The notes beneath the pieces were generated by a model. The model did not search any database. It saw only the letters and a program-made list of their open reading frames with translations, and was not told the DNA's origin. This document shows positions 1 to 64,000 of a stretch of 64,000 nt of DNA, piece by piece (position 1 is the stretch's first letter; the number at the start of each line of letters is the position of its first letter). The DNA comes from a virus. A program made the position numbers and the translations under genes. The stretch lies in IMG/VR virus record IMGVR_UViG_3300033571_009404, positions 62,001 to 126,000 of that record; one strand, given 5' to 3'.

Positions 1-1
1 T

Positions 2-211
2 GACATTTATGCGATACATTGCAACGATGGTGATGACGCTATTAACATTCCGCGCTATTTCCAGAACTCAAGTAATCCAGATGAAGTAAAGAGCGTTTAC
101 TGGAGGGCGGAGTTTAAAGTCCGTGAAGTCTTCGTCCCGCATCTGAAGATGTATAAGGTCAATACATTCGAATTTGTGGGTATTTCTGTTCGTAAAGGAA
201 AGTCAACATGA
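2..211 (+). CDS. C-terminal end of an unknown protein (partial)
   Basis: An open frame enters from the left edge of the window and gives 69 visible residues, ending VRKGKST at the TGA of 209-211. The stop overlaps the ATG of the next gene (ATGA), so the two are probably co-translated. The visible part is rich in aromatic and charged residues and shows no motif I recognise. The start and any N-terminal domain lie outside the window. Confidence 0.7.
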   Translation, partial: DIYAIHCNDGDDAINIPRYFQNSSNPDEVKSVYWRAEFKVREVFVPHLKMYKVNTFEFVGISVRKGKST

Positions 212-813
212 AAAGCATGACAAAGAAGCAGTTTGAAATCATCGATGCTGTGGTCAAGCAGCGTTTCATCAGCGTGTTGTTCGAGCTATATGAAATCAAA
301 CAAGGTCTGAGTAAGTTCAAACAGGATGCGGTCTTTGGTGAGTTTCCTGGTTACAACACCAATGGGATGAACGCCTACGTTCACGATGGTTATGTGAACG
401 TAATCGATGGGTCTTTAGTCATCACGGATAAAGGCGAACAGCTTTTGGCGGACTATATTGGCGCCCATACCGTCATGGATGCCCATACCCGCTATCAGTT
501 CCTGAAAGAAGATATTCCTCGTAATGTCCGTGTTTACATCGCTCAATCCGTTTTCGGACTTTACACCTTCGGTATGGCGACGACTGACTTCGATAAATGC
601 GATGAAGACTGCGCGATGAATAATTCGCGTGTTCCTTATAGTTGGGATCAGATCGATCGCATGACGTTTATCAAACTTATTAAATATTTCTCTGAGGATG
701 TGACGAGTACATTCCCGTTGGTCGATGACGGTCAAGGGTACTACTTCAGTGATCTGGGTGAAAAGGATCTGACGCTGCAAGATGAAGCAGAAGATGCTGA
801 AAAGGAGAAATGA
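208..813 (+). CDS. Tandem-paralogue family protein, copy 1
   Basis: A 201-residue protein of unknown function. It is the most divergent of four related ~200-residue proteins encoded between here and 2957. Shared landmarks are an N-terminal 'x-x-I/V-D-x-A-V' segment (here IIDAVV near residue 11), a central 'I-T-x-x-G-x-x-L-L-x-x-Y-x-G' segment (near residues 71-84), and a later segment where the other copies read 'L-x-R-x-x-x-N-F/Y-L-R' (here RMTFIKLIKYF). The central part resembles the end of a winged-helix-like fold, but that is only an inference. The ATG overlaps the upstream stop and follows AAAGGAAAG. The acidic/basic tail (EDAEKEK) is not shared. Confidence 0.82.
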   Translation: MKSMTKKQFEIIDAVVKQRFISVLFELYEIKQGLSKFKQDAVFGEFPGYNTNGMNAYVHDGYVNVIDGSLVITDKGEQLLADYIGAHTVMDAHTRYQFLKEDIPRNVRVYIAQSVFGLYTFGMATTDFDKCDEDCAMNNSRVPYSWDQIDRMTFIKLIKYFSEDVTSTFPLVDDGQGYYFSDLGEKDLTLQDEAEDAEKEK

Positions 814-1163
814 TGAGTAGTGTAGAAACCATGGAAGTCATCCTCAAGGCTTTGGAAGAAGCTCGTGACAAAGGCGAACTGAACTATGTAATCGTCGACG
901 GCGCTTTGGATAGTAAGCGTATCAAGCTGATTCCCAAAGGTCCGTCTATCCATAGTCGCAATGTTCTTATCGTTCAGAAGAACCACAGCGAGCGTGATCT
1001 GGTGTTTAACGATTTGGGTCCTGGTGGTGGATTGCCTCACTATCGCTACTACTTCAAAACAGCAGATCTCATTCCAGGTAAAGAGAATTGCAATGTCGAG
1101 AACATCGGGCGTGACGTTGTTGCTTATCTGATGGATGGCACTCTCCCGGAAGGAACAGCATGA
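813..1163 (+). CDS. Hypothetical protein
   Basis: A 116-residue protein inserted between copies 1 and 2 of the tandem family and not itself a member. Two ATGs are possible (810 and 813). I prefer 813 because AGGAG at 803-807 leaves 5 nt to it but only 2 to the first. The C-terminus overlaps the next gene by ATGA. There is an N-terminal helix (VETMEVILKALEEA) and then a probable beta-rich domain with a GPGGGLPHYRYYF stretch. No function recognised. Confidence 0.78.
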   Translation: MSSVETMEVILKALEEARDKGELNYVIVDGALDSKRIKLIPKGPSIHSRNVLIVQKNHSERDLVFNDLGPGGGLPHYRYYFKTADLIPGKENCNVENIGRDVVAYLMDGTLPEGTA

Positions 1164-1774
1164 CCAAACTGTGTATCGATATCCCTCGATACGCTGAGAT
1201 CGACAGAGCAGTCAGGCATGGCACCCTGATTGCTGTGTTTAACGCACAGACCACTTCTGTGAAGATCCACAGCGAACTCGATACCCCAGCCAACCGTGAA
1301 GCTGTAGCTAGAGGTTATCTGCTATATGACGTCCTCTTTGGTCAGTACCAGATCACTGAGAACGGCAAAGATCTCCTAAAGCAGTATGCAGGACGGGATC
1401 ACATTGGCTCAACGATTGCTTACATCAAGCGTCTCCAACGTACTGAGATCCATCCCAGGTGCCGTTATTGGCTGGGTGTGGTGTACTTTGCCAACTATCC
1501 AGATAAGTATCGTTATACCAATGCAGAACTGGCCAAGTTGAACCGTATGCCTGATGAGCTGGGAAAGTATCTGGACATCATCGGGGTACCACGCTACTTG
1601 ATTGATCTGACACGTAAAGACATCAACTTCTTACGGTCGTATCAGTTCGAGGAGTTTGACAACAAGTTCTGGCATAGTTATCAACAGAGTGATCTGGGTC
1701 GCTTTGACCGACACATGGTCATGGACTACGTCGCTGGATGCAATGAAGCCAACAGGAAAGGAACCACACTGTGA
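1160..1774 (+). CDS. Tandem-paralogue family protein, copy 2
   Basis: A 204-residue member of the local family. It shows the family landmarks EIDRAVRHGTL (residues ~13-23), ITENGKDLLKQYAG (~65-78), and 'GVPRYLIDLTRKDINFLR' (~142-159), the last closely matched in copies 3 and 4. The start ATG overlaps the preceding TGA and follows GGAA. It ends in a GTGA overlap with copy 3, so copies 2-4 form one translationally coupled string. Function unknown. Confidence 0.83.
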   Translation: MTKLCIDIPRYAEIDRAVRHGTLIAVFNAQTTSVKIHSELDTPANREAVARGYLLYDVLFGQYQITENGKDLLKQYAGRDHIGSTIAYIKRLQRTEIHPRCRYWLGVVYFANYPDKYRYTNAELAKLNRMPDELGKYLDIIGVPRYLIDLTRKDINFLRSYQFEEFDNKFWHSYQQSDLGRFDRHMVMDYVAGCNEANRKGTTL

Positions 1775-2361
1775 ACTTAATGGAATATCTCCAGGTAGAC
1801 CGTGCTGTTAAAACCAAGCAACTGTATCTGACTTACGATGTGGTCTATCGTAATGGCGCAATCAATGAAGCAGCGCGCCTTGAAGGATCTGATGCTTGGG
1901 TTGATGAAGCACTGGTACGTCAGTTCATGCGGGTTGAACGTGACGGTAGCTTGGCGATCTGTAATCAAGGCATTAAGCTACTCTTGAATTACACTGGGAC
2001 AAGTAACCTGGAAGATGCCGTTGCTAAATATCTCAGGTTAGTTGGTACTCAGTTGCCTATTCAGATCCGTGGCTTGATCTGCTCTAAGTGGTATGCAAGC
2101 GGTATTCAATTAGATGCACTTGACGATGAACGTATTCAGTTCGTCATCAATGGCGTGTGTGATGACCTGCATGTACCCACACACCTGCATGAAGTTACCC
2201 GACAGCAATACAACTACCTGCGCAACTTTAACGAGGCATGGTGGAATTCCATTAAGGACATCCTTCCGGCCTACTTTACCGATCCTATCGGTCAAAAGGA
2301 TCTGCTGTGGTATCTTGCAGCAGACATGGAACCAGAGAAAGAAAAAGGACTATGGATCTGA
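1771..2361 (+). CDS. Tandem-paralogue family protein, copy 3
   Basis: A 196-residue member. The start is GTG at 1771 (GTGA overlap with the previous stop), with AAAGGA at 1759-1764 giving normal spacing; an ATG at 1780 is the alternative. It contains YLQVDRAVKTKQLYLTYDVVYRN, almost the same as the N-terminus of copy 4 (FLEVDRAVKNKTINTIHDVLFRN), then the G-x-x-L-L-x-x-Y-x-G segment and 'LHEVTRQQYNYLR'. Near the C-terminus 'PAYFTDPI' matches 'PAYFTVPI' of copy 4. Copies 3 and 4 are therefore the most recent duplicates. Function unknown. Confidence 0.83.
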   Translation: MNLMEYLQVDRAVKTKQLYLTYDVVYRNGAINEAARLEGSDAWVDEALVRQFMRVERDGSLAICNQGIKLLLNYTGTSNLEDAVAKYLRLVGTQLPIQIRGLICSKWYASGIQLDALDDERIQFVINGVCDDLHVPTHLHEVTRQQYNYLRNFNEAWWNSIKDILPAYFTDPIGQKDLLWYLAADMEPEKEKGLWI

Positions 2362-2957
2362 GAACCTTCTTAGAAGTCGATCGCGCTGTTAAGAACAAAA
2401 CGATCAACACCATTCATGACGTGCTGTTTCGTAATGAGTACTTCCACACAGTCATGCTGGCGAACCCGCACTTCTCTACCCAGATCAATGAAGCCATCAA
2501 TCGTTTGTATATTACGGTTAATGGTGAAAAGAAGTGGACCGTTACTCCAGGTGGTATCCACATCCTTCAAGATTACATCGGTGGTGACTTTACCGATGAT
2601 CAGATCGTATCGAAATATTCGAATCTGATCACACCGATTCCGATTAAGATCCGTACCCGGCTGGCTGAGACCTACTACCCAGTGTCGACGTTCTTGCTGC
2701 AAACGCATCTCATCGGTACTGAACGCGAAAGTATCCTGGAAGATCAGTTGGTCAGTCTGAATGTACCAATGTGCTTGGCTGATTTGGACCGTCAGCAATT
2801 CAACTTCTTACGACATGATCTGGAAGCGTGGCAGAATTCCGATGAAGCATTCGGCAAGTGGAAACTGAACAATCCATGGCCTGCTTACTTTACGGTTCCC
2901 ATTGCTGGTTCGGATTATCCTTTCTGGGCTAAGTATAGTGAGAAGTTGAAGGCGTAG
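2352..2957 (+). CDS. Tandem-paralogue family protein, copy 4
   Basis: A 201-residue member, closest to copy 3. The start at ATG 2352 lies 10 nt inside copy 3 and follows AAAAAGGA. The longer frame open from 2307 only reads through the end of copy 3 and lacks similarity to the family before MDLRTFLEVDRAV. Family landmarks are VDRAVKNK, VTPGGIHILQDYIGG and 'CLADLDRQQFNFLR'. It is the last gene of the coupled string. Confidence 0.83.
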   Translation: MDLRTFLEVDRAVKNKTINTIHDVLFRNEYFHTVMLANPHFSTQINEAINRLYITVNGEKKWTVTPGGIHILQDYIGGDFTDDQIVSKYSNLITPIPIKIRTRLAETYYPVSTFLLQTHLIGTERESILEDQLVSLNVPMCLADLDRQQFNFLRHDLEAWQNSDEAFGKWKLNNPWPAYFTVPIAGSDYPFWAKYSEKLKA

Positions 2958-2996
2958 TGTCAGAATAGCAATTAATTAATTCTGGAGCGCAATAAG

Positions 2997-3344
2997 ATGA
3001 GTAAGAAGAAGTTTCTTCCCGGCAAGAAGGCATGCAACGCACTCGTCGCTGCTGCCTATGTGATGGCATTTGCCTCCATTCAAGAGAGGGTGGATTTCAA
3101 AGTGATCAATTTTGATCACACCAATCTTCTTTCTGAAAAGCCTACCATTATCGTACGACACATCAGTGGTAACAGTCTCAATATCGGTTGGGATGACATG
3201 TGTCAAGACGATGTCCTGGTAGAGGGCAAATGTCCAAATAAGAAGGGAGTGATGGAAGAAGTTGAACGCTGGTTCCCAATCGCTGATATGCATAGTGCGC
3301 TGGTTTATGCAATCTCGACTCTGATGAACAAGAAGTTCAAATAA
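2997..3344 (+). CDS. Hypothetical protein
   Basis: A 115-residue protein of unknown function with a good Shine-Dalgarno (TCTGGAG at 2981-2987). The N-terminus is basic (MSKKKFLPGKKA) and is followed by a moderately hydrophobic helix (ALVAAAYVMAFASI), then a mixed soluble domain with a CPNKKGVMEEVERWF segment. It may be loosely membrane-associated, but no clear membrane anchor is present. Confidence 0.78.
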   Translation: MSKKKFLPGKKACNALVAAAYVMAFASIQERVDFKVINFDHTNLLSEKPTIIVRHISGNSLNIGWDDMCQDDVLVEGKCPNKKGVMEEVERWFPIADMHSALVYAISTLMNKKFK

Positions 3345-3370
3345 CCGTCACTCAAGATAAAGGTGATAAC

Positions 3371-3808
3371 ATGCTAGCCGCATCTCCTGAGATCACCTTC
3401 TGGTTGTCGATTATCATCTTTATCTTAGTTTTACTGGTTGCTTATCTCTCGTCCAAGAACTCGTTTTTGGTCAGGCAACGTAAAGAGTATATCGATAATC
3501 ACAAGGTGCATATTCAAAGTTACGAACGCATCATCATACTCGCGGCTAAACACGAAGCTCAAATCGAGCAAATGGCTATCCGCTTCAATGAGCATGAGAA
3601 TAAGATATGCCAAGATCTAATTGCATTAAAAACGCGCTTGATTAATTGCAAGTTAGAAGACCTCATGACTGACCTCCCTAGCCTCAACAATCTTCCTGCT
3701 TCGACGGAGAAGAAGAATGGCCCAGAAAATGACCAGAGACAGCTATCGAGTACTGTTCCAGTTATTGAAGAACGGTCCCTCTCAGATCGCCAAGATCACC
3801 AACCGTAA
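3371..3808 (+). CDS. Membrane-anchored coiled-coil protein
   Basis: A 145-residue protein. Residues ~6-27 form one strongly hydrophobic segment (TFWLSIIIFILVLLVAYL), followed by a basic stretch and a helical region (~45-95) likely to be coiled coil, then a low-complexity tail. Probably a single-pass inner-membrane protein. The 3' end overlaps the next gene by 92 nt in another frame, unusually long here, so the tail may be poorly constrained. It is the first of a run of similar small anchored proteins reaching to 9.5 kb. Confidence 0.75.
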   Translation: MLAASPEITFWLSIIIFILVLLVAYLSSKNSFLVRQRKEYIDNHKVHIQSYERIIILAAKHEAQIEQMAIRFNEHENKICQDLIALKTRLINCKLEDLMTDLPSLNNLPASTEKKNGPENDQRQLSSTVPVIEERSLSDRQDHQP

Positions 3809-3986
3809 CCGGGTCCAGCAGTTAGTATCGTCTGGACATGTAGTTGCAGTCGCAGTAATGGCTGATATTGACCTGTATGCTGCCACACCTAGTGGCGCAG
3901 TCGCTTTCAGAACGTATATGTCTGAAACTGATTTGGTCATGGCCATTGAGAAGTTCGCACGTCAAGAAGTTCAAACAACAAATTAA
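3717..3986 (+). CDS. Small winged-helix-like protein
   Basis: An 89-residue protein that begins inside the 3' end of the previous gene. GGAG at 3706-3709 sits 7 nt before the ATG, which supports a real start. The N-terminal half (RVLFQLLKNGPSQIAKI...RVQQLVSSGHVVAV) has the spacing of a small winged-helix domain: helix, turn, 'Q-x-L-V-x-x-G-H-V' then a strand. A DNA-binding role is inferred only from this pattern. A terminator follows. Confidence 0.72.
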   Translation: MAQKMTRDSYRVLFQLLKNGPSQIAKITNRNRVQQLVSSGHVVAVAVMADIDLYAATPSGAVAFRTYMSETDLVMAIEKFARQEVQTTN

Positions 3987-3993
3987 ATCAGGG

Positions 3994-4019
3994 GGCTACC
4001 TTCGGGTAGCTCTTTTTAT
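3994..4019 (+). terminator. Intrinsic terminator
   Basis: A 6-bp GC stem GCTACC/GGTAGC with a TTCG tetraloop, followed by TCTTTTTAT. It lies 8 nt after the stop of the upstream gene and before the next start. Confidence 0.85.
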
Positions 4020-4063
4020 AACCGCCTATGTATACCCCACTTTTCCTAACTAATGGAGAACTC

Positions 4064-4603
4064 ATGGATTTACTCCAGTTTCTGCCTTATCTTTCAATTG
4101 TTTCTTTCCTCTTCTTCCTCGGCGCTATTGTCGTATTGGTAAGATTTACCATGAGGACCAATCGACGTATTAAGGAAAACCTTCAAGTTACGCTGGTGTC
4201 AGACTGGCCTGATGGCTATGTGGTAGATACACTAGCTAATGACATAGGCATCAAACCACGTAACTACGGTATCGCTGTTGGCAGGCATTCATTCCGTGTT
4301 GTCATTGGTTGGAAAGAACAAGTTACCAAACAGTTAAGAATTCACTCCACCAACAACATGGAGACAGACGGCTGCATTTTAGCCAGCGGTTTGGCATTCG
4401 TCGTTATGCGAGAGTATTACGATGATCCTCATCTCCATGAAATTGAAGTACCGATGAACGAACGTACTCCAGTGAGATATGTGCTAGATGAACTTAAGAA
4501 CTGTCATCTAGTTAAACAAGATGATCGCGTTGTCCAATTCATTACTTACACCACAGTTAATGGATTGGTGCGCATCCCTAATGTAGGAGATAATAATGCT
4601 TGA
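4064..4603 (+). CDS. Membrane-anchored protein, unknown
   Basis: A 179-residue protein. I chose ATG 4064 because GGAG (4055-4058) stands 5 nt before it; an in-frame ATG at 4028 lies in the terminator tail and has no ribosome site. Residues ~5-28 are one hydrophobic segment (PYLSIVSFLFFLGAIVVLV), then a basic cluster (RTNRRIKE), predicting a single-pass protein with a soluble domain of ~150 residues probably on the cytoplasmic side. It overlaps the next gene by 8 nt. Confidence 0.8.
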   Translation: MDLLQFLPYLSIVSFLFFLGAIVVLVRFTMRTNRRIKENLQVTLVSDWPDGYVVDTLANDIGIKPRNYGIAVGRHSFRVVIGWKEQVTKQLRIHSTNNMETDGCILASGLAFVVMREYYDDPHLHEIEVPMNERTPVRYVLDELKNCHLVKQDDRVVQFITYTTVNGLVRIPNVGDNNA

Positions 4604-5105
4604 CTATGATGTTTTGACTAACGTCGCCTTCGTCCTCTTCTTAGGCTGCATTGCTCTGTCTTTTGGTGTTTATCATTTACAAACCAAGGTAGCTGCTTTG
4701 AGGTCGGCCTTGAGAGAACAACATGAAGTGAGTCAGATCCTGAAGGAAGGGATGGAGGGTAGCATCGATCGTCTAGGTGGCGAGGTAGCTAACTATCAGA
4801 AGTTCCATGACGCGATTAATGAGAGTCGTGAGGCATTGCAGCAAGCAAACGACATCATTTTGCAACTGACGAAGAAGATTAACAAGCTCAACAAGCTCGA
4901 CATCCACAAAGAACGGGCATTGGTTACGTTAATGATCATGGTTGAGGACAAGGAACTGCGTGAAGCCTTTTATAAGAGGATCATGTCAGCTGTGGGTCCG
5001 GCATTCGTCGTGCAGTTGCGTCGACTGGTAGATCATTTCGACCAGCCCAATAACACGCAGTCTATGAACCTGCCAGCCATCACGGGAGAAGAACATGTTG
5101 ATTAA
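4596..5105 (+). CDS. Membrane-anchored coiled-coil protein
   Basis: A 169-residue protein. GGAGATAATA precedes the ATG. Residues ~8-27 are hydrophobic (NVAFVLFLGCIALSFGVYHL). Residues ~30-110 are heptad-like and charged, predicting a long coiled coil. The C-terminal part (ALVTLMIMVEDKELREAFYKRI) is helical. Same architecture as the neighbours on both sides, with overlaps at both ends (8 and 11 nt). Confidence 0.8.
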   Translation: MLDYDVLTNVAFVLFLGCIALSFGVYHLQTKVAALRSALREQHEVSQILKEGMEGSIDRLGGEVANYQKFHDAINESREALQQANDIILQLTKKINKLNKLDIHKERALVTLMIMVEDKELREAFYKRIMSAVGPAFVVQLRRLVDHFDQPNNTQSMNLPAITGEEHVD

Positions 5106-5565
5106 TTCAGAACCTATCGTCATCAGTGCTGTAGGGGTTACCGCGTTTCTCGTCATCTTCCTGGGCGCTTTCGCATTAGCGTTCATTGCGGTACTGCGTA
5201 ATGCTGCACTCGTGATCTCTAAAGAGAGTGCGAAACGTGAGTTGACCAAGCTACAACGTCAGCATCTCGACGTACAGGTAGAACACCACATCGATCGCAA
5301 TCGACTACGGGGCGCTTATGAAGGGATTATCGTAGCTTTGAGGAATATGGACGAAATTCCTGATTCATTTTACGATGACCTGAGTAAGAACATCAGCATT
5401 CCACTTGTGGAAGAAATCAAGCGTAGAGTTGCTGATCGAGATCTCGATCCACACTTCGATACCTTTGAATATCCTTTCACTCTTAAGGCCCCAATGAATG
5501 TTAAGTTAGGAGATATCTTAAGATGCGGCTCTACCATGGGAGCGCGTTCAAGCACACCGAATTAA
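5095..5565 (+). CDS. Membrane-anchored protein, unknown
   Basis: A 156-residue protein with one long hydrophobic segment at residues ~11-34 (SAVGVTAFLVIFLGAFALAF), a basic helix after it and a soluble C-terminal part. It overlaps the following gene by 43 nt, so the last ~14 residues are coded in two frames. Function unknown; the architecture matches the two preceding genes, and the three are clearly one transcription and translation unit. Confidence 0.77.
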   Translation: MLINSEPIVISAVGVTAFLVIFLGAFALAFIAVLRNAALVISKESAKRELTKLQRQHLDVQVEHHIDRNRLRGAYEGIIVALRNMDEIPDSFYDDLSKNISIPLVEEIKRRVADRDLDPHFDTFEYPFTLKAPMNVKLGDILRCGSTMGARSSTPN

Positions 5566-6008
5566 AGCCCGGATTTGAGCATTCAGGAGTCGAAGTCAAT
5601 TGGGATCAAACTGAATCCAATCGATTCCTCTATGCTCAAGCTTCCAAGATAGAAACGCAACTGCTTGGCTTGGCAAGCGCAATTGAAAAGAAGTATGCAT
5701 TAGCCCGGTATCAATATCGAGGGAAGAACATCACCATCGAGATTGATGAAAATAAACCATTACCCACCATGTCAGGGATACAGGCGTTGGTGGTTTGGCT
5801 CTACGAGATTGACAAACGAGATGAAGATGGATGGGTTAAAAGCGATAACCCACACAACAACATCCACAATGAGTGGAAAACTACGAAGACAATCAAAGAC
5901 GCTATTCTTAGCGTTAATCAGATTGACATCAAAGAACTACTCAGTGACCGACATGTCGTGATTCGTCACGTCAAGCCGGGATATGTCAGCTGGAGTGAAC
6001 AAAAGTAA
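5523..6008 (+). CDS. Possible ADP-ribosyltransferase-fold protein (YHGS motif)
   Basis: A 161-residue protein beginning MRLYHGSAF, then 'ELKPGFEHSG' and 'FLYAQASKIETQLLGLASAI'. This order, an early Y-H-G-[ST] strand, a short loop with x-L-x-P-G, then an 'F/V-[YF]-A-x' strand leading into a helix, is the pattern of small ADP-ribosyltransferase-like folds such as the rifampin-modifying Arr family. I cannot identify a third catalytic residue, so activity is uncertain. The ATG at 5523 overlaps the previous gene and follows TTAGGAGATATC. Confidence 0.6.
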   Translation: MRLYHGSAFKHTELKPGFEHSGVEVNWDQTESNRFLYAQASKIETQLLGLASAIEKKYALARYQYRGKNITIEIDENKPLPTMSGIQALVVWLYEIDKRDEDGWVKSDNPHNNIHNEWKTTKTIKDAILSVNQIDIKELLSDRHVVIRHVKPGYVSWSEQK

Positions 6009-6022
6009 TAGGGGATCGTTGG

Positions 6023-6355
6023 ATGGCAATTCAAGACGTGAGTTTAGTGTCAGCTAATCGCTTCTACAATCGCTGGAAAACACTAAACAAGATGTTTACT
6101 AATCCTAACAGTAAACACTACGAAGACTACGGTGCTAAAGGGGTGACCTTTAGTGAAGAATGGTCAAGTACTAATCCGGAAGGATCTAGGAACTTTGTGA
6201 ACTGGATGGAAGAACAGTTTGCTAAGAATCCAGAATTAGATCCACATAACTCTGCGGTCATACGTAAAGACTTCGAAGGTAACTTCGGACCTGAAACGTG
6301 TGTAGTAGCTAATCGCAAAGATGTCCGGATGCTGTCAGTGTTGAAACATAAGTAG
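6023..6355 (+). CDS. Small protein with 'YEDYGAKGVTFSEEW' motif (HNH/AP2-associated type)
   Basis: A 110-residue protein. 'FYNRWKTLNKMFTNPNSKHYEDYGAKGV...EEW...FVNWMEEQF' matches the pattern 'W-x-x-M-x-x-R-C-x-N-P-x-x-x-x-Y-x-x-Y-G-x-[KR]-G-[IV]-x-[VF]-x-x-x-W' seen at the start of many phage HNH/AP2-type homing proteins and of free-standing small relatives. No HNH metal site is visible and the cysteine is missing, so it may be a degraded or regulatory derivative. Confidence 0.68.
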   Translation: MAIQDVSLVSANRFYNRWKTLNKMFTNPNSKHYEDYGAKGVTFSEEWSSTNPEGSRNFVNWMEEQFAKNPELDPHNSAVIRKDFEGNFGPETCVVANRKDVRMLSVLKHK

Positions 6356-6364
6356 TACAAGTTC

Positions 6365-6403
6365 CCCATCTCTAGTAATGCACCGCGCGTCACTAGGGAT
6401 GGG
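6365..6403 (+). terminator. Hairpin, probable terminator
   Basis: CCCATCTCTAGT (6365-6376) pairs with ACTAGGGATGGG (6392-6403), 12 bp with one G-T wobble, ten bases after the upstream stop codon. It is followed by CTTCTTACACCTATG rather than a clean T run. Confidence 0.6.
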
Positions 6404-6428
6404 CTTCTTACACCTATGTGTTTTGGAC

Positions 6429-6456
6429 TCAAAATAAAATAACATACATATCACTA
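6429..6456 (+). promoter_or_regulatory. Candidate phage promoter (CATATCACTA motif, site 1)
   Basis: ACTCAAAATAAA followed by CATATCACTA at 6447-6456. The same two-part arrangement recurs at 12.2, 32.4 and 51.8 kb, and the CATATCACTA part alone at 28.4 kb, each time ahead of a gene. Here the first good ribosome site downstream is that of the gene starting at 6548. Confidence 0.5.
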
Positions 6457-6547
6457 AATTGATAATCGATTGTCAAACACCCCACTCGACTATCAAATCC
6501 ACCGTGCTATTAATGCACCTTTATCATTTTCTTGTTCAGGAGAAGAA

Positions 6548-7024
6548 ATGAATGCAGTGACCCAAACTTTTATTGATCCCCGCTTTCTTAACAGTATTGT
6601 CATTAAGAGGGAAATAAAAGACGGTTATGGTAAGACCATCTTACGAGATGAGTTAGTGCAGCAATGGGGTCTCATTCCTGAAGGGATCTCGTGGCGTCTG
6701 CCTTTTGGTTGGTGTTTCCTGACATGTTCCAAAAAAGAAGGCAACTACACTTACTACATCTTAGATAAGAACGGTAATCGACGCGCTCGCGTGAGCTTTT
6801 GCCGTTACGGAGAGAAGGGTGTTCTCTTCGGTTTACTGACCGTGTTTCATCGTTTTGTCATCAAGCAGTCGCCTAGCGGGAATAAGTTCTTCTTTATCCT
6901 TGATTTGAAAAAGAGTTCGAGGCTAAAGAATAATGCATCTAGCCCCTGCGAAGCAACATTAAGGGACTGGCTCGAAAACCACGCGCCAGATTACAAGAAC
7001 GTCTTTGCATATTGGGATCTCTAA
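6548..7024 (+). CDS. Hypothetical protein
   Basis: A 158-residue protein. The frame is open from a TTG at 6470, but ATG 6548 is preceded by CAGGAGAAGAA at the right distance, and the upstream region holds a promoter-like motif, so I start it there. The protein is basic and probably beta-rich in the middle (YYILDKNGNRRARVSF). The C-terminus reads 'LRDWLENHAPDYKNVFAYWDL'. No recognised family. Confidence 0.72.
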   Translation: MNAVTQTFIDPRFLNSIVIKREIKDGYGKTILRDELVQQWGLIPEGISWRLPFGWCFLTCSKKEGNYTYYILDKNGNRRARVSFCRYGEKGVLFGLLTVFHRFVIKQSPSGNKFFFILDLKKSSRLKNNASSPCEATLRDWLENHAPDYKNVFAYWDL

Positions 7025-7040
7025 TCCGGGGAGAGGTAAC

Positions 7041-7175
7041 ATGGAATTTGACGCATACTACAAAGTAGCAGGTGGCTTGACTGGCATTGTTGTTGTCATG
7101 TTCCTGATGTGGAAGTTGATCGGCTGCGACGATTTCATCGACGCGATGTTTGACTGGGATGAGGAGCTGCTGTGA
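7041..7175 (+). CDS. 44-residue single-pass membrane peptide
   Basis: A small gene with a strong ribosome site (GGGGAGAGG) 5 nt before the ATG. It encodes 44 residues with one hydrophobic segment at ~11-28 (GGLTGIVVVMFLMWKLIG) and an acidic tail (DDFIDAMFDWDEELL). It ends in a GTGA overlap with the next gene, another membrane protein. Function unknown; fits the local run of small anchored proteins. Confidence 0.72.
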   Translation: MEFDAYYKVAGGLTGIVVVMFLMWKLIGCDDFIDAMFDWDEELL

Positions 7176-7678
7176 ATAGCCTGATGAAAATCATGGGCAT
7201 GATGGCCATTGCAATGACTTGCATTGGCTTTATCATGTATTACAAGAAGCCTCAGTTTGATGAGGAGCCCAGGGAACGTAATCTGCATGGATTGATTGAT
7301 GACATTGGATCTGGTCGTATTTTCAACAGTCATGAAGTTCAGTCCTATCACTTACTCGATCCACGGTCTGGCAAGTCCCACACGGTCTTAGTCGGTACAG
7401 AAGATCAGTTCCATAACACCAAACGATTCCGGATCGGTTATACCACGCTCAGGACTCCAATTGGTGTGGCAGTACTCCTACATAGTCGCGTCTACGTCAT
7501 GTATCAGACCAGTCACGACATGGAGCTACTGCTGCGCATGATCAGTAACAACAAAATCACCTACCTCCCCATGCAAGTGGTGGAGCGTGGGATGATTTGC
7601 AATGGCGGGGTCTTTATGACCGAAGAAGAATTCGAGATCGAGTCCCGTGAAAATACTAATTACTCTAATTACGGATAG
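7172..7678 (+). CDS. Membrane-anchored protein, unknown
   Basis: A 168-residue protein. Start GTG 7172 overlaps the previous stop; GAGGAG lies at 7161-7166. An ATG at 7184 is the alternative. Residues ~4-23 are hydrophobic and methionine-rich (MGMMAIAMTCIGFIMYY), then a soluble domain of about 140 residues with repeated beta-strand-like stretches. Probably an inner-membrane protein with a globular domain. Confidence 0.78.
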   Translation: MNSLMKIMGMMAIAMTCIGFIMYYKKPQFDEEPRERNLHGLIDDIGSGRIFNSHEVQSYHLLDPRSGKSHTVLVGTEDQFHNTKRFRIGYTTLRTPIGVAVLLHSRVYVMYQTSHDMELLLRMISNNKITYLPMQVVERGMICNGGVFMTEEEFEIESRENTNYSNYG

Positions 7679-7686
7679 GACTACCC

Positions 7687-8289
7687 ATGAAGTTAAATGA
7701 AGATGTGGTGAGAACATTAGAACTACTTGCTACGATTGGCTTGATCGTCGTTAGCATCTACTTCGATTTCTCAGCACCGGGAGGTCCAGCTTGGAACACA
7801 CTGGGGTTACTGGTTGGGGGTGTTTGTCTGGGATGGATTGTCAAGACCTTATCAGTCACCGCTGATGAAGCCACCAAGCTTACCGGTAAGGTGGAACGCA
7901 TTATCTGGGCACGTCATCCGCGTGCTGAGATCTGGCGAGGGTATTATCATCAGTTTTTACAGCGACTGTGGGCTCCGGTCAATACCGACGAGAGCATCAT
8001 GTTAGTTGCTATTAAGCACCATCCCTCTGGTGTGATCTTTGCTATCAATCGTCCAGGACGACATCATGACCTGGTTCGTTTGATGGATGAACTGGGTTAC
8101 GGGATTAAAGACAATGATCACCGTGCCTATGAAGACCAAGGCTTTATCACATCGCGTGGTCGATATGTGAACCGTTACGAAGCAGCGGCTATTGCCAAAC
8201 GGTGCAGGCAGATCCTCCCACGCGGTATGACTGGATCGGATGATGAGTTGTATTCAGAAGATCTGTTTGAAGGTGGTTTAGACGTATAG
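7687..8289 (+). CDS. Membrane protein with two N-terminal helices, unknown
   Basis: A 200-residue protein with two hydrophobic stretches (~13-28 and ~36-52) forming a hairpin, then a soluble domain of ~145 residues. The domain contains 'WARHPRAEIWRGYYHQFLQRLW' and a 'GYGIKDNDHRAYEDQGFI' segment, and ends in an acidic tail. Start supported by AGGACTACCC. A terminator follows the stop. No family recognised. Confidence 0.78.
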   Translation: MKLNEDVVRTLELLATIGLIVVSIYFDFSAPGGPAWNTLGLLVGGVCLGWIVKTLSVTADEATKLTGKVERIIWARHPRAEIWRGYYHQFLQRLWAPVNTDESIMLVAIKHHPSGVIFAINRPGRHHDLVRLMDELGYGIKDNDHRAYEDQGFITSRGRYVNRYEAAAIAKRCRQILPRGMTGSDDELYSEDLFEGGLDV

Positions 8290-8307
8290 TTGTACTTACC
8301 GCGTATC

Positions 8308-8337
8308 GTCCAGGATAATCCCTGGACTTTATGCCCT
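8308..8337 (+). terminator. Terminator with TTTATGCCC element
   Basis: GTCCAGG (8308-8314) pairs with CCTGGAC (8321-8327), followed by TTTATGCCCTTAC. The same hairpin-TTATGNCC arrangement recurs at most operon ends in this window. Confidence 0.75.
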
Positions 8338-8354
8338 TACTTTAAGGAGCTAGC

Positions 8355-8615
8355 ATGTCCAGAAAGAAAACGGTCGAGCAAAAAGGAGCACTCGATCATC
8401 TCAACCAAGCCATGTCGAATATCAGTCAGACGTTGGAAGACGACTCGGTCCCCGTCTCCAGTGAACTGAAGACCATCCAGCGTGGCTTGCGGAACATCAA
8501 GATCAAGTGGATGAAAGCCATGGGAGATCCGGTGACGATCATTGCCGAAGAGACCGGTGTCTCGATCCCCCATGTGTACCACGTTCTCAAACAACTGAAA
8601 GAGCCGAACCAATGA
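8355..8615 (+). CDS. Small helix-turn-helix protein
   Basis: An 86-residue protein, mostly helical. The C-terminal ~25 residues (DPVTIIAEETGVSIPHVYHVLKQL) form a clear helix-turn-helix: 'x-x-I-A-x-x-T-G-V-S-x-x-x-V-Y-x-V-L-K'. The N-terminal part looks like a helical dimerisation region. Probably a DNA-binding regulator encoded by the phage; the target is unknown. Preceded by AAGGAG. It ends in an ATGA overlap with the next gene. Confidence 0.78.
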   Translation: MSRKKTVEQKGALDHLNQAMSNISQTLEDDSVPVSSELKTIQRGLRNIKIKWMKAMGDPVTIIAEETGVSIPHVYHVLKQLKEPNQ

Positions 8616-8791
8616 ACCAGAACGAAACCAAGCAAGAGTTCTACCTGAACCGGTTGAATGAACTCCTCTGGGATGCGCGTGCAGCCGGTGTGGAACTGAG
8701 TGTGGAACGCGTCCCGCGTGATCCGTCGGCACCCAAGATGGGCGACATGCAGTACAAGACGACAGTCTGGGATACCCGTAAGCCGTCCTAA
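8612..8791 (+). CDS. 59-residue hypothetical protein
   Basis: A small gene whose ATG overlaps the stop of the helix-turn-helix gene (ATGA), giving a 59-residue charged protein (MNQNETKQEFYLNRLNELLW...). The frame remains open further upstream inside the previous gene, but the overlap and the change in composition argue for the start at 8612. Translational coupling suggests it acts with the regulator. Function unknown. Confidence 0.68.
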   Translation: MNQNETKQEFYLNRLNELLWDARAAGVELSVERVPRDPSAPKMGDMQYKTTVWDTRKPS

Positions 8792-8810
8792 GGGTAATAT
8801 TTACTGCTAT

Positions 8811-8839
8811 GCCTCATCTTCTGTAAAGGAGGATGAGGC
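8811..8839 (+). promoter_or_regulatory. Hairpin with SD-like loop in the leader of the 8888 gene
   Basis: GCCTCATC (8811-8818) pairs with GATGAGGC (8832-8839). The loop and 3' edge contain AAAGGAGG, an anti-SD-complementary sequence that has no start codon just behind it. There is no T run, so it is more likely a leader structure than a terminator. Role unknown. Confidence 0.4.
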
Positions 8840-8887
8840 TGTGCCCTACGTTGATGGTGTTTCAGTAGTTAAAATAGGAGAGTAATT

Positions 8888-9460
8888 ATGTTTAAGCAAT
8901 ACATCGATGCACTACCCATGGTGCTGCAACTGTTGGGTGGTGGTTTTGCACTCTTGCTGATCTCAGTGGGTGCAGCAGTTGTTTTCAACAAGGTCTTTGT
9001 TTGGATCAAGACCAAAGAAATCAAACAAGGTAAGTATCTCCAACAGATGCTCATCGAGCATACCAAGAATAACATCGGCAAGAAGACCATCTTCGGTACT
9101 CTGCGCGATGACTGGGACGGCTGGGAACATCTGGACCTAATCGTCGGTGAAGATGGCTGGCCCAAGTTCCGGTCTCTTCCTGGTGGTTGGGTACCACGTC
9201 GCAATGATGGTCGTGTTAAGCTGGGTCAGCTGGGTATACTGGTTGCATCTGGTGAAACTCATTTCACCAACATCGTCACCGTCTATGACGATCAAGGTCA
9301 GTTGCGTCTGGTTGCCTATAAGGCATCACGCGGCAATGCCTCGATGCACGGATACCACGCAGTCATCCAAGGTATGATCGAAGCCGAACCATCCTTCGAC
9401 AAACCGCCTTCCAACCCCAACAAAGCAGGCATTCGTCAAACTGTCCTGCAAACTCAATAA
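8888..9460 (+). CDS. Membrane-anchored protein, unknown
   Basis: A 190-residue protein with a long hydrophobic segment at ~10-38 (LQLLGGGFALLLISVGAAVV), a basic linker and a soluble domain containing 'LRDDWDGWEHLDLIVGEDGWPKF'. Codon use is richer in C/G-ending codons than in the preceding genes, suggesting higher expression. Start supported by TAGGAGAGTAATT. Last of the run of anchored proteins. Confidence 0.8.
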   Translation: MFKQYIDALPMVLQLLGGGFALLLISVGAAVVFNKVFVWIKTKEIKQGKYLQQMLIEHTKNNIGKKTIFGTLRDDWDGWEHLDLIVGEDGWPKFRSLPGGWVPRRNDGRVKLGQLGILVASGETHFTNIVTVYDDQGQLRLVAYKASRGNASMHGYHAVIQGMIEAEPSFDKPPSNPNKAGIRQTVLQTQ

Positions 9461-9472
9461 GAGGTTTTACCC

Positions 9473-10378
9473 ATGACATTCCCCGCACTCGATGATATCG
9501 TCATCGATCACCCGATCAAACATCCAGGTTTCATCCTGGCAGTTGAAGACGAAGCACTCGGCAAAGAAATCCTGTCGAACTACGGCCGCAAGTACACGCA
9601 CGTCAGCGACACCTTGTGGGCAGACGGTTCTTCCCAACAGATCGTGCATGTGAATGACTTCCAGCACTTCTTCCAGTTCCTGAGCGAGAACCTGATCATC
9701 GCTCAGCGCGCTCAACTGGAGAAGAACTTCAAGTATCGTCAGCTGCTGCCGTACGCTCCGGTGATCCGTAATGGTGCTCCCGACATTACCAATCTCGATA
9801 CCGTGGAAGTGCTGACCTACGCTCGTCTGAAGGGTGGTGGTGAACCCGGTCTGCATGACAAGGAATCCATCGGTTTCGGCGGACATCTGGATATCTCTGA
9901 CATCGTCTACAACGACGCTGGACGCAATGTCCCGAATCTGCTGGCTACCATCATGGCTAACTTGCGCCGTGAGGTTCTGTCGGAAGAACTGCGTCTGATC
10001 TATCCGGAAGGTTGCGAGGAAAATATCAACCTCGGCTTCACTGGCATGATCCTGCTGGAGCGCAATGAAGCCGTCGGTCTGGTGCACTTGGGTCTGGTCT
10101 TCATGGTGACCTGCCCGGCAAACATGGGCGCAGAAACCCCGGAAGTCAACCAGATCGGTCTGTTGGGCTGGAATACCTTCGAGCATCTGCAAGCCAATCA
10201 TCCGAAGCTGGAAGGCTGGTCGCGTGCGCTCGTGGACTATCTGGGCAACAAAGCTCGTGTGGAACGTGAAGAACGTCTGAACAAGCCTCAGCCTGACGGC
10301 AACGATCCAGATCCCAAGGGTGAAAGTGATTTGCCGCGCAATTATGGCGGCAGTGGTGGTGCGGGTATTTCTGAGTAA
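9473..10378 (+). CDS. Nudix-like hydrolase domain protein
   Basis: A 301-residue protein. Residues ~133-172 read 'IGFGGHLDISD' and, after an insertion, 'LRREVLSEEL', which matches the Nudix box core G-G-x...R-E-x-x-x-E-E (G136-G137, R166-E167, E171-E172). The spacing between the glycines and R-E is about 20 residues longer than in the classical box, as in some phage proteins of this type. Nudix enzymes cleave nucleoside diphosphates linked to another group; the substrate here is not predictable. The C-terminal tail is Pro/Gly/Asp rich. Codons are strongly biased to C/G-ending ones, suggesting abundant expression. A terminator follows. Confidence 0.68.
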   Translation: MTFPALDDIVIDHPIKHPGFILAVEDEALGKEILSNYGRKYTHVSDTLWADGSSQQIVHVNDFQHFFQFLSENLIIAQRAQLEKNFKYRQLLPYAPVIRNGAPDITNLDTVEVLTYARLKGGGEPGLHDKESIGFGGHLDISDIVYNDAGRNVPNLLATIMANLRREVLSEELRLIYPEGCEENINLGFTGMILLERNEAVGLVHLGLVFMVTCPANMGAETPEVNQIGLLGWNTFEHLQANHPKLEGWSRALVDYLGNKARVEREERLNKPQPDGNDPDPKGESDLPRNYGGSGGAGISE

Positions 10379-10396
10379 TCAGAAATAGGCGGCATA

Positions 10397-10437
10397 GACG
10401 GGATGGGGTGATGCCCATCCCGTCGTTTTATGTTGCT
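10397..10437 (+). terminator. Terminator with GGCATA / TTTATG flanks
   Basis: GACGGGATGGG (10397-10407) pairs perfectly with CCCATCCCGTC (10414-10424), followed by GTTTTATGTTGCTTATTTTTT. GGCATA precedes the stem. Confidence 0.88.
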
Positions 10438-10476
10438 TATTTTTTGAAGTACTCCATCACTTAAAGAGGTAATCTA

Positions 10477-10779
10477 ATGGCGATCCAACAAGTGCTGTCA
10501 CTGCGCATCCATTTCACTGACGAATTGTTCAATGTGGATGAAAGTAAGATTACCCGAGAGATGAAGGTCCATGAAACCGTCATCAATCTGACTAAACTCG
10601 ATATGCGTCCAGAGGCCATCAGTACTGAGAATGATGGTGCATTGGAAGACATCTCTGATGAATTAGCAGATGAGATAGACGGCGTGATACAGGCCCGCTT
10701 CTTTGTAACGAACCCTCTGTACTTTACAGATGAATTCGAGTTGGGAACCGAATATCTGGGAGTGCATACTCTCCATTAA
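10477..10779 (+). CDS. Hypothetical protein
   Basis: A 100-residue acidic protein with a good ribosome site (AAGAGGTAATCT before ATG 10477). It has strand-like segments alternating with acidic loops (DISDELADEIDG). No family recognised. It lies 10 nt upstream of the DHH phosphoesterase gene and is probably co-transcribed with it. Confidence 0.78.
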   Translation: MAIQQVLSLRIHFTDELFNVDESKITREMKVHETVINLTKLDMRPEAISTENDGALEDISDELADEIDGVIQARFFVTNPLYFTDEFELGTEYLGVHTLH

Positions 10780-10789
10780 TGGGAAACGA

Positions 10790-12160
10790 ATGGAACATTC
10801 GAATAAATTAGTAGTACTGTATCACCGCAATTGTGCCGATGGTTTTGCAGCTGCCTGGGTAGCTTTGCAAGCTGAAGCTGTCTCGCGTGGGATTGATACA
10901 GTAGAAGAGTTGATGGTCCCCGGTAGTTCTGTGATTGCTACTCCTGTTGAATACGACATTCATCAAGAGGATTTAATTGAGATCTGCCGGGATGCACGTG
11001 TTTACGTTGTTGATTACTGCTTTGCACCTAGCCAGACTACTCAGATCGCTAAGGTAGCTAAGTCTGTAGTGGTGTTAGATCACCATAAGACTGCTATCGA
11101 AAAGATGGCTGGTTATAAGCACCCCAACGTCAAGCTGTATTTCGATCAGTCTTATTCAGGTGCTGGCCTGGCATGGAAACACTTCTTCGGTGACCAGAAG
11201 ATTCCAACCCTGTTGACATACTTGCAGGATTACGATCTGTGGACTAAACAGTATCCACAGTCGATGCCATTGGTACGTGGTATGCAGCACATGCGCATTC
11301 ACGATCGTCAGGATTGGCGTGCCTTCGACGTCTTGACTCGTAATGAGGATGCGATTGCTGAAGTCATCATGACTGGCCAGACTGCATTGGAAGTCGAGCA
11401 AAGCATCATTGATGATGCTATTCGTGAATCCATGGTCACCGGTGTGAAGATCAATGGCGTTGAAGGTGGCGTCTTACTGAATCTGCCTTACCGTATGTCC
11501 AATATGGTAGGTGACACGTTAAACGGTAAGACCGATGAAATCAAATTCACCTGCGTCTACGATTATGTCAATCCGGAACCCAGTTACCCAGCTGGTTATA
11601 TCCGACTGTCCTTCCGTTCGAAACGCGGTAGTGATATCGATCTGACCAAGATGCTGAAGAAGTTTGGTGGTGGTGGTCATGAGTCTTCATCTGGTCTGAA
11701 GATCTGTCGTATGCAGTACTACACGATCGAAGACTTCCTGCGCTTGAATAAGGAAGAGAAGATTAGCAATCGAAAGCATATCGGTAATCTGAAAGAGTTC
11801 TACCAATACGTGACCGATCAGATCTACCTCTTCCAAGAATCGGTGGCGACTCTTTTGTCTGACGGTATTCCTTACCAGAAGACCGCTGCAGATATCGCCA
11901 AGATGTATCAGCAAAATGTCGGCGTTCTTGAAAGTATGATGATGTTCCATACCGACAAGAACTGGAGCAAGTACGAACCACAAGTCACTAAGTTGATTAA
12001 TGCATTATCCGTAATTTATACCGTACACACTCACTTGTATGTTGGTGTAAATGCAGCCAAAGGGATGGTGCAAAAAGCATCTGATTACTTCAAGAGTGAT
12101 GAGTTCGATGACCTCTTAAAGAAGTTCTGGGTGGATGTACGGACGTGGGATAGTCCGTAA
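10790..12160 (+). CDS. DHH-family phosphoesterase
   Basis: A 456-residue protein. Residues ~8-19 'VVLYHRNCADGFA' form the first metal-binding motif (a variant of H-x-D-x-D-G), D96-H97-H98 is the DHH motif ('VVLDHHKT'), and 'GGGGHESSSG' (~292-301) is the DHHA1 substrate-binding glycine motif. DHH/DHHA1 proteins are Mn-dependent phosphoesterases that cut short oligoribonucleotides, nanoRNA or cyclic dinucleotides; the last could matter for anti-CBASS-type defence, but this is speculation. Residues ~305-456 are an extra helical C-terminal extension not usual for the family. The start at ATG 10790 is the only Met near the conserved N-terminus. Confidence 0.85.
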   Translation: MEHSNKLVVLYHRNCADGFAAAWVALQAEAVSRGIDTVEELMVPGSSVIATPVEYDIHQEDLIEICRDARVYVVDYCFAPSQTTQIAKVAKSVVVLDHHKTAIEKMAGYKHPNVKLYFDQSYSGAGLAWKHFFGDQKIPTLLTYLQDYDLWTKQYPQSMPLVRGMQHMRIHDRQDWRAFDVLTRNEDAIAEVIMTGQTALEVEQSIIDDAIRESMVTGVKINGVEGGVLLNLPYRMSNMVGDTLNGKTDEIKFTCVYDYVNPEPSYPAGYIRLSFRSKRGSDIDLTKMLKKFGGGGHESSSGLKICRMQYYTIEDFLRLNKEEKISNRKHIGNLKEFYQYVTDQIYLFQESVATLLSDGIPYQKTAADIAKMYQQNVGVLESMMMFHTDKNWSKYEPQVTKLINALSVIYTVHTHLYVGVNAAKGMVQKASDYFKSDEFDDLLKKFWVDVRTWDSP

Positions 12161-12166
12161 ATCGCA

Positions 12167-12195
12167 TTCAAAATAAAGTGAGATCCATATCACTA
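12167..12195 (+). promoter_or_regulatory. Candidate phage promoter (CATATCACTA motif, site 2)
   Basis: ATTCAAAATAAA then CATATCACTA at 12186-12195, the same bipartite arrangement as at 6.4 kb. The last five bases are also the start of the long inverted repeat at 12191-12244. Confidence 0.5.
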
Positions 12196-12251
12196 GAGTG
12201 TAGTAGGTAGAAGAAAAGAATCTTCATCCAGCTACACTCTAGTGATTTTTT
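12191..12251 (+). terminator. 13-bp hairpin followed by T run
   Basis: CACTAGAGTGTAG (12191-12203) pairs without mismatch with CTACACTCTAGTG (12232-12244), and the loop has a further AAGA/TCTT pairing. ATTTTTTACT follows. It can terminate transcription arriving from the DHH gene. Because the promoter-like motif overlaps its 5' arm, it could also attenuate transcripts heading for the gene at 12332. Confidence 0.7.
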
Positions 12252-12331
12252 ACTGGGGCTCTACATCGTGTAGAGAGTAGGATCTCTATCAAGTATCAAT
12301 TTTAAACTTCATAATCAAAAGGATAAGAAAC

Positions 12332-12988
12332 ATGGCTGTGCAAGAAATCTCCATCAACCGGGCTCTGACTACTGTCAAGAACCTGAAGAAAGAAATCGAA
12401 GAATACTTCAACGAGCCGCGCATCTTCGTGATCGCTCTGCAAGGTACGGAAGACCGCGTGGTCGCACACGGCTTCGACAAAGCGTACATGGAAAAGCAGA
12501 TGCAATCGGACTACGACAGCTACATCAACAAGCTGGCGCGTTACGATGCACTGAAGGCCGCGATCGTCAAGTCCAACGCTGAAACCAAGGTCTCCATCAA
12601 CGGCCAAGAATACACGGTTGCCGCTGCTGTCGAACTGAAGGCCACGGTCAAGTTCAAGGAAACCCTGCTGACGCACTGGAAGAAGCAGATGGCTACGATC
12701 TCCAAGGTCGTCTCCGATGCCAATGCCAAGCTGGAATCCACGCTCAAGACCGACATCGACAACATCAACAAGTCCAGGACCGAAGCCGACGGCGACTCTG
12801 CCCAGGAATACATCGCCGCCCTGACTCGTCTGAACACCGAGCGCTACACGGTCAAGGTGCACGACTACCTGCAGCTGGCAACCAAGATCAAGGAACTGGA
12901 AAACGAGATCCGCACCATCAACGAAGAACTGGACTGGGCACTGTCCGATTCGAACATGAAGACCCTGATCTCTGTCGATCTGGGTTAA
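12332..12988 (+). CDS. Abundant coiled-coil protein, unknown
   Basis: A 218-residue, almost entirely helical protein with heptad-like stretches at both ends (ALTTVKNLKKEIEEYF near residue 12; LQLATKIKELENEIRTINEEL near 190). Codon choice is extremely biased (CTG, AAG, ATC, GGC and few A/T-ending codons), unlike most neighbours and like the capsid gene, so it is probably one of the most highly expressed phage proteins. It has its own promoter-like motif and AAGGATAAGAAAC ribosome site. No family recognised. Confidence 0.82.
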   Translation: MAVQEISINRALTTVKNLKKEIEEYFNEPRIFVIALQGTEDRVVAHGFDKAYMEKQMQSDYDSYINKLARYDALKAAIVKSNAETKVSINGQEYTVAAAVELKATVKFKETLLTHWKKQMATISKVVSDANAKLESTLKTDIDNINKSRTEADGDSAQEYIAALTRLNTERYTVKVHDYLQLATKIKELENEIRTINEELDWALSDSNMKTLISVDLG

Positions 12989-13113
12989 GTCTCATCGCTT
13001 GAAATAATCCCTGTGAATTGGTGTGCATGAAGTTAGCAAACCTTATTCACCTATACGGCCTGTAGGTAAAGTAATCTGGCCAACCAACCAACTATCTTTT
13101 GCGAAGATACTTG

Positions 13114-13186
13114 GTTCCATTAGCTCACTTGGTAGAGCAACAGACCAATAATCTGTAGGTCGCCGGTTCGATTCCGGTATGGAACC
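13114..13186 (+). tRNA. tRNA with anticodon loop CCAATAA (apparent AAU, Ile)
   Basis: A cloverleaf folds well: acceptor GTTCCAT/ATGGAAC (7 bp), D arm GCTC-ACTTGGTA-GAGC, anticodon stem ACAGA/TCTGT, variable AGGTC, T arm GCCGG-TTCGATT-CCGGT. The seven-base anticodon loop (13145-13151) reads CCAATAA, placing AAT at 34-36 and C at position 33, where U is almost universal. CCA is not fully encoded (CCCT follows). The identity is therefore uncertain: nominally Ile(AAU), otherwise a decayed or specialised tRNA. Confidence 0.75.
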
Positions 13187-13527
13187 CCTATACTAGCAGT
13201 AACCCCTCAAAGGTTAAAGCTTTAAAGGTCAAGTTTCAAAGATCTAAAGTTCATCTACCTTAAAGCTCAATGGTTAAAGCTTGTAGTTAAAAGCTCTTGT
13301 AAGTCCACATCAAAAGCGCGTTCGAAAGAACTAGGTGAGAGTAAGCACCGAGCTACGCGTGTGGCAATGTACAGCGAGTCACAGGGACTCCGAATTCGTA
13401 GTAGCAGTAAACGTGCCGTGTATCACGTCTGCCTATCGGCAATACATGTTGGACCTGGTCCTGCGTCTGGGCGGCCTATCGGCAACGCAACGGGTGAGAT
13501 CGAAAGGTCTCACCCAATCCCCATATA
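13187..13527 (+). other. Protein-free spacer between the two tRNAs, with hairpins
   Basis: No convincing gene. Short frames here lack ribosome sites. Visible structure: GGTTAAAGCTT occurs twice (near 13212 and 13270); two copies of GCCTATCGGC, each able to fold GCC-TATC-GGC (near 13430 and 13474); and GGGTGAGA/TCTCACCC (13492-13499 with 13508-13515) just ahead of the tRNA-Leu 5' end, possibly a processing signal. It is probably transcribed as part of the tRNA/ncRNA unit. Confidence 0.5.
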
Positions 13528-14105
13528 GCCAGGGTGGTGAAATCGGTAGACACAGCGGACTTATCGTCATGATTAATTCATGATATTGAGCACCTTCGAA
13601 AAATGAGTCAGTAGTCTAGTGAGACAGCTAGAGCAGCAGCTGGGCGTAACGACTCAATCGAAAGACGTTGGTGAATCCTTTCAAATTCGGCGAACACTAA
13701 ACTTGAATGAATTGTGCCTGTCCGGGAACAGGGGAACAACACTTTAGTCCATTGTAATAGATGGTAAAGGTGCCAAGCGAAAGCATCCCAATTCAAGCAT
13801 GTCAACGCCGAGCCAAGCCTAAACAAGAGATTACAGACTAAGACACTCTTGGGATTGTGATGTGTGCCGAAGTCGTGAATGTTTACGAGTTAGGATAGGC
13901 ATAATCCATGGAAGGTGTAGAGACTATACGGAAGGGATCTAAGTTTGGCGTCACACTCCTATGTCGGGGGCTTCGTTCAAATATGATCAAGACATAGTCC
14001 AGACCACAAACAGCGTAAGCTGGTAGTGAAAACTATAGTGGTAAGAAAATCCGCCGCGTCAGTCTAATAAACGGCGTACGGGTTCGAGTCCCGTGCCTGG
14101 CACCA
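13528..14105 (+). tRNA. tRNA-Leu(UAA), interrupted by a group I intron
   Basis: Exon 1 is 13528-13562 and exon 2 is 14046-14105. Joined, they give a class II tRNA: acceptor GCCAGG/CCTGGC with encoded ACCA end, D arm like bacterial tRNA-Leu (GTGAAATCGGTAGACAC), anticodon stem GCGGA/TCCGC, loop CTTAAAA with anticodon TAA, a long variable region, and T arm ACGGG-TTCGAGT-CCCGT. The only clear mismatch is G7-G66. The insertion lies between U34 and A35 of the anticodon. Without splicing the tRNA cannot fold, so the intron must be removed for function. Confidence 0.9.
13563..14045 (+). ncRNA. Group I self-splicing intron (tRNA-Leu type)
   Basis: 483 nt between U34 and A35 of the tRNA. The last base of exon 1 is U and the last intron base is G, as required. 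The 5' end can form P1: exon CUU pairs with UGAG-type sequence at 13587-13592, leaving the splice-site U opposite G, topped by a TCATGA/TCATGA stem. Conserved core pieces are visible: a P element TTTCAAATTCGGCGAA (13679-13694), an R element GGTGTAGAGACTATACGG (13914-13931), and an S element AAGACATAGTCC (13989-14000), with R and S able to pair as P7. No open frame for a homing endonuclease is present. The core resembles the cyanobacterial and plastid tRNA-Leu introns. Confidence 0.88.
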
Positions 14106-15475
14106 TGAATTGCAGTAGTAAAAAACAAGTTACTCATGCAAGGTTCGAGTCCTTGAATGTTCTGAACTTTAATCGGTCAGAAATCCATTGAGATGAGTAA
14201 CTAACCTAGTTAAACTTGCGGTGTATATCTAGGAAACATGCTCCTCTGAGTTAAGGGTGTTGTAATCGCTAGGTTGGGTTTAATTTTCATGTTTATACCA
14301 ATCGGTAATTACGAAACCGCCTGTTTTTTAACCGGTTTACTTTATTAGTGCACGCGCAACGTATCTACTCCATGGATGTAAATAGATGGAGTTGGAGAAA
14401 TTGCCTGGTAGTTTACAGCGAGGTTAGGTCTCAAGGAGGTAGATTCTTCCTGAGTACCTTGACATGAGGCACTAGATGAGCAGGGTCGACTTCTCCACGG
14501 AAGTTCCCTCTCGTGGGAATCTGTCATTAGACGTGCTGAACTAATAGAGTGAACTGTCATTGTGATGCTTACGGGGACATCGGTAAAAACCCCTGCAATT
14601 ACCAAGTGAGGCTCGCATGAAGTAATTAGACCCGAAACATCCAAACCAAACAGTTGTAGTTTTAACCATTTTTCTATTCTAGTCAAATAGTAAACGTGGA
14701 TACGTAAGAGCGAACGGGTACAGATCAATTAGCCGGACCGTCAATCCGGAGAGTCCTAATTGATCAACAAGGGGGAGGGTGATCCACTAACGCCGCTTCA
14801 TCCTCCCACTTCTAAACATTACTGACGAGCCGTTCAAGTCGGCATCAATGGGTGAAAGGCCCACGAAATCACAGTAGCATCGTGATCTAATGAAGGGTAA
14901 AGTCTTACCCTCTACTGACTGCGCTTAGGCGTGGAGGTCGGTGAAGTTCTTGGAGGAGCCGCGAGGACACTATTCGTGACTGGATAGTGAACTACCCGGT
15001 AGCTTGCCAAGAATGGCTACGCGCGCTTTGAATTTAAGCCCTCTCTGATCAATTGGGTTTAATCCTCAGACCGCGAAGTTGTAAGCGAAAGAATCCTTAC
15101 TTAAGGGCCAACCGAAAGGAAGCCGCGATGGGTAGGAAACATGGAAGAGTCTCCTTACGGGAGGTGGCCCCTAAAGTAGTACCATGTTGTGGAACGTGGT
15201 GTTACCGATTTTCTCTAAGCCTTGAGTGGCAAGTGCCATGAGGTAAAGCTTCCATGTTTTTGATTCTAGTAGTAAGCAGCCTATAGTTTGTCATCGCTTG
15301 CGTTTTTCGATTGACGCGGGATCACGCCTCAGATGGGCAAGTGTTGGTTGAAGCACCTACCACTTGCTCATTTGCGGCCTGGCTACTCCCTGCTGGCATG
15401 TCTCGGTCTAGTCAACTGAGTCGTCCTAGTATAGTGACTGGATGGTAAACTATGGGATGTTTATTTAATGCATAT
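14106..15475 (+). ncRNA. Large structured non-coding RNA candidate
   Basis: About 1.37 kb directly after the tRNA-Leu with no credible coding frame but many strong helices. Examples: AGTTACTCAT/ATGAGTAACT (14128-14137 with 14193-14202, 10 bp) enclosing a T-arm-like hairpin and a TTCTGA/TCAGAA hairpin; AACCTAG/CTAGGTT (14203-14209 with 14269-14275); ACTCCAT/ATGGAGT (14367-14373 with 14386-14392); GATCAATTA/TAATTGATC (14723-14731 with 14757-14765) with inner CCGGA/TCCGG; AGGGTAA/TTACCCT (14894-14900 with 14905-14911); CACTAT/ATAGTG (14968-14973 with 14984-14989); GCAAGTG/CACTTGC (15337-15343 with 15361-15367). A terminator follows. Size, richness in helices and position beside phage tRNAs recall GOLLD and ROOL RNAs; I cannot verify membership. 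Confidence 0.65.
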
Positions 15476-15478
15476 TAA

Positions 15479-15512
15479 CCACATGGGGCTAGTCCTCATG
15501 TGGGTTTTATGC
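15479..15512 (+). terminator. Terminator closing the tRNA/ncRNA unit
   Basis: CCACATGGGG (15479-15488) pairs with CCTCATGTGG (15494-15503), nearly perfect, followed by GTTTTATGCCCTTAGTTTTCTTTTT. It shows the hairpin-TTATGCCC pattern. Confidence 0.82.
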
Positions 15513-15546
15513 CCTTAGTTTTCTTTTTGTTAATAAAGGAAGTGTG

Positions 15547-15966
15547 ATGGATAAGTCTAAGTTTCCTGATAACTTCGATTTGTTTACTACGATTGGGACG
15601 GTACGTCATCCTCCCCAAAGTCGTACCTCAGTGCTGGTATATGGGTTAAATCGTGACATTAATGATGGGATAAAACTTATTGAATCCTTGGATAGTAATG
15701 ACATGGTTGCCAAAATCTTTAATGACAATGGCGCTTTAATCTGGGAAGTAACCTATAGCGATAAAGTGATCGACTGGGCTGTAGAGACGTTGATTCACTT
15801 GAGGGTGGTTCTGGTCAGGTCGCAGAAGTACATTGATACTGCATTCCCAGTTCGTGAGCAAGTACTCATGGATATAGTGGACTTCTTAAGCCTGGTGGCG
15901 TTCCGACGCAAATTCAGTGTGGAGATCCACATCTGTAAACAAAGGAAGAATGATGTACGAGAATAA
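15547..15966 (+). CDS. Hypothetical protein
   Basis: A 139-residue protein of unknown function, first gene after the RNA block. ATG 15547 is preferred over GTG 15544 because AAGGA (15536-15540) is better spaced. The middle (DINDGIKLIESLDSNDMVAKIF) looks like an alpha/beta domain and the C-terminus is helical and basic. It overlaps the next gene by 14 nt. Confidence 0.77.
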   Translation: MDKSKFPDNFDLFTTIGTVRHPPQSRTSVLVYGLNRDINDGIKLIESLDSNDMVAKIFNDNGALIWEVTYSDKVIDWAVETLIHLRVVLVRSQKYIDTAFPVREQVLMDIVDFLSLVAFRRKFSVEIHICKQRKNDVRE

Positions 15967-16546
15967 AGGAACTAATACAGAGTTACGCAACCAGTGGGTC
16001 AAGCCTAATAAGATCATGCCTGCATCGATCCTGATCGATCTGTCGGATGCAGTTGATGCGTTCAGAACGGCATGTTGCGATACTCAATTGGCGGACAACT
16101 GGGATAATCCAGTCAATGATGAGATCAAGTGGGTGATGCCATTTATCTCCAAGGCACCGGCCGAGATCGATAAACTCATTGAACGATATCAACCTCTCCA
16201 AGATCTCTACATGGAGACGAAGAAAGCGTTTGCGGTATTGGGTGAGGAAACTGCCGATCTCATCGCTAAGGCTCATTATGAACTCGCTGTGGCGATTTCT
16301 GATATCTTCAAAGAGTTGGAGTGCCATGATGAAGATGGAAACCTGCCATATCTGTTCGAGCGTCGTGTAACATCTGACGCATACCTCTTCATCACTCCGG
16401 TATCTGCGACATGGGATCCTTTGTTGAAGTGGCAGTTCAAAGTACCAACGATCCAAACACGCGGTCGTATTCAATACAGCATCGGTAATTTGATCATCCC
16501 TAAGGCGGGTGACGAAGTTGCCAACGAACAATTAATCGGAGAGTAG
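15953..16546 (+). CDS. Hypothetical protein, paralogue of the next gene
   Basis: A 197-residue protein. I start it at ATG 15953 (AAAGGAAGA upstream); the frame is open a little further. Two features match the protein encoded at 16548: a 'SILIDLSDAVDAF' segment near the start, and 'FKELECHDEDGNLPYLFER...DAYLFITPV' which parallels 'LEELDVWTESGYNPYIPVK...GLYLFTLIP'. The two are probably an old tandem duplication. Function unknown. Confidence 0.77.
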   Translation: MYENKGTNTELRNQWVKPNKIMPASILIDLSDAVDAFRTACCDTQLADNWDNPVNDEIKWVMPFISKAPAEIDKLIERYQPLQDLYMETKKAFAVLGEETADLIAKAHYELAVAISDIFKELECHDEDGNLPYLFERRVTSDAYLFITPVSATWDPLLKWQFKVPTIQTRGRIQYSIGNLIIPKAGDEVANEQLIGE

Positions 16547-16547
16547 G

Positions 16548-17399
16548 ATGGCTGAACGAAAGATAGACAAAGTAGTTATGCTGGATCTGGTCAACCTTCC
16601 TGTGGAAGAAATGAAGACTGTCTTGATCCGGGAGCCATTCCCGGCTTATGATGAGGCTCAGTGGTATAAGCGTGAAGAAGGTATTCAAGGTCGTTCGGTG
16701 TCAGTGTTATTTGACTTTCGAGAAGCTGTCAACGGCATCAATATCTCCTTGGCCCCCCTAGGCATTGCTGTCAAGCCATTTGAACTGATCCAGTACCTCG
16801 CGCAGTACTGCAACGTCTACGACATTGAGGTTGATGAAATCACCTACATGTTGAATGAAGACATCAAGGCTATTCTGCACCGTTCAGGTCTGTTGCCTGA
16901 GATCACTGAGACACTCTCGTTGGATGATTGTAACTATGCCAACAAGGTCTGGGAATACTTCAATGCGGTTCGTCTGCAGATGATGGATGCTCTTGAAGAA
17001 CTGGATGTTTGGACTGAGTCTGGTTATAACCCATACATTCCTGTCAAAGAGTATCCTGGCGGCTTGTATCTCTTTACATTGATCCCTCATGCTGTGGTGT
17101 ACAAGAAGGCTTACAAACATCATGCGATCATTTCCACATCGAAAGCTAAACAGGATCACCCTGAATACGCAAACAGCTACAATGTGATCGAGTATCGTCT
17201 GGTGAAAGATTCTCCACGCGCTCGTATTGCGACGCTGAAGGCTGAAATTGAAATACTCAACCATGAGCAACGTAAGCTTGAGAAAGAAGCTCTCAACAAA
17301 TACAACGCTTCACGTCCTACGATAGATCTGCGTGATCCTTCGACGTGGACAAAAGAAATGCTGGAGCGTTATCCTGCCCACTGGCATGCCCGAGTATAA
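16548..17399 (+). CDS. Hypothetical protein, paralogue of the previous gene
   Basis: A 283-residue protein beginning one base after the previous stop; GGAGAGTAGG supplies the ribosome site. The N-terminal ~220 residues correspond to the preceding protein; residues ~225-255 form a probable coiled coil (IATLKAEIEILNHEQRKLEKEAL) that the smaller paralogue lacks. No known family. Possibly an oligomeric structural or scaffolding-type accessory protein, but this is only inferred from the coiled coil. Confidence 0.78.
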   Translation: MAERKIDKVVMLDLVNLPVEEMKTVLIREPFPAYDEAQWYKREEGIQGRSVSVLFDFREAVNGINISLAPLGIAVKPFELIQYLAQYCNVYDIEVDEITYMLNEDIKAILHRSGLLPEITETLSLDDCNYANKVWEYFNAVRLQMMDALEELDVWTESGYNPYIPVKEYPGGLYLFTLIPHAVVYKKAYKHHAIISTSKAKQDHPEYANSYNVIEYRLVKDSPRARIATLKAEIEILNHEQRKLEKEALNKYNASRPTIDLRDPSTWTKEMLERYPAHWHARV

Positions 17400-17414
17400 A
17401 GCGAAAGGAACATA

Positions 17415-17975
17415 ATGGAATTCCATAAGACCGGAGGTCCAGGTGATATTGACCGAATGTACAAAATGTTTGACGAACTGAAGAACAAGGAAAAAGCCAT
17501 TGTCTTACAAGCTCGGCCTGACATCCTTGATGTTCCTTATCAGTTCACGGTTACATTCGGTCATGGTGAATTTGATTTGCCAGAGATCATCTGCACCAGT
17601 CCAATGGATACAGCAGCACATGTTCCGTTCTTGGAACACGCTTTAGAGCACTGGCGTAAGCATCCTGCGTTGGTTGGTAAATCCATCGATGCTCATGAAC
17701 TGTTGGGTACTGAGTACGGCGTCAATGCCGATAGCGACAGTATCACATTCAAGTTTGTGGAGTTTGATCTGGATCCAGATCACCCAGTGGCGCATGTTTG
17801 GCATCAAGTTTATGTAGCTTATCGCAAATACATCAAAGCAGATAGCCTGACCTTCGGCATTCCTCGTTTTATGCAGATGGTCTTTGGTATCAACGATCGC
17901 TATCCAGGCGAAGTTGGTGGTCCTCGGAACCTTAACAAAGATGGTTCTGTGTACCAGCCGTTGTTGTACGAATAA
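17415..17975 (+). CDS. Possible DUF4262-type protein
   Basis: A 186-residue protein. The segment 'QFTVTFGHGEFDLPEIICTSP' with a following helix, a conserved glycine, and a later 'FGIPRFMQMVFGINDRYPGE' resembles the layout of the DUF4262 family ('T-V-G-L-x-x-x-F-x-H-P-E-[IL]...P-Q-x-V-x-P-D-x-x-G-x-F-P'). That family has no assigned biochemical function. The identification is by eye and moderate at best. Ribosome site AAAGGAAC. Confidence 0.7.
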   Translation: MEFHKTGGPGDIDRMYKMFDELKNKEKAIVLQARPDILDVPYQFTVTFGHGEFDLPEIICTSPMDTAAHVPFLEHALEHWRKHPALVGKSIDAHELLGTEYGVNADSDSITFKFVEFDLDPDHPVAHVWHQVYVAYRKYIKADSLTFGIPRFMQMVFGINDRYPGEVGGPRNLNKDGSVYQPLLYE

Positions 17976-18038
17976 GTAGCACCCCGTCCAGGTACCGTTC
18001 GCCGTATCTGGTTTAGTAACCTCCCTAGGAGTAGGATC

Positions 18039-18638
18039 ATGGAAGGCAAGAAGTTAATCGTGGAAGTCACTGCACGTATGCGTGTGGTGGCGCAAGTTAA
18101 AGGCCACGTATTGTTGGAACCTGAAGTCTTCAAGTTCAGTTTCGATCTGATGGAACGTGATGCTAAGATTTTTGGTGACTTAGTCGTCACCGATGAATCC
18201 CATCGTCGTGCTTACAACCAGATCGTCACTGCATTAGCTGAGACGGAAACACGCGCACGTTTTGTCCAAGTTGTAATCGACCGTGTTCGCACGGATGTGT
18301 GGACCAAACGTCGCATTGGTGGTACGCAATGGAGCGTGGATGTCATGGATCTTTCCCGGTCCATGCCGGGTGACCCTCTGCGTCTTCTGGTAAACAAGAA
18401 GAACCAGAAGCTCAAGCGCATTTGCAATGGTCGATTGTTTGCGCATGAGTGTAAGGTCGATGTCATGAAGTCGTCGGGTGTTAATGCTTCTGGTTTCTGC
18501 CAGAAGTGTTACTTCCCCGGCATCGAAGAGAAATACAAGAAGTACAAAGAAGATCGCACCAACGGCTTGTCTAGCCGTGAAGCTGCACAAAACAACGGTT
18601 TCATTCCGTACCCCTTCGTCACTAAGGAAACAGCATGA
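18039..18638 (+). CDS. Hypothetical protein with cysteine pairs
   Basis: A 199-residue basic protein. The N-terminal half is beta-rich (KKLIVEVTARMRVVAQVKGHVLL). The C-terminal half holds C-x8-C ('CNGRLFAHEC') and C-x2-C ('GFCQKCYF'), which could bind one zinc ion, followed by 'SSREAAQNNGFIPYPF'. A nucleic-acid contact is plausible but unproven. It overlaps the next gene by ATGA. Confidence 0.77.
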   Translation: MEGKKLIVEVTARMRVVAQVKGHVLLEPEVFKFSFDLMERDAKIFGDLVVTDESHRRAYNQIVTALAETETRARFVQVVIDRVRTDVWTKRRIGGTQWSVDVMDLSRSMPGDPLRLLVNKKNQKLKRICNGRLFAHECKVDVMKSSGVNASGFCQKCYFPGIEEKYKKYKEDRTNGLSSREAAQNNGFIPYPFVTKETA

Positions 18639-18979
18639 TCAGTTTTACTCCCGATATCGTCGAACGTGATTTCACGCCGGTGGCTGCTATCTGGCAAAAG
18701 AGCATGAACACGAAGTTGATTGACAAGCTCTTGGAAAGCAAACGTGGTCTTTACTTCACGTTCGATAATCAGGATCGTCTGGTGTTTTACCGTAATCATA
18801 GTCGTAACGGTAATACCTTCGATATCGTTCATCTGAAGGCATTGAAGTTCGCCCAGAGCAAAGCAACGAACTGGGTGATCAACAATGAGCAAGTCTTTTC
18901 GCATAACGACTATTCGAAGGCTGCTGAAGTCTTTATCAAGCGGTTGAATTCAAGAGACCCTGCAGCACCTTTGCATTAA
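18635..18979 (+). CDS. Hypothetical protein
   Basis: A 114-residue protein translationally coupled to the preceding gene (ATGA). It has a mixed alpha/beta pattern with 'GLYFTFDNQDRLVFYRN', and a basic C-terminal third. No family recognised. A terminator follows within 12 nt. Confidence 0.76.
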   Translation: MISFTPDIVERDFTPVAAIWQKSMNTKLIDKLLESKRGLYFTFDNQDRLVFYRNHSRNGNTFDIVHLKALKFAQSKATNWVINNEQVFSHNDYSKAAEVFIKRLNSRDPAAPLH

Positions 18980-18991
18980 AAGGTCATAAAT

Positions 18992-19015
18992 CCCACTACC
19001 TTAAAAGGTAGTGGG
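18992..19015 (+). terminator. Terminator
   Basis: CCCACTACC (18992-19000) pairs with GGTAGTGGG (19007-19015); GGTCAT before and ATGATCC after extend the symmetry. CTTTCTTTTTTG lies 13 nt further on. Confidence 0.8.
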
Positions 19016-19123
19016 TAATGATCCCGTTCTTTCTTTTTTGTTAAAATTCCAATTACTTTCACAAACATATCATCTATTGGAGTAACGGAGTCATAGCCAA
19101 CTTTAAATAATAAGGAAACGACC

Positions 19124-19645
19124 ATGTCCGACCCAATTGAAGAGACCACCGTCAGCAGTGACGTGGCTCAGATGCGTGAAGATATCACGCAATCCAAATA
19201 CATGACCTACCGTAGCGACTTAGATGATAATGTTTACTACACTGTGGGCTTATCTCGCTACCTCGGTTTTGAACTGCTCATCAGTTTCTGTCACGACTAC
19301 CGTAGCTGCTATCAGTTACTGAACCAGCTGGCTGACCGTGCGCTGTACTGGTCTGAAATCAAACGCCACATCAAAGAGGGTCGCGTCGAAGGTTTCTTTG
19401 AAACAACAGATGGAATGCAGCTAGACTATCGTCCAGTCTACTTCCAATCCGTTGATCGTGACCTGTTCGATTGCTTAGCGGATGGCCGTCATTCTGAAGC
19501 TATGCCCGGTTCCAAAGAGTTTAAAGTTTATCAGGTTATCCTGCAAAGCTTTAACAATCAACTATTCCCATGGGAGGGTGGACCTTTCATTCCATGGGAA
19601 CCTGAGCAGCAGTTGGTCACTACCCCACCCCATGTGATGCATTAA
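19124..19645 (+). CDS. Hypothetical protein
   Basis: A 173-residue acidic protein with a good ribosome site (AATAAGGAAACGACC). Tyrosine-rich in the first half (SKYMTYRSDLDDNVYYTVGLSR) and proline-rich at the end. No motif recognised. It has its own leader of ~110 nt after a terminator, so probably its own promoter. Confidence 0.76.
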   Translation: MSDPIEETTVSSDVAQMREDITQSKYMTYRSDLDDNVYYTVGLSRYLGFELLISFCHDYRSCYQLLNQLADRALYWSEIKRHIKEGRVEGFFETTDGMQLDYRPVYFQSVDRDLFDCLADGRHSEAMPGSKEFKVYQVILQSFNNQLFPWEGGPFIPWEPEQQLVTTPPHVMH

Positions 19646-19696
19646 GAAGTAATTGCGTGACGCGCTCTTACTAACAGCAAAATAAGGAGTAGTATC

Positions 19697-20137
19697 ATGT
19701 CAGCATCAACGCAATGGAATCCTAACCACATCGGTTGGATGGATCGACCCACAGAACGTGATGAAACGTACCAGCGTAACATCCCTGTGACCGAACACAA
19801 AATGATTCGCCACACCAGTTACATGGAAGTGGCTAACCTTCTGAAAACGTCCGGATGTTCCAAGGACGAACCTTACTGGGACTGGACGGTTCTGGGTGTG
19901 GTGGAAACCAACAAAGGCATCCTCGTGCTGTCTCCTGGTGATTGGTTCAATGAATTCGATGACGGCAGCGTCTCGGTTTCCAAAGAACCGGTCTTCAAGG
20001 CTGAAGGTCGCAAGAAGTTAAGGCTGTCCAAAGATCCACTGCTCACCCAAGAGCAGATCGTCGACATCATGCTGTTAGTCGACAAAGGTGACCGTGAAGC
20101 CATTCGCGATCATCTGTTGAAATTATCTCGTGACTAA
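19697..20137 (+). CDS. Hypothetical protein
   Basis: A 146-residue protein. The central part 'VLGVVETNKGILVLSPGDWFNEFDDGS' suggests a small beta domain, and the C-terminus 'EQIVDIMLLVDKGDREAIRDHLLKL' a helical pair. Start after AAATAAGGAGTAGTATC. Function unknown. Confidence 0.77.
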   Translation: MSASTQWNPNHIGWMDRPTERDETYQRNIPVTEHKMIRHTSYMEVANLLKTSGCSKDEPYWDWTVLGVVETNKGILVLSPGDWFNEFDDGSVSVSKEPVFKAEGRKKLRLSKDPLLTQEQIVDIMLLVDKGDREAIRDHLLKLSRD

Positions 20138-20191
20138 TATGAAGGCCGCAACGCCTAAATAAACAAATCACGAAGATAAGGGGGGAGTGTT

Positions 20192-20626
20192 ATGAGTTAC
20201 GCACATGGCTTCATTAGTAATGCTAATCGGGAATTGAGGGATTCCCTGTTAAATGAGTTAGCTGGTTACACACGTATGGAACATGGCTGGGATGGTCCTG
20301 GTTCATATGCGCCCAGCATGCAAGCGTATTTAGCAGCAAGGAGCTTTATCATGCTGTTAAATGAGACGACAATCCATGGGGTTGAACTCTCGCTCGAAAA
20401 CAATGGGACGTTCTCATTCGAATGGGATTCGGATGGGGTAACATTCTCCCACGTTCAAATCGGTAAAGAACGTGCGACTGCCTATGTAAGGATGGTGTGG
20501 GACCCATCGCCAAATAAAATCAAATACTTTGATTGTCACGCAACAGACAAGAATGGATTTAAATCTGTTCTTGATGCTGTTAAATTGTCGATCACTCAAC
20601 GGGTGATTACGGCTAAATCTATTTAA
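20192..20626 (+). CDS. Conserved 'GWDGPGSYAPS' family protein
   Basis: A 144-residue protein. The stretch 'ELAGYTRMEHGWDGPGSYAPSM' followed by a helix, 'GVELSLENNGTFSFEWD' and an acidic strand is the signature of a widespread uncharacterised family of small bacterial and phage proteins (leucine-rich helix, G-W-D-G-x-G-[SA]-x-x-[PI], then a strand with 'E-x-x-G-x-[IF]-x-[LF]-x-W'). No activity is established for it. Ribosome site GGGGGGAG. Confidence 0.72.
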   Translation: MSYAHGFISNANRELRDSLLNELAGYTRMEHGWDGPGSYAPSMQAYLAARSFIMLLNETTIHGVELSLENNGTFSFEWDSDGVTFSHVQIGKERATAYVRMVWDPSPNKIKYFDCHATDKNGFKSVLDAVKLSITQRVITAKSI

Positions 20627-20641
20627 TCTGAAGGATCTATA

Positions 20642-21709
20642 ATGACAGTTTTGTCTGACAAGGAAATTCGCGCACTGTGTGAGAAACCGGTGGCTTCTTA
20701 CATGTTCATGCGCGATGTCACCAAGCGTAAGACGCACCTGCCACGTCGCAGCGAAGTTCGTCACCTCTATGGCAATCTGTCCATTGATGAGCAGAACGAC
20801 ATCATCATGGAACAGAAGAACAAAGAGGAATGGGATCAACATGTGTTCGTGGGTCCCAATGAAAACTTCCTGCCGATGATCGATCCATACGAACCTGGTC
20901 AAGTCCGTGCTGTCAAGCCGTCTTTGAAGGACTTCGACATCGACAGGCAACTGGACTACATCTACGAGGTCGTGGAATGGGTCAAGAAGATCACCGGGTT
21001 CGATGTAGTTGGTAAACTGCATGGCAACCGTCACAACATCGCGCGCGTCAATGAGGTGATGGACCTAAGCAATTCGGACATGGATAAGCTCCAGTTCTCG
21101 TTGGATCGCATCGGCGATGTTGCCAAGAATGCATTCCGTCGTGCAGACGGTGTATACCGTAATGTGCAGGAATTCGTCGATTACATCTGGGATAATGTAA
21201 TTCCTCAAGATTACTTCGAAGACAACATCGCCAACTACAGGAAGATCGTGTCTTACGGTACTTCTTCCTACGGCTATGACGTGCGTTGCGCCAATGAGTT
21301 CAAGATCTTCACCAACGTGAACTCGACCATCATCGACCCCAAGAACTTCGATGAGAAATCCTTCGTGGACTTCAAGGGCGATGTCTGTATCATTCCACCG
21401 AACTCGTTCGCACTGGCTCGCACAGTTGAACACTTCCGCATTCCGCGTGATGTGATCACCGTGTGCCTGGGTAAATCCACTTATGCCCGTTGCGGTATCA
21501 TCGTCAACGTCACCCCCTTCGAACCTGAATGGGAAGGCTATGTGACTCTGGAGTTCTCCAACACCACTCCGCTGCCTGCCAAGATCTACGCCAACGAAGG
21601 TTGTGCGCAGGTGCTGTTCTTGCAAGGCAATCAACCACCGGCTGTGTCGTATGCAGATCGCAAAGGTAAGTACCAAAAGCAATCTGGCGTCGTCACTCCC
21701 CGCATCTAA
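20642..21709 (+). CDS. dcd: dCTP deaminase with two insertions
   Basis: A 355-residue protein, nearly twice the usual ~190. Family blocks in order are '[12 protein letters not shown]' (4-15), '[11 protein letters not shown]' (79-89), '[13 protein letters not shown]' (203-215), '[10 protein letters not shown]', '[32 protein letters not shown]' (276-307) and the terminal 'SGVVTPRI'. S279, R283 and E304 match catalytic positions of bacterial Dcd. The enzyme converts dCTP to dUTP (and in bifunctional forms on to dUMP), feeding thymidylate synthesis. About 60 residues are inserted between the first two blocks and about 110, mostly helical, between the second and third. C/G-ending codons suggest good expression. 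Confidence 0.9.
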
Positions 21710-21717
21710 GGAAAGCT

Positions 21718-22122
21718 ATGTCTAATAACAGTGAAAGCACTTTCGTCATCGATCAAGCAGTGCAACTGAAGTCTGGTGGTCCCAAGATGACGGTTTACGA
21801 AGTCTCTCTGGACAATGATCAGAAAGAAGTTGTACTGTGCCGGTGGCTGGACGACAACGGTGAGAAGGTCGCCGATATGTTCTACCCTGCAACGCTGCAG
21901 GTCTATGACAAGGCGAAAGACACGACCTTGATCAATGGCCATCCCAAGTTCGCTATTGCTCGTTTGGTCGTGGATGTCGTCTACGAAGTCAATGGTGTTG
22001 AAACGGCCGAACTGGGTGCGATGTTGATTCACCATGCCAATCGTGCACGTGAGGAAGGTCTTCTGACTGGCAGTACCGATGCTGAAGTCCTGCGTTTCAA
22101 AGCAGAGGTTACTGTTTCTTGA
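21718..22122 (+). CDS. Hypothetical protein
   Basis: A 134-residue protein 8 nt after dcd (ribosome site AAGGAAAGCT). 'QAVQLKSGGPKMTVYEV...VVLCRWLDDNGEKVADMFYPATLQVY' resembles the small beta-barrel of the YodC/DUF2158 type, in which an N-terminal '[V/L]-x-L-x-S-G-G-P-x-M-T-V' segment is followed by 'V-x-C-x-W'. The second half is a separate alpha/beta region. Role unknown. Confidence 0.7.
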   Translation: MSNNSESTFVIDQAVQLKSGGPKMTVYEVSLDNDQKEVVLCRWLDDNGEKVADMFYPATLQVYDKAKDTTLINGHPKFAIARLVVDVVYEVNGVETAELGAMLIHHANRAREEGLLTGSTDAEVLRFKAEVTVS

Positions 22123-22123
22123 C

Positions 22124-22600
22124 ATGACTGATAAAACCATTTATCGTGAATCGGCCAAAGCTGTTAATCGTGGGTATGCAGCTGTAGCGCTCTTTAATCC
22201 AAAGAATCGCGATAACGTGGGTTCTGCACTACGAGCAGTGGGTTGCTATGATGCAGCTATGCTCGTAGTGCAGGGTAAGCGTTATGTGCGAAGTGTTCTG
22301 GATGTGAATGATCAGTGGAAGCACACTCCGTTGATCATGACTGAGAATGTCATGGATAATATCCCTCATGGATGTGTTCCTGTAGCAATTGAATTCGTAG
22401 ATACAGCCAAGTCATTGGTTGACTACGTCCATCCTGAACGTGCTTACTATATCTTTGGACCTGAAGACGGTTCTATCCCTAAAGAGGTCATGAAACTGTG
22501 CCGTGATGTAGTTTATGTTCCCACGTCGTTGTGCATGAATCTGGCCGCCACAGTCAATGTGGTGCTTTATGACCGTTTATCTAAAATGAAGAAGAAATAA
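22124..22600 (+). CDS. TrmH/TrmL-type (SPOUT) RNA methyltransferase
   Basis: A 158-residue protein with the three SpoU motifs: 'NPKNRDNVGSALRA' (25-38), 'FGPEDGSIP' (111-119) and 'VPTSLCMNLAATVNVVLYD' (132-150). It methylates RNA, probably the 2'-O of a ribose in tRNA, using S-adenosylmethionine bound in the trefoil knot. The length matches single-domain TrmL (tRNA Cm34/Um34 methyltransferase), which acts on tRNA-Leu in E. coli; the phage also encodes a tRNA-Leu(UAA). Motif 3 has C in place of a more usual small residue. ATG 22124 lies just after the preceding stop; upstream in-frame codons belong to that gene. Confidence 0.87.
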   Translation: MTDKTIYRESAKAVNRGYAAVALFNPKNRDNVGSALRAVGCYDAAMLVVQGKRYVRSVLDVNDQWKHTPLIMTENVMDNIPHGCVPVAIEFVDTAKSLVDYVHPERAYYIFGPEDGSIPKEVMKLCRDVVYVPTSLCMNLAATVNVVLYDRLSKMKKK

Positions 22601-22601
22601 C

Positions 22602-22961
22602 ATGTCAATTGAACTCGATGGTGCCTTCGAAGTCCCTGATTGGCTCACTGAAAAGGTGGAGAAGTTGGAAGCGCAGTGGCAGATTAGCCGTTATAACTAT
22701 CGGTTGGTGCCATATCACTCGTACAGCTCTTATGGTCCTGATGGCTGGCGTCTGGCAGTTGAGGACATCACTGATAAAGAGAAGCCTGTGCGTGTGGTCG
22801 AGCACATCACTGCATCCAAGGATCTCGATGGCCATACACTGATGTTGTTGCTGGAAGGTATGCGTAAGTCCTTCCAGTTCGGTGTACTGCACGGACAGAA
22901 TAAAGCCGTGGATAACTTGGCTAAAGGTATGGCCAAGATCATCATGGAAACTCGTCCGTAA
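22602..22961 (+). CDS. Hypothetical protein
   Basis: A 119-residue protein starting one base after the methyltransferase stop, so co-expressed with it. Mixed helices with a tyrosine-rich loop (YNYRLVPYHSYSSYGPDGW) and a C-terminal helix (DNLAKGMAKIIMET). No family recognised. Confidence 0.77.
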   Translation: MSIELDGAFEVPDWLTEKVEKLEAQWQISRYNYRLVPYHSYSSYGPDGWRLAVEDITDKEKPVRVVEHITASKDLDGHTLMLLLEGMRKSFQFGVLHGQNKAVDNLAKGMAKIIMETRP

Positions 22962-23010
22962 ATCATATGGAGTACCCGGTACTCCTTAACCTCATCAAGA
23001 AAGGTAACAC

Positions 23011-23439
23011 ATGACTGTTTCTGTTGGCGATACCGTACAACTTCGTTTCGATGGCACTCCTCGCGGCATTCTCATCAGCGGCCCCCGGATGGTTGCTCAA
23101 TCCGTGTCCAGCGATGGTACTGTCTTCTGCGTGACTCCCGGTATTTCGGGTGGTTCTGGCTTTTACGCAGGTACCTACAAGGATGGCGAAGTCGTCGTCG
23201 TCGATAACGCCATTCCTGACGGTATGGTGGAAGCTCTGCAAGAGATCCGTTCGCAGATTGATCCGGCAGGTCCCTATGCAGTTGAGATCTACACGGTGCC
23301 TGCTGTTGGTAACTGGCAGTTCATCATCTACCAGAAACATAACCCGCAAAGCGTGCTGGATGGTTTCTTGTTCGGCACTCCGCTGGCCGATCCGACATTC
23401 ATCGCTCGCATCGTTCAGAACCTGACCGAGCTGTTCTAA
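23011..23439 (+). CDS. Hypothetical beta-rich protein
   Basis: A 142-residue protein. The first ~70 residues have a Gly/Val/Ser-rich beta pattern ('VGDTVQLRFDGTPRGILISGPRM'), the second half a helix-strand pattern. Ribosome site AGAAAGGTAAC. Codons are C/G-rich, suggesting good expression. Function unknown. Confidence 0.77.
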   Translation: MTVSVGDTVQLRFDGTPRGILISGPRMVAQSVSSDGTVFCVTPGISGGSGFYAGTYKDGEVVVVDNAIPDGMVEALQEIRSQIDPAGPYAVEIYTVPAVGNWQFIIYQKHNPQSVLDGFLFGTPLADPTFIARIVQNLTELF

Positions 23440-23500
23440 GCCCCAGAAGGCCAAAGGATCGGTCTTCTTAATCCATTGAAGTGTAATCTATAGGAGCTAC

Positions 23501-23788
23501 ATGATGCTTAAGATTCGCCCCATCACTGGTAATCTGGAGAAGTCCATCCAATTAACCTCGGCTATTGAGCCTACTCTGACGGCTACCATCGAATGGTTGC
23601 AGAAGATGGAACTCTGTGAGAAGGATTCCAAGTACATCAACTTGGAAGACTTCTCCTTCATCAAGCACGGTCATTCGAACGATGCTGAATGGGCTAATGG
23701 CTACATGATTCGTATCGGCGACATGCCGGTGGCGATGATCAGCCATGAGATCCCAGACCTGGAACATCAGATTGCCGTCTGGCACTGA
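23501..23788 (+). CDS. Hypothetical protein
   Basis: A 95-residue protein (two consecutive ATGs, 23501 and 23504; TAGGAGCTAC precedes). Helical with an ending 'PVAMISHEIPDLEHQIAVWH'. No motif recognised. A terminator of the TTATGCCC type follows. Confidence 0.75.
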   Translation: MMLKIRPITGNLEKSIQLTSAIEPTLTATIEWLQKMELCEKDSKYINLEDFSFIKHGHSNDAEWANGYMIRIGDMPVAMISHEIPDLEHQIAVWH

Positions 23789-23806
23789 ACTACGCGCATA
23801 CACTGG

Positions 23807-23840
23807 CCTAGGGATATCATTCCCTAGGCTCTTATGCCCT
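23807..23840 (+). terminator. Terminator with TTATGCCC element
   Basis: CCTAGGGA (23807-23814) pairs with TCCCTAGG (23821-23828), followed by CTCTTATGCCCTTAATTTCATTTTTG. Confidence 0.8.
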
Positions 23841-23873
23841 TAATTTCATTTTTGTATAAGAGAGACCTATTTA

Positions 23874-24545
23874 ATGACTACCATCCTCTACCACAAAGGT
23901 ATCCTGCTGGCTGACTCCCGTACCACGACACGTTCTCGTACTGGCGATGAACCTGAATGCGTCAAGTGCGGTCATTCCGGTGCTCGCAAGTCTGATGATA
24001 CAACGAAACTCCATATCGGCGACTTCAAAAGCAATAAATTCCGTGGTGATCCTATCCTTGCAGTTGGTCAGGTCGGTAAGATAACAGTAGCCATGGGTCT
24101 TTTGCGCATACTGCGCGCAGGTGAAGACCTCGAAGCCTATATTCGCATGGCTTCCATTGCAAAGCACCACCATCACATCACCTTCGGTTCCGGTGGTCTG
24201 GTTATTGTAGGTGAAAAGAAAGTTTACCACGTCAAGATGTTAAATGCTGACGAAGGTAACTTCAAGAATTCCTTTGATGTGAAGGAAGTCTCGCGCGCTG
24301 ACACGCTGGCCGTGGGTAGTGGGGGTGACTATGCCATGGGTTATCTGAAAGCCATCGATGATCCATGGAGTGCTCTGCAAGCTGCAATTGAACTGGATCC
24401 GTCCACTGGTGGTTTGATTCGCTTTATCGATTTCAAAGAAGACAATCTGCGCATTCAGGCATGTGAAGTCAGTAAGATGCCTGACATCAAACTTACTGCA
24501 CTCGCTATCATTGAAATGAAAGATACCAAGAAAGTAGAATCTTGA
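23874..24545 (+). CDS. HslV/proteasome-like Ntn-hydrolase, copy 1
   Basis: A 223-residue protein starting M-T-T-I-L-Y-H-K-G, so that removal of Met would expose an N-terminal Thr as in HslV and proteasome beta subunits. D14 ('LLADSR') and K45 ('TTKLHIGD') sit where the catalytic Asp17 and Lys33 are expected. 'DPILAVGQVGKI' matches the 'K-V-I-A-G-F-A-G' strand, and 'VGSGGDYAMGYLKA' matches HslV 'I-G-S-G-G-x-Y-A-x-A-A-A-x-A'. Between Asp and Lys there is an insertion with C29-x2-C32, absent from ordinary HslV. A paralogue is at 27039. No ATPase partner (HslU type) is seen here. Protease activity is unproven. Confidence 0.78.
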   Translation: MTTILYHKGILLADSRTTTRSRTGDEPECVKCGHSGARKSDDTTKLHIGDFKSNKFRGDPILAVGQVGKITVAMGLLRILRAGEDLEAYIRMASIAKHHHHITFGSGGLVIVGEKKVYHVKMLNADEGNFKNSFDVKEVSRADTLAVGSGGDYAMGYLKAIDDPWSALQAAIELDPSTGGLIRFIDFKEDNLRIQACEVSKMPDIKLTALAIIEMKDTKKVES

Positions 24546-24579
24546 GACTGAATTACTGCCTCTAATACAAGGAAAGATT

Positions 24580-25317
24580 ATGTTGAAACCGAAATTCGGA
24601 TTGGATAACCCAGTCCTTGCCCAAAGTGTGCTTGCTCTGGGCATTGCAGCGCAAATCGCTTTGTCCCATAATGACAAAGCTCGTAGTTTGCAGTACTACG
24701 AAGAAATGAAACGTCTCTTGGATGGAAATGTCCCTCCCAGCGATCAAGCTGAACTGCCTTTGGATAACGTCGAGTTGGATCGTCTTTCGACACTTGCCCA
24801 AATGTCGCTGGACTACGCTAACAAAAGCAAGCGGGTCAGTGATCGAGCACTGACGGCTACGGTTATCAATACCCTGAAAGATAACGGCTACCCCAACGTC
24901 GGTAGTTTGATGATGGCGCGTGAACGTGATCTGAAACGTTTGGACGGTATCGGGTCGTCCAAGTATCACGACATCGTTCTCTTCATGAATAGCCTGGGTG
25001 TAAGGATCGGTCAACGGTTGCCAAAAGTGAAGTTGACCAAAGAACAACGGATGTATTGGATGTTCCATCCGATTGGTGAATTCCACGATGTCTATAACCG
25101 GAATTATCGCACCTACTCCACATCCATCCCACCACTCGATACCCGTGCACTGAACTGCTTGCGTGCTGCGGAAATCGAGACCATGGGCCAACTGGTTTCT
25201 AAATCTGAAGAAGATCTGGAAAAGCTGGTGAACCTGGGTCGCGAGTCCGTGAACAAGATCGTTCATTGGTTGGGTGAAGCTGGCCTGTTCCTGAATACCG
25301 ACATCGAAGCAGTCTAG
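24580..25317 (+). CDS. Protein with C-terminal RNA polymerase alpha-CTD-like domain
   Basis: A 245-residue protein. Residues ~183-240 ('PPLDTRALNCLRAAEI', 'MGQLVSKSEEDLEKLVNLG', 'ESVNKIVHWLGEAGLFL') align without gaps to the alpha C-terminal domain of bacterial RpoA. R189, N192, N218, G220 and S223 match E. coli R265, N268, N294, G296 and S299, which contact UP-element DNA and activators; K298 is replaced by E222. Residues ~86-145 ('SDRALTATVINTLKDNGYPNVGSL...LDGIGSSKYHDI') look like a second, diverged copy of the same helix-hairpin-helix fold. The N-terminal ~80 residues are helical. It probably binds DNA and/or host transcription factors and could redirect host RNA polymerase; that role is inferred. 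Confidence 0.82.
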   Translation: MLKPKFGLDNPVLAQSVLALGIAAQIALSHNDKARSLQYYEEMKRLLDGNVPPSDQAELPLDNVELDRLSTLAQMSLDYANKSKRVSDRALTATVINTLKDNGYPNVGSLMMARERDLKRLDGIGSSKYHDIVLFMNSLGVRIGQRLPKVKLTKEQRMYWMFHPIGEFHDVYNRNYRTYSTSIPPLDTRALNCLRAAEIETMGQLVSKSEEDLEKLVNLGRESVNKIVHWLGEAGLFLNTDIEAV

Positions 25318-25324
25318 GAGATAT

Positions 25325-25843
25325 ATGCATCCCATCACATCTAAACGAGTTGATCGCTTGATAGCGATTGCTCAAGTCCGCGCTACACAAGCCAGTGTAT
25401 TTACTGTTTCTCACCCGCAACTGGAGAACAATGCTTACATGAAGCTAAATGAGAAGCGAACCGGCTACATGAACATGGCGGATCAGGCATTGAAAGATGC
25501 TCAATACTTGCTGTCGGGTAATGTGGACAAATTCACCATCGAAGAAATCAAGAACCTTCCTCTCAACGGCATCCACAAACGTCTGCGAGATCATTTCGGT
25601 GTGGAAATGGTTGCATACATCTACGACAATCAGTATCCAGAGAAACTTTATTTCAATGGTTACGAAACTGTCGGTTCCATACTCGGTAGCGACTTCGAAA
25701 TCCGCATATCTCATCGCTGCCCTGCGTTCAGAGACATGAGTGAAGCACGCTCCGCCATGGAGAAACTCACAACCATGTTCTTAGCTATCGAACAGGCTTT
25801 CGGTGTCTGGTTGCCAGAATGGAAGCCTGTTTCCTCAGGGTAA
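25325..25843 (+). CDS. Hypothetical protein
   Basis: A 172-residue helical protein 7 nt after the alpha-CTD-like gene (AGGAGATAT ribosome site), so probably functionally linked. A part near residues 75-120 ('IKNLPLNGIHKRLRDHFGVEMVAYIYDNQ...GYETVGSIL') could be another heavily diverged helix-hairpin-helix segment, but I would not insist. No function recognised. Confidence 0.77.
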   Translation: MHPITSKRVDRLIAIAQVRATQASVFTVSHPQLENNAYMKLNEKRTGYMNMADQALKDAQYLLSGNVDKFTIEEIKNLPLNGIHKRLRDHFGVEMVAYIYDNQYPEKLYFNGYETVGSILGSDFEIRISHRCPAFRDMSEARSAMEKLTTMFLAIEQAFGVWLPEWKPVSSG

Positions 25844-25846
25844 CAT

Positions 25847-25913
25847 CCTCAGTTGGTTAATTTTATGCGGAGCAGAGATTATCTGTAAAGCATAACCCAT
25901 TAACCAACTGAGG
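25847..25913. promoter_or_regulatory. Long inverted repeat between genes
   Basis: CCTCAGTTGGTTAAT (25847-25861) pairs perfectly over 15 bp with ATTAACCAACTGAGG (25899-25913), with inner TTATGC (25863-25868)/GCATAA (25890-25895). There is no T run after it, and ATTAACC leads directly to the next ATG. It may work as a terminator, an RNA-processing site or an operator. Confidence 0.65.
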
Positions 25914-25921
25914 CATTAACC

Positions 25922-26200
25922 ATGGCAGCTGCACAAGAAATTGAATTCAAGAAGAATGATCGCGTCAAACTGGACAAGATCGATTCTGAGAATGTCTTCT
26001 ACAAGAACCTCTTCGGGGTGTTCTTCGAGAGTAAGATGAAAGAACTGAAATCGTTCATGACGACTGTAGGGGTCGTTCTGGGCACGGGTGAGTTTAATCT
26101 CGGCGACGTTGCCGAGCAAGTCGTGACAGCTGAATTCAAGAAGGACGGTCAGTCCTACTACCTGAATCTGCCTGCTTCCGACTTGGCTGCCGTGGTTTAA
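25922..26200 (+). CDS. Hypothetical protein
   Basis: A 92-residue protein directly after a long inverted repeat. Its ribosome site is GAGGCATTAACC, the 3' arm of that repeat, so folding of the repeat could hide it. The protein is basic at the N-terminus and ends in a strand-turn-strand pattern (EFKKDGQSYYLNLPASDL). Its stop overlaps the next start (TAATG). Confidence 0.76.
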   Translation: MAAAQEIEFKKNDRVKLDKIDSENVFYKNLFGVFFESKMKELKSFMTTVGVVLGTGEFNLGDVAEQVVTAEFKKDGQSYYLNLPASDLAAVV

Positions 26201-26457
26201 TGGAAAGAGTAGCAGTAATCTACCGCAGGATGCATGGGTATGATCCCGTGCCTTCTGCGGTAATTACACTACCTGATAGTGAGATCATCACCGACGAGGA
26301 TGCGTATTTTACCCGGCGCATGCAAGAGGTGTCACAGCGTTTCTTTGATCGCTATGGGTACGATAATGTCGTTTGGTATTACAAGATTCGTGATCTTGAA
26401 GCTGAACGCAAACAACGGTCGTTCTTAGTGAGAGCTAAGAAGTTGTTTAAGAAATAA
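26200..26457 (+). CDS. Hypothetical protein
   Basis: An 85-residue protein coupled to the preceding gene by TAATG. The C-terminus is strongly basic (EAERKQRSFLVRAKKLFKK), the rest mixed. No family recognised. Confidence 0.74.
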   Translation: MERVAVIYRRMHGYDPVPSAVITLPDSEIITDEDAYFTRRMQEVSQRFFDRYGYDNVVWYYKIRDLEAERKQRSFLVRAKKLFKK

Positions 26458-26480
26458 TCATTCTAATCAAAGGAGTAGTT

Positions 26481-27020
26481 ATGAGTAATGAAGTCCCCAA
26501 GAAAGTGCCGAAGTTGTCGAAGGGTCTGACCAAGACCGTGACCAATAAACCGGTCTATGAGCCTGGTAAGGGTCTTAAGAAGAGTGCCAAGGGCAAGAGC
26601 ACCGGTGGAGTCGTACATCGGACACTCCCGATGGAAACCAGGAATGCACTCCTGGACGAGCATACCAAGGTCAACCCCACTGATGCAGAAGTCCAGCAAT
26701 GTGCTGATGAGCGTGCATTCATGTCGCAAAGTCAAGTGGGGGAACGTCAATACAACATGACCGGCTACCTGATTCGTCAGGTCAAAAACATGAGGCCATC
26801 GGTCGTTCACACCTACCGTGTACATGGTGTAACGACTTCGACCAATGACAAGGTCGTAAAAGCACTGCATGCACATCTGCAGAAGATGACCAATTCGATC
26901 CATACAGCGTTGCGTATGTACTTGCCTGAACTCCAGGATGGTGAAACCACATACACCGCAATCGTCAGTGAAGATAGCAACGTCGTTACCATCGACGCCA
27001 AAGATCTGATCGACCTCTAA
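26481..27020 (+). CDS. Hypothetical protein with basic N-terminal tail
   Basis: A 179-residue protein. The first ~45 residues are Lys/Gly/Pro-rich and probably disordered (VPKKVPKLSKGLTKTV...), typical of nucleic-acid-binding tails. The rest is a mixed alpha/beta domain (YNMTGYLIRQVKNMRPSVVH). Ribosome site AAAGGAGTAGTT. Upstream neighbour of the second HslV-like gene. Function unknown. Confidence 0.77.
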   Translation: MSNEVPKKVPKLSKGLTKTVTNKPVYEPGKGLKKSAKGKSTGGVVHRTLPMETRNALLDEHTKVNPTDAEVQQCADERAFMSQSQVGERQYNMTGYLIRQVKNMRPSVVHTYRVHGVTTSTNDKVVKALHAHLQKMTNSIHTALRMYLPELQDGETTYTAIVSEDSNVVTIDAKDLIDL

Positions 27021-27038
27021 TCACCTACAAGGAACATA

Positions 27039-27662
27039 ATGACAACTATTGTCTACCATGATGGTGTAATGGCGTGTGATCGCAGGGTTACTCTGGTCGG
27101 AGTAGCCAAAGGCGATCGCACTGTCTGTAATAGCTGCGGTGACCATACCCCTATCATCGAACAGACTGACGAGAAGATCGTCCTGTTTGACAGCGATTCG
27201 ACATCTACGTTCATGAATGAAGAAGTTGTTGCTGTAGGGATGTCTGGTAACATGCATCTGGGTCAGCGGTTAATCACATCGCTGAAGAAAGGTCGGGACA
27301 TTGAAGTAATGATCGATGATTACTACTTCCTTAACCCGACTGCATTGCCGTCCACCTTCCTTCTGATTGTAACGAAGGAACATGCTTATACCTTCGAGGT
27401 ACAAAGCGATGGTACTGATATCCACCGGTTTTCATTGAAAGACGCGGTGGTCATTGGTAAAGGTGGTATGGCAGCAATGACAGCCATCAAGTTCATGAAT
27501 GCTGACCCTGTGTCGGCAATCGTGGTGGCTTCCGAAATTGACCTCTATACGGGTAATGGAATCATGAAAGTTAACTTACGTGATCCCAATCCAAAAATAA
27601 AAAGAGTCACCCCTGAAGAGGTTATGCAACTCTCTCAAGGAAATAACGATGAAGTTAGTTGA
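27039..27662 (+). CDS. HslV/proteasome-like Ntn-hydrolase, copy 2
   Basis: A 207-residue paralogue of the protein at 23874. It begins M-T-T-I-V-Y-H-D-G, has D14 ('MACDRRVT'), C30-x2-C33 in the insertion, K46 ('DEKIVLFD'), 'EEVVAVGMSGN' and 'IGKGGMAAMTAIKF', each matching the same element of the first copy and of HslV. With Met removed, Thr2 would be the nucleophile. The region before Asp is ~4 residues shorter than in HslV. Whether the two phage proteins form mixed rings, act alone or poison the host HslVU is open. It overlaps the next gene by 14 nt. Confidence 0.78.
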   Translation: MTTIVYHDGVMACDRRVTLVGVAKGDRTVCNSCGDHTPIIEQTDEKIVLFDSDSTSTFMNEEVVAVGMSGNMHLGQRLITSLKKGRDIEVMIDDYYFLNPTALPSTFLLIVTKEHAYTFEVQSDGTDIHRFSLKDAVVIGKGGMAAMTAIKFMNADPVSAIVVASEIDLYTGNGIMKVNLRDPNPKIKRVTPEEVMQLSQGNNDEVS

Positions 27663-27885
27663 TAATTTCAGCAAAGGATTGAATCCTGAGCTGTTTAAGC
27701 CCTCCCCTAAGACAGGTGTTCCCGTCTGTCGAGATCGTCGTCAGGTCAACGAGGATCTCACCCTGTTAAACATGATGGGTCTTGAACCCAGCATGCTGAC
27801 AGGTCCCAAGCATAACTTAACCGCAGCTCTTTTAAAAGAGATGGGTGAGTTCATCTCAACGCAGAATCTGAAAGGAACGACATGA
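27649..27885 (+). CDS. 78-residue hypothetical protein
   Basis: A small protein that begins inside the end of the HslV-like gene (AAGGAAATAACG ribosome site) and ends in an ATGA overlap with the next gene. 'FSKGLNPELFKPSPKTGVPVCRDRRQVNEDL' suggests an extended peptide with a helical end. Tight coupling to the HslV-like gene could mean a partner or substrate role, but there is no direct evidence. Confidence 0.73.
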   Translation: MKLVDNFSKGLNPELFKPSPKTGVPVCRDRRQVNEDLTLLNMMGLEPSMLTGPKHNLTAALLKEMGEFISTQNLKGTT

Positions 27886-28361
27886 ACTCAGCTGCTGAAA
27901 TTGAAAGCATCCGCAAAGGCATTCAGCGGATTAACAACTTCGGACACTATGGTGCGCATGCTCCGCGTGTTGATTGGAGTCTGTATTCGAAACCCAATCC
28001 GGTCGCCAGTGCAGTCTTGGCTACCAAACATCGGTTCAGTGGTCGGTCGGTTGTTCGTCCGTCTCTGACTACCCTGTGCAAGATGCCTCCGATCGCACCA
28101 ACTGGCTCGTGGTATCATGGCCATTATCCTGATCTCGGTGAATTGTCCCAAGTTGCACTGGATCAATCTCACCGCATCCATACTGCACCGTTCTTCGATT
28201 ACCGTGAAGGCTACCCGCATCCGGTTTACGGTCGTCACTCGGATTACTTCCAGCTGACGACTGCTGGTTTGTTGCTTCGTCAGTTTCCTGAACGTAAGCA
28301 GGTGCCCACTTTCCTGAACTGGTATCTCAATGCAATCAGTGGGTTGAAAGACTTTAGCTAA
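27882..28361 (+). CDS. Hypothetical protein
   Basis: A 159-residue protein rich in His, Tyr and Pro (GHYGAHAPRVDWSLYSKPNP; GSWYHGHYPDLGEL). Coupled to the preceding small gene by ATGA. No family recognised; the composition suggests a compact or metal-binding fold but no specific site can be assigned. Confidence 0.75.
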   Translation: MNSAAEIESIRKGIQRINNFGHYGAHAPRVDWSLYSKPNPVASAVLATKHRFSGRSVVRPSLTTLCKMPPIAPTGSWYHGHYPDLGELSQVALDQSHRIHTAPFFDYREGYPHPVYGRHSDYFQLTTAGLLLRQFPERKQVPTFLNWYLNAISGLKDFS

Positions 28362-28366
28362 TCTAA

Positions 28367-28396
28367 ATGGATAGGAGAAATCCTATCCATTTATGC
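28367..28396 (+). terminator. GAAA-capped terminator hairpin with TTATGCCC
   Basis: ATGGATAGGA (28367-28376), GAAA tetraloop, TCCTATCCAT (28381-28390), then TTATGCCC. It lies directly upstream of the CATATCACTA site at 28400. Confidence 0.75.
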
Positions 28397-28399
28397 CCA

Positions 28400-28409
28400 C
28401 ATATCACTA
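28400..28409 (+). promoter_or_regulatory. Candidate promoter motif CATATCACTA (site 3)
   Basis: CATATCACTA, 28 nt before the ATG of the next gene and directly after a terminator. The upstream ATTCAA half is replaced by the hairpin, so this site has only the downstream element. Confidence 0.42.
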
Positions 28410-28437
28410 GAATACATTAACCCAAGGAGTCTACGTA

Positions 28438-29505
28438 ATGGAATTTGAAACCATCCAAGAAGAACAAGAAGCCATTCAAGAATCGATCAAGATCATCCAG
28501 TCGCAGGAACTGTTCCCCATTTTCGATCCCAAGATCACGGGTCAATTGATCGGTGGATCGTATTTTGGTGGTCCTGAAATCCTGGAATGGATTGAACAGC
28601 AAGAGTTCGAGTTGAACGATCATGGTACCAAGTATGACAGCTTGATCACCATGATGGCACGGGTCATGGCCAAGTTGGAAGATCCTATCGAGATCAACCC
28701 GGCGGACTATTACTCCATCAACATGGTCGCTTACAAGAACGGTGTGGAAGTCATGATCCACATCCATGAAGTGCGTCAGATGGCAGAAGAAGCCAATACC
28801 CAAGGCACGGAACTGCGTCTGAACCAACTGGAACGGTTGGTGGTACCCAAGGTAGCGGCGACGTTCTGGCTGTCTCGTGAGCAACGCAAGCTGGTGGAAT
28901 GGAACATCCATCCGGCAGGTCATGCTGACATCCGCATGCCGTGGCCGTATAACTCTGAACTCGGTCGCAACCTGCCAACGATCGTCGATCTCTTCCGTAT
29001 CGGTGCTGGCAACTCCGGCGACAATATGGTAGTCATCAACACTGAAGAAGCCTTCAAGGAAGACTTCCTGACCTGTGGCTGGCATGGTAGTGAGCTGGTT
29101 GGTTACGCTTATTTCGGCCCCTACCTGAAAGCACCGATGGCTGATGGTGCTCCAGTTCATATTTCCACGCCGACCAAATGGTCGCACGATCCTATCTTCT
29201 TCATGGTCGGTCTTCCTGAAAAAGAAGACGGTGAAGGTGACTGGTTCATGTTCGACATCCTGGACCGCGTTCAAGATGCTCATGCTCGTGGGATGTTCTT
29301 GTCCGACAAGCCACGCACAATCGAGATCCGCATCGGTAAGCGTATCTTCCACGTATTCATCAACAAGTGGGATACCGAGAAGGAGTATGAAAACGAGGTG
29401 GACGTCGAAGTCAACAACCACCTCAAACAAGCTGTGGAAGAAAACGCACTCATTCCTGAAAAGGTCCGTGTGTATTCGATCGCAGCATTTGATATCCCCA
29501 AGTAA
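28438..29505 (+). CDS. Hypothetical protein
   Basis: A 355-residue acidic protein with a good ribosome site (CAAGGAGTCTACGTA). N-terminal helices are Glu/Gln-rich (EEQEAIQESIKIIQSQELF); the remainder is a mixed fold with 'WSREQRKLVEWNIHPAGHADIRM'-like and 'GWHGSELVGYAYFGPYL' segments. C/G-ending codons indicate good expression. First gene of a three-gene unit of large unknown proteins. Confidence 0.8.
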   Translation: MEFETIQEEQEAIQESIKIIQSQELFPIFDPKITGQLIGGSYFGGPEILEWIEQQEFELNDHGTKYDSLITMMARVMAKLEDPIEINPADYYSINMVAYKNGVEVMIHIHEVRQMAEEANTQGTELRLNQLERLVVPKVAATFWLSREQRKLVEWNIHPAGHADIRMPWPYNSELGRNLPTIVDLFRIGAGNSGDNMVVINTEEAFKEDFLTCGWHGSELVGYAYFGPYLKAPMADGAPVHISTPTKWSHDPIFFMVGLPEKEDGEGDWFMFDILDRVQDAHARGMFLSDKPRTIEIRIGKRIFHVFINKWDTEKEYENEVDVEVNNHLKQAVEENALIPEKVRVYSIAAFDIPK

Positions 29506-29520
29506 CTGAAAGAAAGAAAC

Positions 29521-30528
29521 ATGAAAACACTACGTGATGTGTTGAAACAATGGGATGAACTCGACTCCAATGAAGTCATCGATCTGCTGGTCCATGCTGG
29601 TCTGAAGATCGAGGAGTTGAACATCCCCAAGGGTACACTCTACACCCTGACCTATCCGTTGGTTAATGAGAGTGCCACGCATGTTCATCTGTGGCTGCAT
29701 ACCTACGACCGTATGGTTGGATCGCATTACCAGACCAACGATGAAGAAGCAAAACAACTCGGGGTCAGGAACTGCCAGACTGCCACTCTGAATAGCCTGA
29801 ACAACATGGCTTGGCGCATCGAAGTTCAGTTCTATTTGGACGACGTTCATGTGGTTAAGGTCGTTCAGGACCGTGATCAAGAATCGCCACTGCCCATGCA
29901 CCGCTTTAACCCAGATGACGAGCAACAAGAAGTTAATCTGGATAAGTTCAACGTGGATGGTAGTGACATGGTCTTTGTCAGTGCGTGGATGTCGGGACTG
30001 CAACGCCATGCTGACTACACGATCCAGCTCTGCTTGTCCAAAGGAAGCTGGAACAAGATCGCTTACATCGATCGGAAGGATCGATATACCCGTGAGTGTC
30101 CTGTTATAATCGACGGACGTAGTAAATACATCCACGTTGCCAAGCTCCTCAACTACCCCATCAACCACAGTAAGGGTGTAGAGGTGTGTGGGATGCTCTT
30201 TACCACCATGCCAGATCAAGGTGATCAGACCTTCACACCTGAGCAGCTTTTGAATGTGGCGCAGACCATACTGGAGAAGAGAGACCCTTGGGGTCATGAT
30301 CCTGAACCGGATGTTGTTTATGCATTGGTGGAGATGAGTTTCCAAATCCACCGCATGCGCATCGAACGCACGGAACTGGGCGATGATGAAGTATCTGAAG
30401 TATTGCGTGAAGCCGTTAACGACTATCCTGGTGAAATCTATCAGGTGATGTTGGCAGATGCGAATGGTCACTATCCGGTGCCGGGTAATGCTGATTTCGA
30501 TCCTCTGACTGGTTTCCATCAGTTCTAA
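29521..30528 (+). CDS. Hypothetical protein
   Basis: A 335-residue protein 15 nt after the preceding gene (AAAGAAAGAAAC leader). Beta-rich middle with many His and Tyr. It ends 'YPVPGNADFDPLTGFHQF', an extended tail. No known domain. A terminator follows. Confidence 0.79.
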   Translation: MKTLRDVLKQWDELDSNEVIDLLVHAGLKIEELNIPKGTLYTLTYPLVNESATHVHLWLHTYDRMVGSHYQTNDEEAKQLGVRNCQTATLNSLNNMAWRIEVQFYLDDVHVVKVVQDRDQESPLPMHRFNPDDEQQEVNLDKFNVDGSDMVFVSAWMSGLQRHADYTIQLCLSKGSWNKIAYIDRKDRYTRECPVIIDGRSKYIHVAKLLNYPINHSKGVEVCGMLFTTMPDQGDQTFTPEQLLNVAQTILEKRDPWGHDPEPDVVYALVEMSFQIHRMRIERTELGDDEVSEVLREAVNDYPGEIYQVMLADANGHYPVPGNADFDPLTGFHQF

Positions 30529-30537
30529 GCGCATAAA

Positions 30538-30576
30538 GGGACAGGGTATTTACCCTGTCCCTATGACCTTTTTTAC
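30538..30576 (+). terminator. Terminator with CTATGACC element
   Basis: GGGACAGGG (30538-30546) pairs with CCCTGTCCC (30553-30561), followed by TATGACCTTTTTTAC; GCATAA precedes the stem and mirrors the TATG on the other side. Confidence 0.87.
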
Positions 30577-30615
30577 AAATACCTTCAATTGGGTGTACAC
30601 CCTACGGAGCTTATA

Positions 30616-31953
30616 ATGCCCTCGACTCATCTGAATACCTCTGACATCAACATCGCTCTGTTCTTCTTGAACACTATCCAAGAACACACGGAGCCTCACT
30701 CCAAAGCTGAACGTGCCATCACCGCTCTCCAGAGCGTGATCAGTAGTGAACACACGCTTGGCCGGGTCAAGAGCGTTGCGATTCATATCAGCAATGTCGC
30801 TCAGGAACAGCTGACGGTCGTCATCACGACGCCGCATCCATTCGAGAGCTTCCATGATGACGAACTGACTATCAAGTATCCATCGTACTCGATCAGTTTG
30901 CGCAAGGAAGAAGGTTTCAATCCGGACTTCCTGGCTCCATCTGAACCACCAGCGCGTAACATCCGTCGCGATGAATCACATCAACATCAGTCATCGCCTG
31001 ATGAAGTGGATGATGCGGTCAGTGCCGAGACGGATACCGTCATAGAACCCGTGTATCCAAGTGCTCAAATCAATGAGCGTGCTAAGGTAAATGTGGATCA
31101 CGGTCGTGCATGCATGATGATTCGTCGTCGACTGTATCCGATTGAAATCAACCTGCTGTCAGACGATTCTGTGGTTGAATCAAGTGGCAAACGCCATCCG
31201 AAGGATTCTCACACCATCGAAGTGGCGTGCTATTCCAGGAGTATGGTTGCTGACAAAATGACGATAACTAAACGAATGGAGTCGAAACATTTCAGCTTCG
31301 ACGCCACCACCAAGATGAATGGGAAGATCATGGCGTCGCATCTTGGCAATGCAGGTTTCCTCAATTGCCCTGAAGCACTTAGCGCATATCTCGACGCCAT
31401 CGGTAAGTCTTTCTTTAGCAATGATCGTAGCGATGAAATCGTCATCGTGCTGTCGATGTTACATGAAACCTACCGTGGGCTTGCTACCACTGACGATGGT
31501 CGCTGGGTCCGTCCATACCACCTGCCGGAATACATCTACGGCGATATCCAGTATCAAGTGCATCATGTTGCTGGCAAACGCTACCATCTGTCGCTGGTGA
31601 TCGATCCTGAGAATGAGGGTGCCACATCCTTCGTTGTGAAAAATGTGGATGACATTGTCACTGTGGTAGATAGCGTGGCGATTCTGAATACCGACATCCC
31701 GGAACTTATCAACTTCCAACGTCCAGCAGCGTACTTCTACGGCTATTCTGACAGATCGAAAGATGTCGATATCGGTGCTTGTAACGTCATCGCTTTACCC
31801 AATGAACTCAATGCCATCCTACTGAACCTGCTGGATCGTCGTCGTATTGACAACGCTCGTAGCGGACCATTCAACCTATCCCTCCATATGTCATTGGAGA
31901 TGTTCAATAAGTTAAACGTATCGGACTTTCTGCCGATTTGCACAAGGAGCTAA
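30616..31953 (+). CDS. Hypothetical protein
   Basis: A 445-residue protein. ATG 30616 follows ACGGAGCTTATA; a GTG further upstream lies in the terminator tail. A Ser/Glu/Asp-rich linker around residues 110-150 separates an N-terminal domain of ~100 residues from a larger C-terminal domain. No motif recognised. Three bases separate it from the next gene. Confidence 0.78.
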   Translation: MPSTHLNTSDINIALFFLNTIQEHTEPHSKAERAITALQSVISSEHTLGRVKSVAIHISNVAQEQLTVVITTPHPFESFHDDELTIKYPSYSISLRKEEGFNPDFLAPSEPPARNIRRDESHQHQSSPDEVDDAVSAETDTVIEPVYPSAQINERAKVNVDHGRACMMIRRRLYPIEINLLSDDSVVESSGKRHPKDSHTIEVACYSRSMVADKMTITKRMESKHFSFDATTKMNGKIMASHLGNAGFLNCPEALSAYLDAIGKSFFSNDRSDEIVIVLSMLHETYRGLATTDDGRWVRPYHLPEYIYGDIQYQVHHVAGKRYHLSLVIDPENEGATSFVVKNVDDIVTVVDSVAILNTDIPELINFQRPAAYFYGYSDRSKDVDIGACNVIALPNELNAILLNLLDRRRIDNARSGPFNLSLHMSLEMFNKLNVSDFLPICTRS

Positions 31954-31956
31954 ATT

Positions 31957-32409
31957 ATGCTCAGATATCGATATACACTAGAAGTGGATCCAGGTGGTTT
32001 CTTCCGAGGTCAGATGATTGATTTCCCTGACATCGAAACCGGCTGGGGTAAAATGAATCAGGTCATCACTGAACTGTCGCTGAAGTTGCGGCTTCATTTC
32101 AGCGAATTGATTCAAGAAGGTGAGGCTATTCCTATTTTCCCTCTGGAAGATCGTAATGCCCGCACCATCTACCTCCCGGCCGCTACCAGCTGGCGCGTTC
32201 AACTGTGGAATCTTTTCGTCAGTCGCAACATGACACTGGCGGACATCGCAAAGTCGCGCGACGCAATCCACTACACACCACCTGGCGTGACTACGTTGGA
32301 CCACGTTCGTCATGTATTTGACTTGCGTGAATCCACGAAGTATCGCAGCTTGATTCCTTTCTCCAAAATGCTGGGGGTTGAAATCCAAGCGCAGGTGGTA
32401 CCCATCTGA
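31957..32409 (+). CDS. Hypothetical protein with HicB-like N-terminus
   Basis: A 150-residue protein. 'YRYTLEVDPGGFFRGQMIDFPDIETGWGKMNQVITELSLKLRL' follows the layout of the HicB antitoxin partial RNase-H fold (strand, strand, P-D-[IL/F]-x-[ST]-x-G-x-x-x-x-E-A...). The C-terminal half, 'WRVQLWNLFVSRNMTLADIAKSRDAI...TTLDHVRHVFDL', resembles the helix-turn-helix of HicB-type antitoxins. No HicA partner gene is adjacent. It may be an orphan regulator. Confidence 0.7.
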   Translation: MLRYRYTLEVDPGGFFRGQMIDFPDIETGWGKMNQVITELSLKLRLHFSELIQEGEAIPIFPLEDRNARTIYLPAATSWRVQLWNLFVSRNMTLADIAKSRDAIHYTPPGVTTLDHVRHVFDLRESTKYRSLIPFSKMLGVEIQAQVVPI

Positions 32410-32414
32410 TGTGA

Positions 32415-32443
32415 TTCAAACCTGATTTAAGTACATATCACTA
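32415..32443 (+). promoter_or_regulatory. Candidate phage promoter (CATATCACTA motif, site 4)
   Basis: ATTCAA at 32414-32419 and CATATCACTA at 32434-32443. AACCTGATT (32419-32427) and AATCAGGTT (32449-32457) flank the motif as a 9-bp inverted repeat. The next gene starts at 32476. Confidence 0.48.
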
Positions 32444-32475
32444 GCTTGAATCAGGTTAATTAAGGAGACTATTTC

Positions 32476-32814
32476 ATGTCTTTTGAAACAGACAGAGAGG
32501 CTATTGGCACATACATCATCGGTGTCTGGGTCTTCCTGGTCTTTATCGGCAATATGCGTTTGTTCTTTGGGAGTCACAAGTCTCCAGAGTCTAAGTTGGC
32601 GCGTCTGTCGGCACTGATCAGGATGAAAGATTTCATCACCAGTCCCGGATTGATTCTCTTCTCAACGATGATTCATGGATTCTTGGCTAATTTAACATTT
32701 ACGTTAGGATGGATACCGGCATTCAAATTGCTGATATTCAATTACGGTATGGCTCTGGTCACAGGGTTATACAGTAAGATCGTCCTAGACGAAGAGTCAA
32801 GAGGAAAGAAATGA
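32476..32814 (+). CDS. Small multi-pass membrane protein
   Basis: A 112-residue protein with three hydrophobic stretches: ~11-29 (GTYIIGVWVFLVFIGNM), ~57-76 (PGLILFSTMIHGFLANL) and ~80-98 (WIPAFKLLIFNYGMALVTGL). Probably an inner-membrane protein with three helices. It overlaps the next gene by ATGA. Function unknown; the size would allow a holin-like role but nothing specific supports it. Confidence 0.78.
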   Translation: MSFETDREAIGTYIIGVWVFLVFIGNMRLFFGSHKSPESKLARLSALIRMKDFITSPGLILFSTMIHGFLANLTFTLGWIPAFKLLIFNYGMALVTGLYSKIVLDEESRGKK

Positions 32815-33296
32815 AAAAGATCTACGAGTACGTGGGTAAATTCGTTGTTGCCAATGCTATCCGCAGCTTCTTGGATAATTGGTTGCATAAGAAGGAAATC
32901 ATCAAGGTTCCCACAGGTATCGATACGTTACTCGGTGCGTGTGTTAATCAAGCCATGGGTAACGTGTACGACACCACAGCCAAGTGTTTGAAGGTTAAGG
33001 TGGAAGTGCATTTCCGTCATCGCTTCACTGATGAAGTCATCATCGGACCGATGACCCAAGAGCACGTGATGTTTCCACCATCCTGGATGAAGGATGAGAA
33101 ACTGTTACGTGAATACGCCATGAACTGCGCCCAGAACGACATCGTCATCAAGATGCGTAATGGTAGCATCTTCAAGACGAAGTACAACGCCATTTCGCGG
33201 ATGAAGATCGACATCAACATCCAAGAACTGAAACTGGAGTATCTCACCAAAGCTTTGCTTGGTCGTGAACCTCGTCTCGCTGAGTCGCCTGCATAA
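32811..33296 (+). CDS. Hypothetical protein
   Basis: A 161-residue basic protein translationally coupled to the membrane protein upstream. Mixed fold, with a central 'VEVHFRHRFTDEVIIGPMTQEHV' strand pair. The end 'LLGREPRLAESPA' is flexible. No family recognised. Confidence 0.77.
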   Translation: MKKIYEYVGKFVVANAIRSFLDNWLHKKEIIKVPTGIDTLLGACVNQAMGNVYDTTAKCLKVKVEVHFRHRFTDEVIIGPMTQEHVMFPPSWMKDEKLLREYAMNCAQNDIVIKMRNGSIFKTKYNAISRMKIDINIQELKLEYLTKALLGREPRLAESPA

Positions 33297-33305
33297 GGCT
33301 TCAAT

Positions 33306-33331
33306 GGGATAGGTGCTTCGGTACCTATCCC
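33306..33331 (+). terminator. Terminator hairpin
   Basis: GGGATAGGT (33306-33314) pairs with ACCTATCCC (33323-33331) around a GC-TTCG-GT cap. T-rich sequence (TGTATTTTGTTTTG) starts 8 nt later. Confidence 0.75.
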
Positions 33332-33385
33332 AGATTTGATGTATTTTGTTTTGATCAAAAATAACACTACAAGGAATCCTACATT

Positions 33386-33904
33386 ATGGATATCAAGCTT
33401 TGCGATACACATGAAGATGCATCTAGCTACGGTCGTCGTATCTGGATCACCCAAGCTGGTGAAGATCACAGCAATCTGATTAACTGGACTAACACGTTTA
33501 CCCAGGTATACGCTGGACTGGGTTGCTTTCCGACTCTGGTACGTGTGGGTGGTCTGCATGGTCAGATGTGTCTTTACCTGCATGGCTCGGACTTCCAGTG
33601 CTACATGCTCAGAGAATGGATCGATCGCATGCGTGGGTCGGAGAATTACATAACAGATTCACGTCTGTACACCAGTGCTGAAAAGAACATCCGTTCTTAC
33701 AACATCGGTTACGCCATCAAGATCGCCAAGAGTAACATCACTGAACAAGGTCTGCGTTTCCACATCGATACCACCAGCTGGCAAACGATGCCGGGTCAGA
33801 TGGATCCGGAAACCAAGCAGTTGTTCTGTATGTACGAGATCAACCGCATCGTGGACTACCTGATGAAAGCCGCCCATTCGGACTTTCATCGTCGTCGTTT
33901 CTAA
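33386..33904 (+). CDS. Hypothetical protein
   Basis: A 172-residue protein starting after AAGGAATCCTACATT. Contains 'GGLHGQMCLYLHGSDFQCYMLREWIDRM', suggesting an alpha/beta domain, and a helical C-terminus ending HRRRF. No family recognised. First of five closely spaced small genes. Confidence 0.77.
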   Translation: MDIKLCDTHEDASSYGRRIWITQAGEDHSNLINWTNTFTQVYAGLGCFPTLVRVGGLHGQMCLYLHGSDFQCYMLREWIDRMRGSENYITDSRLYTSAEKNIRSYNIGYAIKIAKSNITEQGLRFHIDTTSWQTMPGQMDPETKQLFCMYEINRIVDYLMKAAHSDFHRRRF

Positions 33905-33925
33905 TCAACAACAGGGAGCTATTTA

Positions 33926-34291
33926 ATGCCAACCTTGGCTGAACAATTGGGTATCACTGAAGATACCCCGAAGTATCCCAACGATGGTGTCACTCGCCGG
34001 GTGTACTTGAACTGTCTGGCTTGCGTACTCGAAAAGGGTACCAAGAAGACGTTCATCGAAGAAGAACCCTTCGAAGTCATCATCATGCCAGAACGAGAAG
34101 AACTCGATGATGGTTTCGCCATCGAGTCTCATGCTTTGTGGCGCGCTAAGCACATCTACCTGAATCAAGGTCAGATCTACAGCCGCATGCGCGAGAAAGG
34201 CGTCGAGCATTTGGACTGGTACGTGGACATGGTGATCCTGTGGCAATTCCCCATTCCGATTAACAAATTGAAGTTACACAACCTAGGATAA
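33926..34291 (+). CDS. Hypothetical protein
   Basis: A 121-residue protein (CAGGGAGCTATTTA ribosome site). 'LALAKHIYLNQGQIYSRMREKGVEHLDWY'-type helices follow a beta-rich first half. No function recognised. Three bases separate it from the next gene. Confidence 0.76.
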   Translation: MPTLAEQLGITEDTPKYPNDGVTRRVYLNCLACVLEKGTKKTFIEEEPFEVIIMPEREELDDGFAIESHALWRAKHIYLNQGQIYSRMREKGVEHLDWYVDMVILWQFPIPINKLKLHNLG

Positions 34292-34294
34292 GCG

Positions 34295-34681
34295 ATGCAG
34301 TTGAAATTCATCAAGATGTTGCAAAACGTCGACTATCAGGCTCTCATCGATCGCGCTATCGAAGAGGTCACGCCATACGCAATCGACATGCCAGACCAAA
34401 GTCCACATCTGGTGCGTAACGTGATCATCACCACGCACCTGGAAGACTATGAGTTGGGTGCTGGTCTGGAGGTCTCTTTTGAACTCCAGAATCCCGTACC
34501 CCGTTACGCAACTATCGAAGGTCGTAATCAAAAGATCTTCTATCGTCAGTTCGTGGCCTTCATTCCTCAAAAGGAAATCGTTTATCTGGATGAAGTCAAA
34601 CTCACCAAGAAGGTCAAGCGTTCCATCACTGACATCATCCCGAAGTTTCTCGACAAGATCTATCGCAAGATTCCAGGCTAA
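34295..34681 (+). CDS. Hypothetical protein
   Basis: A 128-residue protein with helical N-terminus, a beta-rich middle (DYELGAGLEVSFELQNPV) and a basic C-terminus (TKKVKRSITDIIPKFLDKIYRKI). Part of the 33.4-35.7 kb unit. No family recognised. Confidence 0.76.
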   Translation: MQLKFIKMLQNVDYQALIDRAIEEVTPYAIDMPDQSPHLVRNVIITTHLEDYELGAGLEVSFELQNPVPRYATIEGRNQKIFYRQFVAFIPQKEIVYLDEVKLTKKVKRSITDIIPKFLDKIYRKIPG

Positions 34682-34690
34682 GGAGTAACA

Positions 34691-35122
34691 ATGGAAGTCA
34701 ATGAACACGATGGTGACCCGATCGTTTTCTACGATCCGGAAACCAAGATCAGTAAAGGTAAAGGATCACGTGGCTTTGGACTGTTTGAATTCAGGGACCT
34801 GCATAGCGCTGAATGTTCCCTGCAAGAAAGCAGTGCTGCGACCATGAACTGCATCTGGCTGGGTATTTCTGAACCCAAGCCTAAGATCATGACCGGTGAC
34901 GCAGAACAGCTCGGTATCAAACACACTGTGGTTGGTCCAGGATGGTCAACCGTTGACATTCCTCCGGAAGCATTCATTCAGGGACGTATGCACTTGTCCC
35001 AAGCCATGGTCAAACAACTCCTGCCTTACCTCACCCACTTCGCTGAGACTGGCTCTCTTCCAGCTGAAGTTCTGGATAAGGTAGCACCACTGGAGTTGCC
35101 CGATGTCACCGTTAAGGAGTAG
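34691..35122 (+). CDS. Hypothetical protein, possible acrylate/HD-like small domain not assigned
   Basis: A 143-residue protein. 'SKGKGSRGFGLFEFRDLHSAECSLQESSAATMNCIWLGISEPKPKIM' and 'WSTVDIPPEAFIQGRMHLSQAMVKQLLPYLTHFAETGSL' are its most distinctive parts; the first resembles small uncharacterised phage proteins of the type 'F-x-D-x-x-G-x-x-[CG]-S-L-Q-x-S'. I do not know a function. Ribosome site AAGGAGTAAC. Confidence 0.74.
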   Translation: MEVNEHDGDPIVFYDPETKISKGKGSRGFGLFEFRDLHSAECSLQESSAATMNCIWLGISEPKPKIMTGDAEQLGIKHTVVGPGWSTVDIPPEAFIQGRMHLSQAMVKQLLPYLTHFAETGSLPAEVLDKVAPLELPDVTVKE

Positions 35123-35124
35123 CC

Positions 35125-35715
35125 ATGAGTATCCGTAAGATCAAGAAACATCACATCGCCACCATCATGCACATTCTTGCTGAGCGTAAGGCAGTGCAAA
35201 AGCGTGTGGATATGTACAACAATCTACCCGAGTCGTACTACAAGAAGATCGAGGATGAAGTCATGTCGACACCTGAAAAACCTGCACTGACGGTAACCCA
35301 GAAACTGGAAGCCGAACTGACCAGCGGTAACATTACGCTGAACCCTTTCCATCATCAAGGTAGTCGGATTGCACGTGAGATGTTCGCAAGCCAAGTACAG
35401 TTCATGAAGAACTTGGCGCCAGTTGATGACATTGCACTCATCACCACGGGACATGGCAATAAAGACAAACTCGTCCATGAGTTGGCTGACCACTACGTCG
35501 ATCATCTCGACAATACTCAGTTCGCTGACAATCCCGGCTCGATCAGGGCTCAGTTGCTGAAGTCGCGTCATCTCGACAGCACACCTCCTCAGCATCCTCA
35601 GGGTATTTATGAGTACAATCACGGCAAGATGGTCGACGGTTCGCTGATCATCGAGAATCGTCCGTCCCACAAGATCGACCCCCTTCTGATTGAACCGCTC
35701 AAAAAAGCTGATTAA
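35125..35715 (+). CDS. Hypothetical helical protein
   Basis: A 196-residue protein starting 2 nt after the previous stop (AAGGAGTAGCC). The N-terminus is basic and helical (IRKIKKHHIATIMHILAERKAVQKRV). The middle 'RELADHYVDHLDNTQFADNPGSIRAQLL'-type region is helical. Nothing diagnostic seen. Confidence 0.77.
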   Translation: MSIRKIKKHHIATIMHILAERKAVQKRVDMYNNLPESYYKKIEDEVMSTPEKPALTVTQKLEAELTSGNITLNPFHHQGSRIAREMFASQVQFMKNLAPVDDIALITTGHGNKDKLVHELADHYVDHLDNTQFADNPGSIRAQLLKSRHLDSTPPQHPQGIYEYNHGKMVDGSLIIENRPSHKIDPLLIEPLKKAD

Positions 35716-35762
35716 TCAAGTATCATCTTTTCGTAAATTTACTTAATAATTGGAGAGAAGTT

Positions 35763-36413
35763 ATGCATCAAGAAAAATGTTTCGTCGCTAGCATCGGTTA
35801 CATGCCCAATAACCTGGACGAACACATCAAGACACTCGGACGTGTCCGTGCTGTCAAGTCTCCCTCTGGCAACGTCTACGCCATCATCGTGGCCAAAGAC
35901 GATGTCCCAGCAAAAGAACAGATCAGCCAGATCGAACGCGTTCTGCTGACGGCGCAGCATACTCGGATGGTCGTGGCAGACGCAGTTGATCTGGTTGTCG
36001 ACATCCGTGACGGTACTCTGTTCAAGAGCGCCATGTGGACAGGTCGTATGGAGACGCCCTACATGTCGATCTTCGGTATTGATCTGAACCAAGACCGCAA
36101 ACAGAATTCCGACATCTCTTTGCACAGCTACATTGCTCAACTGCTGAGCCGTCATGCCATGCGTGGCGGCATCCAACGGCTCAGTAATGAGATGGAAGAG
36201 ATCCTGGGTAAGCATCCGGAGATCTCCAACTTCAAGTGGGCGACCTTCGGCTTCATCAAGGAAGTCAGTATCATCTGGGGCAAAGGTACTTTGCAAGTGG
36301 ACTTCTGCCGCAATGACAAACACGACAGTAACGGCTACGTGCTGGAACTGACGGTGAACGTCTGGGGTTTCATCGAAAAGGTGGAACTTGCAATTAACGT
36401 CGTACCTGCATAA
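35763..36413 (+). CDS. Hypothetical protein
   Basis: A 216-residue protein with a mixed alpha/beta pattern (CFVASIGYMPNNLDEHIKTLG; VYAIIVAKDDVPAKEQI). Ribosome site TGGAGAGAAGTT. C/G-rich codons suggest good expression. The stop overlaps the next start by ATGA-type coupling (36413). No family recognised. Confidence 0.78.
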   Translation: MHQEKCFVASIGYMPNNLDEHIKTLGRVRAVKSPSGNVYAIIVAKDDVPAKEQISQIERVLLTAQHTRMVVADAVDLVVDIRDGTLFKSAMWTGRMETPYMSIFGIDLNQDRKQNSDISLHSYIAQLLSRHAMRGGIQRLSNEMEEILGKHPEISNFKWATFGFIKEVSIIWGKGTLQVDFCRNDKHDSNGYVLELTVNVWGFIEKVELAINVVPA

Positions 36414-36865
36414 TGACCTCCACGGTCTTTGTGCATCAAAACGTCCGTGTCGAGAGTGTAGATAGCATTATTCTCGATACGGGTGAGGCTGTCCGTGCAC
36501 TCAAGAAGTTCTTAATTAACTTTCCTGATGGCAAGGATATTTTTGAACACACGCTTCTTCAAGTCTTCGAGTATGTTTACGAAATCGCCGATGCTAAAGC
36601 GATGATCAAGGAATTTTGTAATGAGTCCTGTGATATCGTATACAGCAGAGGTACCAATGAAGAAGCAAGAAGCGCCTTGTACGCAGCGTTGTATGAATTC
36701 GCTACCGCCGTAGTGGATATCGCAATTGCTGCAGACTTGGTAGTTGATGGGGTGTTGTTTTATACCTATCAAAATTTGGTGGGGGATGATATTGTCGTCG
36801 GATACAATCCTGATCCGAAGATGACTATCGAACCTGGTTTACTTTCAAGGAGGTTTACATCATGA
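36413..36865 (+). CDS. Hypothetical protein
   Basis: A 150-residue acidic, mainly helical protein, coupled to the previous gene at its start and to a small membrane peptide at its end. Its codons are much more A/T-ending than those of the preceding gene, an abrupt change that may reflect separate origin. No function recognised. Confidence 0.75.
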   Translation: MTSTVFVHQNVRVESVDSIILDTGEAVRALKKFLINFPDGKDIFEHTLLQVFEYVYEIADAKAMIKEFCNESCDIVYSRGTNEEARSALYAALYEFATAVVDIAIAADLVVDGVLFYTYQNLVGDDIVVGYNPDPKMTIEPGLLSRRFTS

Positions 36866-36972
36866 CCCAAATCAAAGCACTGCTGTTCTTCATTGCAGTT
36901 TGTTTGATTTACAAACTCGTTGCTGGTCATTCCAACCCAACAGTCAAATGGACTCGCACTGACTGGAACTAA
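36862..36972 (+). CDS. 36-residue membrane peptide
   Basis: A small gene with a very strong ribosome site (AAGGAGG at 36848-36854) and an ATGA overlap with the previous gene. It encodes one hydrophobic helix at ~4-19 (IKALLFFIAVCLIYKLV) and a short polar tail ending KWTRTDWN. Function unknown. Confidence 0.65.
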   Translation: MTQIKALLFFIAVCLIYKLVAGHSNPTVKWTRTDWN

Positions 36973-36985
36973 GGAAAGGACATCG

Positions 36986-37357
36986 ATGAAGATGTTAAAG
37001 AATAGCTTGAAGCTACTGTTCATTATCACGGTCTTGTTCTGCTGGGTCATGTACCTGGCCATGAATCAAGCCCATGCTAGTGAGTACAAGAAAGCTCCTC
37101 CCACGAAGCCTCAACATAAGAAGGCTAAGGCGGAGAAGGTTCGGAAGAAAACAGTACCCAACTTTGTCGAAATGACAGAAGCGGATGCTGCACTACAATT
37201 AGTATGTCACAAGGGTCTCTGCAAAGATGTCTGGACTGGCAAGGTAGTGGCGACTGGACCTGATGGCGTGTTCTTGGCATATTCCGATACGCCAGGCAAT
37301 CGTGCTAAGGCGTCATTACTTGGTTCGCACGTGATGTTTGTGCAGCCAGCTAAATGA
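36986..37357 (+). CDS. Exported protein with signal peptide
   Basis: A 123-residue protein. The start at ATG 36986 follows AAGGAAAGGACATCG; an earlier in-frame ATG would overlap the upstream peptide gene. Residues 1-32 form a typical signal sequence (basic start, LLFIITVLFCWVMYLAM core, 'NQAHAS' cleavage region). The mature part begins with a Lys/Pro/Ala-rich linker and ends in a ~70-residue domain with C-x4-C ('LVCHKGLC'). Probably periplasmic. Role unknown. Confidence 0.78.
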   Translation: MKMLKNSLKLLFIITVLFCWVMYLAMNQAHASEYKKAPPTKPQHKKAKAEKVRKKTVPNFVEMTEADAALQLVCHKGLCKDVWTGKVVATGPDGVFLAYSDTPGNRAKASLLGSHVMFVQPAK

Positions 37358-37676
37358 TGATAAAAAGCAACAGAAATATCCTTATCCTTATGTAGAGATA
37401 TTTCTCTGGGGGCTGACTTACCGTGATAAGCACAAAACCCCAGATGTGTTAGTGAGTTTGTCGCGCCTGTGCGACGGGTTATTTCCTTTTAACCAGCAGA
37501 CCTCATTAACGAACGGTACGGGTGGCATTGAGCGTAGTCGCGCTCTGCGCCAAGCTGCTGCTATTGGAGTTTGCCTAGCCATGGGAACTTCAGTAAGTGT
37601 GCAACCGTTAGCATCCCACCTAATCTTGTTCCGGATGACGTGGTTTATTAATTATGCTAACGAGTGTGCATTTTGA
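37338..37676 (+). CDS. Doubtful gene with TTG start
   Basis: An open frame of 112 residues overlapping the end of the exported protein, with only TTG or internal GTG starts and no clear ribosome site. The middle ('SLTNGTGGIERSRALRQAAAIGVCLAMGTS') looks protein-like. Against it, the DNA contains a 9-bp hairpin AGAAATATC/GATATTTCT (37371-37379 with 37399-37407), and codon use is not clearly phage-like. It may be a decayed gene or a non-coding stretch. Confidence 0.32.
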   Translation: MCSQLNDDKKQQKYPYPYVEIFLWGLTYRDKHKTPDVLVSLSRLCDGLFPFNQQTSLTNGTGGIERSRALRQAAAIGVCLAMGTSVSVQPLASHLILFRMTWFINYANECAF

Positions 37677-37711
37677 GTAGCGAATGTAGACTTGAGGGGA
37701 AGGCAACTTTT

Positions 37712-37746
37712 GGAGAGGACTTCGGTCCTCTCCTTTTTATGCCGTT
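37712..37746 (+). terminator. TTCG-capped terminator with TTATGCCG
   Basis: GGAGAGGAC (37712-37720), TTCG, GTCCTCTCC (37725-37733), followed by TTTTTATGCCGTTACTTTT. Confidence 0.88.
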
Positions 37747-37777
37747 ACTTTTATGTGTTGACTATTTGGAGAATTTA

Positions 37778-38401
37778 ATGTCCAAGACTAAAATCAAATT
37801 GGATAGTCTGGTGCAAGAACCCCAACGTCCTCGTACTTCGTTGGAGGTACAGCAAATCCTTAATCGCTATCTGAAAAGCGATTGCATGCAGTTCTATCTT
37901 TTCCAACTCGAACGGTTCAGTAAAGAACTGGATCAGGCACGTCTGAATGGCGAGCCTAAGTTCTACTTCGAGGAAGAGAAGAATGCAGCTTCTGAGAAGT
38001 ATCGTCTGTACTTCTCAGTTGCAGCCTATTCCACTGAACCTGAGCCGCTTTTCCGTATCCAACTCTCGGCTGACACATCTGGTCAGCCTTATGCTGGCTG
38101 GCGTGCTGAAAACCTGCCGTGGACTGATGCCCCACAGTGCGTCTGGAAACATGGTCTCGACGGTCGTGCAGTAGCGGCCTATCTGACGACCTTGTCGTAT
38201 TACATGACTCCCCTGAACGCACTCTTGGCCAGGAATACCGGTGAACATCTGTCGAAGTACTATGGTCGTGTGATGGCGGGTCATCCTGACACCATACCCA
38301 ACCAAGTGCACTTCAGTGTTTACACCAATGACTGTCATGTGCACGTCGAGACTTACCACGATGGTAAAGCTCGTGGCACGATTGACATCTTCGCCAATTA
38401 G
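37778..38401 (+). CDS. Hypothetical protein
   Basis: A 207-residue protein. ATG 37778 follows TTGGAGAATTTA; the frame is open upstream through the terminator, but that part is not used. Mixed fold with 'FYFEEEKNAASEKYRLYFSVAAYS' and a His-rich end ('VHFSVYTNDCHVHVETYHDGKARG'). No family recognised. It is followed after 7 nt by a lipoprotein gene. Confidence 0.77.
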   Translation: MSKTKIKLDSLVQEPQRPRTSLEVQQILNRYLKSDCMQFYLFQLERFSKELDQARLNGEPKFYFEEEKNAASEKYRLYFSVAAYSTEPEPLFRIQLSADTSGQPYAGWRAENLPWTDAPQCVWKHGLDGRAVAAYLTTLSYYMTPLNALLARNTGEHLSKYYGRVMAGHPDTIPNQVHFSVYTNDCHVHVETYHDGKARGTIDIFAN

Positions 38402-38408
38402 GAGTAAC

Positions 38409-38864
38409 ATGGTTAAGTATCTCATGATAGTTATCGCATTCCTGTTGGTTGGTTGCGATAACCGAATTCCATCTCATGGTCAGTATGGTAGTGCTGCTGA
38501 TCGTGATCGGTTCCAAGCTGATTACGAAAAAGGTAGTCCCAAAGTCACACCGGGATTCGTAGAGGAATGGACAGCCAAAGCTACCTGGAAACCCAAGGCA
38601 GAATACCAAGCTCAACAACCACCTAAGACTCCAGAGTCAGTGTACAAGATCAAAGATTTGTTCACGCACAATGGATGTACGGTAACCAAGTTCTACGACG
38701 ACGGTCGCTGGCGTTACTTCACCAATTGCAAAGGTGAGACAACGTTTGTTGAAAGATGTGGCAAAAGTTGTACCAATCATGTCACTATCCCGACTAACAT
38801 CACTGAACCCAAACCAGTGAAAGACCAAGAAGCAGATACCGTCCTTAACGTGGACAAGAAATAG
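38409..38864 (+). CDS. Lipoprotein
   Basis: A 151-residue protein. ATG 38409 follows AGGAGTAAC. The N-terminus 'MVKYLMIVIAFLLVGCDN' is a signal sequence with lipobox L-V-G-C (Cys16), and Asp at +2 suggests retention in the inner membrane. The mature part carries four further cysteines ('NGCTVTKFYDD', 'TNCKG', 'ERCGKSC'). A phage lipoprotein could act in superinfection exclusion or in lysis; the sequence does not decide. Confidence 0.8.
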   Translation: MVKYLMIVIAFLLVGCDNRIPSHGQYGSAADRDRFQADYEKGSPKVTPGFVEEWTAKATWKPKAEYQAQQPPKTPESVYKIKDLFTHNGCTVTKFYDDGRWRYFTNCKGETTFVERCGKSCTNHVTIPTNITEPKPVKDQEADTVLNVDKK

Positions 38865-38876
38865 AAGTAACCATAT

Positions 38877-38931
38877 CCCTCTACCTTCGGGTAGAGGGAG
38901 TTATGTCCTTACTCTTTTTTTTTTTGATTAT
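38877..38931 (+). terminator. TTCG-capped terminator with TTATGTCC and T11 tract
   Basis: CCCTCTACC (38877-38885), TTCG, GGTAGAGGG (38890-38898), then AGTTATGTCCTTACTC and eleven T. Confidence 0.88.
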
Positions 38932-38998
38932 TCAAGTCTTAATAAACTAAGTAGAAGATTATTCGTCTATTATATGACTAAACTAAAAGGAGTTTATA

Positions 38999-39805
38999 AT
39001 GGTTGCTAGAAATCAAAGAATGGATCTTCCGGAGTCTGGTACGAATGGTGTATATCGAATCATTCTTTCGAGTGGTTATTTCTACATTGGTAGTTCCAGT
39101 AATATTCGTAGCCGTATTATCCATCATCTTGCTATGCTACGTGACAATCAGCATTTTAATAAGAAACTACAAGAACAGTTTAATTTACAAAACGAATACT
39201 CGATAACGTATTTCGTATCCAATGATCGTAATTCTGCGTATCGTGAAGAGATGAATGAAATCGGTAATAATCTTGATAACTATTTCATGTGTAATGAGAT
39301 TTCTGATCATCGTCCGTTATGGGATCTCGGTCATAGTGACCAAGCTAATGAAAAACGTAATGCTACTGTTAGATCCGTTGAGTTTGTTGAAGCTAGGTCT
39401 AAAGGAACCAAGAATCAATGGGAAAATACGAATCTACGTGAGAAACGTATGGTTCATTTGAGTAAGCCGGAAGTACGTGCTCAGTTAATTAAAAATCTAA
39501 CATCACTTGAATCCAGAGCTAAGAGTAAAGCGATTCTCAATAGCCCTGAAACTAAAGCTAAAGCTAGTGCATCTAAAAAGAAAATGTGGGAAGATCCCAG
39601 TTATAGAGAAAAAGTCTTAACAGCTAGAGCCTCCCCTGAAGCATTGGCTAAACGCGCAGCTAAATCTAAGCCAGTAATCGTAAATGGTGTGGAGTATCAG
39701 AGCACTAGAATCGCATGTGAAACTCTGAACTTGAATATCAGTACGTTACAAAGTAAGTTAGCGAAAGGTACTGACCCCAATGTTCAATATAAACCAAGGG
39801 AGTGA
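38999..39805 (+). CDS. Free-standing GIY-YIG homing endonuclease
   Basis: A 268-residue protein. 'NGVYRIILSSGYFYIGSSSNIRSRIIHHL' (16-44) is a GIY-YIG nuclease core: G-V-Y, Y-I-G, catalytic R (37/39) and H43, then 'NKKLQ' as usual. Residues ~140-215 hold repeated K/A/S-rich segments of the NUMOD3 type ('SPETKAKASASKKKMWEDPSYREK'), and the end ('VNGVEYQSTRIACETLNLNISTLQSKL') is a NUMOD1/helix-turn-helix DNA-binding piece. The gene is clearly more A/T-rich than its neighbours, as expected for a mobile element. It is not inside an intron; its target may be a nearby gene in related phages. Confidence 0.9.
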   Translation: MVARNQRMDLPESGTNGVYRIILSSGYFYIGSSSNIRSRIIHHLAMLRDNQHFNKKLQEQFNLQNEYSITYFVSNDRNSAYREEMNEIGNNLDNYFMCNEISDHRPLWDLGHSDQANEKRNATVRSVEFVEARSKGTKNQWENTNLREKRMVHLSKPEVRAQLIKNLTSLESRAKSKAILNSPETKAKASASKKKMWEDPSYREKVLTARASPEALAKRAAKSKPVIVNGVEYQSTRIACETLNLNISTLQSKLAKGTDPNVQYKPRE

Positions 39806-39807
39806 AC

Positions 39808-40176
39808 ATGTTTAGAAAGATAGGACTGTTATTCGCGCCGGTATTTAAGGATATGTTAACGAATAAAGTCCAGCAATATGAACCCATTCGTGTGGTTGGT
39901 ATTCCTAGCTTTGCATTAGGTGTGATTACGTACTTAAGTGCCACCATTGTAACTGTGTGGAAACAAGGTACGTTAAACTGGGTGGAGTGGTCTACTGGCT
40001 TTACAGCGTTGATGACAGCAGTTATTGCATTAGCTGCCGCAATGCGAGTCAAAGAAAACACGGAAGTACAACCGCATGAATTACCAGGCGGTCCTCCAGC
40101 ACCTACTCCAGATCCACCTCCAAATGAAGTTGTAGTTACAACGTCTACTACGGTTCAACCAAAAGTCGGACCGTGA
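39808..40176 (+). CDS. Two-helix membrane protein, holin candidate
   Basis: A 122-residue protein. ATG 39808 is chosen because AAGGGA stands 7 nt before it; a GTG two codons earlier is too close to it. Two membrane segments, ~28-51 ('VVGIPSFALGVITYLSATIV') and ~60-80 ('WSTGFTALMTAVIALAAAM'), are followed by a 40-residue Pro/Thr-rich tail. Size and layout fit small phage holins (class II like) but also other small membrane proteins; no endolysin gene is next to it. Confidence 0.68.
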   Translation: MFRKIGLLFAPVFKDMLTNKVQQYEPIRVVGIPSFALGVITYLSATIVTVWKQGTLNWVEWSTGFTALMTAVIALAAAMRVKENTEVQPHELPGGPPAPTPDPPPNEVVVTTSTTVQPKVGP

Positions 40177-40186
40177 CGGCATAAAG

Positions 40187-40216
40187 GCCAGAGCCCGAAG
40201 GCTCTGGCTCTTATGA
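40187..40216. terminator. Bidirectional terminator between convergent genes
   Basis: GCCAGAGCC (40187-40195), CGAA, GGCTCTGGC (40200-40208). GGCATAA precedes and TTATGACC follows, so that both strands read hairpin then T-T-A-T-G-x-C. Confidence 0.87.
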
Positions 40217-40222
40217 CCTTTG

Positions 40223-41290
40223 TTACTCCATACGGGTGATGGACTTCTTGCAGATCAGCATGATGGTCTGAAGCTGACCGAAGTACGCACCTTGTGCTTT
40301 GTAGAACGGTGTCATGTACTCATCGATCTCGTGATAGATGATATCGAGATACCTGGCGAGTTTCTCTTTGACGATGTTCTCCATGTCGGTGACTTCAGGC
40401 GTACGCACGAACGACAGGTAGGTGTTAATCGCAGTCGATCCTTGCGAATAAAGACTACGAGTACCTGCAGATGTATCGATCGAGTGTGCGAAGTTGTCAG
40501 CAGAGTCCGCACATGCATCGAGTAACTGCATGACTTCCTTCGGCTGGAAACCAGGAATCGAATAGGACGATTTCGCCAGTTCGGTTGCCTTCTTAGCCCG
40601 GCCGATCCACAGAATCTGACGAGGCTTGCTAAACGTGGTTTGTTCGTACGACGTCAGCACCCAGCAGGCCGCCAGAATGTCCGAAGCCGCATTGAACTTA
40701 GCACCCGTGACCATCACTTGCGGGGAGTTCTTGATCAGCTTCTTAGCAGCCAGATTCGGATAAGCTGCCTTACAGAGTGATGCGTATGCAGCGTCAATCT
40801 GATTCACGTCCTTGATAATCATCTTGGAGGTGTCGATCAACACGCGCAGGAAGTTCTCGTAGTCCTTGACTGCTTGTTCAGCGACGATCTTGTAAAAGGC
40901 ATTGCCTTGTTCGATCGTCTGCATGAATTCTTCGAACGTCTTAGGAGTACCCGCCTGCGTCGTCATCAAGACGATATCAGGCGACGTAAGACTGATCATG
41001 GGAGCACCGGTCTTCAGCTTAGTCTTCTTGCTGAGGAACTGCTTCAGGTTATCGCCTTCGGTACGGATCTTATTCAGACCCTTTTGGAAGTTCACTTTTT
41101 GATCGTAGAACTCAGCGTCATTCTGGAACCATTCTTTCACACGGATGATGGTGTTGTCCAAAATGCCTTCATTTGCCACAGACAAGTCAGACGAATGCGG
41201 TGCACCTGATGCACCAATCGTCATGTCGCTGATCATGTCAAGGTTTTCAGCGATTTCTTCCACAGAAAGTTTGTATTTCTTAGTAGTCAT
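40223..41290 (-). CDS. Probable internal head protein, phiKZ type
   Basis: A 355-residue, mainly helical protein. The N-terminus 'MTTKKYKLSVEEI' shares 'K-x-YKLS' with the next upstream gene's product. 'SVANEGILDN' contains A39-N-E41, a fit to the S/A-x-E cleavage motif of the phiKZ prohead protease, which would release a short acidic propeptide. In phiKZ a family of such processed proteins is packaged inside the head. I infer the same here from the propeptide, helical content and neighbourhood; no fold is recognised. Confidence 0.68.
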   Translation of the reverse strand: MTTKKYKLSVEEIAENLDMISDMTIGASGAPHSSDLSVANEGILDNTIIRVKEWFQNDAEFYDQKVNFQKGLNKIRTEGDNLKQFLSKKTKLKTGAPMISLTSPDIVLMTTQAGTPKTFEEFMQTIEQGNAFYKIVAEQAVKDYENFLRVLIDTSKMIIKDVNQIDAAYASLCKAAYPNLAAKKLIKNSPQVMVTGAKFNAASDILAACWVLTSYEQTTFSKPRQILWIGRAKKATELAKSSYSIPGFQPKEVMQLLDACADSADNFAHSIDTSAGTRSLYSQGSTAINTYLSFVRTPEVTDMENIVKEKLARYLDIIYHEIDEYMTPFYKAQGAYFGQLQTIMLICKKSITRME

Positions 41291-41378
41291 GATGGACCAT
41301 AATGGTTAGGGTTGTTCAATGCTTCATACGAATATGGAAGTTATTCACATTGTCGCTTTGACATGATTGACGGACATA

Positions 41379-41410
41379 AGTGAATAGGGAAGTTGCCTCC
41401 CCTATTCACT
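41379..41410 (-). terminator. Terminator of the 580-residue head protein gene
   Basis: Read on the minus strand, AGTGAATAGGG/CCCTATTCACT (41379-41389 with 41400-41410) is followed by TTATGTCCG, the same signal as on the plus strand. The rest of 41291-41425 holds no gene. Confidence 0.78.
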
Positions 41411-41425
41411 CAGTTTACTACTGTA

Positions 41426-43168
41426 TTACTGACGGAAGGAACGCATGTTGCGAGCGGTGAACCAGCAATACTTGGCGCCCTTGATCGCACGAGCCAGTTC
41501 GGAAGCAGCCGGGTTCTGATAACCACGAACCAGGTTCTTACCGATCTGTGCAACTTGATCCATACCGGCAATGACTTGCTGATCCTTCAGTCCCTTGGCA
41601 ACCACACCCAGCTTGGACATAGCGGCATCAATCGACTTCATGATGGCATTCAGTTCATCCTTGCGACGCAGGAACTCTTGAGCGTTGGCCAGGTAAGCCA
41701 AGCCAGCATCCGCTACTTGCATAGCTTCGCCATCTTTGATGACGATCTTCTTCGAAGTGGCCAGTTCGGTACCCATCAGATTACCGGAGACCTTGGCTGC
41801 ACGATGCTTGCCACTGGAAACCATCTTCACTTCGGTAGCGGTCGCCAGCTGTGCCATCTTGGTGAATTCCACACCACCCACGGTGACCGGTTTACGAGCC
41901 GAACCGTAATGCACTTCCAGACCCTTGACGTTCAGGAGAGGGAAGTTGTTCGAGATCAGCTGCTTGGGGAACAGAGCCGCCGGGGAAGACAGAGCTTCGA
42001 CACGCTTGAACAGGGCAGCGAAACCTTCAGCGTTCTGAGGAACAGCCTTGACGATAGAATCAAACTTCTTCAGCAGTTCCATCACCTTGGCAGTATGCTC
42101 CACCAGGATAGCCTTGTCGGCAGCCACGTCTTGAACAGCAGCCGCACCCAGAGCATTCACCTGACCAGCACCAGTCGAGAAGAACTGCCAGGAACCAGCC
42201 AGGTCGAATTTGGCATCACCAGTCTTTTCCTTACCGTTACCAGTCTTGGTCTGGATGTCAGCCTTGAGTTTGGCCAGTGCCTTTTCGTACTTGCCGATTT
42301 CACCAGCGGTAGAACGGAAACTATCCGCCAGACCATGCCAGATCTTCTCTTCAGCGGTCAGACGCCACTGAGCGTAGGTAGTCAGTGCCGAACCGATGGA
42401 TTCCAGAGCGATCTGGTGTTTCTGCTGGATGGACAGACGACCATATTGTTCCATGGACGGCTTGATCAGCACGATACCCAGAGCTTCCAGAGCCGGAGTC
42501 GCTGCTTCATCGATCAGTTTCAGAGTCTGTTCGGAACCGGTACCGCTGTCGACGATCTCTTGAACAGTAGCTTGCACCACTTCCAGAGTTTCAGCAGCAG
42601 CTTCGGCTTTCTGTTCTTGGTCGAAGTCGTAGTCGGCTTCCTTGATGGCCATCTCCAGTTCCATCTCCACATCCGGTTCAACGGACATGGCTTGGTTGAT
42701 GACGATCTCATCATCAGGAGCACCGGTCGGAGCCTTGATCTCGGTGGACTTGCCAGGTTCACCGCTGGGTTCAGCAGGAGTACCTTCACCTTGAGCACCC
42801 ACGCCACCGTTGGTGGTGGTTTCGTCGGATTCAGTCGAGGGGGTCACTTGACGGGGTTGTTCAGGCACGCCACCCTTGGCACCTTCCTTGGCGACTTTGT
42901 CCACGCTGGGTACGCCAGGTGCGCCGGTGTTGTCTTCGCCCTTGGGAGCACCGACAGCAGTAGCGAAGGAGTTCTCATCCTTGGGCAGAGCCTTCGGATC
43001 AGTGACGATGCCATCTTCGCCCAGTTTCTCCACAGGCTTCTGACCGTCGATTTCCGTCACGTCTGACGGTTTGGTTTCGACAATCGGATCACCGTTGGGA
43101 GCTTGTTCAGGGCTGGAACCGTCGAGCGATTCAATGCTCATGGACAGCTTGTAGTTACGTTTATTCAT
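41426..43168 (-). CDS. Probable internal head protein with long acidic N-terminus
   Basis: A 580-residue protein. It starts 'MNKRNYKLSMSIESLD', sharing YKLS with the neighbouring 355-residue protein; S11-I-E13 is a possible prohead-protease site. Residues ~15-150 are acidic, Pro/Gly/Glu-rich and probably disordered ('EQAPNGDPIVETKPSDVTE'). Residues ~150-580 are helical, with Ala/Gln/Lys-rich segments. The composition and long acidic pro-region suggest a scaffold-like or internal head protein. C/G-ending codons indicate abundant expression. No homologous fold recognised. Confidence 0.68.
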   Translation of the reverse strand: MNKRNYKLSMSIESLDGSSPEQAPNGDPIVETKPSDVTEIDGQKPVEKLGEDGIVTDPKALPKDENSFATAVGAPKGEDNTGAPGVPSVDKVAKEGAKGGVPEQPRQVTPSTESDETTTNGGVGAQGEGTPAEPSGEPGKSTEIKAPTGAPDDEIVINQAMSVEPDVEMELEMAIKEADYDFDQEQKAEAAAETLEVVQATVQEIVDSGTGSEQTLKLIDEAATPALEALGIVLIKPSMEQYGRLSIQQKHQIALESIGSALTTYAQWRLTAEEKIWHGLADSFRSTAGEIGKYEKALAKLKADIQTKTGNGKEKTGDAKFDLAGSWQFFSTGAGQVNALGAAAVQDVAADKAILVEHTAKVMELLKKFDSIVKAVPQNAEGFAALFKRVEALSSPAALFPKQLISNNFPLLNVKGLEVHYGSARKPVTVGGVEFTKMAQLATATEVKMVSSGKHRAAKVSGNLMGTELATSKKIVIKDGEAMQVADAGLAYLANAQEFLRRKDELNAIMKSIDAAMSKLGVVAKGLKDQQVIAGMDQVAQIGKNLVRGYQNPAASELARAIKGAKYCWFTARNMRSFRQ

Positions 43169-43217
43169 TCGAACACCTAGGTTTTAGAAGTTAGTAATAC
43201 GGATAAGGGTACTTCAG

Positions 43218-43260
43218 CGCTGATACCTTTCACGGTAACACATGATTTAAGGTATCAGCG
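43218..43260 (-). terminator. Terminator hairpin of the SNF2-like gene
   Basis: CGCTGATACCTT (43218-43229) pairs perfectly with AAGGTATCAGCG (43249-43260), 7 nt beyond the stop of the minus-strand helicase gene. Confidence 0.75.
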
Positions 43261-43267
43261 TTCAGTA

Positions 43268-45292
43268 TTAGAACCAAGACCGACGCATTAAGAGTGCTGA
43301 TAAATCAGCTGCCTCTAAACTAACATCGGTAAAGCATTCCATCCCAATTTCCAGATCGTCGACAACTGGCTTGCCCATCAATGCAGCAACGGTATCACGA
43401 CTCCATGTCATGATGTCGATATTGCGTGTAGACAAGTTAGTCTCTTTACCTGTGTCCAGTGCATAGTCAAAGATACTGACTGAAGAATCTTGACCTTGAC
43501 GCCAGCAACGAGCAATCGCTTGTTGACGTTCATAGTCACGATAAGGTGCATTGAACATGAGGATGTTGTTAGCCATGATCATCGGCACGGCAGTAGAGAG
43601 CGACTTGTAAGTAGCGATGACTGGATTCAAGTCAACGTCTTCTTCAAATTGCTTCAAGAGCGTGGAGAGATCTTTGTTAGTCTCACCATAAATGAGAATA
43701 GGCTTGTAACCCTTCTCAGTTAAGTAGTCACCCATCTTTTTGACGACACCTACGTAAGTCGAGAAGATGATAGTTTTCTTGGTAGCAGCATCGATAAAGC
43801 TTTCTGCTTTCGAATATTCCACCATGTCAACGTGACACTGCTCTCGCAACCGCCCAAGAACGCGTCCTAAAGCCTCTCCTTGCACTTTTAAGAAGTAATA
43901 CTTCACCACACTACGTGCATCCTTAAACTCTTCCCGTAGCGCCTGTGGTAAGGTCGGGACGATTTTCTTCAACTCGTAGAGGTTGCAGTACTTTACCTCT
44001 TCTTTATGTAGTTTTGGATCGTAGCCTTTTCGGATCATGTACACAAAGCGCTTGTACTTCTCAAAGTCTGCTGACTCGCTCTTACGAATGGAGGCTGCAT
44101 AGATACGCAAGCACTCGTTATACAAGTCCAGATAACGAGGCATCTCTTCTTCGTAATACGCCATACGTGACATGATGAAGTCACGCATCTTTCCACGCAC
44201 GACTTCTAAGGTGTAGTCATGACCATTAGGCATTTCCACCTTGACTTCAACTGGAGGCAATAAGACCGAGGAGATCTCTGACTTATCGACCTTAATCATG
44301 TTGTTGCCAAGACGAGCCGCCAAGATATCCAGACCACGATTACTGTTCTTACCAAAGATCTGTAAGAAGCGATACTTCGCATCTTCGTCGAAGAACGGGT
44401 CAATCGTGACCAGTAATGGAATAACTTCCTTACCAACGGCTTTAAACGGCGTGCCAGAGGCCCAAACGGTGTGCTTACATGAAATGGCCTTCACCAAGTC
44501 AACGACGAGCTTAGAACGCGCCGTATCCATTTCATTCAGGTTATGGGATTCGTCTAGCCAGATCATCGGCATTCTGAAAACTTTACCTGTGAAGAAGAGA
44601 ACAGCACGCTCTAGTTGTTCGTAATGGAACACGTAGTTCTTGTAACCTGGTGTTAAGTCCACATTGCTGTCAGAGAACCAGCAGGTCTCCGACTTCTTCA
44701 ACTCGTTCTCTAAGGTAGCACGCCAGACTCGATCTACCGAGTTCTTCGGGACGATGAAGATATTGACGTCAGTATTTAAACAAGCACCTAGGAGCAAACC
44801 TGCAATTGTCTTACCTGTGCCAGGTTCAGCTGCTAACATGAAACCGTTTAAACCAAACTTAGGTACGATGTCATTGTAAGCATGCAGGAACTTCATCTGG
44901 CTATCTAATGGCGTCTTCTTCAACCGATTGATCTGGGTGAAGTCTAAGATGTCATTAGACGGAGAGACTGTACGCTTTAACCACGTATGTTCGTAGAGCA
45001 GCTCTACTAACTGACGCAGCGCACGATAGTTGTATCCCTCAAAGCGTTTCTTGTTTTCACGTTCAGACAAAATACGCTGGAGAGTATAAGCAAAGTCAGG
45101 AGCGAAGAACTTGTTAAACTTTAAGCTACTCTTCTTTAACTCCGTAAACATGAAGCCGGTGATCTTTGAGGTTGACCAGATCTTGAGGATGTCTTTCTCC
45201 ACGAGATCGGCTGGTAAACCTTCAATACGGATTTGGTCGCGATCCTCGATCACCTTGATGGCCCCGACCAAACGTCGTACGCCTGAGAACAT
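43268..45292 (-). CDS. SNF2-type superfamily 2 helicase/ATPase
   Basis: A 674-residue protein. Motif I 'EPGTGKT' (156-162), Ia 'FIVPKNSVDRVW', II 'LDESHN' (246-251), III 'ASGTPF' (278-283), then in the second lobe 'TIIFSTYVGVVKKM', 'PILIYGETNK', 'NPVIATYKSLSTAVPMIMANNILMF' and VI 'QAIARCWRQGQ'. The order and the R-x-x-R-x-G-Q ending are those of SNF2-like translocases (also UvsW- and A18-like phage helicases). It probably remodels branched or protein-bound DNA in replication or recombination. The N-terminal ~130 residues are a phage-specific extension. The DESH box instead of DEAH is noted. Confidence 0.88.
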   Translation of the reverse strand: MFSGVRRLVGAIKVIEDRDQIRIEGLPADLVEKDILKIWSTSKITGFMFTELKKSSLKFNKFFAPDFAYTLQRILSERENKKRFEGYNYRALRQLVELLYEHTWLKRTVSPSNDILDFTQINRLKKTPLDSQMKFLHAYNDIVPKFGLNGFMLAAEPGTGKTIAGLLLGACLNTDVNIFIVPKNSVDRVWRATLENELKKSETCWFSDSNVDLTPGYKNYVFHYEQLERAVLFFTGKVFRMPMIWLDESHNLNEMDTARSKLVVDLVKAISCKHTVWASGTPFKAVGKEVIPLLVTIDPFFDEDAKYRFLQIFGKNSNRGLDILAARLGNNMIKVDKSEISSVLLPPVEVKVEMPNGHDYTLEVVRGKMRDFIMSRMAYYEEEMPRYLDLYNECLRIYAASIRKSESADFEKYKRFVYMIRKGYDPKLHKEEVKYCNLYELKKIVPTLPQALREEFKDARSVVKYYFLKVQGEALGRVLGRLREQCHVDMVEYSKAESFIDAATKKTIIFSTYVGVVKKMGDYLTEKGYKPILIYGETNKDLSTLLKQFEEDVDLNPVIATYKSLSTAVPMIMANNILMFNAPYRDYERQQAIARCWRQGQDSSVSIFDYALDTGKETNLSTRNIDIMTWSRDTVAALMGKPVVDDLEIGMECFTDVSLEAADLSALLMRRSWF

Positions 45293-45306
45293 GGATTATT
45301 CCTTGG

Positions 45307-46338
45307 TTATTGATATCGATAGAGTTCTTCCACGAGACCTTCCAAAGCAAAGGCAATGAATGCCCTGAAGCTAGGGTAGTGAATCGTTTGGTAATTACGC
45401 GGGAAGTCATCATCGAAGTGAGCGGTCTTGACGATACATCCTTTATGCTTACCTTCGTACGGTGCAATCGCCCAGACAAGGCTATCGTTGCGAGCCACTG
45501 GGATGAATCCAACATGAGAGCTATCAGGAGTCGCTTTAGCCTTCTCATCAACCTGCTTCCAGTAATTGATCTCGTTGGCGATACCTTTCAATGAGAAAAT
45601 CTCACCATATTCAAACAACGCCATCGGCAAGCGCTTACGATAACGTAAGTTGAAATCGCGGATGTCACCGTTACACAAACTCAGGAAAGACCTAACGTCC
45701 GCTGGTAAGTGAACATTAGTTGCTTCTGTGAATGCCTGGAAGTCTTCATCGCTGGCTTTCACCAGTTTAGACATCAGTGCATTATAAGTCGCTTCATCCA
45801 GATGTTTTAATGTCGACATCGCGCGATGCCATGACGCCGAGATGGTTGGTGGATTGTTCTTGTCGATGACTAACTTTGTATACGACTCTTTTGGTTTAGG
45901 TTCTTCCTTCGGTTTACCGAAACCCAAGAAACTCTCCGTTGAGACGACTTCACCAGTGCGACGCTCATGCAGACGACGAAGACGATCATGGATGTCAGGT
46001 TTAGCTTCAGCCTTAAACTTCTCGCCCAATTCCTCCATCGCACTCTTGGGAACTTCAGCAGGTTTCTCGCCACGGAACTTAGCAGCCAGTTCTTCCATGG
46101 TTGGCAGTTGCGCAGCCATAGGCGACAGAGTTTCTCCTTCAGCTGTCGGAGCCATCAGATCTAAGCCCACGTCTTCAGCAGATGCAGTGACTTTTTTCTC
46201 ACCATCGATTTCTTTGCGCTGTTTGTCTATCACTTTAGCAGGAGCAACCACTGCTGGAGTATCCAGATCTTCACGTAAGTCTTCGACCGATACATTCTTC
46301 GTTTGGGGTGCAGCGCCCCAAGTCTTCATCCATTCCAT
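45307..46338 (-). CDS. SUKH (SMI1/KNR4)-domain protein with processed N-terminus
   Basis: A 343-residue protein. Residues ~165-335 show the SUKH pattern: helix 'WHRAMSTLKHLDEATYNALMSKL', 'HLPADVRSFLSLCNG', 'FEYGEIFSLKGIANEINYW', 'VGFIPVARNDSLVWAIAP' and 'PSFRAFIAFALEGLVE'. SUKH proteins are often immunity factors against toxins. Residues 1-135 are acidic, Ala/Pro/Glu-rich and disordered with several S/A-x-E sites; S133-T-E135 before 'SFLGFGK' is the best candidate for prohead-protease cleavage. The start 'MEWMKTW' matches 'MKWMKEW' of the adjacent ART-like protein. It may be a packaged internal protein. Confidence 0.75.
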   Translation of the reverse strand: MEWMKTWGAAPQTKNVSVEDLREDLDTPAVVAPAKVIDKQRKEIDGEKKVTASAEDVGLDLMAPTAEGETLSPMAAQLPTMEELAAKFRGEKPAEVPKSAMEELGEKFKAEAKPDIHDRLRRLHERRTGEVVSTESFLGFGKPKEEPKPKESYTKLVIDKNNPPTISASWHRAMSTLKHLDEATYNALMSKLVKASDEDFQAFTEATNVHLPADVRSFLSLCNGDIRDFNLRYRKRLPMALFEYGEIFSLKGIANEINYWKQVDEKAKATPDSSHVGFIPVARNDSLVWAIAPYEGKHKGCIVKTAHFDDDFPRNYQTIHYPSFRAFIAFALEGLVEELYRYQ

Positions 46339-46347
46339 AATCCGTCC

Positions 46348-46905
46348 TTAATTAATCGTAAATTCAATATCAAAGGGTGGTAGGATAACTACTTCATCCT
46401 GAGTTTGAAGGTTGGTTATTTTCCTGCGGTCGCAAATGATCTTACTGAGTTCAGGCGTGATTATTAAAGCTAATTGCTTACTTGGATCACACACCGTGCT
46501 AACCAACGTTGTACCAAATCCTCGCGCTATGAAAATATTCGTGCTAAATGAAATAGCTTTCTCAGTACTAGCATATCGGAACACATCGCCTTTCTTGTAC
46601 TTCTTTACCTTACTGAAGATTGGACCATTGGGATCTCTGAGATCCATGGTATCTTGGTAATTAAGGTGTGGACTAATGCCTCGATATAAAACCAGACTTT
46701 GAGAATGCTTGTTTAACCCATTAACGATGACAGCTAACTTTTTCAGATCTTCAATGAGTCGGCGATCCGGGTAGAGAATCCAGTCGTCCAAAACCTTTAT
46801 TAGATCTTGATGTTTTAGCAATACCTGTAATTTGTGAGGATCAATCTCTGATAGCTCTAATCGTCGAGATCCCCTAACTGCAGACCACTCTTTCATCCAT
46901 TTCAT
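46348..46905 (-). CDS. ADP-ribosyltransferase-like protein
   Basis: A 185-residue protein. The three ART elements are present in order: 'SLVLYRGISPHL' with R75, 'YASTEKAISFSTNIFIARGFG' (S-x-S, ~119-121), and 'NLQTQDEVVILPPF' with Q169-x-E171, followed by the typical hydrophobic strand. This is the arrangement of the arginine/asparagine-directed ART toxins (VIP2/C3-like and phage Alt-like enzymes); a Q-x-E rather than E-x-E turn favours non-arginine targets. It would transfer ADP-ribose from NAD to a host protein. It begins 'MKWMKEW', shared with the downstream SUKH gene 9 nt away. Confidence 0.8.
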   Translation of the reverse strand: MKWMKEWSAVRGSRRLELSEIDPHKLQVLLKHQDLIKVLDDWILYPDRRLIEDLKKLAVIVNGLNKHSQSLVLYRGISPHLNYQDTMDLRDPNGPIFSKVKKYKKGDVFRYASTEKAISFSTNIFIARGFGTTLVSTVCDPSKQLALIITPELSKIICDRRKITNLQTQDEVVILPPFDIEFTIN

Positions 46906-46951
46906 GATAGAAGTATAATAAAGGTTGAACTATACGATTTAGCGGCATAAG

Positions 46952-46975
46952 AGGGAGAGGATAACACCTCTCCCT
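46952..46975 (-). terminator. Terminator downstream of the DnaB-like gene
   Basis: On the minus strand AGGGAGAGG/CCTCTCCCT (46952-46960 with 46967-46975) is followed by CTTATGCCGC, the recurrent TTATGCC element. Confidence 0.8.
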
Positions 46976-46980
46976 AGTCC

Positions 46981-48525
46981 TTATGCTGCTTCCATACTCC
47001 ACCAAGGATTTTCTTCCGTACTACCGATAGGACCACCACCAGGTTTCTTCAGTGTCGTATCTGCACCATGGATATCGTCCCGGATACCACCGATAGGATC
47101 GAATGGTAAGACGCAGTACAGATCTTTCTCTGGAGTCTGTTTAATGACCCGATGCTTACCACGTTGAACACACAAGTAACTCCGTCCGTTTACCTTGACG
47201 ATGTGAATGTGCAGTTCCAAGTCCACTTCTTGGTCTAACTGACGCGAACCTTCGTAGTAACCCTTACCAGCGACTTCTTGTACCAGTGTATCGGCACGAC
47301 CATCACGCACCAACTGCTTAGCCTCAGTCGACATCTGGTGAGGAGTAAACAGAGTAATGTCACGACGACTCATGAAGTTACGAGTACGACGCAGCAAGTC
47401 ACGTTTATCCACACCATGCGGGCCTTGCATACAACCAGTGGTTGGTACCAGTGCCAGATAGTCCAACTGACACATGATGATTTCGTAGCCTTCGGCCTCC
47501 AACTTCAGAATCAGGTTTTGAATATCCCGATACGTCCAGTTGGTTGGGTCGACACGCTTGATCATGATTTCCCAACCATTGATCTTCATGCGTTCTACAA
47601 CGTAGCTGGTAACTTCCTTCGGATCCAGTTCGTTGTAGTCTGGCACCATCTTCAACGTTTCGTTCTCGTACAAGGACTGGTACAGGAACTGCATGTTGTT
47701 CTTGGCTGGGTCTTCGAACGACAGGCGTAAGAGCAATGGCTTCTTGGTCTTATCGTTCAAGAGATCTTGAGCATCGTTATACAGCGCAGTATGCTTAAAG
47801 ATAGACAGACCGAAACCTGTCTTGTAGTTGTGTTGCAGTGCTGACAGAAGGATCGCTTCTCCACGACGTATCCCACCTTGCAGCATCCGGTTAAGACCTT
47901 GCCAGCCTAACTTGATGATCTTCTGACCTGTCTCTTGTTCCTTCAGGTCTGAGTACATCGCTTGGACTGACTCTAAATTAGAGAAGTCAATCTCATCAAC
48001 TACCGACGGGTCCTCATAGTCGTTGTTGGTTTGATAAGGTTCCAATGCAGCGCAGACTTCAGCGGTAAACACACGCAAGTCAGGAATCTTATCTTGTTCG
48101 AAACGCAGCTTCTGTGCTGCCCTCCATGTAATCTCGGCTACCTTTTGGTAGTCCAGGTAATTGCGCAGTTGCTGGCGCAGGTTCAAACAAATGCGACGCA
48201 GAGCCGCTTCGTTTAGTTCAGTAGTGATGCCTTCTGATAGGCCATCGTATAGACGATCATCATCGTCGCAATTGACTCGGATGCGTAAGAGCAGTTCCGA
48301 TAATTCGTATTTATGCGATGGGGGGTTTAGTGACATCGCCAGTGCAGTTTTCTTCAATGCGCTGACGATACTCTTATCGCTGTCGATACCAATCGACGTC
48401 TCTGGTAGCTTGACGTAATCGATAACTTGCTTGACCAAGTCGGCACTGTTGTCGACTGGATCGGCAAACTGGCTTTCTCGATAGAGCAAGACGATGCTAT
48501 TAGTGAGGAGAAGTTTGTTATCCAT
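46981..48525 (-). CDS. DnaB-like replicative helicase with altered Walker A
   Basis: A 514-residue protein. The C-terminal RecA-like domain is recognisable from 'KLGWQGLNRMLQGGIRRGEAILLSALQHNYKTG' (205-236), followed by 'LLLRLSFEDPAKN', 'EIIMCQLDYLALVPTTGC' (Walker B and linker region with D-Y), 'DLLRRTRNFMSRRDITLFTPHQMS' and 'ITQEVAGKGYYEGSRQLDQEVDLEL'-like segments, as in DnaB/gp41-type ring helicases. The P-loop reads A-L-Q-H-N-Y-K-T-G instead of G-x-x-x-x-G-K-[ST]: lysine and threonine are kept but the glycines are not. It should act at the phage replication fork. The N-terminal ~190 residues are helical and unlike typical DnaB. Confidence 0.82.
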   Translation of the reverse strand: MDNKLLLTNSIVLLYRESQFADPVDNSADLVKQVIDYVKLPETSIGIDSDKSIVSALKKTALAMSLNPPSHKYELSELLLRIRVNCDDDDRLYDGLSEGITTELNEAALRRICLNLRQQLRNYLDYQKVAEITWRAAQKLRFEQDKIPDLRVFTAEVCAALEPYQTNNDYEDPSVVDEIDFSNLESVQAMYSDLKEQETGQKIIKLGWQGLNRMLQGGIRRGEAILLSALQHNYKTGFGLSIFKHTALYNDAQDLLNDKTKKPLLLRLSFEDPAKNNMQFLYQSLYENETLKMVPDYNELDPKEVTSYVVERMKINGWEIMIKRVDPTNWTYRDIQNLILKLEAEGYEIIMCQLDYLALVPTTGCMQGPHGVDKRDLLRRTRNFMSRRDITLFTPHQMSTEAKQLVRDGRADTLVQEVAGKGYYEGSRQLDQEVDLELHIHIVKVNGRSYLCVQRGKHRVIKQTPEKDLYCVLPFDPIGGIRDDIHGADTTLKKPGGGPIGSTEENPWWSMEAA

Positions 48526-48633
48526 TTCTGTGAGCGATTACGCTGTATGTTTATGATTGAAGCTTTATTCCTTTCAGTACATAGGGATAGTCTGCTTCAT
48601 TATTTTTTTACACTTGATGCCTTAGGAGTATCC

Positions 48634-49281
48634 ATGATTTTTACGAGCCACAATGGCAAGTTGGTCAAAGGTGTCAACTTCATTCCCTTCTGGATTGTTG
48701 AGGCTGTGCAAAGCCGCAGGCTTCCCTTGAAGACCGTCTTTGAAGCTGACAAGCTCATGGGGATCGTCCCCAAAGCTGACCTGTGCGGTTATCTTGCATT
48801 AGATAATGTGAAGTTCCAAGACCTCCTGTTTGGTGGTCCGCCGCCTTTGATGGTCGGCAGTAACATCCCACAAGACACCCTTGTTGTCTATAATCCTTTG
48901 AACAACTACAACACGCTGTACGACAGCATGGCTGGTAAGGATGCAGCTCAAGGCAATGACTTCATGCTCAACATCGCTGGCGTTTGTCATGACCAGTCTG
49001 TTCAAGACGAAGTGGAAGCACGACTTTTCACGGAGGGATGCCGAAACCAAGAGCATAAAAAACCATTTATTATTTATGACATTACACCAGAGCGTTTCGG
49101 TGTAGTCATTTACCCAGGGTTCTTCACTGGTGGAGTCGATACACTCCCCCTGCAGATGGAACTCATGGAAAGCCTCCAGAAGGAATTATATGTGCACGTA
49201 CCGTACAACGATGTGTGCGCATCGCCTTTGTTCGGAAGGTATCTGGCGCGTATGGGATCGCAAGATCTTGTAGCAACCTAA
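48634..49281 (+). CDS. Protein encoded just upstream of the capsid gene (unknown)
   Basis: A 215-residue protein. The frame is open back into the divergent helicase gene, but TTAGGAGTATCC just before ATG 48634 defines the start. It has an alpha/beta pattern ('PKADLCGYLALDNVKFQDLLFGGPP', 'PFIIYDITPERFGVVIYPGF'). It shares the transcription unit with the major capsid gene 51 nt downstream and occupies the position of phiKZ gene 119, so a role in head assembly is possible. No domain recognised. Confidence 0.76.
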   Translation: MIFTSHNGKLVKGVNFIPFWIVEAVQSRRLPLKTVFEADKLMGIVPKADLCGYLALDNVKFQDLLFGGPPPLMVGSNIPQDTLVVYNPLNNYNTLYDSMAGKDAAQGNDFMLNIAGVCHDQSVQDEVEARLFTEGCRNQEHKKPFIIYDITPERFGVVIYPGFFTGGVDTLPLQMELMESLQKELYVHVPYNDVCASPLFGRYLARMGSQDLVAT

Positions 49282-49332
49282 CTGATTGCCCCAAAAGCAA
49301 ACTTTTCTCAACTGCATTACAGGAAGACAAAA

Positions 49333-51576
49333 ATGTCGAAATCCGCAATTCAACTGAAACAAGGCAAGAACGCTGGTGCTGGTTCGAGCCGTCAATTTCA
49401 ATCGGTTAGCGAGACCGCCTTCAATGAAATGAAGTCCCACCTGATTCGCTCGGGTACTGGCTTCGAACAAGGTGATGCACGCAAGACCATCACCCTGGAA
49501 GGCATGGGCGAAACTGACTTCGTCCGCGTCAACAACGCTCTGGATGGCCTGAGCACCGCCCTGGGCACCATCGCTCAAGAAGCCTACACTCTGGGTCAAC
49601 GCGTGGATGCCGAAGGCAAGCCCATCGAATCCAAGCACACCCAAGCTCAAGTCGACGCTGCTGCTCTGGCTCTGGCCTATGCATCGGACCCGGCTTCCTT
49701 CTTCAAGACCGCTGGCCGTCGCGCCGTGTCGATGGAAGAAGGCGAAGTCATGATGAAGTCGCCCATTCAGTCGCTGCCGCGTCTGAAGGAATCGATGGAA
49801 GCGTACGACGAGAAGGAAAACCGCAATGCGGCTCTGTACTCGGCTACCTTCAACATGATGGCCGCTCACCAAGACGAATTCGGCGAAGCTTTCTTCCCGA
49901 CCGTCGTGGTTCCTGTCGACCAAGCTGGCTACACCATCGCTACCCGTATCACCCGCGTGATCAACGACATCCGTCGCGATCCCAATGGCGATCCGCAAAG
50001 CCTGAACGCCAAGAACATCGTCCAAGCTGTGATCGATGCCTCGATCCTGCGTAACGACATCACCATGCTGTACCCGGTGGTTCGTGACGACAGCGCCAAG
50101 TACTTCGTGGACGCTGGCGACGTGGCTCCGTACAACGTGGAACTGGACGGCAACCCGCTGCTGACCGCTCCGCTGAAGATGGGCGTTGAGTTCAGCCTGC
50201 TGAACATCTCGCAATCGGAAATCGAACTCGCCAAGGGCGTGCAAGATATCACCGACTCCGTCGATCCGGCCATGTACCTGAAGGCTCTGTACATCAAGCT
50301 GGGTACCGGCAACAGCGCTGAAGTCATCAAGATCCTGACTCAAGATCTGCCGCTGTCCGCTTTCAACTACTCGGTCCAAGACAACTACCGCGACGTGGTG
50401 CTGAACTTCAAGTCCAAGCGCCTGACCGTGAACTCGAAGACCAAGAAGGCCGACGGTACTGACTCGACCCTGCTGGCTCCGCTGGCTACTGGTGAACTGA
50501 ACGTTCGTCTGGGTCTGCGTGTCAACGGTGACTTCAACACCCAAACCGGTAACGGTACTCTGTCGGCCACTCCGGTGACCGTGCAACTGGTGACCAAGGC
50601 TGGCCAATCCCTGGCTCTGGACGCTGGTGAAGGCAAGACCGCTGCTGACATCTTCGCTGGCGCAACCGTCATCGGCTACGATCTGGACGCTCGTCGTACC
50701 AACAGCAACCTGCGTAACCGTGGTCAACTGCTGGATAACACCTGGCAGTACCAGACCTACCCGCTGCCCATCGGCGCACCGATCTCGATCCTGCACCCGA
50801 TGAGCCAAAGCGATGCCAACGATGCAGCTGAACTGTCCTCGCTGATCACCGCCGCTCGTATCACCACCTCGAACCACGCTGTGACTGCACTGCTGCGCGC
50901 ACGTGACGCCCTGGCTTCGTTCGTCGTGAATGACGATGGTTTCGATGACAACGAAAACAAGCCGCAGATCTTCGGCGCTGCTTCGCTGTTCGTCAAGCCG
51001 CACTTCAAGCAAGTTCCGTTCGACGCTGAAAAGGTCGTCGACTCGCTGAAGTCGCAAGAGCGTGCACGTGACGTGCAAGAAGCTCTGGTGAACGTGCTGC
51101 GTTCGGAAATCTACCAAGCGTATCGTGACTCCGGCTACAAGGCCGCTGCTGATGCTCGTGCCGGTGGCCCTGCCCCGACCCCGACCGTCATCATCGGTAC
51201 TGACCCGGTGATCGCTCGCTGGCTGATGGTTACCGGTGACCTGCGTCTGATCGGTCCTGACTTCAATGTCAAGGTCGTGTCGACTCTGGACACCCGCATG
51301 AAGGGCAAGATCTTCATGTCGTTCGGTAACTTCGACGGCACCAACCAAGGCGTGCCTGACTTCCTGCACTTCGGTAACATGGGCTGGCGTCCGGAGTTGG
51401 TCCTGACCCTGCCGATCAGCCGTAACAACCAGATCTCCAAGGAACTGGTTGTGCAGCCGTCGTTCCTGCACGTGCCGAACCTGCCGATCCTGATCCAGGT
51501 CGATGTCACCAACATCGAAACTGTGGTTGAGAACAAGGTCTCGGTCAACACCGTGGACGTCACCCCGGCTCCGTAA
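49333..51576 (+). CDS. Major capsid protein, phiKZ gp120 type
   Basis: A 747-residue protein, the same length as phiKZ gp120. The coding sequence is the most codon-biased in the window (almost only C/G-ending preferred codons), as for the main virion protein. An N-terminal delta-domain is expected: S154-M-E156 ('LKESMEAYDEKEN') fits the S/A-x-E prohead-protease motif close to the cleavage position known for phiKZ (S133-M-E135 is the alternative). The mature part begins with 'NAALYSATFNMMAAHQDEFGEAFFPTVVV', typical of HK97-fold N-arm/E-loop transition regions in this group. Two terminators in series follow. Confidence 0.88.
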   Translation: MSKSAIQLKQGKNAGAGSSRQFQSVSETAFNEMKSHLIRSGTGFEQGDARKTITLEGMGETDFVRVNNALDGLSTALGTIAQEAYTLGQRVDAEGKPIESKHTQAQVDAAALALAYASDPASFFKTAGRRAVSMEEGEVMMKSPIQSLPRLKESMEAYDEKENRNAALYSATFNMMAAHQDEFGEAFFPTVVVPVDQAGYTIATRITRVINDIRRDPNGDPQSLNAKNIVQAVIDASILRNDITMLYPVVRDDSAKYFVDAGDVAPYNVELDGNPLLTAPLKMGVEFSLLNISQSEIELAKGVQDITDSVDPAMYLKALYIKLGTGNSAEVIKILTQDLPLSAFNYSVQDNYRDVVLNFKSKRLTVNSKTKKADGTDSTLLAPLATGELNVRLGLRVNGDFNTQTGNGTLSATPVTVQLVTKAGQSLALDAGEGKTAADIFAGATVIGYDLDARRTNSNLRNRGQLLDNTWQYQTYPLPIGAPISILHPMSQSDANDAAELSSLITAARITTSNHAVTALLRARDALASFVVNDDGFDDNENKPQIFGAASLFVKPHFKQVPFDAEKVVDSLKSQERARDVQEALVNVLRSEIYQAYRDSGYKAAADARAGGPAPTPTVIIGTDPVIARWLMVTGDLRLIGPDFNVKVVSTLDTRMKGKIFMSFGNFDGTNQGVPDFLHFGNMGWRPELVLTLPISRNNQISKELVVQPSFLHVPNLPILIQVDVTNIETVVENKVSVNTVDVTPAP

Positions 51577-51602
51577 CTGACGGACCTGGTTAAGGTGACA
51601 GA

Positions 51603-51637
51603 CCTGAATGGGTTCTATCCATTTTGACCCATTCAGG
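51603..51637 (+). terminator. First terminator after the capsid gene
   Basis: CCTGAATGGGT (51603-51613) pairs perfectly with ACCCATTCAGG (51627-51637). No T run; a second hairpin GTCCT/AGGAC follows at ~51639-51668. Confidence 0.65.
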
Positions 51638-51709
51638 TGTCCTGCTGGACTCTTCGGAGACACAGGACCTTAAGTGGGCCAAAGGCAGTTGAAAAGCTTT
51701 GGGGCTTGG

Positions 51710-51756
51710 TAGCTACCACTGGGGCTTCGGCTCTGGTGGTAGCTATTTATGCCGTC
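51710..51756 (+). terminator. Second terminator after the capsid gene, with TTATGCCG
   Basis: TAGCTACCAC (51710-51719) pairs with GTGGTAGCTA (51736-51745) around a GGGG-CTTCGG-CTCT cap, then TTTATGCCGTCAGCTTACTTTTT. A second TTTATGCCTTTACTC follows at 51773. Confidence 0.82.
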
Positions 51757-51782
51757 AGCTTACTTTTTCCATTTATGCCTTT

Positions 51783-51818
51783 ACTCAATAAAAACACAGA
51801 CACATATCACTATTGAGT
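51783..51818 (+). promoter_or_regulatory. Candidate phage promoter (CATATCACTA motif, site 5)
   Basis: ACTCAATAAAA then CATATCACTA at 51803-51812. ACTCAATA (51783-51790) and TATTGAGT (51811-51818) form an inverted repeat enclosing it. The next gene starts at 51867. Confidence 0.5.
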
Positions 51819-51866
51819 ACATAGACAGAGTGTCCTTAAAGAGACATTGAATCCTGGAGAAGTAAA

Positions 51867-53102
51867 ATGAACCCGCTAGCACCCGTACCCAGCAAATCTT
51901 CCCCGTTCAACCCAAATGGACATAATTACGCACTTAGCAATCGGATTAACCAAGCTAAGTACAGAGAAGAGATTGAGTTCTACAATTGCTCGCGCGCTAA
52001 AGTAATGATCCGTCGTCGTGACGGTACCATTATCCCAATGCCTGAGGGCTCTAATGGCCAAGCATCTTATCCGGCCATTGTCGTACGCATCAAGAAGATC
52101 ATTCACACGTACGAATTGCAAGGACTCCATGCGGCACTGCGGTCTATCGATACCGCCCGGACTCGTGACTACGCTGAGGTCATTGAGATGTTACAAAAGA
52201 CTGAGATGATGATCAATCATCCCAGCAGCTCGATGGTGAATACACAAGCACTAGACTTCGATTATGTCGTAACGATCGAAGACTTAGAGGCAGCAGGTGG
52301 TGCTCTGTATGTACCTGAGTTGGATATGGTGATTCAATTAACGGCTGACCCCGCCGAGATGAAGCATCATCCCTACTCGAAAGAAGTGGATTACTTAAAG
52401 ACGATCACGAACTTAACTCAGAACCGAGTCAGTAGTGCTCCAGTAGATAAAGCTGGTGGTGTATTTTATTACATCGTTGATAACTTCGGTAAGTATGGCC
52501 CTAAGTTCACTAACATCGATGGAATGGTAATTGCAGTTCCAGTGATGAAAGATGAAGTCAAGCAACAGGGTGTGTATCGTGTCATTGTCAACAAGTGTCA
52601 GTCGGGGCTGTCCATGAAGACATTGGACGAACACTATACATTCGAAGAAGCTGAAAAACATTTCAAGCTATTTAAAACTTTCCAAGAAGCTGCCAACTTC
52701 AAGGAAAATGAGAAAGCTGAATTAGAAAATAGGAATAAAGAACTGAGTAAGGAAATAGATCGACAGAAGGATGAGAATGCATTACTCAAAGCAGCCCATG
52801 AGAGTGACGCCATTCGACTGAAGAAGGAGTTGGAGGACACGAAGCATGCTAATGAAGTAGCTCGCTTGAAGTTGGAACGAGAGCATCGTGAGGCATCTGC
52901 CAATGAGAACAGGGAATTGGAAAGATTGACTCAGGAGACGCGCCGACTGAAGGAGGAGTTAGATAGAAAACAATCTTTACGAAAGGATCGATCCGACAAT
53001 TGGAAATTTATATCTGCACTGATAATGACTATGTTGACTGCGGGGCTCTCAGTCAATAAGATCAAGCGCTTCTTTGCAAGCGATGATAGTCAAAACAGAT
53101 AA
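51867..53102 (+). CDS. Coiled-coil protein with C-terminal hydrophobic helix
   Basis: A 411-residue protein. The first ~250 residues are a mixed domain ('KVMIRRRDGTIIPMP', 'DYVVTIEDLEAAGGALYVPELDMVI'). Residues ~255-375 are a continuous charged coiled coil ('KAELENRNKELSKEIDRQKDENALLK...'). Residues ~378-400 are moderately hydrophobic ('WKFISALIMTMLTAGLSV') and the end is basic. It may be a membrane-tethered or virion protein. It has its own promoter-like motif and GGAGAAGTAAA ribosome site. No family recognised. Confidence 0.8.
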   Translation: MNPLAPVPSKSSPFNPNGHNYALSNRINQAKYREEIEFYNCSRAKVMIRRRDGTIIPMPEGSNGQASYPAIVVRIKKIIHTYELQGLHAALRSIDTARTRDYAEVIEMLQKTEMMINHPSSSMVNTQALDFDYVVTIEDLEAAGGALYVPELDMVIQLTADPAEMKHHPYSKEVDYLKTITNLTQNRVSSAPVDKAGGVFYYIVDNFGKYGPKFTNIDGMVIAVPVMKDEVKQQGVYRVIVNKCQSGLSMKTLDEHYTFEEAEKHFKLFKTFQEAANFKENEKAELENRNKELSKEIDRQKDENALLKAAHESDAIRLKKELEDTKHANEVARLKLEREHREASANENRELERLTQETRRLKEELDRKQSLRKDRSDNWKFISALIMTMLTAGLSVNKIKRFFASDDSQNR

Positions 53103-53119
53103 ACCATAAAGGAGTTGGG

Positions 53120-54754
53120 ATGGCTTATGATTCGGGAAGGTGCATGGATCCAGAACTGGCACGGTTAATGGATTCAGTCACTCCTAAGCTTAATCCGATA
53201 TTAGCTGATGGGTTGGCGGTCCATCAAATGAAAGACGTCGCAAAAGAAGTAGATGACATGCTTCGTGCTGCTGCGGCTAGTTTCCCTCCAGGCTTCCAAT
53301 ACGTGACGTATGCCCTTTGTACGCCTGAGGAAGAATTCGCTGAAGTAACTAAACGTAAGAACAAGCGCTTTTTGGATGTAGCAAGAAGCGACTTATTCTT
53401 AATCAAGTTGTTGTTCAAGTACCAAGGTGAGGATCTTGACCCTCGCTATCTGTATCTGCCCTTCGTGGAAGATGCTGCTGGCATTGTCTTGTCCGCCTCG
53501 CGTTTCTTCTTCATTCCTATTCTGACTGACCCTGGTCTGTCGGTAACTGAAAAGAATGTCTTTATGCGCTTCCTGCGCGATAAGGTCACATTCAAGCGTA
53601 TGCCGCATCAGTTCTTGGTACATGGAGAAAAGCGCCTGTTCCGTGAGACTGTTCAGATCGTGTGGTCTAGCATTTACCACACTGCTGAGAAGAATGCAAA
53701 GACTACGTTGATGCATTACTTGTTGGCTAAGTATGGCTTCAAAGAGACGTTCCGTCGTTTTGGCAAGTGTGATCCGGTGGTGGGGGATATGCACAAAGTC
53801 AATGAACAGAACTTCCCGCTGGAAGACTGGGTTATCGTCAGTTCAGCAGCCATCAAAGATCCGCACAGCCGTAAGGTCCAAACCAATTATGTCACTTCTA
53901 CTTTGCGCATCGCTATTCCGCGCAATCAGTATACCCAGCAAGTGCGCAATATGCTGGGTGGCTTCTACTACGTGATCGACATGTTCCCGCAACGTGTTAC
54001 TGAAGAGTATATCAACCATACCCGTCTCTGGCAGCAACTGATGGGCACCATCCTGTTTACTGATTCCATCGGTGCAGGTAAGTTGATTGACAATGTGTCC
54101 AACCACATTGAATCTCTGGATCAGTATCTGGACCATCTGGTACAGAAGAAGCTGAAGGACACAGGCATCGACGTTCAAGACGTCTATGAACTGTTTGGCA
54201 TTGTGATCGAACGTTTCGATGAGTGGATTGTGACATCGAATAAGAACGTGGGTACGATGTACGACAAGGAGTTGAGTATCTTGCCGTTCGTCTTGGAAGA
54301 GATCAAGCAAGGTATCTTTAACTTCTACTTCCGTATCACGGCTGCAAATCGTAAGGATGGCAATATGCGTCCTGATCAGATTAAGGCCATGTTCAATCAA
54401 ACCTTGCGTCCCGGATTGATTCACTTGATTCGTGCTGGTCACGGTGAAGTGCAAACGATCCTGTATCCTGGTGACAATAAGGTCTTCAAGATCACATCGT
54501 CGCTGGTACCACAAGAAGCCTCCTCTGGCACCCGGAACAAGAATGACCGCAGTGTAATGGAAGATCCAGCCAAGTGTCTGCACGTGTCTCTGTCTGAGAT
54601 TGGAGCGTATTCTGCTCTGAAGAAAGCCGCACCAGACGGACGCAGTAGCTTGAACTGCCATGCATTGCTGGACGAAAAGGGTCGTGTTCAACGTCACCCT
54701 GATCTGGTACCTATGCTTGATCGAGCACAGGAAGTCTTTATCCAGCATCAGTAA
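53120..54754 (+). CDS. Probable virion or phiKZ-group conserved protein
   Basis: A 544-residue, mostly helical protein with 'AARSFPPGFQYVTYALCTPEEEF'-type and 'KLLFKYQGEDLDPRYLYLPFVEDAAGIVLSASRFFFIPIL' segments. It is encoded between the capsid and portal genes, where the phiKZ group encodes large virion proteins, so a structural role is likely but inferred only from position. AAAGGAGTTGGG ribosome site. A run of polar helices near 300-400 ('LIDNVSNHIESLDQYLDHLVQKKL') may mediate oligomerisation. Confidence 0.78.
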   Translation: MAYDSGRCMDPELARLMDSVTPKLNPILADGLAVHQMKDVAKEVDDMLRAAAASFPPGFQYVTYALCTPEEEFAEVTKRKNKRFLDVARSDLFLIKLLFKYQGEDLDPRYLYLPFVEDAAGIVLSASRFFFIPILTDPGLSVTEKNVFMRFLRDKVTFKRMPHQFLVHGEKRLFRETVQIVWSSIYHTAEKNAKTTLMHYLLAKYGFKETFRRFGKCDPVVGDMHKVNEQNFPLEDWVIVSSAAIKDPHSRKVQTNYVTSTLRIAIPRNQYTQQVRNMLGGFYYVIDMFPQRVTEEYINHTRLWQQLMGTILFTDSIGAGKLIDNVSNHIESLDQYLDHLVQKKLKDTGIDVQDVYELFGIVIERFDEWIVTSNKNVGTMYDKELSILPFVLEEIKQGIFNFYFRITAANRKDGNMRPDQIKAMFNQTLRPGLIHLIRAGHGEVQTILYPGDNKVFKITSSLVPQEASSGTRNKNDRSVMEDPAKCLHVSLSEIGAYSALKKAAPDGRSSLNCHALLDEKGRVQRHPDLVPMLDRAQEVFIQHQ

Positions 54755-54777
54755 GTCAACATAGTAAAGGAAGATGT

Positions 54778-56805
54778 ATGTATAACGGAATGCAGCAGCA
54801 ATTGGTAACATCGCATCTGATTCACCCCTACGTGAACTTGGATCCGAATGTTGCGCTGCCCGTCCCGCAGTTCGCCACCCCCGTACCACAGGTCGATGCG
54901 TACGGGTCGATGATGTTGTTTTGCTTGATCAACAACATTCAAGCGAATGCAGAACAGTCCAGCTTGCGGCGCCTGTTCTTCAATCGCACTGCGGTGAATG
55001 GCTTCAATAATGACTTCATGAACAACAAGGTGTACAAGTCAGCAATGGCTTGGTTGTCCGCCAAGTGTGCCATGGGTCAAGTGTTCAACGTCAATGACTT
55101 GCGTAACGATGTACAGCAAGCTGCTGGTGAGATTGTCTCTGCGATGGCTGCCAATCAAATCAACGAGTTCCAAGGCTTGTTGAATGAAATCCCGCCACAG
55201 TATCATCAGGTGGTGTGGAGTGATGCACAGGGCTATGCAGAGATCAGTCAAGCGGTCAATGCACACATGCAGCAAGCTTACAATTCGGCAGCTGGCATCG
55301 GTTCAGATGGTCGCTATAGTGCAGCAGCGATGTTTGGTGGTGGCCAATCACCGCGACCTGTACAGCAAGCACCACAGACTGTCGCTTATGGCGGTCGTCC
55401 TGCGCAAAGCAGCATTTCGCAATATCGCCAAGCTCAGCAACCCCCCGGCGCGATTCAGTCCGGTGGTACTGCAGTTGGCAGTCGTTATACTGATGGTTCC
55501 ATGCCTGACCATCAACAGCAGCAGCAACAGGCACAACGACCCCCTCAACATCCGAACCCCTCTAGTCACCTGGCTGGCGCTGTCGGATCTAGCGACATCT
55601 TTAACGATGGTGTCAACAACATGAAGGAGAATCGCACAGTGGATCAACAGAACCCGAGTGAAGTTCTGGAAGACGGATGGATCATTGTCAAGGCCAGTGA
55701 ATCCGACTATGTATGGAAGCCTTCTGAACAACAGCGCTACTTCCCGGCGTACGCTCCCTCCAAGAGTGAGCTGTACTTGAAGATCAACCCTCAAACTGGC
55801 GTAGTTATCGCCATGCCTCGCCCTATGGATTACGACGAACACAGCATCCCGAATCTGGCTCGTGTGACCGCGTCGTCCTTCGATGACAAGCGTGAGTTCC
55901 AACAAAACCTGCTGGATCCCCGCCTGGTCAATGATCAGCTGGAAGATGCCAATGAACGTGTAGCTCAGGATAGCAAGAACCACAAGGTTATCCAAGAGCT
56001 GACTGAAACTGGCGCTCAACAAACCACCGTGCACCGTAGCTTGGACCTGGTTGCACATACCGAAGATAGCGTCTGGCATAAGGCGGCTATCCTGCGTGCT
56101 CGTGTCAAAGACGCACCGAAGATCTTCCGTACCTATGCGGTGGTATCTGCTCCCATCGTGGGCGCTGAAGATCAGACCTTCATCGACGTCATCAGCAACA
56201 AGAAGACTTATGCAGAAGTGCGTCAAGTCATTCTGGACAACGCTGAATCGGTACATCCTGAAGTGCTGGCCATGGTCAATCGTTACATGACCCGCGTCAT
56301 CAACGATGTCCTGAAGTGCGAACTGTCGCTGAAGGGCTGGAAGATGGACTCGTTCGTCACCGACTATCCGGAACTGGAAGAGAAGCTGCGCGCCATCAAG
56401 GGTGATGTGATTGCCAATGCATTTGCAGACGGCGCTTACGACACCATCGAAGCTGCATTCCAGGAAGTCAACGAAGAAACCAAGTCGGCTCTGACGGCTG
56501 GTCTCTTGGGTGATACGGACGATGAAGTTGCAGTGACTTTCATCACACACATCCAATCGCTGACTCTGATCGATCTGCTGGCAGTGGAACTGGATATTCA
56601 ACTGTCGAATGAATTCCCGTCTCAACTGCGCTCCAGTGAGCATCCGCATCTGTACAAGCTCGTCAAGGATCTGTACCAAGACGAACGTGTGGATGGTTAC
56701 TCGGTATATCAGAACCTGATCCGTACCAAGGATGGCGTGATTCTGAAGCTGACTCGTGGCCTGCTGGGTAACGAGAGCTATCAGCTGACGATCGTCGAGA
56801 AGTAA
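54778..56805 (+). CDS. Large probable virion protein with Gln/Pro-rich linker
   Basis: A 675-residue protein in two parts. Residues ~1-170 are helical ('AEQSSLRRLFFNRTAVNGFNNDFMNNKVY'). Residues ~175-285 are a flexible Gln/Pro/Gly/Ser linker ('QPPGAIQSGGTAVGSRY', 'DHQQQQQQAQRPPQHPNP'). Residues ~295-675 form a second domain with alternating strands and helices. Such linkers are typical of large phage structural or scaffold proteins. C/G-rich codons imply high expression in the second part. No enzyme motif is seen. A terminator follows. Confidence 0.78.
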   Translation: MYNGMQQQLVTSHLIHPYVNLDPNVALPVPQFATPVPQVDAYGSMMLFCLINNIQANAEQSSLRRLFFNRTAVNGFNNDFMNNKVYKSAMAWLSAKCAMGQVFNVNDLRNDVQQAAGEIVSAMAANQINEFQGLLNEIPPQYHQVVWSDAQGYAEISQAVNAHMQQAYNSAAGIGSDGRYSAAAMFGGGQSPRPVQQAPQTVAYGGRPAQSSISQYRQAQQPPGAIQSGGTAVGSRYTDGSMPDHQQQQQQAQRPPQHPNPSSHLAGAVGSSDIFNDGVNNMKENRTVDQQNPSEVLEDGWIIVKASESDYVWKPSEQQRYFPAYAPSKSELYLKINPQTGVVIAMPRPMDYDEHSIPNLARVTASSFDDKREFQQNLLDPRLVNDQLEDANERVAQDSKNHKVIQELTETGAQQTTVHRSLDLVAHTEDSVWHKAAILRARVKDAPKIFRTYAVVSAPIVGAEDQTFIDVISNKKTYAEVRQVILDNAESVHPEVLAMVNRYMTRVINDVLKCELSLKGWKMDSFVTDYPELEEKLRAIKGDVIANAFADGAYDTIEAAFQEVNEETKSALTAGLLGDTDDEVAVTFITHIQSLTLIDLLAVELDIQLSNEFPSQLRSSEHPHLYKLVKDLYQDERVDGYSVYQNLIRTKDGVILKLTRGLLGNESYQLTIVEK

Positions 56806-56828
56806 GTAGTACAGCTGTAAAAGGAAAT

Positions 56829-56848
56829 GGGCTACCTTCGGGTAGCCC
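56829..56848 (+). terminator. TTCG-capped terminator
   Basis: GGGCTACC (56829-56836), TTCG, GGTAGCCC (56841-56848), followed by TTGTAG. The T run is short; it may be partly leaky. Confidence 0.7.
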
Positions 56849-56887
56849 TTGTAGCCCCTCAATCTCTGAATCAAAAAGGAAATAGTC

Positions 56888-57202
56888 ATGCCCAATAACA
56901 TCGACATCAAGGTCACCGGCGACAACCCCGAAGTGGTCGAAGCGGTTTCGCACGTTGTTGCTTCCTCGCTGCAAGAAGCTGGTTTCCACAACACTGCAGT
57001 GATGTCCACCAACACCGGTGAACCCGAGAACCCCAATCCCAGCCTGCTGGACCTGATGAAGCAAGGCAATCCGGAACTGTTCAACACCAACATCGCCGTG
57101 ACTCCCGTCTTCGATGCACCGGAATCGGATGCTGGTGAAGCACTGGAACCGGCTGGCTCCGATGATGCTGTCGTCGAAGCCGAAGAACTGCAAGTCGCCT
57201 AA
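56888..57202 (+). CDS. Small acidic protein
   Basis: A 104-residue very acidic protein, with highly biased codons like the capsid gene. An N-terminal ~45-residue part is structured ('NNIDIKVTGDNPEVVEAVSHVVASSLQEAGFHNTAV'), the rest looks disordered and ends in a Glu/Asp-rich tail. Ribosome site AAAAAGGAAATAGTC. Its high-expression codons and place beside the portal gene suggest a virion or assembly role; otherwise unknown. Confidence 0.75.
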   Translation: MPNNIDIKVTGDNPEVVEAVSHVVASSLQEAGFHNTAVMSTNTGEPENPNPSLLDLMKQGNPELFNTNIAVTPVFDAPESDAGEALEPAGSDDAVVEAEELQVA

Positions 57203-57223
57203 GCCATAAGCTGACGGCATAAG

Positions 57224-57262
57224 AGCCCACTCCCTTCGGGGAGTGGGCTTTATGACACTTGC
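57224..57262. terminator. Bidirectional terminator between convergent genes
   Basis: AGCCCACTCCC (57224-57234), TTCG, GGGAGTGGGCT (57239-57249), then TTATGACACTTGC and ten T. GGCATAAG precedes, giving CTTATGCC on the minus strand. Confidence 0.9.
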
Positions 57263-57277
57263 TTTTTTTTTGGTTAA

Positions 57278-60226
57278 TTACTGAGGTTGCTCAGGATTGT
57301 TGTTCTCATCCTCAGGATTATTCTCCGGAGTCTCAGAAGGTAATGCTAAGTTCTGATCTTCCAGATCACCACCCGGAGGCTGATCATTCATCCCTAAATC
57401 ACCACCGTCTGGAGAGTTGGGATCGCCAAGGCCATCACCTGTGTCTCCAAAGCCGCCACCAGTATCACCGAAACCACCATCACCACCGAAGCCACCGCCA
57501 CCGAATCCGCCAGGTGCTTGGATGCCCATCTCTTCTAACTTCTCATCGGTCTTGTCTTTAGACTTCTCAGTCTTCTTAAAGATGTCCAGAACGATCTTAT
57601 TGACGTTCTCAACGTGACGAGCATGTTCATCGATAAACATCTTAGCAGCATCATCGCCATTACCAGACGCTGCAGTCAGACGAGTCAGTTCAGGCAAGAT
57701 GCCGTTCTCAGACAGGTATTGACGCAGGAAGTAATCACGGCAGGCATTCTTAATCGAATCAATTTGTGGCGAAGAGTCACCAGCAACTTGATCAGTGAAG
57801 GTTGCGCTGTCGAAGAAGGCATTGAGTGCTTCATCCAGAGCAGTCTTGTACTTACCATAAGACTCCATCTGACGGTCCAGAGAAACAGAAGTCGGACGGG
57901 GAAGAGTTGCTTCCATAGACGAGATAATCTCGTTTAAGAGTTTGTCGATGATGTTAGTCTTCGACTTCTCAAACATCTCATCTGTGTATTCGATCTTCTT
58001 ACCTTCCTTCTGTTGTTCACGCACCTTAGCGTAATCCACCAGATCCGAACGAATGAAACCACGTTGGATCAAGTCATCCCGGTTACGCAGATGTTTCTTC
58101 AGGTTGTCGAAGTTATCGAACAGGATTGCTGACAACTTACCGTACAGATTACCAGAGGAAACCACGATACGCTTTAAGAGTTCAGTTTCCTGTGCCATGA
58201 AGATCTCTTGAATCATCGTAGCACGCTTGGCCATAATCACGTTGTTCTCAGTGAAGATGGTAGCGAACTCTGGCTGGTAAGCCGAATCAACCATTTCTGG
58301 AGTAACACCAGTTGCCATGATGGACTGCTTACGCAGGTTATCGCGCAGGTCTTGGTCAGGCTTAGGGAAGTTGGTGGACTTCTCAGTGAAAGTCACATCG
58401 TAATCAGGCAACCCAGGGTGACCTGTGACGTGAATCTCAATACCGGCGCGCATGATACCATCGACCATGTCTGCAATGCTGTTTGCACCCAGAGGGAACG
58501 ACGATACACGACTACGAGCGATTTCATGGATGATAGTTTCTTTGGACTTACCCGGATCCGGATCTTCTGGGTCCAGTTTGACTTGGACATCAGTACGACC
58601 GATGGAGTTACGGATAGAGGCCATGGTATCAGCCATCTGAGTCATCACACGCATGGAGTTAACAATGCGAGCATCGTCTAACAAAGACTTACCCAGACCA
58701 TCATCATCGTAATCGAATGCCATGTAGCTAGCGAATTCAATCGGGATGAATAACAGCTGAGTGTTTTGCTCTTGTAAAGAACGAGCTAACATGATGCGGT
58801 AGACTTCAGTATTGCGGGCTAATGCGACACCGTTATCATACATGCCATTGCGCAGACGAGCGGTCAGATCACGCTCGATGTAATCGCCATAAGCTGCAGC
58901 GCAATAATCGAAGGTACGCGGTTGACCAAAGTCAAAGCCTTCTTGCTGTTGCTTGACCTTATTCATCATCGATGATGCAAAGGTCGTTGTCGAATTCATG
59001 CGCATTTGCATGCGACGGAATTCATCAGGCGCCGATGCCTGAGACAGCGGATAACCTTCAGCGTCGAGAATGACGAACATGCCAATCTTCTCTTCAGGAC
59101 GTCCTGGTACGTGAACCGGGATCACCGATTCAGACGGCAGGTGCAGAATCAGAGGCTCACCCACGGTATAGCGGGTTAACTGATTCTGTGTCTTTAAAGA
59201 GACCACAGGGTTGTGTTGGAAGCGACGGCCTTTGTAGAACAGCGAACGGATCTCACGATCGTTAGCGTCTTCAGCCATGGCTTTAATCACACCGTGTGGG
59301 CTATTGGCATCCCCATTGGGTTCGATTAACTGTACGCCCTCCATACTGGGGGAGCGAATGAAGTTATCGTTAGGTTCGTAGGTCTCGCCAGCAGTCATCA
59401 GCGTGCGAACTTTCTGTTCACGAGCACGTTGATACAACAGGGGTAACTTCATCGCAAAGATGTTGTCTGTCACTGTGACGTGAGTGTCAATACCATTGTC
59501 AAAGTCTTGCTCCAGACGCAGATTGTGATCAATACGTTGTTGAGCAGACGATACACCTGTGAACGATTCAGTTGTGTAACGCAGTCCGTTATCGGCAGTA
59601 GGCTTACTCTTTAACACTGGACCCAAAATGTTCTTTTGAGTCAGGTATTGAGACTTACTGTCAATGAATTCAGAAATGCTTTCGGTACTGAGTGTACGAG
59701 TACCATTGATAATGGCATCGATGGTATTTTCAGGTAAGACAGCAACCGGATAACTACCAGTGCGGAACAGAATGTCCTTTAACTGGCGTGGCAGCTTGTC
59801 TTTTATTTTATAGGTCTGGTCGAAGTACTCCGATAATTCTCCGATGATCAGCGAACCAACATCCGAAGGAAGCAGGTCCTCACCAATCTGGTAATTAATT
59901 TCCAGAGTGGTCATATCCTTTGGAGAAAGTACCATGCTGATCAGGATCTGCGACGCGACATCGATGTCGGGTAGCATCTGCATCGTCAACTTCGAGTCGA
60001 TGATGTCTTGTGTTTTCTGATTACCGATGCTTCGGAAAGCATTGATATCTGGTGGCAGCACTTCCTGATTGCCCTTTTGATCGTAGCGTGGTGGCATTCG
60101 ACCAGGAATCAACTTACTTACCGTTGCGGCAATCTCAGGTTGGCGGCGCGCAATGTTCAAAGCTGGGAAGGTCTCCCCTCCGCTTCGAGCTGCGATCGTC
60201 TTCTTGACGCCGGGACTTCTTCTCAT
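57278..60226 (-). CDS. Portal protein, phiKZ gp129 type (probable)
   Basis: A 982-residue protein. It carries the layout of very large portal proteins: an N-terminal region with 'DIDVASQILISMVLSPKDMTTLEINYQI', long helices, a central strand-rich region with 'HVPGRPEEKIGMFVILDAEGYPLS', and a helical 'stem-crown' part ('RVMTQMADTMASIRNSIGRTDVQVKL', 'GVTPEMVDSAYQPEF', 'NVIMAKRATMIQEIFMAQETELLKRI'). The end is a low-complexity Gly/Asp/Asn/Pro/Gln tail ('GGFGGGGFGGDGGFGDTGGG'). In phiKZ the portal gene (129) is likewise several genes downstream of the capsid gene. The product is the DNA-entry dodecamer of the head. No database comparison was possible, so the label rests on length, order and helical pattern. 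Confidence 0.7.
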   Translation of the reverse strand: MRRSPGVKKTIAARSGGETFPALNIARRQPEIAATVSKLIPGRMPPRYDQKGNQEVLPPDINAFRSIGNQKTQDIIDSKLTMQMLPDIDVASQILISMVLSPKDMTTLEINYQIGEDLLPSDVGSLIIGELSEYFDQTYKIKDKLPRQLKDILFRTGSYPVAVLPENTIDAIINGTRTLSTESISEFIDSKSQYLTQKNILGPVLKSKPTADNGLRYTTESFTGVSSAQQRIDHNLRLEQDFDNGIDTHVTVTDNIFAMKLPLLYQRAREQKVRTLMTAGETYEPNDNFIRSPSMEGVQLIEPNGDANSPHGVIKAMAEDANDREIRSLFYKGRRFQHNPVVSLKTQNQLTRYTVGEPLILHLPSESVIPVHVPGRPEEKIGMFVILDAEGYPLSQASAPDEFRRMQMRMNSTTTFASSMMNKVKQQQEGFDFGQPRTFDYCAAAYGDYIERDLTARLRNGMYDNGVALARNTEVYRIMLARSLQEQNTQLLFIPIEFASYMAFDYDDDGLGKSLLDDARIVNSMRVMTQMADTMASIRNSIGRTDVQVKLDPEDPDPGKSKETIIHEIARSRVSSFPLGANSIADMVDGIMRAGIEIHVTGHPGLPDYDVTFTEKSTNFPKPDQDLRDNLRKQSIMATGVTPEMVDSAYQPEFATIFTENNVIMAKRATMIQEIFMAQETELLKRIVVSSGNLYGKLSAILFDNFDNLKKHLRNRDDLIQRGFIRSDLVDYAKVREQQKEGKKIEYTDEMFEKSKTNIIDKLLNEIISSMEATLPRPTSVSLDRQMESYGKYKTALDEALNAFFDSATFTDQVAGDSSPQIDSIKNACRDYFLRQYLSENGILPELTRLTAASGNGDDAAKMFIDEHARHVENVNKIVLDIFKKTEKSKDKTDEKLEEMGIQAPGGFGGGGFGGDGGFGDTGGGFGDTGDGLGDPNSPDGGDLGMNDQPPGGDLEDQNLALPSETPENNPEDENNNPEQPQ

Positions 60227-60269
60227 TACTTAACCTCATCAGTCTGGGTTATACGAAAGGTGTTTTGAT

Positions 60270-62549
60270 ATGTCAGTGTCTAACTACTTTGACATCTATC
60301 GAGAGTTAGTATTTCAGTTAGCGTCGACTATCGTCGTAAAATCCACTGAAACCGCAGCACTCAATAACAAATGGGTAGCCGCGCATGGTTATGCAGTGGA
60401 TGAGACAGATCCAACGACGTGGAAATACTATTTGAATATCTGTGGCAGGTACCATGCATCGGATACAATGATGCGGGTCAAGTCCATGGATACTCTCGAA
60501 GAGATTGACTTTACCATTGAGAACTTGGTAATTCACCGAGCTACTGCCCGTGGTTATGCTTACGGTACGCGTGGCTATAGTGAATTGGTCACGCTCTATC
60601 CGAAACAAGAACGCCTAATCAAAGGCATTCTGTTCCCGGCAGACATGAGTGAAGCCATTGCCGGTGACAATGGTAAAATCCTCTCCTATGCGCCTGGCTC
60701 TGTGGAAGATCAAGAGCGTAGCCTCATAGATAAACTGCAAAAATGGATTTATAACTGGCATGCTATTAATATCAACCCGAACTACGCTTACGTAGACGAG
60801 TTGTATTTACCCGTGCTGTTAGGCATGATGTACCAGCACATGGTGCCTGCCATCTTCAACTTCCGTTTAGAAGCATGCAAGACCATCGAAGCTCACAGCT
60901 TCCATATTCAGCAGTATTTGGCATCCCATGGCGGACTAGATTCGTACATGGGAAACATGACGCTGAATCAGAAGTTATACTTCTACCGCAACATCGCCTA
61001 TCTTGAACGCAACAGCGGCAAGAGTGAGATCTTCGACACGTTAGTCGAGCATACAATGACACAGCGTAATCTGCCAATTGCAGAATACACGATGAAGCAT
61101 GATGTCAGTAATCAGCCGGATAGTTTCTATCCGACCCCAACCTTCAGAATGAAGGCGCTGAATATCCAGACAACAGCTGCTGTGCCTGAAACCATTGACT
61201 TAGATACCATGCTATCCAAAGAGCAGTTACTTGCTCGCGATAACATCGAGTATCAGGCTGATGCGTTAGAATCGATTAATGAAGAACTGATCAATGCACC
61301 GTCGAACGTAGAACTGACTAAGGCGTTGGAGTCCGCAATGGTGGACTATACCAACTCGACACCGTACACCATGGAAGACATCTTGTTGAACCATTGGTTA
61401 CTGTGGGCCAGTTCTGGTAAGTATCGTGCTTACATCTCCTTTGATGATCCTGTTACTGGAGATCCGATTCAGTTGATTGCTAAAGATGCGTTTACCTTCA
61501 TGTGGTATTCGTTCTGCGCATCGATTGGATTTAAGCCGGACTACGTTCCTCTTCTGGTAGCATGGCGGGTACAACGTGATCCGTTACCGTCTATTGACGA
61601 CTTGATGTCTGTGGTACCAAGTAGCTTTAGCCGTAACTGGGCAACCCTCGCTATTCAGAACCAGCCTGTCATTGGGCAGATCATCTCCACAGAAGACTTT
61701 TGGAATACTTGTAAAGAAGTGTTCGTCGCAGCTAATCAGCAACGTCGATTAATTGCGTATCAAGAGACTTTCATGGATCGCGGTTACATGCATAACTTGG
61801 TGTCTCGTATCTATTCAGATACGGTTTGCCGAGTCGAGCCTGATAACACCACTTACGATCAATGGTTCAAAGACCACAACATCAACATCTCTGACTTCAC
61901 CCAAGATCAGTTAGGTCAGGTCTACGTCAACATCGTTAAAGCTGCAACAGGTGCAAACCTGGTGACAACGAATTCGGTACGTAATCTCCAGAAGGCAATG
62001 GTCAGCATGATGACTAAGCTCTCTAGTTATTCCGTGCAGTTCATGTCGCTGATTAACGATAGTGACTTGCGTCCTATTGACTTACCTGTCATTCGACCCG
62101 ATAACATGACCGGGAAGGGTGCGGAGCTGATTCAAGCTGAAGTCATTGTTGCTAATGTCAATCACGAACGCAGTGTTTTAAAACATCACATCTGGACCGG
62201 CTTGAACTGGCCTAATGTAGATAGTGATTTCCAATCGACTCAGCATCATCATTTAAAAGTCGATATCCCAGTACGTGCAATGGGAGATCGCCCTGTTACC
62301 GTTAAACGCATTCGTGTGGAATCTGCACGTATTCGTGCTCGCTACGCAGGTCCTCCATTAACGCTGAATGATCGTGACATCATTCCAGTACCGGGGATTA
62401 AAGAATATCTGGACTTACCTATTGCCGATAGTCAACGATTCAAAGATCGCAATGGGAACTTCTGGTTCTACTCTGTCCCGCAGAAGAGGAACTTGGCAGA
62501 AGCAATTGCCAACAACGTTCTGAACGGTATTAACTGGATTCCGATGTGA
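60270..62549 (+). CDS. Probable virion structural protein
   Basis: A 759-residue protein divergent from the portal gene; GAAAGGTGTTTTGAT precedes the ATG. Mainly helical with many Tyr/Met/Trp residues and no enzyme motif ('DIYRELVFQLASTIV', 'NWHAININPNYAYVDELYLPVLLGMMYQHM', 'TPYTMEDILLNHWLLWASSGKYRAYISF'). Size and neighbours suggest a tail or neck component of the phiKZ group. A terminator lies beyond the stop. Confidence 0.76.
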   Translation: MSVSNYFDIYRELVFQLASTIVVKSTETAALNNKWVAAHGYAVDETDPTTWKYYLNICGRYHASDTMMRVKSMDTLEEIDFTIENLVIHRATARGYAYGTRGYSELVTLYPKQERLIKGILFPADMSEAIAGDNGKILSYAPGSVEDQERSLIDKLQKWIYNWHAININPNYAYVDELYLPVLLGMMYQHMVPAIFNFRLEACKTIEAHSFHIQQYLASHGGLDSYMGNMTLNQKLYFYRNIAYLERNSGKSEIFDTLVEHTMTQRNLPIAEYTMKHDVSNQPDSFYPTPTFRMKALNIQTTAAVPETIDLDTMLSKEQLLARDNIEYQADALESINEELINAPSNVELTKALESAMVDYTNSTPYTMEDILLNHWLLWASSGKYRAYISFDDPVTGDPIQLIAKDAFTFMWYSFCASIGFKPDYVPLLVAWRVQRDPLPSIDDLMSVVPSSFSRNWATLAIQNQPVIGQIISTEDFWNTCKEVFVAANQQRRLIAYQETFMDRGYMHNLVSRIYSDTVCRVEPDNTTYDQWFKDHNINISDFTQDQLGQVYVNIVKAATGANLVTTNSVRNLQKAMVSMMTKLSSYSVQFMSLINDSDLRPIDLPVIRPDNMTGKGAELIQAEVIVANVNHERSVLKHHIWTGLNWPNVDSDFQSTQHHHLKVDIPVRAMGDRPVTVKRIRVESARIRARYAGPPLTLNDRDIIPVPGIKEYLDLPIADSQRFKDRNGNFWFYSVPQKRNLAEAIANNVLNGINWIPM

Positions 62550-62600
62550 CGTAAATCACGTTCAATAGTGTGATTACGAGTTTGATCATCACTGTCTTAG

Positions 62601-62640
62601 AGTAGGGAGTGAAGCTCAAATTTACTCCCTACTTATTTAA
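62601..62640 (+). terminator. Terminator
   Basis: AGTAGGGAGT (62601-62610) pairs with ACTCCCTACT (62624-62633), followed by TATTTAACTTTT. Confidence 0.75.
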
Positions 62641-62656
62641 CTTTTAGGATGTTTTC

Positions 62657-63505
62657 ATGGAGAATATTACTCGGACTATCGGCAGTGCTTATTTGCAGAC
62701 AGTTCAATGGATCGGTGCACGTTTCGTCATGAAACAAAACTCCACTCTTAACGAGAAGTGGAACATCCAAAGCGGTATTGCACCCGGTACCAATGACATG
62801 CCCCGCATCAAAGCCTACGGTATCGGAAACGGTGGACATGATCTGATCGTGGTCAATGGCATTGCCAAACCGCGACCGACTCAGTTCAAGACTCGCAATG
62901 CTTCTCTGTACAAACACATGCCTTTCGTGCTGCGTTTACCAGAAGCAGATCTGACGGTGGATGAGCGTAGTAAATACGCCATGCGTCGAATCGAAGATCA
63001 CAACGGTACGAACTACGTGGCGTACTACTTAAAGCGTATTGACTTCACCAACGTCGTTCCGGTGATCAATTACCACCAAGTCGTTGAAGGTGGCGATGAA
63101 GTCGTCACTGCCTTTAACTACACCACGGACGACCTGAACCCGGTCGCACCAGCACTGTCTCCCACTGGCACGAACATCGTCTCGGGCGATTACCTGTCGG
63201 CCTCGGCTCCGGTGTCGATTGCACTGACCGCTGCTGATGTTGAAGAACTGATCAACGTAGCACAGATCATCTGGAACGATGCTGACTTAGCCATCGTCTC
63301 GGAAATGTGTCTGGTCTCTGGTGTGGATAAGACTGTGGCGTCTCCTTCAGTGGGTAACTCGACGATTAACTTCGTTGAGCTGATTGCTGCCCAAGTGTGC
63401 ACCATGATCAACGTGTTCTATCCGATGAACTTCAACAACCAAGGTGTGGATATCGCTCTGGACCTGGGTGCAACGGAACCTCTGTTCAGCTTAACCAGCA
63501 GCTAA
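62657..63505 (+). CDS. Probable virion structural protein
   Basis: A 282-residue protein. The N-terminal half is beta-rich with basic loops ('GNGGHDLIVVNGIAKPRPTQFKTRNASLYKHMPFVLR'). The second half contains Thr/Ser/Ala-rich strands typical of tail proteins ('LSPTGTNIVSGDYLSASAPVSIALTAADVEEL'). Codon bias is moderately high. It follows the 759-residue protein and may belong to the same tail module. Confidence 0.75.
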   Translation: MENITRTIGSAYLQTVQWIGARFVMKQNSTLNEKWNIQSGIAPGTNDMPRIKAYGIGNGGHDLIVVNGIAKPRPTQFKTRNASLYKHMPFVLRLPEADLTVDERSKYAMRRIEDHNGTNYVAYYLKRIDFTNVVPVINYHQVVEGGDEVVTAFNYTTDDLNPVAPALSPTGTNIVSGDYLSASAPVSIALTAADVEELINVAQIIWNDADLAIVSEMCLVSGVDKTVASPSVGNSTINFVELIAAQVCTMINVFYPMNFNNQGVDIALDLGATEPLFSLTSS

Positions 63506-63565
63506 CCTGTTTAGAACGGTTTTAAGGTACCTTAGAGCCGTTTTATCCACGGGGACGGAGAATTT

Positions 63566-63599
63566 AGCGTCTATGGGATTTAAACGTCCTATAGACGCT
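63566..63599 (+). promoter_or_regulatory. Hairpin upstream of the resolvase gene
   Basis: AGCGTCTAT (63566-63574) pairs with ATAGACGCT (63591-63599). AAGGA of the next gene lies just behind it. A weaker hairpin AACGG...CCGTT is at ~63513-63542. Terminator or leader structure. Confidence 0.5.
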
Positions 63600-63613
63600 C
63601 CTAAGGATTGTCC

Positions 63614-64000
63614 ATGTTAAGAATCCCAGAAGAAAGTTCTCCCATCTTACCCATGATAGGCATAGACCCCGGCTCAATGAAGCTAGGTCTAGCCGTCTTG
63701 TGGTTCGATGTGACTACTATGACCATCGTGAAAACGGAATCCCGCACAGTTCGTGTGGATAAGATGGTTAAAGACAACCCACTGGTAGAAACCATGGGTG
63801 AACTGTTTGCTCGTTTGTACAAGCTGCAGCACATGTTAACTGGATACTTCAATGCGATCCAGCCAGTGATGATTGCAACTGAAACACCGTACTACAATCC
63901 ACGTCGTCCATCTGCTTACGGTCCATTGGTGAAAGTCATCACCATGATCGAAGAAGCTGTAGTGAAATACAATCCTGAAATGGGATTGACGTACATTGCT
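63614..64000 (+). CDS. RuvC-like Holliday junction resolvase (partial)
   Basis: The first 129 residues of a protein cut by the right edge of the window; AAGGA at 63603-63607 supports ATG 63614. 'MIGIDPGSMKLGLAVL' with D18 is the first RuvC motif, and 'VMIATETPYYNPRRPS' with E90 the second acidic motif; the Asp pair expected near the C-terminus is outside the window. Such enzymes cut four-way DNA junctions, which arise in phage recombination and packaging. Confidence 0.86.
   Translation, partial: MLRIPEESSPILPMIGIDPGSMKLGLAVLWFDVTTMTIVKTESRTVRVDKMVKDNPLVETMGELFARLYKLQHMLTGYFNAIQPVMIATETPYYNPRRPSAYGPLVKVITMIEEAVVKYNPEMGLTYIA

Follow-up and report, generated by a model that had tools for sequence, protein, structure and literature searches.

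Phage tRNA islands are accompanied by several kinds of structured RNA. GOLLD (RF02032) and ROOL (RF03087) are large, protein-free RNAs of elaborate predicted structure that lie beside such islands and have no assigned function. Self-cleaving motifs are also associated with phage tRNA genes; the theta ribozymes, which have an HDV-like fold, cut at the tRNA 3' end (PMC10879173). The hammerhead ribozyme is governed by sequence rules that include an A15.1-U16.1 pair and one unpaired non-G nucleotide at position 17; apart from A15.1-U16.1, no pair of the canonical hammerhead is conserved as strongly as 10.1-11.1 in stem II (PMC3088659). Rearranged natural hammerheads are known, among them type SGC, in which the order of the core blocks is permuted (PMC10085705). 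Finally, two T-loops placed close together in one RNA, where they interdigitate, are the signature of the known tRNA-elbow binders, RNase P, T-box, and the L1 stalk (PMC4810234).

Here, we describe a block of jumbo phage DNA that, judged from its sequence and from those of its relatives, probably encodes a new class of tRNA-island phage RNA containing a T-loop hammerhead, whose predicted cleavage after C14887 would release an RNA of about 590 nt. The RNA resembles GOLLD and ROOL in its general character but at Rfam sensitivity matches neither in sequence or structure, and it differs from both in carrying a candidate ribozyme module. This module shares with the type I hammerhead (RF00163) the CUGANGA...GAA core, the A15.1-U16.1 pair, the unpaired H17, stems I and III, and the topology, but has two T-loop hairpins for stem II. 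In contrast to the theta ribozymes, members of its family have a hammerhead core and lie 0.3-1.3 kb from tRNAs, and in contrast to type SGC they keep the core blocks in normal order. Unlike the T-loops of those tRNA-elbow binders, the ones predicted here are embedded in a ribozyme core.

The window that was analysed is a stretch of 64,000 nt comprising bases 62001-126000 of a linear IMG/VR virus record of 310,114 bases. It belongs to a jumbo phage of phiKZ type, 310 kb in length. Positions 49333-51576 encode a major capsid protein of the same type, which is 46% identical to its counterpart in Burkholderia phage FLC9, the closest isolate identified. IMG/VR yielded a single contig whose capsid gene is identical, and that contig lacks the block. 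The genes flanking the block were used to seek relatives and yielded none, and a BLAST search of the block against phages returned chance matches only. An exact match of 18 bases in relatives G006 and G009 resembled homology and was rejected on account of its location in coding sequence.

By codon scoring, positions 12986-15543 form the largest gap in the window, left empty of genes, and an Rfam search of this gap matched no family except tRNA and group I intron. All RNA features of the window described below are on the plus strand. A tRNA-Ile gene (13114-13188) was identified by ARAGORN and by Rfam (RF00005, 62.7 bits); the ~340 nt that separate it from the next tRNA gene (13189-13527) are gene-free and have a fold z of -2.3. 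The anticodon loop of the tRNA-Leu(UAA) gene (13528-14105) is interrupted by a 483-nt group I intron (13563-14045), and for that reason ARAGORN misses the gene. When the exons (13528-13562 and 14046-14105) are joined, ARAGORN folds them as a canonical 95-nt tRNA-Leu(taa), and the intron boundaries are taken from this joined form; Rfam matches Intron_gpI at 13561-14025 with 39 bits and an E-value of 8e-8, below the gathering score of 50. A sequence similar to the tRNA-Leu intron region is present in the tRNA region of relative G002. Directly after tRNA-Leu(UAA) begins the block itself (14106-15475), which is ended by an intrinsic-terminator-like hairpin with a T-rich tail (15479-15503); the next gene, at 15544, lies 40 nt downstream of that hairpin. 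An earlier note, made from the sequence of the window, had described a protein-free block next to phage tRNAs that is closed by a terminator, and each of these points is borne out; the group I intron and the hammerhead-type module with its two T-loop hairpins go beyond it.

The same note had pointed to more than a dozen strong helices. The predicted folding energy of the whole block is indeed -464.9 kcal/mol (z = -5.9), but z-scores of -5.0, -5.3, and -7.7 occur among coding windows in the same genome, and the folding of 200-nt windows within the block is mostly unremarkable. Many strong helices are weak evidence because coding windows of this phage fold comparably, and folding energy was therefore rejected as proof of structure. 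A 10-bp helix (14128-14137/14193-14202) around a T-arm-like hairpin (14139-14155), singled out in the note, is present in the sequence. The 5' part of the block (14106-14816) is gene-free and predicted to be structured (fold z -3.8 for 14106-14700); no relatives of it were found, with only short chance matches at E<=10. As far as sequence comparison goes, support for structure is confined to 14817-14892 and to a 3' core, and it is there that the covariation in relatives envisaged by the note was seen.

The hammerhead-like core at 14817-14892 was first noticed by reading the sequence. A descriptor scan found this core once on the plus strand of the window and gave 3 matches in 9.6 Mb of shuffled sequence, a count that serves as a guide only, the motif having been seen before the descriptor was run. 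The candidate module comprises 76 nt, lies 711 nt 3' of tRNA-Leu, and has type I topology with a double T-loop stem II. The 5' strand of stem I, CATTA (14817-14821), pairs with TAATG at 14888-14892 and is followed by CUGACGA (14822-14828), which corresponds to C3-U4-G5-A6-N7-G8-A9 of the hammerhead. T-loop hairpin 1 (14829-14843; GCCG-UUCAAGU-CGGC) and T-loop hairpin 2 (14849-14863; UGGG-UGAAAGG-CCCA) precede C11.1 and G12-A13-A14 (14864-14867), which are followed in turn by the stem III hairpin (14868-14886), closed by A15.1-U16.1, and by C17 (14887), after which cleavage is predicted. The 3' strand of stem I would then supply the first bases of the 3' product. A reading of the module as an ordinary hammerhead was revised to a T-loop variant, as base 10.1 varies inside hairpin 1 in relatives.

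In a relaxed scan of the tRNA regions of related phages the same strings were found in gene-free gaps of FLC9, G005, G006, G009, and G014, and there, just as in the window, CUGANGA and GAA are separated by two T-loop hairpins. Large gaps without genes in L139 were set aside. A pattern search gave 15 matches in 11 of 39 records versus 1 for the reversed pattern; 5 of the 15 sit in long open frames and were rejected as modules. Two longer patterns match 19 IMG/VR stretches. One stretch comes from genome_contigs, in a MAG labelled Thaumarchaeota, and its contig also has a PHROG-type protein. Altogether the module recurs in at least 20 other phages, including IMG/VR contigs and the named phages FLC9, PaBG, and SURPRISE13; FLC6 and FLC8 have only a short BLAST match to hairpin 2. 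The linker between the T-loop hairpins ranges from 3 to 60 nt among members, and stem III may enclose 100-220 nt. A covariance model, R1, built from 15 modules with the window and FLC9 left out, has the module as its sole match in the window (64 bits, E 2.5e-19), and its matches in other phages, including those used to build it, reach down to E 1e-21.

Same-strand tRNA genes occur within ~1.5 kb of the module in the window, PaBG, L175, L178, L182, L184, L185, and L187, and in PaBG the module (NC_022096 121540-121660), whose predicted cut follows A17, is located within an unannotated 1.5-kb gap inside the tRNA island. Proximity to tRNAs is not universal: in FLC9-type phages the module is 7-10 kb away from the tRNA array, and several members have no tRNA nearby. 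Short stand-alone modules are found between genes in L186, whose contig carries a terminase, and in L172, whose contig carries a portal-like protein. In the L186 module (4355-4417, minus strand) the ribosome-binding sequence of the following gene forms part of stem I, and the predicted cut falls just before that sequence; a ribozyme or switch in a phage operon is possible there.

For a comparison of pairing, 17 distinct modules were aligned after their linkers and inserts had been shortened. Pairs form in 93.8% of cells, as against 64.3% in shuffled and 31-41% in slid alignments, and 93 cells are changed on both sides, compared with 29.4. Hairpin 1 is paired in 98.5% of cells, with 3 of its 4 pairs changed on both sides, and hairpin 2 in 94.1%. 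Stem I (98.8%) and stem III (84.7%, the least contribution) show both-side changes in all 10 pairs, covariation that is partly selected, since for long stem III inserts the 3' partner was chosen by pairing. Stem fits for single modules are often weak (p 0.0-0.38).

The C3UGANGA9 and G12A13A14 core is present in the window and in 16 further modules, an invariance that is not independent in that the CUGANGA/GAA string was in the search pattern; similarly, C11.1 with G12-A13-A14 is invariant in the 17 modules, CGAA having been in the search patterns. Both loops fit the T-loop sequences (UKCRAGU, UGNAANG) in most members, which was also partly imposed by the pattern. Other hammerhead rules were not imposed. 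In 15 of 16 modules the best or tied score is obtained with precisely one unpaired base separating stem III from stem I, and the A15.1-U16.1 pair is found in 15 of 16, the exception being L172 with G-C at 15.1-16.1. The unpaired position 17 is C in nine of 16 modules, A in four, U in three, and G in none; in G008 a first fit of stems III and I gave G17, and a better fit gives A17. The G10.1-C11.1 pair of stem II is absent, since base 10.1 lies within T-loop hairpin 1, where it can be A, C, or U. Because this base varies, the core geometry must differ from that of canonical hammerheads. At E<=1, Rfam Hammerhead_1 matches nothing in FLC9 or in the phage of the window, and no Rfam 15 family matches the block, the FLC9 RNA, or the L172, L176, and L182-L187 modules.

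The strongest argument from context for reading the module as a hammerhead is the arrangement in relative G023. In this phage, tRNA-Leu(UAA) is followed, after about 600 nt and on the same strand, by a putative type I hammerhead of ordinary form, its stem II comprising 5 bp (GUCCU/AGGAC), and then by AAGUUGU and GCAGCCUAUA. The order is the same as in the window, the T-loop form occupying the position that a normal hammerhead has in this relative. The G023 hammerhead scores 16.1 bits in the Rfam model against a gathering score of 34, and its assignment rests on the sequence fit too. The large RNA block of G023 ends in a degenerate tRNA-like sequence (L138 16788-16884).

Downstream of the module, the motifs AAGUUGU (15076-15082) and GCAGCC (15276-15281) are common to the window and to G023, FLC9, G005, G008, G014, G035, G012, L174, and L175. 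They are 33-78 nt apart in most relatives versus 199 in the window, where a domain at 15139-15257, closed in both the MFE and the centroid fold by the 9-bp helix ACATGGAAG/CTTCCATGT (15139-15147/15249-15257), is apparently an insert between them. In seven of these RNAs the last domain is closed by a helix whose first bases are those after GCAG and whose end is GGG. In the window this helix joins 15280-15290 to TAAACTATGGG (15446-15456), which has the shared GGG end, with 11 of 11 pairs formed (p<1/300 against the shuffled 3' part). Over the seven RNAs 92.2% is paired, versus 74.8% when shuffled, and 7 of the 11 pairs change on both sides; the helix was not seen in G023, FLC9, or G005.

We infer from this arrangement that the block belongs to a transcription unit of the tRNA island in which tRNA-Ile, the intron-bearing tRNA-Leu, the large non-coding RNA, and the terminator follow one another. 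The nascent transcript would fold and the ribozyme would cut after C14887, separating the tRNA-bearing upstream part from a downstream RNA of about 590 nt. This RNA, presumably the functional product, would start at U14888 with a 5' hydroxyl, carry the core of AAGUUGU, GCAGCC, and the closing helix, and end at the terminator. The two T-loops could stabilise the ribozyme core in place of the usual contact between loops I and II, and may also bind a tRNA at its elbow, a role that such loops have in RNase P, T-box, and the L1 stalk. A tRNA-sensing ribozyme, in which docking of a phage or host tRNA elbow switches cleavage, so that RNA release would indicate the state of tRNA inside the infected cell, seems rather unlikely.

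The module might alternatively descend from, or only resemble, a hammerhead core, and might no longer cut, serving the large RNA instead as a domain that is structural or binds tRNA elbows. The loss of stem II, whose first pair is highly conserved in hammerheads (PMC3088659), would fit such a domain, as would the T-loop signature of tRNA-elbow binders (PMC4810234) and the breach of the A15.1-U16.1 rule in L172. We consider this account plausible yet unlikely: the exclusion of G from position 17 and the near-constant A15.1-U16.1 pair are hard to explain without selection for cleavage, and against it also stand the stand-alone modules of L186 and L172 and the ordinary hammerhead that occupies the same place in G023. 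It is improbable that the block is a cis-regulatory leader, for instance one that senses tRNA in the manner of a T-box and acts on the terminator upstream of the 15544 gene. The paired T-loops, the terminator with a gene so close behind it, and the ribosome-binding sequence enclosed by the L186 module would agree with this role, but the module is about 590 nt upstream of the terminator, no T-box match was obtained at E<=5, and no antiterminator pairing was identified in a coarse search; moreover, no counterpart of the gene that follows the block is present behind the tRNA block of FLC9.

A T-arm-like hairpin and tRNA-spacer-like motifs in the block, together with odd tRNA-like genes in FLC9, could suggest a functionless remnant of a decayed tRNA array and introns. 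Such decay is very improbable, and is contradicted for 14817-15456 by a covarying module and 3' core that are kept across distant phages. In proposing a large structured RNA beside the tRNAs, the earlier note had named GOLLD and ROOL, or a new class, as candidates. A divergent member of either family would agree in size, in place beside tRNA genes, and in elaborate predicted fold (PMC12286853), but is extremely improbable after the Infernal-type search that the note had called for: with permissive filters and no positive control genome, GOLLD gave no match in 12990-15560 at E<=5, and ROOL, likewise searched without a positive control genome, gave none there at E<=5 and is absent from the whole record. 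The large protein-free RNA by the tRNA island thus stands as one of no listed class, and the RF01998-type accession that the note had assigned to GOLLD was wrong. That the block instead holds unrecognised small protein genes is scarcely credible; a 127-aa minus-strand frame exists at 14345-14728, but the block is empty by codon scoring. The preferred reading remains a tRNA-island RNA that is probably processed by a T-loop hammerhead.

Should this reading hold, the large tRNA-island phage RNAs would gain a further class, one with representatives in phages already in culture (PaBG on P. aeruginosa PAO1; FLC9 and SURPRISE13 on Burkholderia glumae), so that its expression, cleavage, and function could be tested directly in laboratory infections. 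It would also provide a hammerhead in which a pair of loops, of the type with which other RNAs hold tRNA, takes the place of stem II, an element deemed basic to the fold. The form with T-loops for stem II is unlisted in Rfam, and a partial survey of the openly licensed literature found no paper on it; its novelty is not proven.

A different RNA of ~470 nt lies directly after the tRNA array in five phages only, namely FLC9 (L004 6670-7145, minus strand), G005, G006, G009, and G031. Given its position in the same slot, it was at first taken as the counterpart of the block, and was rejected as such since it lacks the module and is not similar to the window in sequence. This RNA, which has no Rfam match, also contains AAGUUGU and GCAGCC and shows its own set of compensatory changes: in its consensus fold, 26 pairs are changed on both sides. 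The adjoining FLC9 tRNA array (L004 about 7930-8310, minus strand) includes several tRNA-like genes seemingly without an anticodon arm. A GTAGTA-type spacer follows tRNA 3' ends in FLC9 (L004), and the motif also occurs in the window block at 14115-14120 and 15269-15274.

Follow-up and report, generated by a model that had tools for sequence, protein, structure and literature searches.

Paired proteasome-like Ntn-hydrolases with a CxxC insertion in a probable nucleus-forming jumbo phage

What might a phage do with two proteasome-like hydrolases when no unfoldase is found alongside them? The question is raised by a pair of genes in a 64,000-nucleotide stretch of viral DNA (positions 62,001 to 126,000 of the IMG/VR record IMGVR_UViG_3300033571_009404; hereinafter the window), which an initial annotation had read as HslV-like paralogues sharing a CxxC insertion, suggesting either a phage protease assembly or interference with the host HslVU. 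Our analysis places both products, P0001 and P0002, in the proteasome-like Ntn-hydrolase family and in PHROG 1040. What is new here is the CxxC insertion, which is predicted to lie beside the active site and, among the sequences searched, appears restricted to a clade of jumbo phages.

Family membership, predicted fold and active site

Both open reading frames are intact (Table 1), and the elements first read in them are all present at their places: the N-terminal MTTI, the strand of the form G-[SK]-G-G-x-x-A-M (GSGGDYAM and GKGGMAAM in the pair) and the C-x2-C insertion common to both. The two proteins align with 27% identity over 198 columns (E 3e-18) and match PHROG 1040, the 'peptidase HslV family', at E 3e-20 (P0001) and E 3.1e-21 (P0002). 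Neither matches a Pfam or NCBIfam HslV or proteasome model at E<=1, and searches of the PDB with either single sequence returned chance-level matches only, with no HslV chain. Single-protein scans of IMG/VR gave no close relatives of either, and P0001 found none among phages by tblastn; the corresponding search with P0002 recovered weak relatives (24-25%) in SPN3US-type Salmonella jumbo phages, some of them annotated as HslV-family peptidases. As opened from SPN3US, the family spans at least 478 phage records. A profile of 42 of its phage proteins reached proteasome beta chains at a best E of 6.9e-11 and HslV chains at 1.3e-9; one built from the CxxC proteins alone reached proteasome/HslV chains at 0.017, a value that is suggestive only.

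The predicted structures point to the same affinity. The AF2 models of P0001 (pLDDT 86.9, pTM 0.82) and P0002 (pLDDT 88.9, pTM 0.85) superpose on the 20S proteasome beta subunit with Z 17.8, rmsd 2.3 and 161 aligned residues, and Z 17.1, rmsd 2.7 and 164 aligned residues, respectively (VIA-align). Foldseek placed Anbu and proteasome beta at the top among the 50 matches listed, the best viral structural match being a protein of phage Noxifer that itself bears the CxxC; connectase is not among the matches listed, which has no bearing on the likeness to connectase weighed below. In both models the oxyanion Gly is followed by two predicted helices, H1 and H2 (70-81 and 86-100 in P0001; 72-84 and 88-98 in P0002). 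Thus, the fold of both proteins is predicted to be of the proteasome beta type. As a strict label the term 'HslV-like' is weak, since no Pfam or NCBIfam proteasome model is matched and structure comparison favours proteasome beta and Anbu; neither protein is HslV itself.

The profile alignment pairs Thr2, Asp14 and Lys45/46 of the phage proteins with Thr1, Asp17 and Lys33 of proteasome beta, and these three residues are invariant in all 42 rows. The equivalent of Gly47 is nearly or fully invariant across the alignment, and that of Asp166 is kept in every one of the 41 rows that reach its column. Hence, both observations that could have told against membership, a fold unlike that of the Ntn-hydrolases and loss of the triad in relatives, came out in its favour, with model Z scores of about 17 and a triad kept in all 42 rows. 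P0001 has a full proteasome-type active site: Thr2 as the predicted nucleophile, Asp14, Lys45 and Gly68, with Ser149, Asp175 and Thr178 at the places of Ser129, Asp166 and Ser169 of the proteasome. P0002 keeps Thr2, Asp14, Lys46, Gly70, Asp168 and Thr171, and has Lys141 in place of the Ser129 equivalent, a replacement seen in no other of the 41 rows that are filled at this column. In the proteasome, a Lys33-type residue activates Thr1, while Ser129 and Asp166 together protonate the Thr1 amine (PMC4792962). As Lys141 sits at the Ser129 position, P0002 may be slowed or specialised, and may even be inactive. Drift of active-site residues is also seen in the second copies of some jumbo phages, namely LucasX_2 and copy 2 of G004 (an IMG/VR fragment), which have Ser1 instead of Thr.

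Table 1. Positions of the two genes and of their insertions in the window.
Feature	Position	Strand	Evidence
P0001, proteasome-like Ntn-hydrolase, 223 aa	23874..24545	+	PHROG 1040 match, active-site columns, AF2 model, structure comparison
P0001 Asp14-to-Lys45 segment, 30 residues (usually ~15), holds the insertion	23916..24005	+	AF2 model, spacing count
P0001 CxxC, C29-V-K-C32	23958..23969	+	sequence, DNA pattern, CxxC alignment
P0002, proteasome-like Ntn-hydrolase, 207 aa	27039..27662	+	PHROG 1040 match, active-site columns, AF2 model, structure comparison
P0002 Asp14-to-Lys46 segment, 31 residues, holds the insertion	27081..27173	+	AF2 model (pLDDT ~60 there), spacing count
P0002 CxxC, C30-N-S-C33	27126..27137	+	sequence, CxxC alignment

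The CxxC insertion and the phages that carry it

The segment from the catalytic Asp to the catalytic Lys measures 28-31 residues in eight proteins, as against 13-17 in 34 comparison proteins, and the CxxC is found in all eight of the former and in none of the latter. The difference corresponds to an insertion of some 14 residues, in which no helix is predicted. In the P0001 model it falls between predicted strands 17-19 and 38-40, the third and fourth by strand count; in P0002 it is modelled with low confidence (pLDDT ~60). P0001 and P0002 share about 18-28% identity with the other CxxC proteins. Across the eight, the CxxC pair provides the only invariant Cys and there is no invariant His; the loop is otherwise freely variable. 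A four-ligand zinc site inside one chain was considered and is ruled out, the conserved ligands being two Cys and no His.

At least eight proteins from seven viruses carry the insertion: two in the window phage and one each in Noxifer, two Noxifer-like IMG/VR genomes (G001 and G002), G003, G004 and a virus represented on three contigs. All eight match PHROG 1040. Further members may exist, since the scans demanded an ATG start and the second of them also an Ala before the catalytic Asp. A degenerate DNA pattern for the motif has a single match in the window, at P0001, and none in 100 shuffles; it too requires the Ala before the Asp, so that P0001 alone of the pair can match. The CxxC pattern gave 60 matches in the bacterial genomes scanned, none of them a proteasome homolog. 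A different CxxC (as in DCDKC), abundant in temperate phages among the first-scan matches listed, spans the catalytic Lys and is distinct from the insertion studied here.

In a maximum-likelihood tree restricted to columns filled in at least 30% of the rows, by which most of the insertion was removed, the CxxC proteins group with LucasX_2 and phiKZ 289 (98/95). Both of the latter lack the CxxC and lie on long branches, so that the motif may have been lost in them or the tree may misplace them. P0001 and P0002 are sisters (96/83), and thus appear to be each other's closest relatives, duplicated within their own phage lineage. The major capsid protein and a large virion protein of the window phage are nearest to those of Burkholderia phage FLC9 (46% and 41%, respectively), followed by those of phiKZ-like phages. 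In the 310-kb record from which the window comes (G000) there is, further, a gene whose product is homologous to the phiKZ nuclear-shell protein (E 3.9e-26), from which it follows that the phage is very probably a nucleus-forming, phiKZ-like jumbo phage. The same shell protein is present in all five near-genome-size CxxC records tested (G000, G001, G002, G003 and Noxifer), and none was found in G004, a 154-kb fragment. When the neighbours of the two genes were compared with the loci around their CxxC relatives, no gene was shared; with no conserved neighbour, the gene context gives no hint of function or substrate.

A proposed mode of action and its alternatives

We tentatively favour, with a chance somewhat short of even, the reading that the PHROG 1040 paralogues of this nucleus-forming lineage are N-terminal-Thr peptidases or acyl-transferases, in which the CxxC forms a lid or a contact between subunits, held by a metal or a disulfide. 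The host methionine aminopeptidase, an enzyme that normally accepts Met-Thr, would remove Met1 to expose Thr as the nucleophile, so that no propeptide would be necessary. Lys45/46, oriented by Asp14, would then deprotonate the Thr as in the proteasome. P0001 would be an active peptidase or acyl-transferase, whereas P0002, with the triad kept but Lys at the Ser129 place, would be altered or weakened and might serve as a partner subunit. The CxxC loop, placed beside the active site and, by a count of predicted strands, between S3 and S4, would occupy the site of the connectase lid. As its two Cys are the only invariant ones and no His is kept, the simplest and most likely chemistry, though still a guess, would be a metal ion bound jointly with the CxxC of a second subunit, or a disulfide, the reducing bacterial cytoplasm counting against the latter. 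As lid or subunit contact, the CxxC would limit the entry of polypeptides; since no unfoldase of the phage's own was found, unfolded segments or specific peptides are likelier targets than folded proteins. Of the two suggestions made at the outset, a protease assembly by P0001 and P0002 would be plausible.

The foremost alternative, which we regard as possible but unlikely, is a hetero-oligomer in which P0001 is catalytic and P0002 structural or regulatory, in the manner of the beta and alpha subunits of the proteasome. It draws on the presence of paralogues within one phage, on the complete site of P0001 as against the Lys at the Ser129 place seen in P0002 only, among 41 rows, and on the Ser1 drift in the second copies LucasX_2 and G004 copy 2. 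However, P0002 retains Thr, Asp, Lys, Gly and the Asp166 equivalent, and the single-copy CxxC phages G002 and G003, among the records searched, indicate that a pair of copies is not required. Two family copies are found in pSal-SNUABM-04, Machinavirus Huxley and LucasX, and Aeromonas phage 2L372D has three; Noxifer has one strong and one weak match, and IMG/VR contigs have two to three copies, some in tandem. The second copy of Noxifer, G001 and G004 is distant and lacks the CxxC, whereas both copies of the window phage have it; no paralogue like the second Noxifer copy was found in the window phage, where its profile re-found P0001 only. The unfoldase was sought with the HslU/ClpX-type AAA_2 (PF07724) and AAA (PF00004) models, neither of which matched in the 310-kb record, which is possibly incomplete. 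Thus, the pair without an unfoldase, singled out in the initial annotation, stands as far as these models reach, but it is not unusual, given that two or three copies recur across these phages.

Two further readings seem to us comparably improbable. The first would make the pair connectase-like, i.e., sequence-specific ligases or transpeptidases with the CxxC loop as a substrate-selecting lid. The insertion is indeed placed between predicted S3 and S4, the site of the specificity insertion of connectase (PMC8665760), and the lack of an AAA_2/AAA match fits an enzyme of this kind; against it, connectase lacks the H1-H2 helices present in both models, the phage insertion is only about 14 residues long with no predicted helix, and no ligation motif is known. 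The second takes the insertion to be a functionally neutral variant in a loop that tolerates change. This is favoured by the position of phiKZ 289 and LucasX_2 inside the CxxC clade yet without the motif, and by the low model confidence in P0002; however, both Cys are invariant in eight proteins at only about 20-28% identity to P0001 and P0002, in a loop that otherwise varies. Least probable is interference with the host HslVU, or with a different proteasome-like protease of the host, whether by joining its ring or by binding its unfoldase: the common fold family and the lack of a phage unfoldase would allow it, but nothing positive speaks for it, single-sequence searches match no HslV chain, the divergence is very deep, and a pure decoy would have no use for the catalytic residues that both proteins retain.

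Returning to the favoured peptidase or acyl-transferase, its most specific form is a long shot: a self-gated, unfoldase-free particle mixed from P0001 and P0002, with the CxxC as a metal or redox switch and specific host or phage proteins as targets, defining a subfamily of nucleus-forming phages. If true, a CxxC lid next to the catalytic Thr would gate a proteasome-type enzyme in a new way, with no need of an ATPase. Phage proteasome homologs are widespread, and we found no characterised function for them in the literature; one of their subfamilies can now be tied to nucleus-forming jumbo phages, with cultured representatives open to experiment in Noxifer and in the model phage phiKZ (gene 289).

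Comparison with known proteasome homologs

The general kind to which the pair belongs is not new. Fuchs, Alva and Lupas (2021) described the phage proteasome homologs PPH, AAH and CPH, which lack an AAA+ partner and were assigned no function, terming PPH 'the first true viral member' (PMC8665760), and an HslV-like pair without HslU was reported in 2020 for the Salmonella jumbo phage pSal-SNUABM-04 (two HslV genes; PMC7823757). Like PPH, P0001 and P0002 are phage-encoded, lack a propeptide, have the Thr/Asp/Lys triad and have no co-occurring AAA+ partner. However, PPH, at about 140 aa, has no helix H2, whereas the window proteins, at 223 and 207 aa, have both helices in their models and, in addition, the CxxC insertion and a longer segment after the Lys. 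AAH and CPH resemble them as group I proteasome homologs found in some phages with a full catalytic triad, a likeness matched by description only.

HslV shares with the pair the Ntn-hydrolase fold, the Thr nucleophile, the Asp, the Lys and the G-S-G-G motif; it differs in that the Asp-to-Lys spacing of P0001 and P0002 is far longer, no HslU-type gene was found in the window record (use of the host HslU would still be possible) and no family model is matched. The archaeal ligase connectase has a mobile substrate-selecting lid inserted between S3 and S4 (PMC8665760). Its proteasome-like fold and the insertion beside the active site recall P0001, in which the placement was made by strand count; it lacks H1-H2, both of which the phage models have, and its insertion is of two helices.

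Further counterparts are the Noxifer protein A0A1Y0SVL6 and the IMG/VR relatives (L188, L177/L296, L279, L281 and L282), mostly of phiKZ-like jumbo phages, with the same PHROG and CxxC site as the window pair. Taken together, PPH is set apart by its size and its lack of H2, HslV by its partner gene and family models, and connectase by its lack of H1-H2, while AAH and CPH enter the comparison by description; hence, we call P0001 and P0002 a branch of the phage proteasome homologs that bears the CxxC and has no name as yet.

Proteasome homologs lacking CxxC and a phiKZ member

In our tree, homologs without the CxxC insertion from G001 (a Noxifer-like relative), Noxifer, LucasX and FLC9 cluster as a group of their own; in G001 and Noxifer the gene of this second group lies about 8-10 kb from that coding for the CxxC version. 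In the second copies from LucasX and G004 (a 154-kb fragment of a relative), Ser replaces Thr as the predicted nucleophile. PHROG 1040, the profile of phage proteasome homologs, also matches phiKZ gene 289 (E = 1.8e-7), whose product presents Thr2 and an Asp, along with a candidate for the Lys. The existing annotation of this gene gives no function, and no mention of the tag PHIKZ289 was found in the literature searched.

Features discussed, with coordinates in the window unless a locus or record is named
Feature	Position	Strand	Basis
Second group, without CxxC	L308, L054, L049, L137:2301-3278		tree
G004 copy 2	L307		start MSLVLYHNG...
LucasX copy 2	L053		start MSAIAYDG...
phiKZ PHIKZ289	L135:1330-2061 (NC_004629.1 263329-264060)		PHROG 1040
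dCTP deaminase-like protein	20642-21709	+	phrog_1663, E 1.4e-56
SpoU-type RNA methyltransferase	22079-22600	+	PF00588, E 1.2e-13
RNA polymerase alpha C-terminal domain protein, 245 aa	24580-25317	+	PF03118
GIY-YIG-like ORF	38999-39805	+	start GVYRIILSSGYFYIGSSSNIRSRIIHH, by eye
Nuclear-shell protein homolog	G000:C1:219950-221752		26% identity, E 3.9e-26

Other genes in the window

The protein that resembles the RNA polymerase alpha C-terminal domain is encoded between the CxxC paralogues P0001 and P0002. A profile search matched PF03118 to it in two stretches (E = 1.8e-18); phage records yielded only partial, weak matches to this protein, and the domain was found in none of 8 related jumbo-phage records. 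This protein may serve the phage as a factor that targets transcription in its host. The dCTP deaminase-like protein is extended at its N terminus by about 185 residues, in which no named domain lies, and the SpoU-type RNA methyltransferase, an enzyme uncommon in phages, had no match in PHROG. By eye, the start of a further ORF resembles that of a GIY-YIG homing endonuclease.

A phiKZ nuclear-shell homolog

Outside the window, the phage's own 310-kb record (G000) codes for a homolog of the phiKZ nuclear-shell protein, and this phage is therefore probably nucleus-forming.
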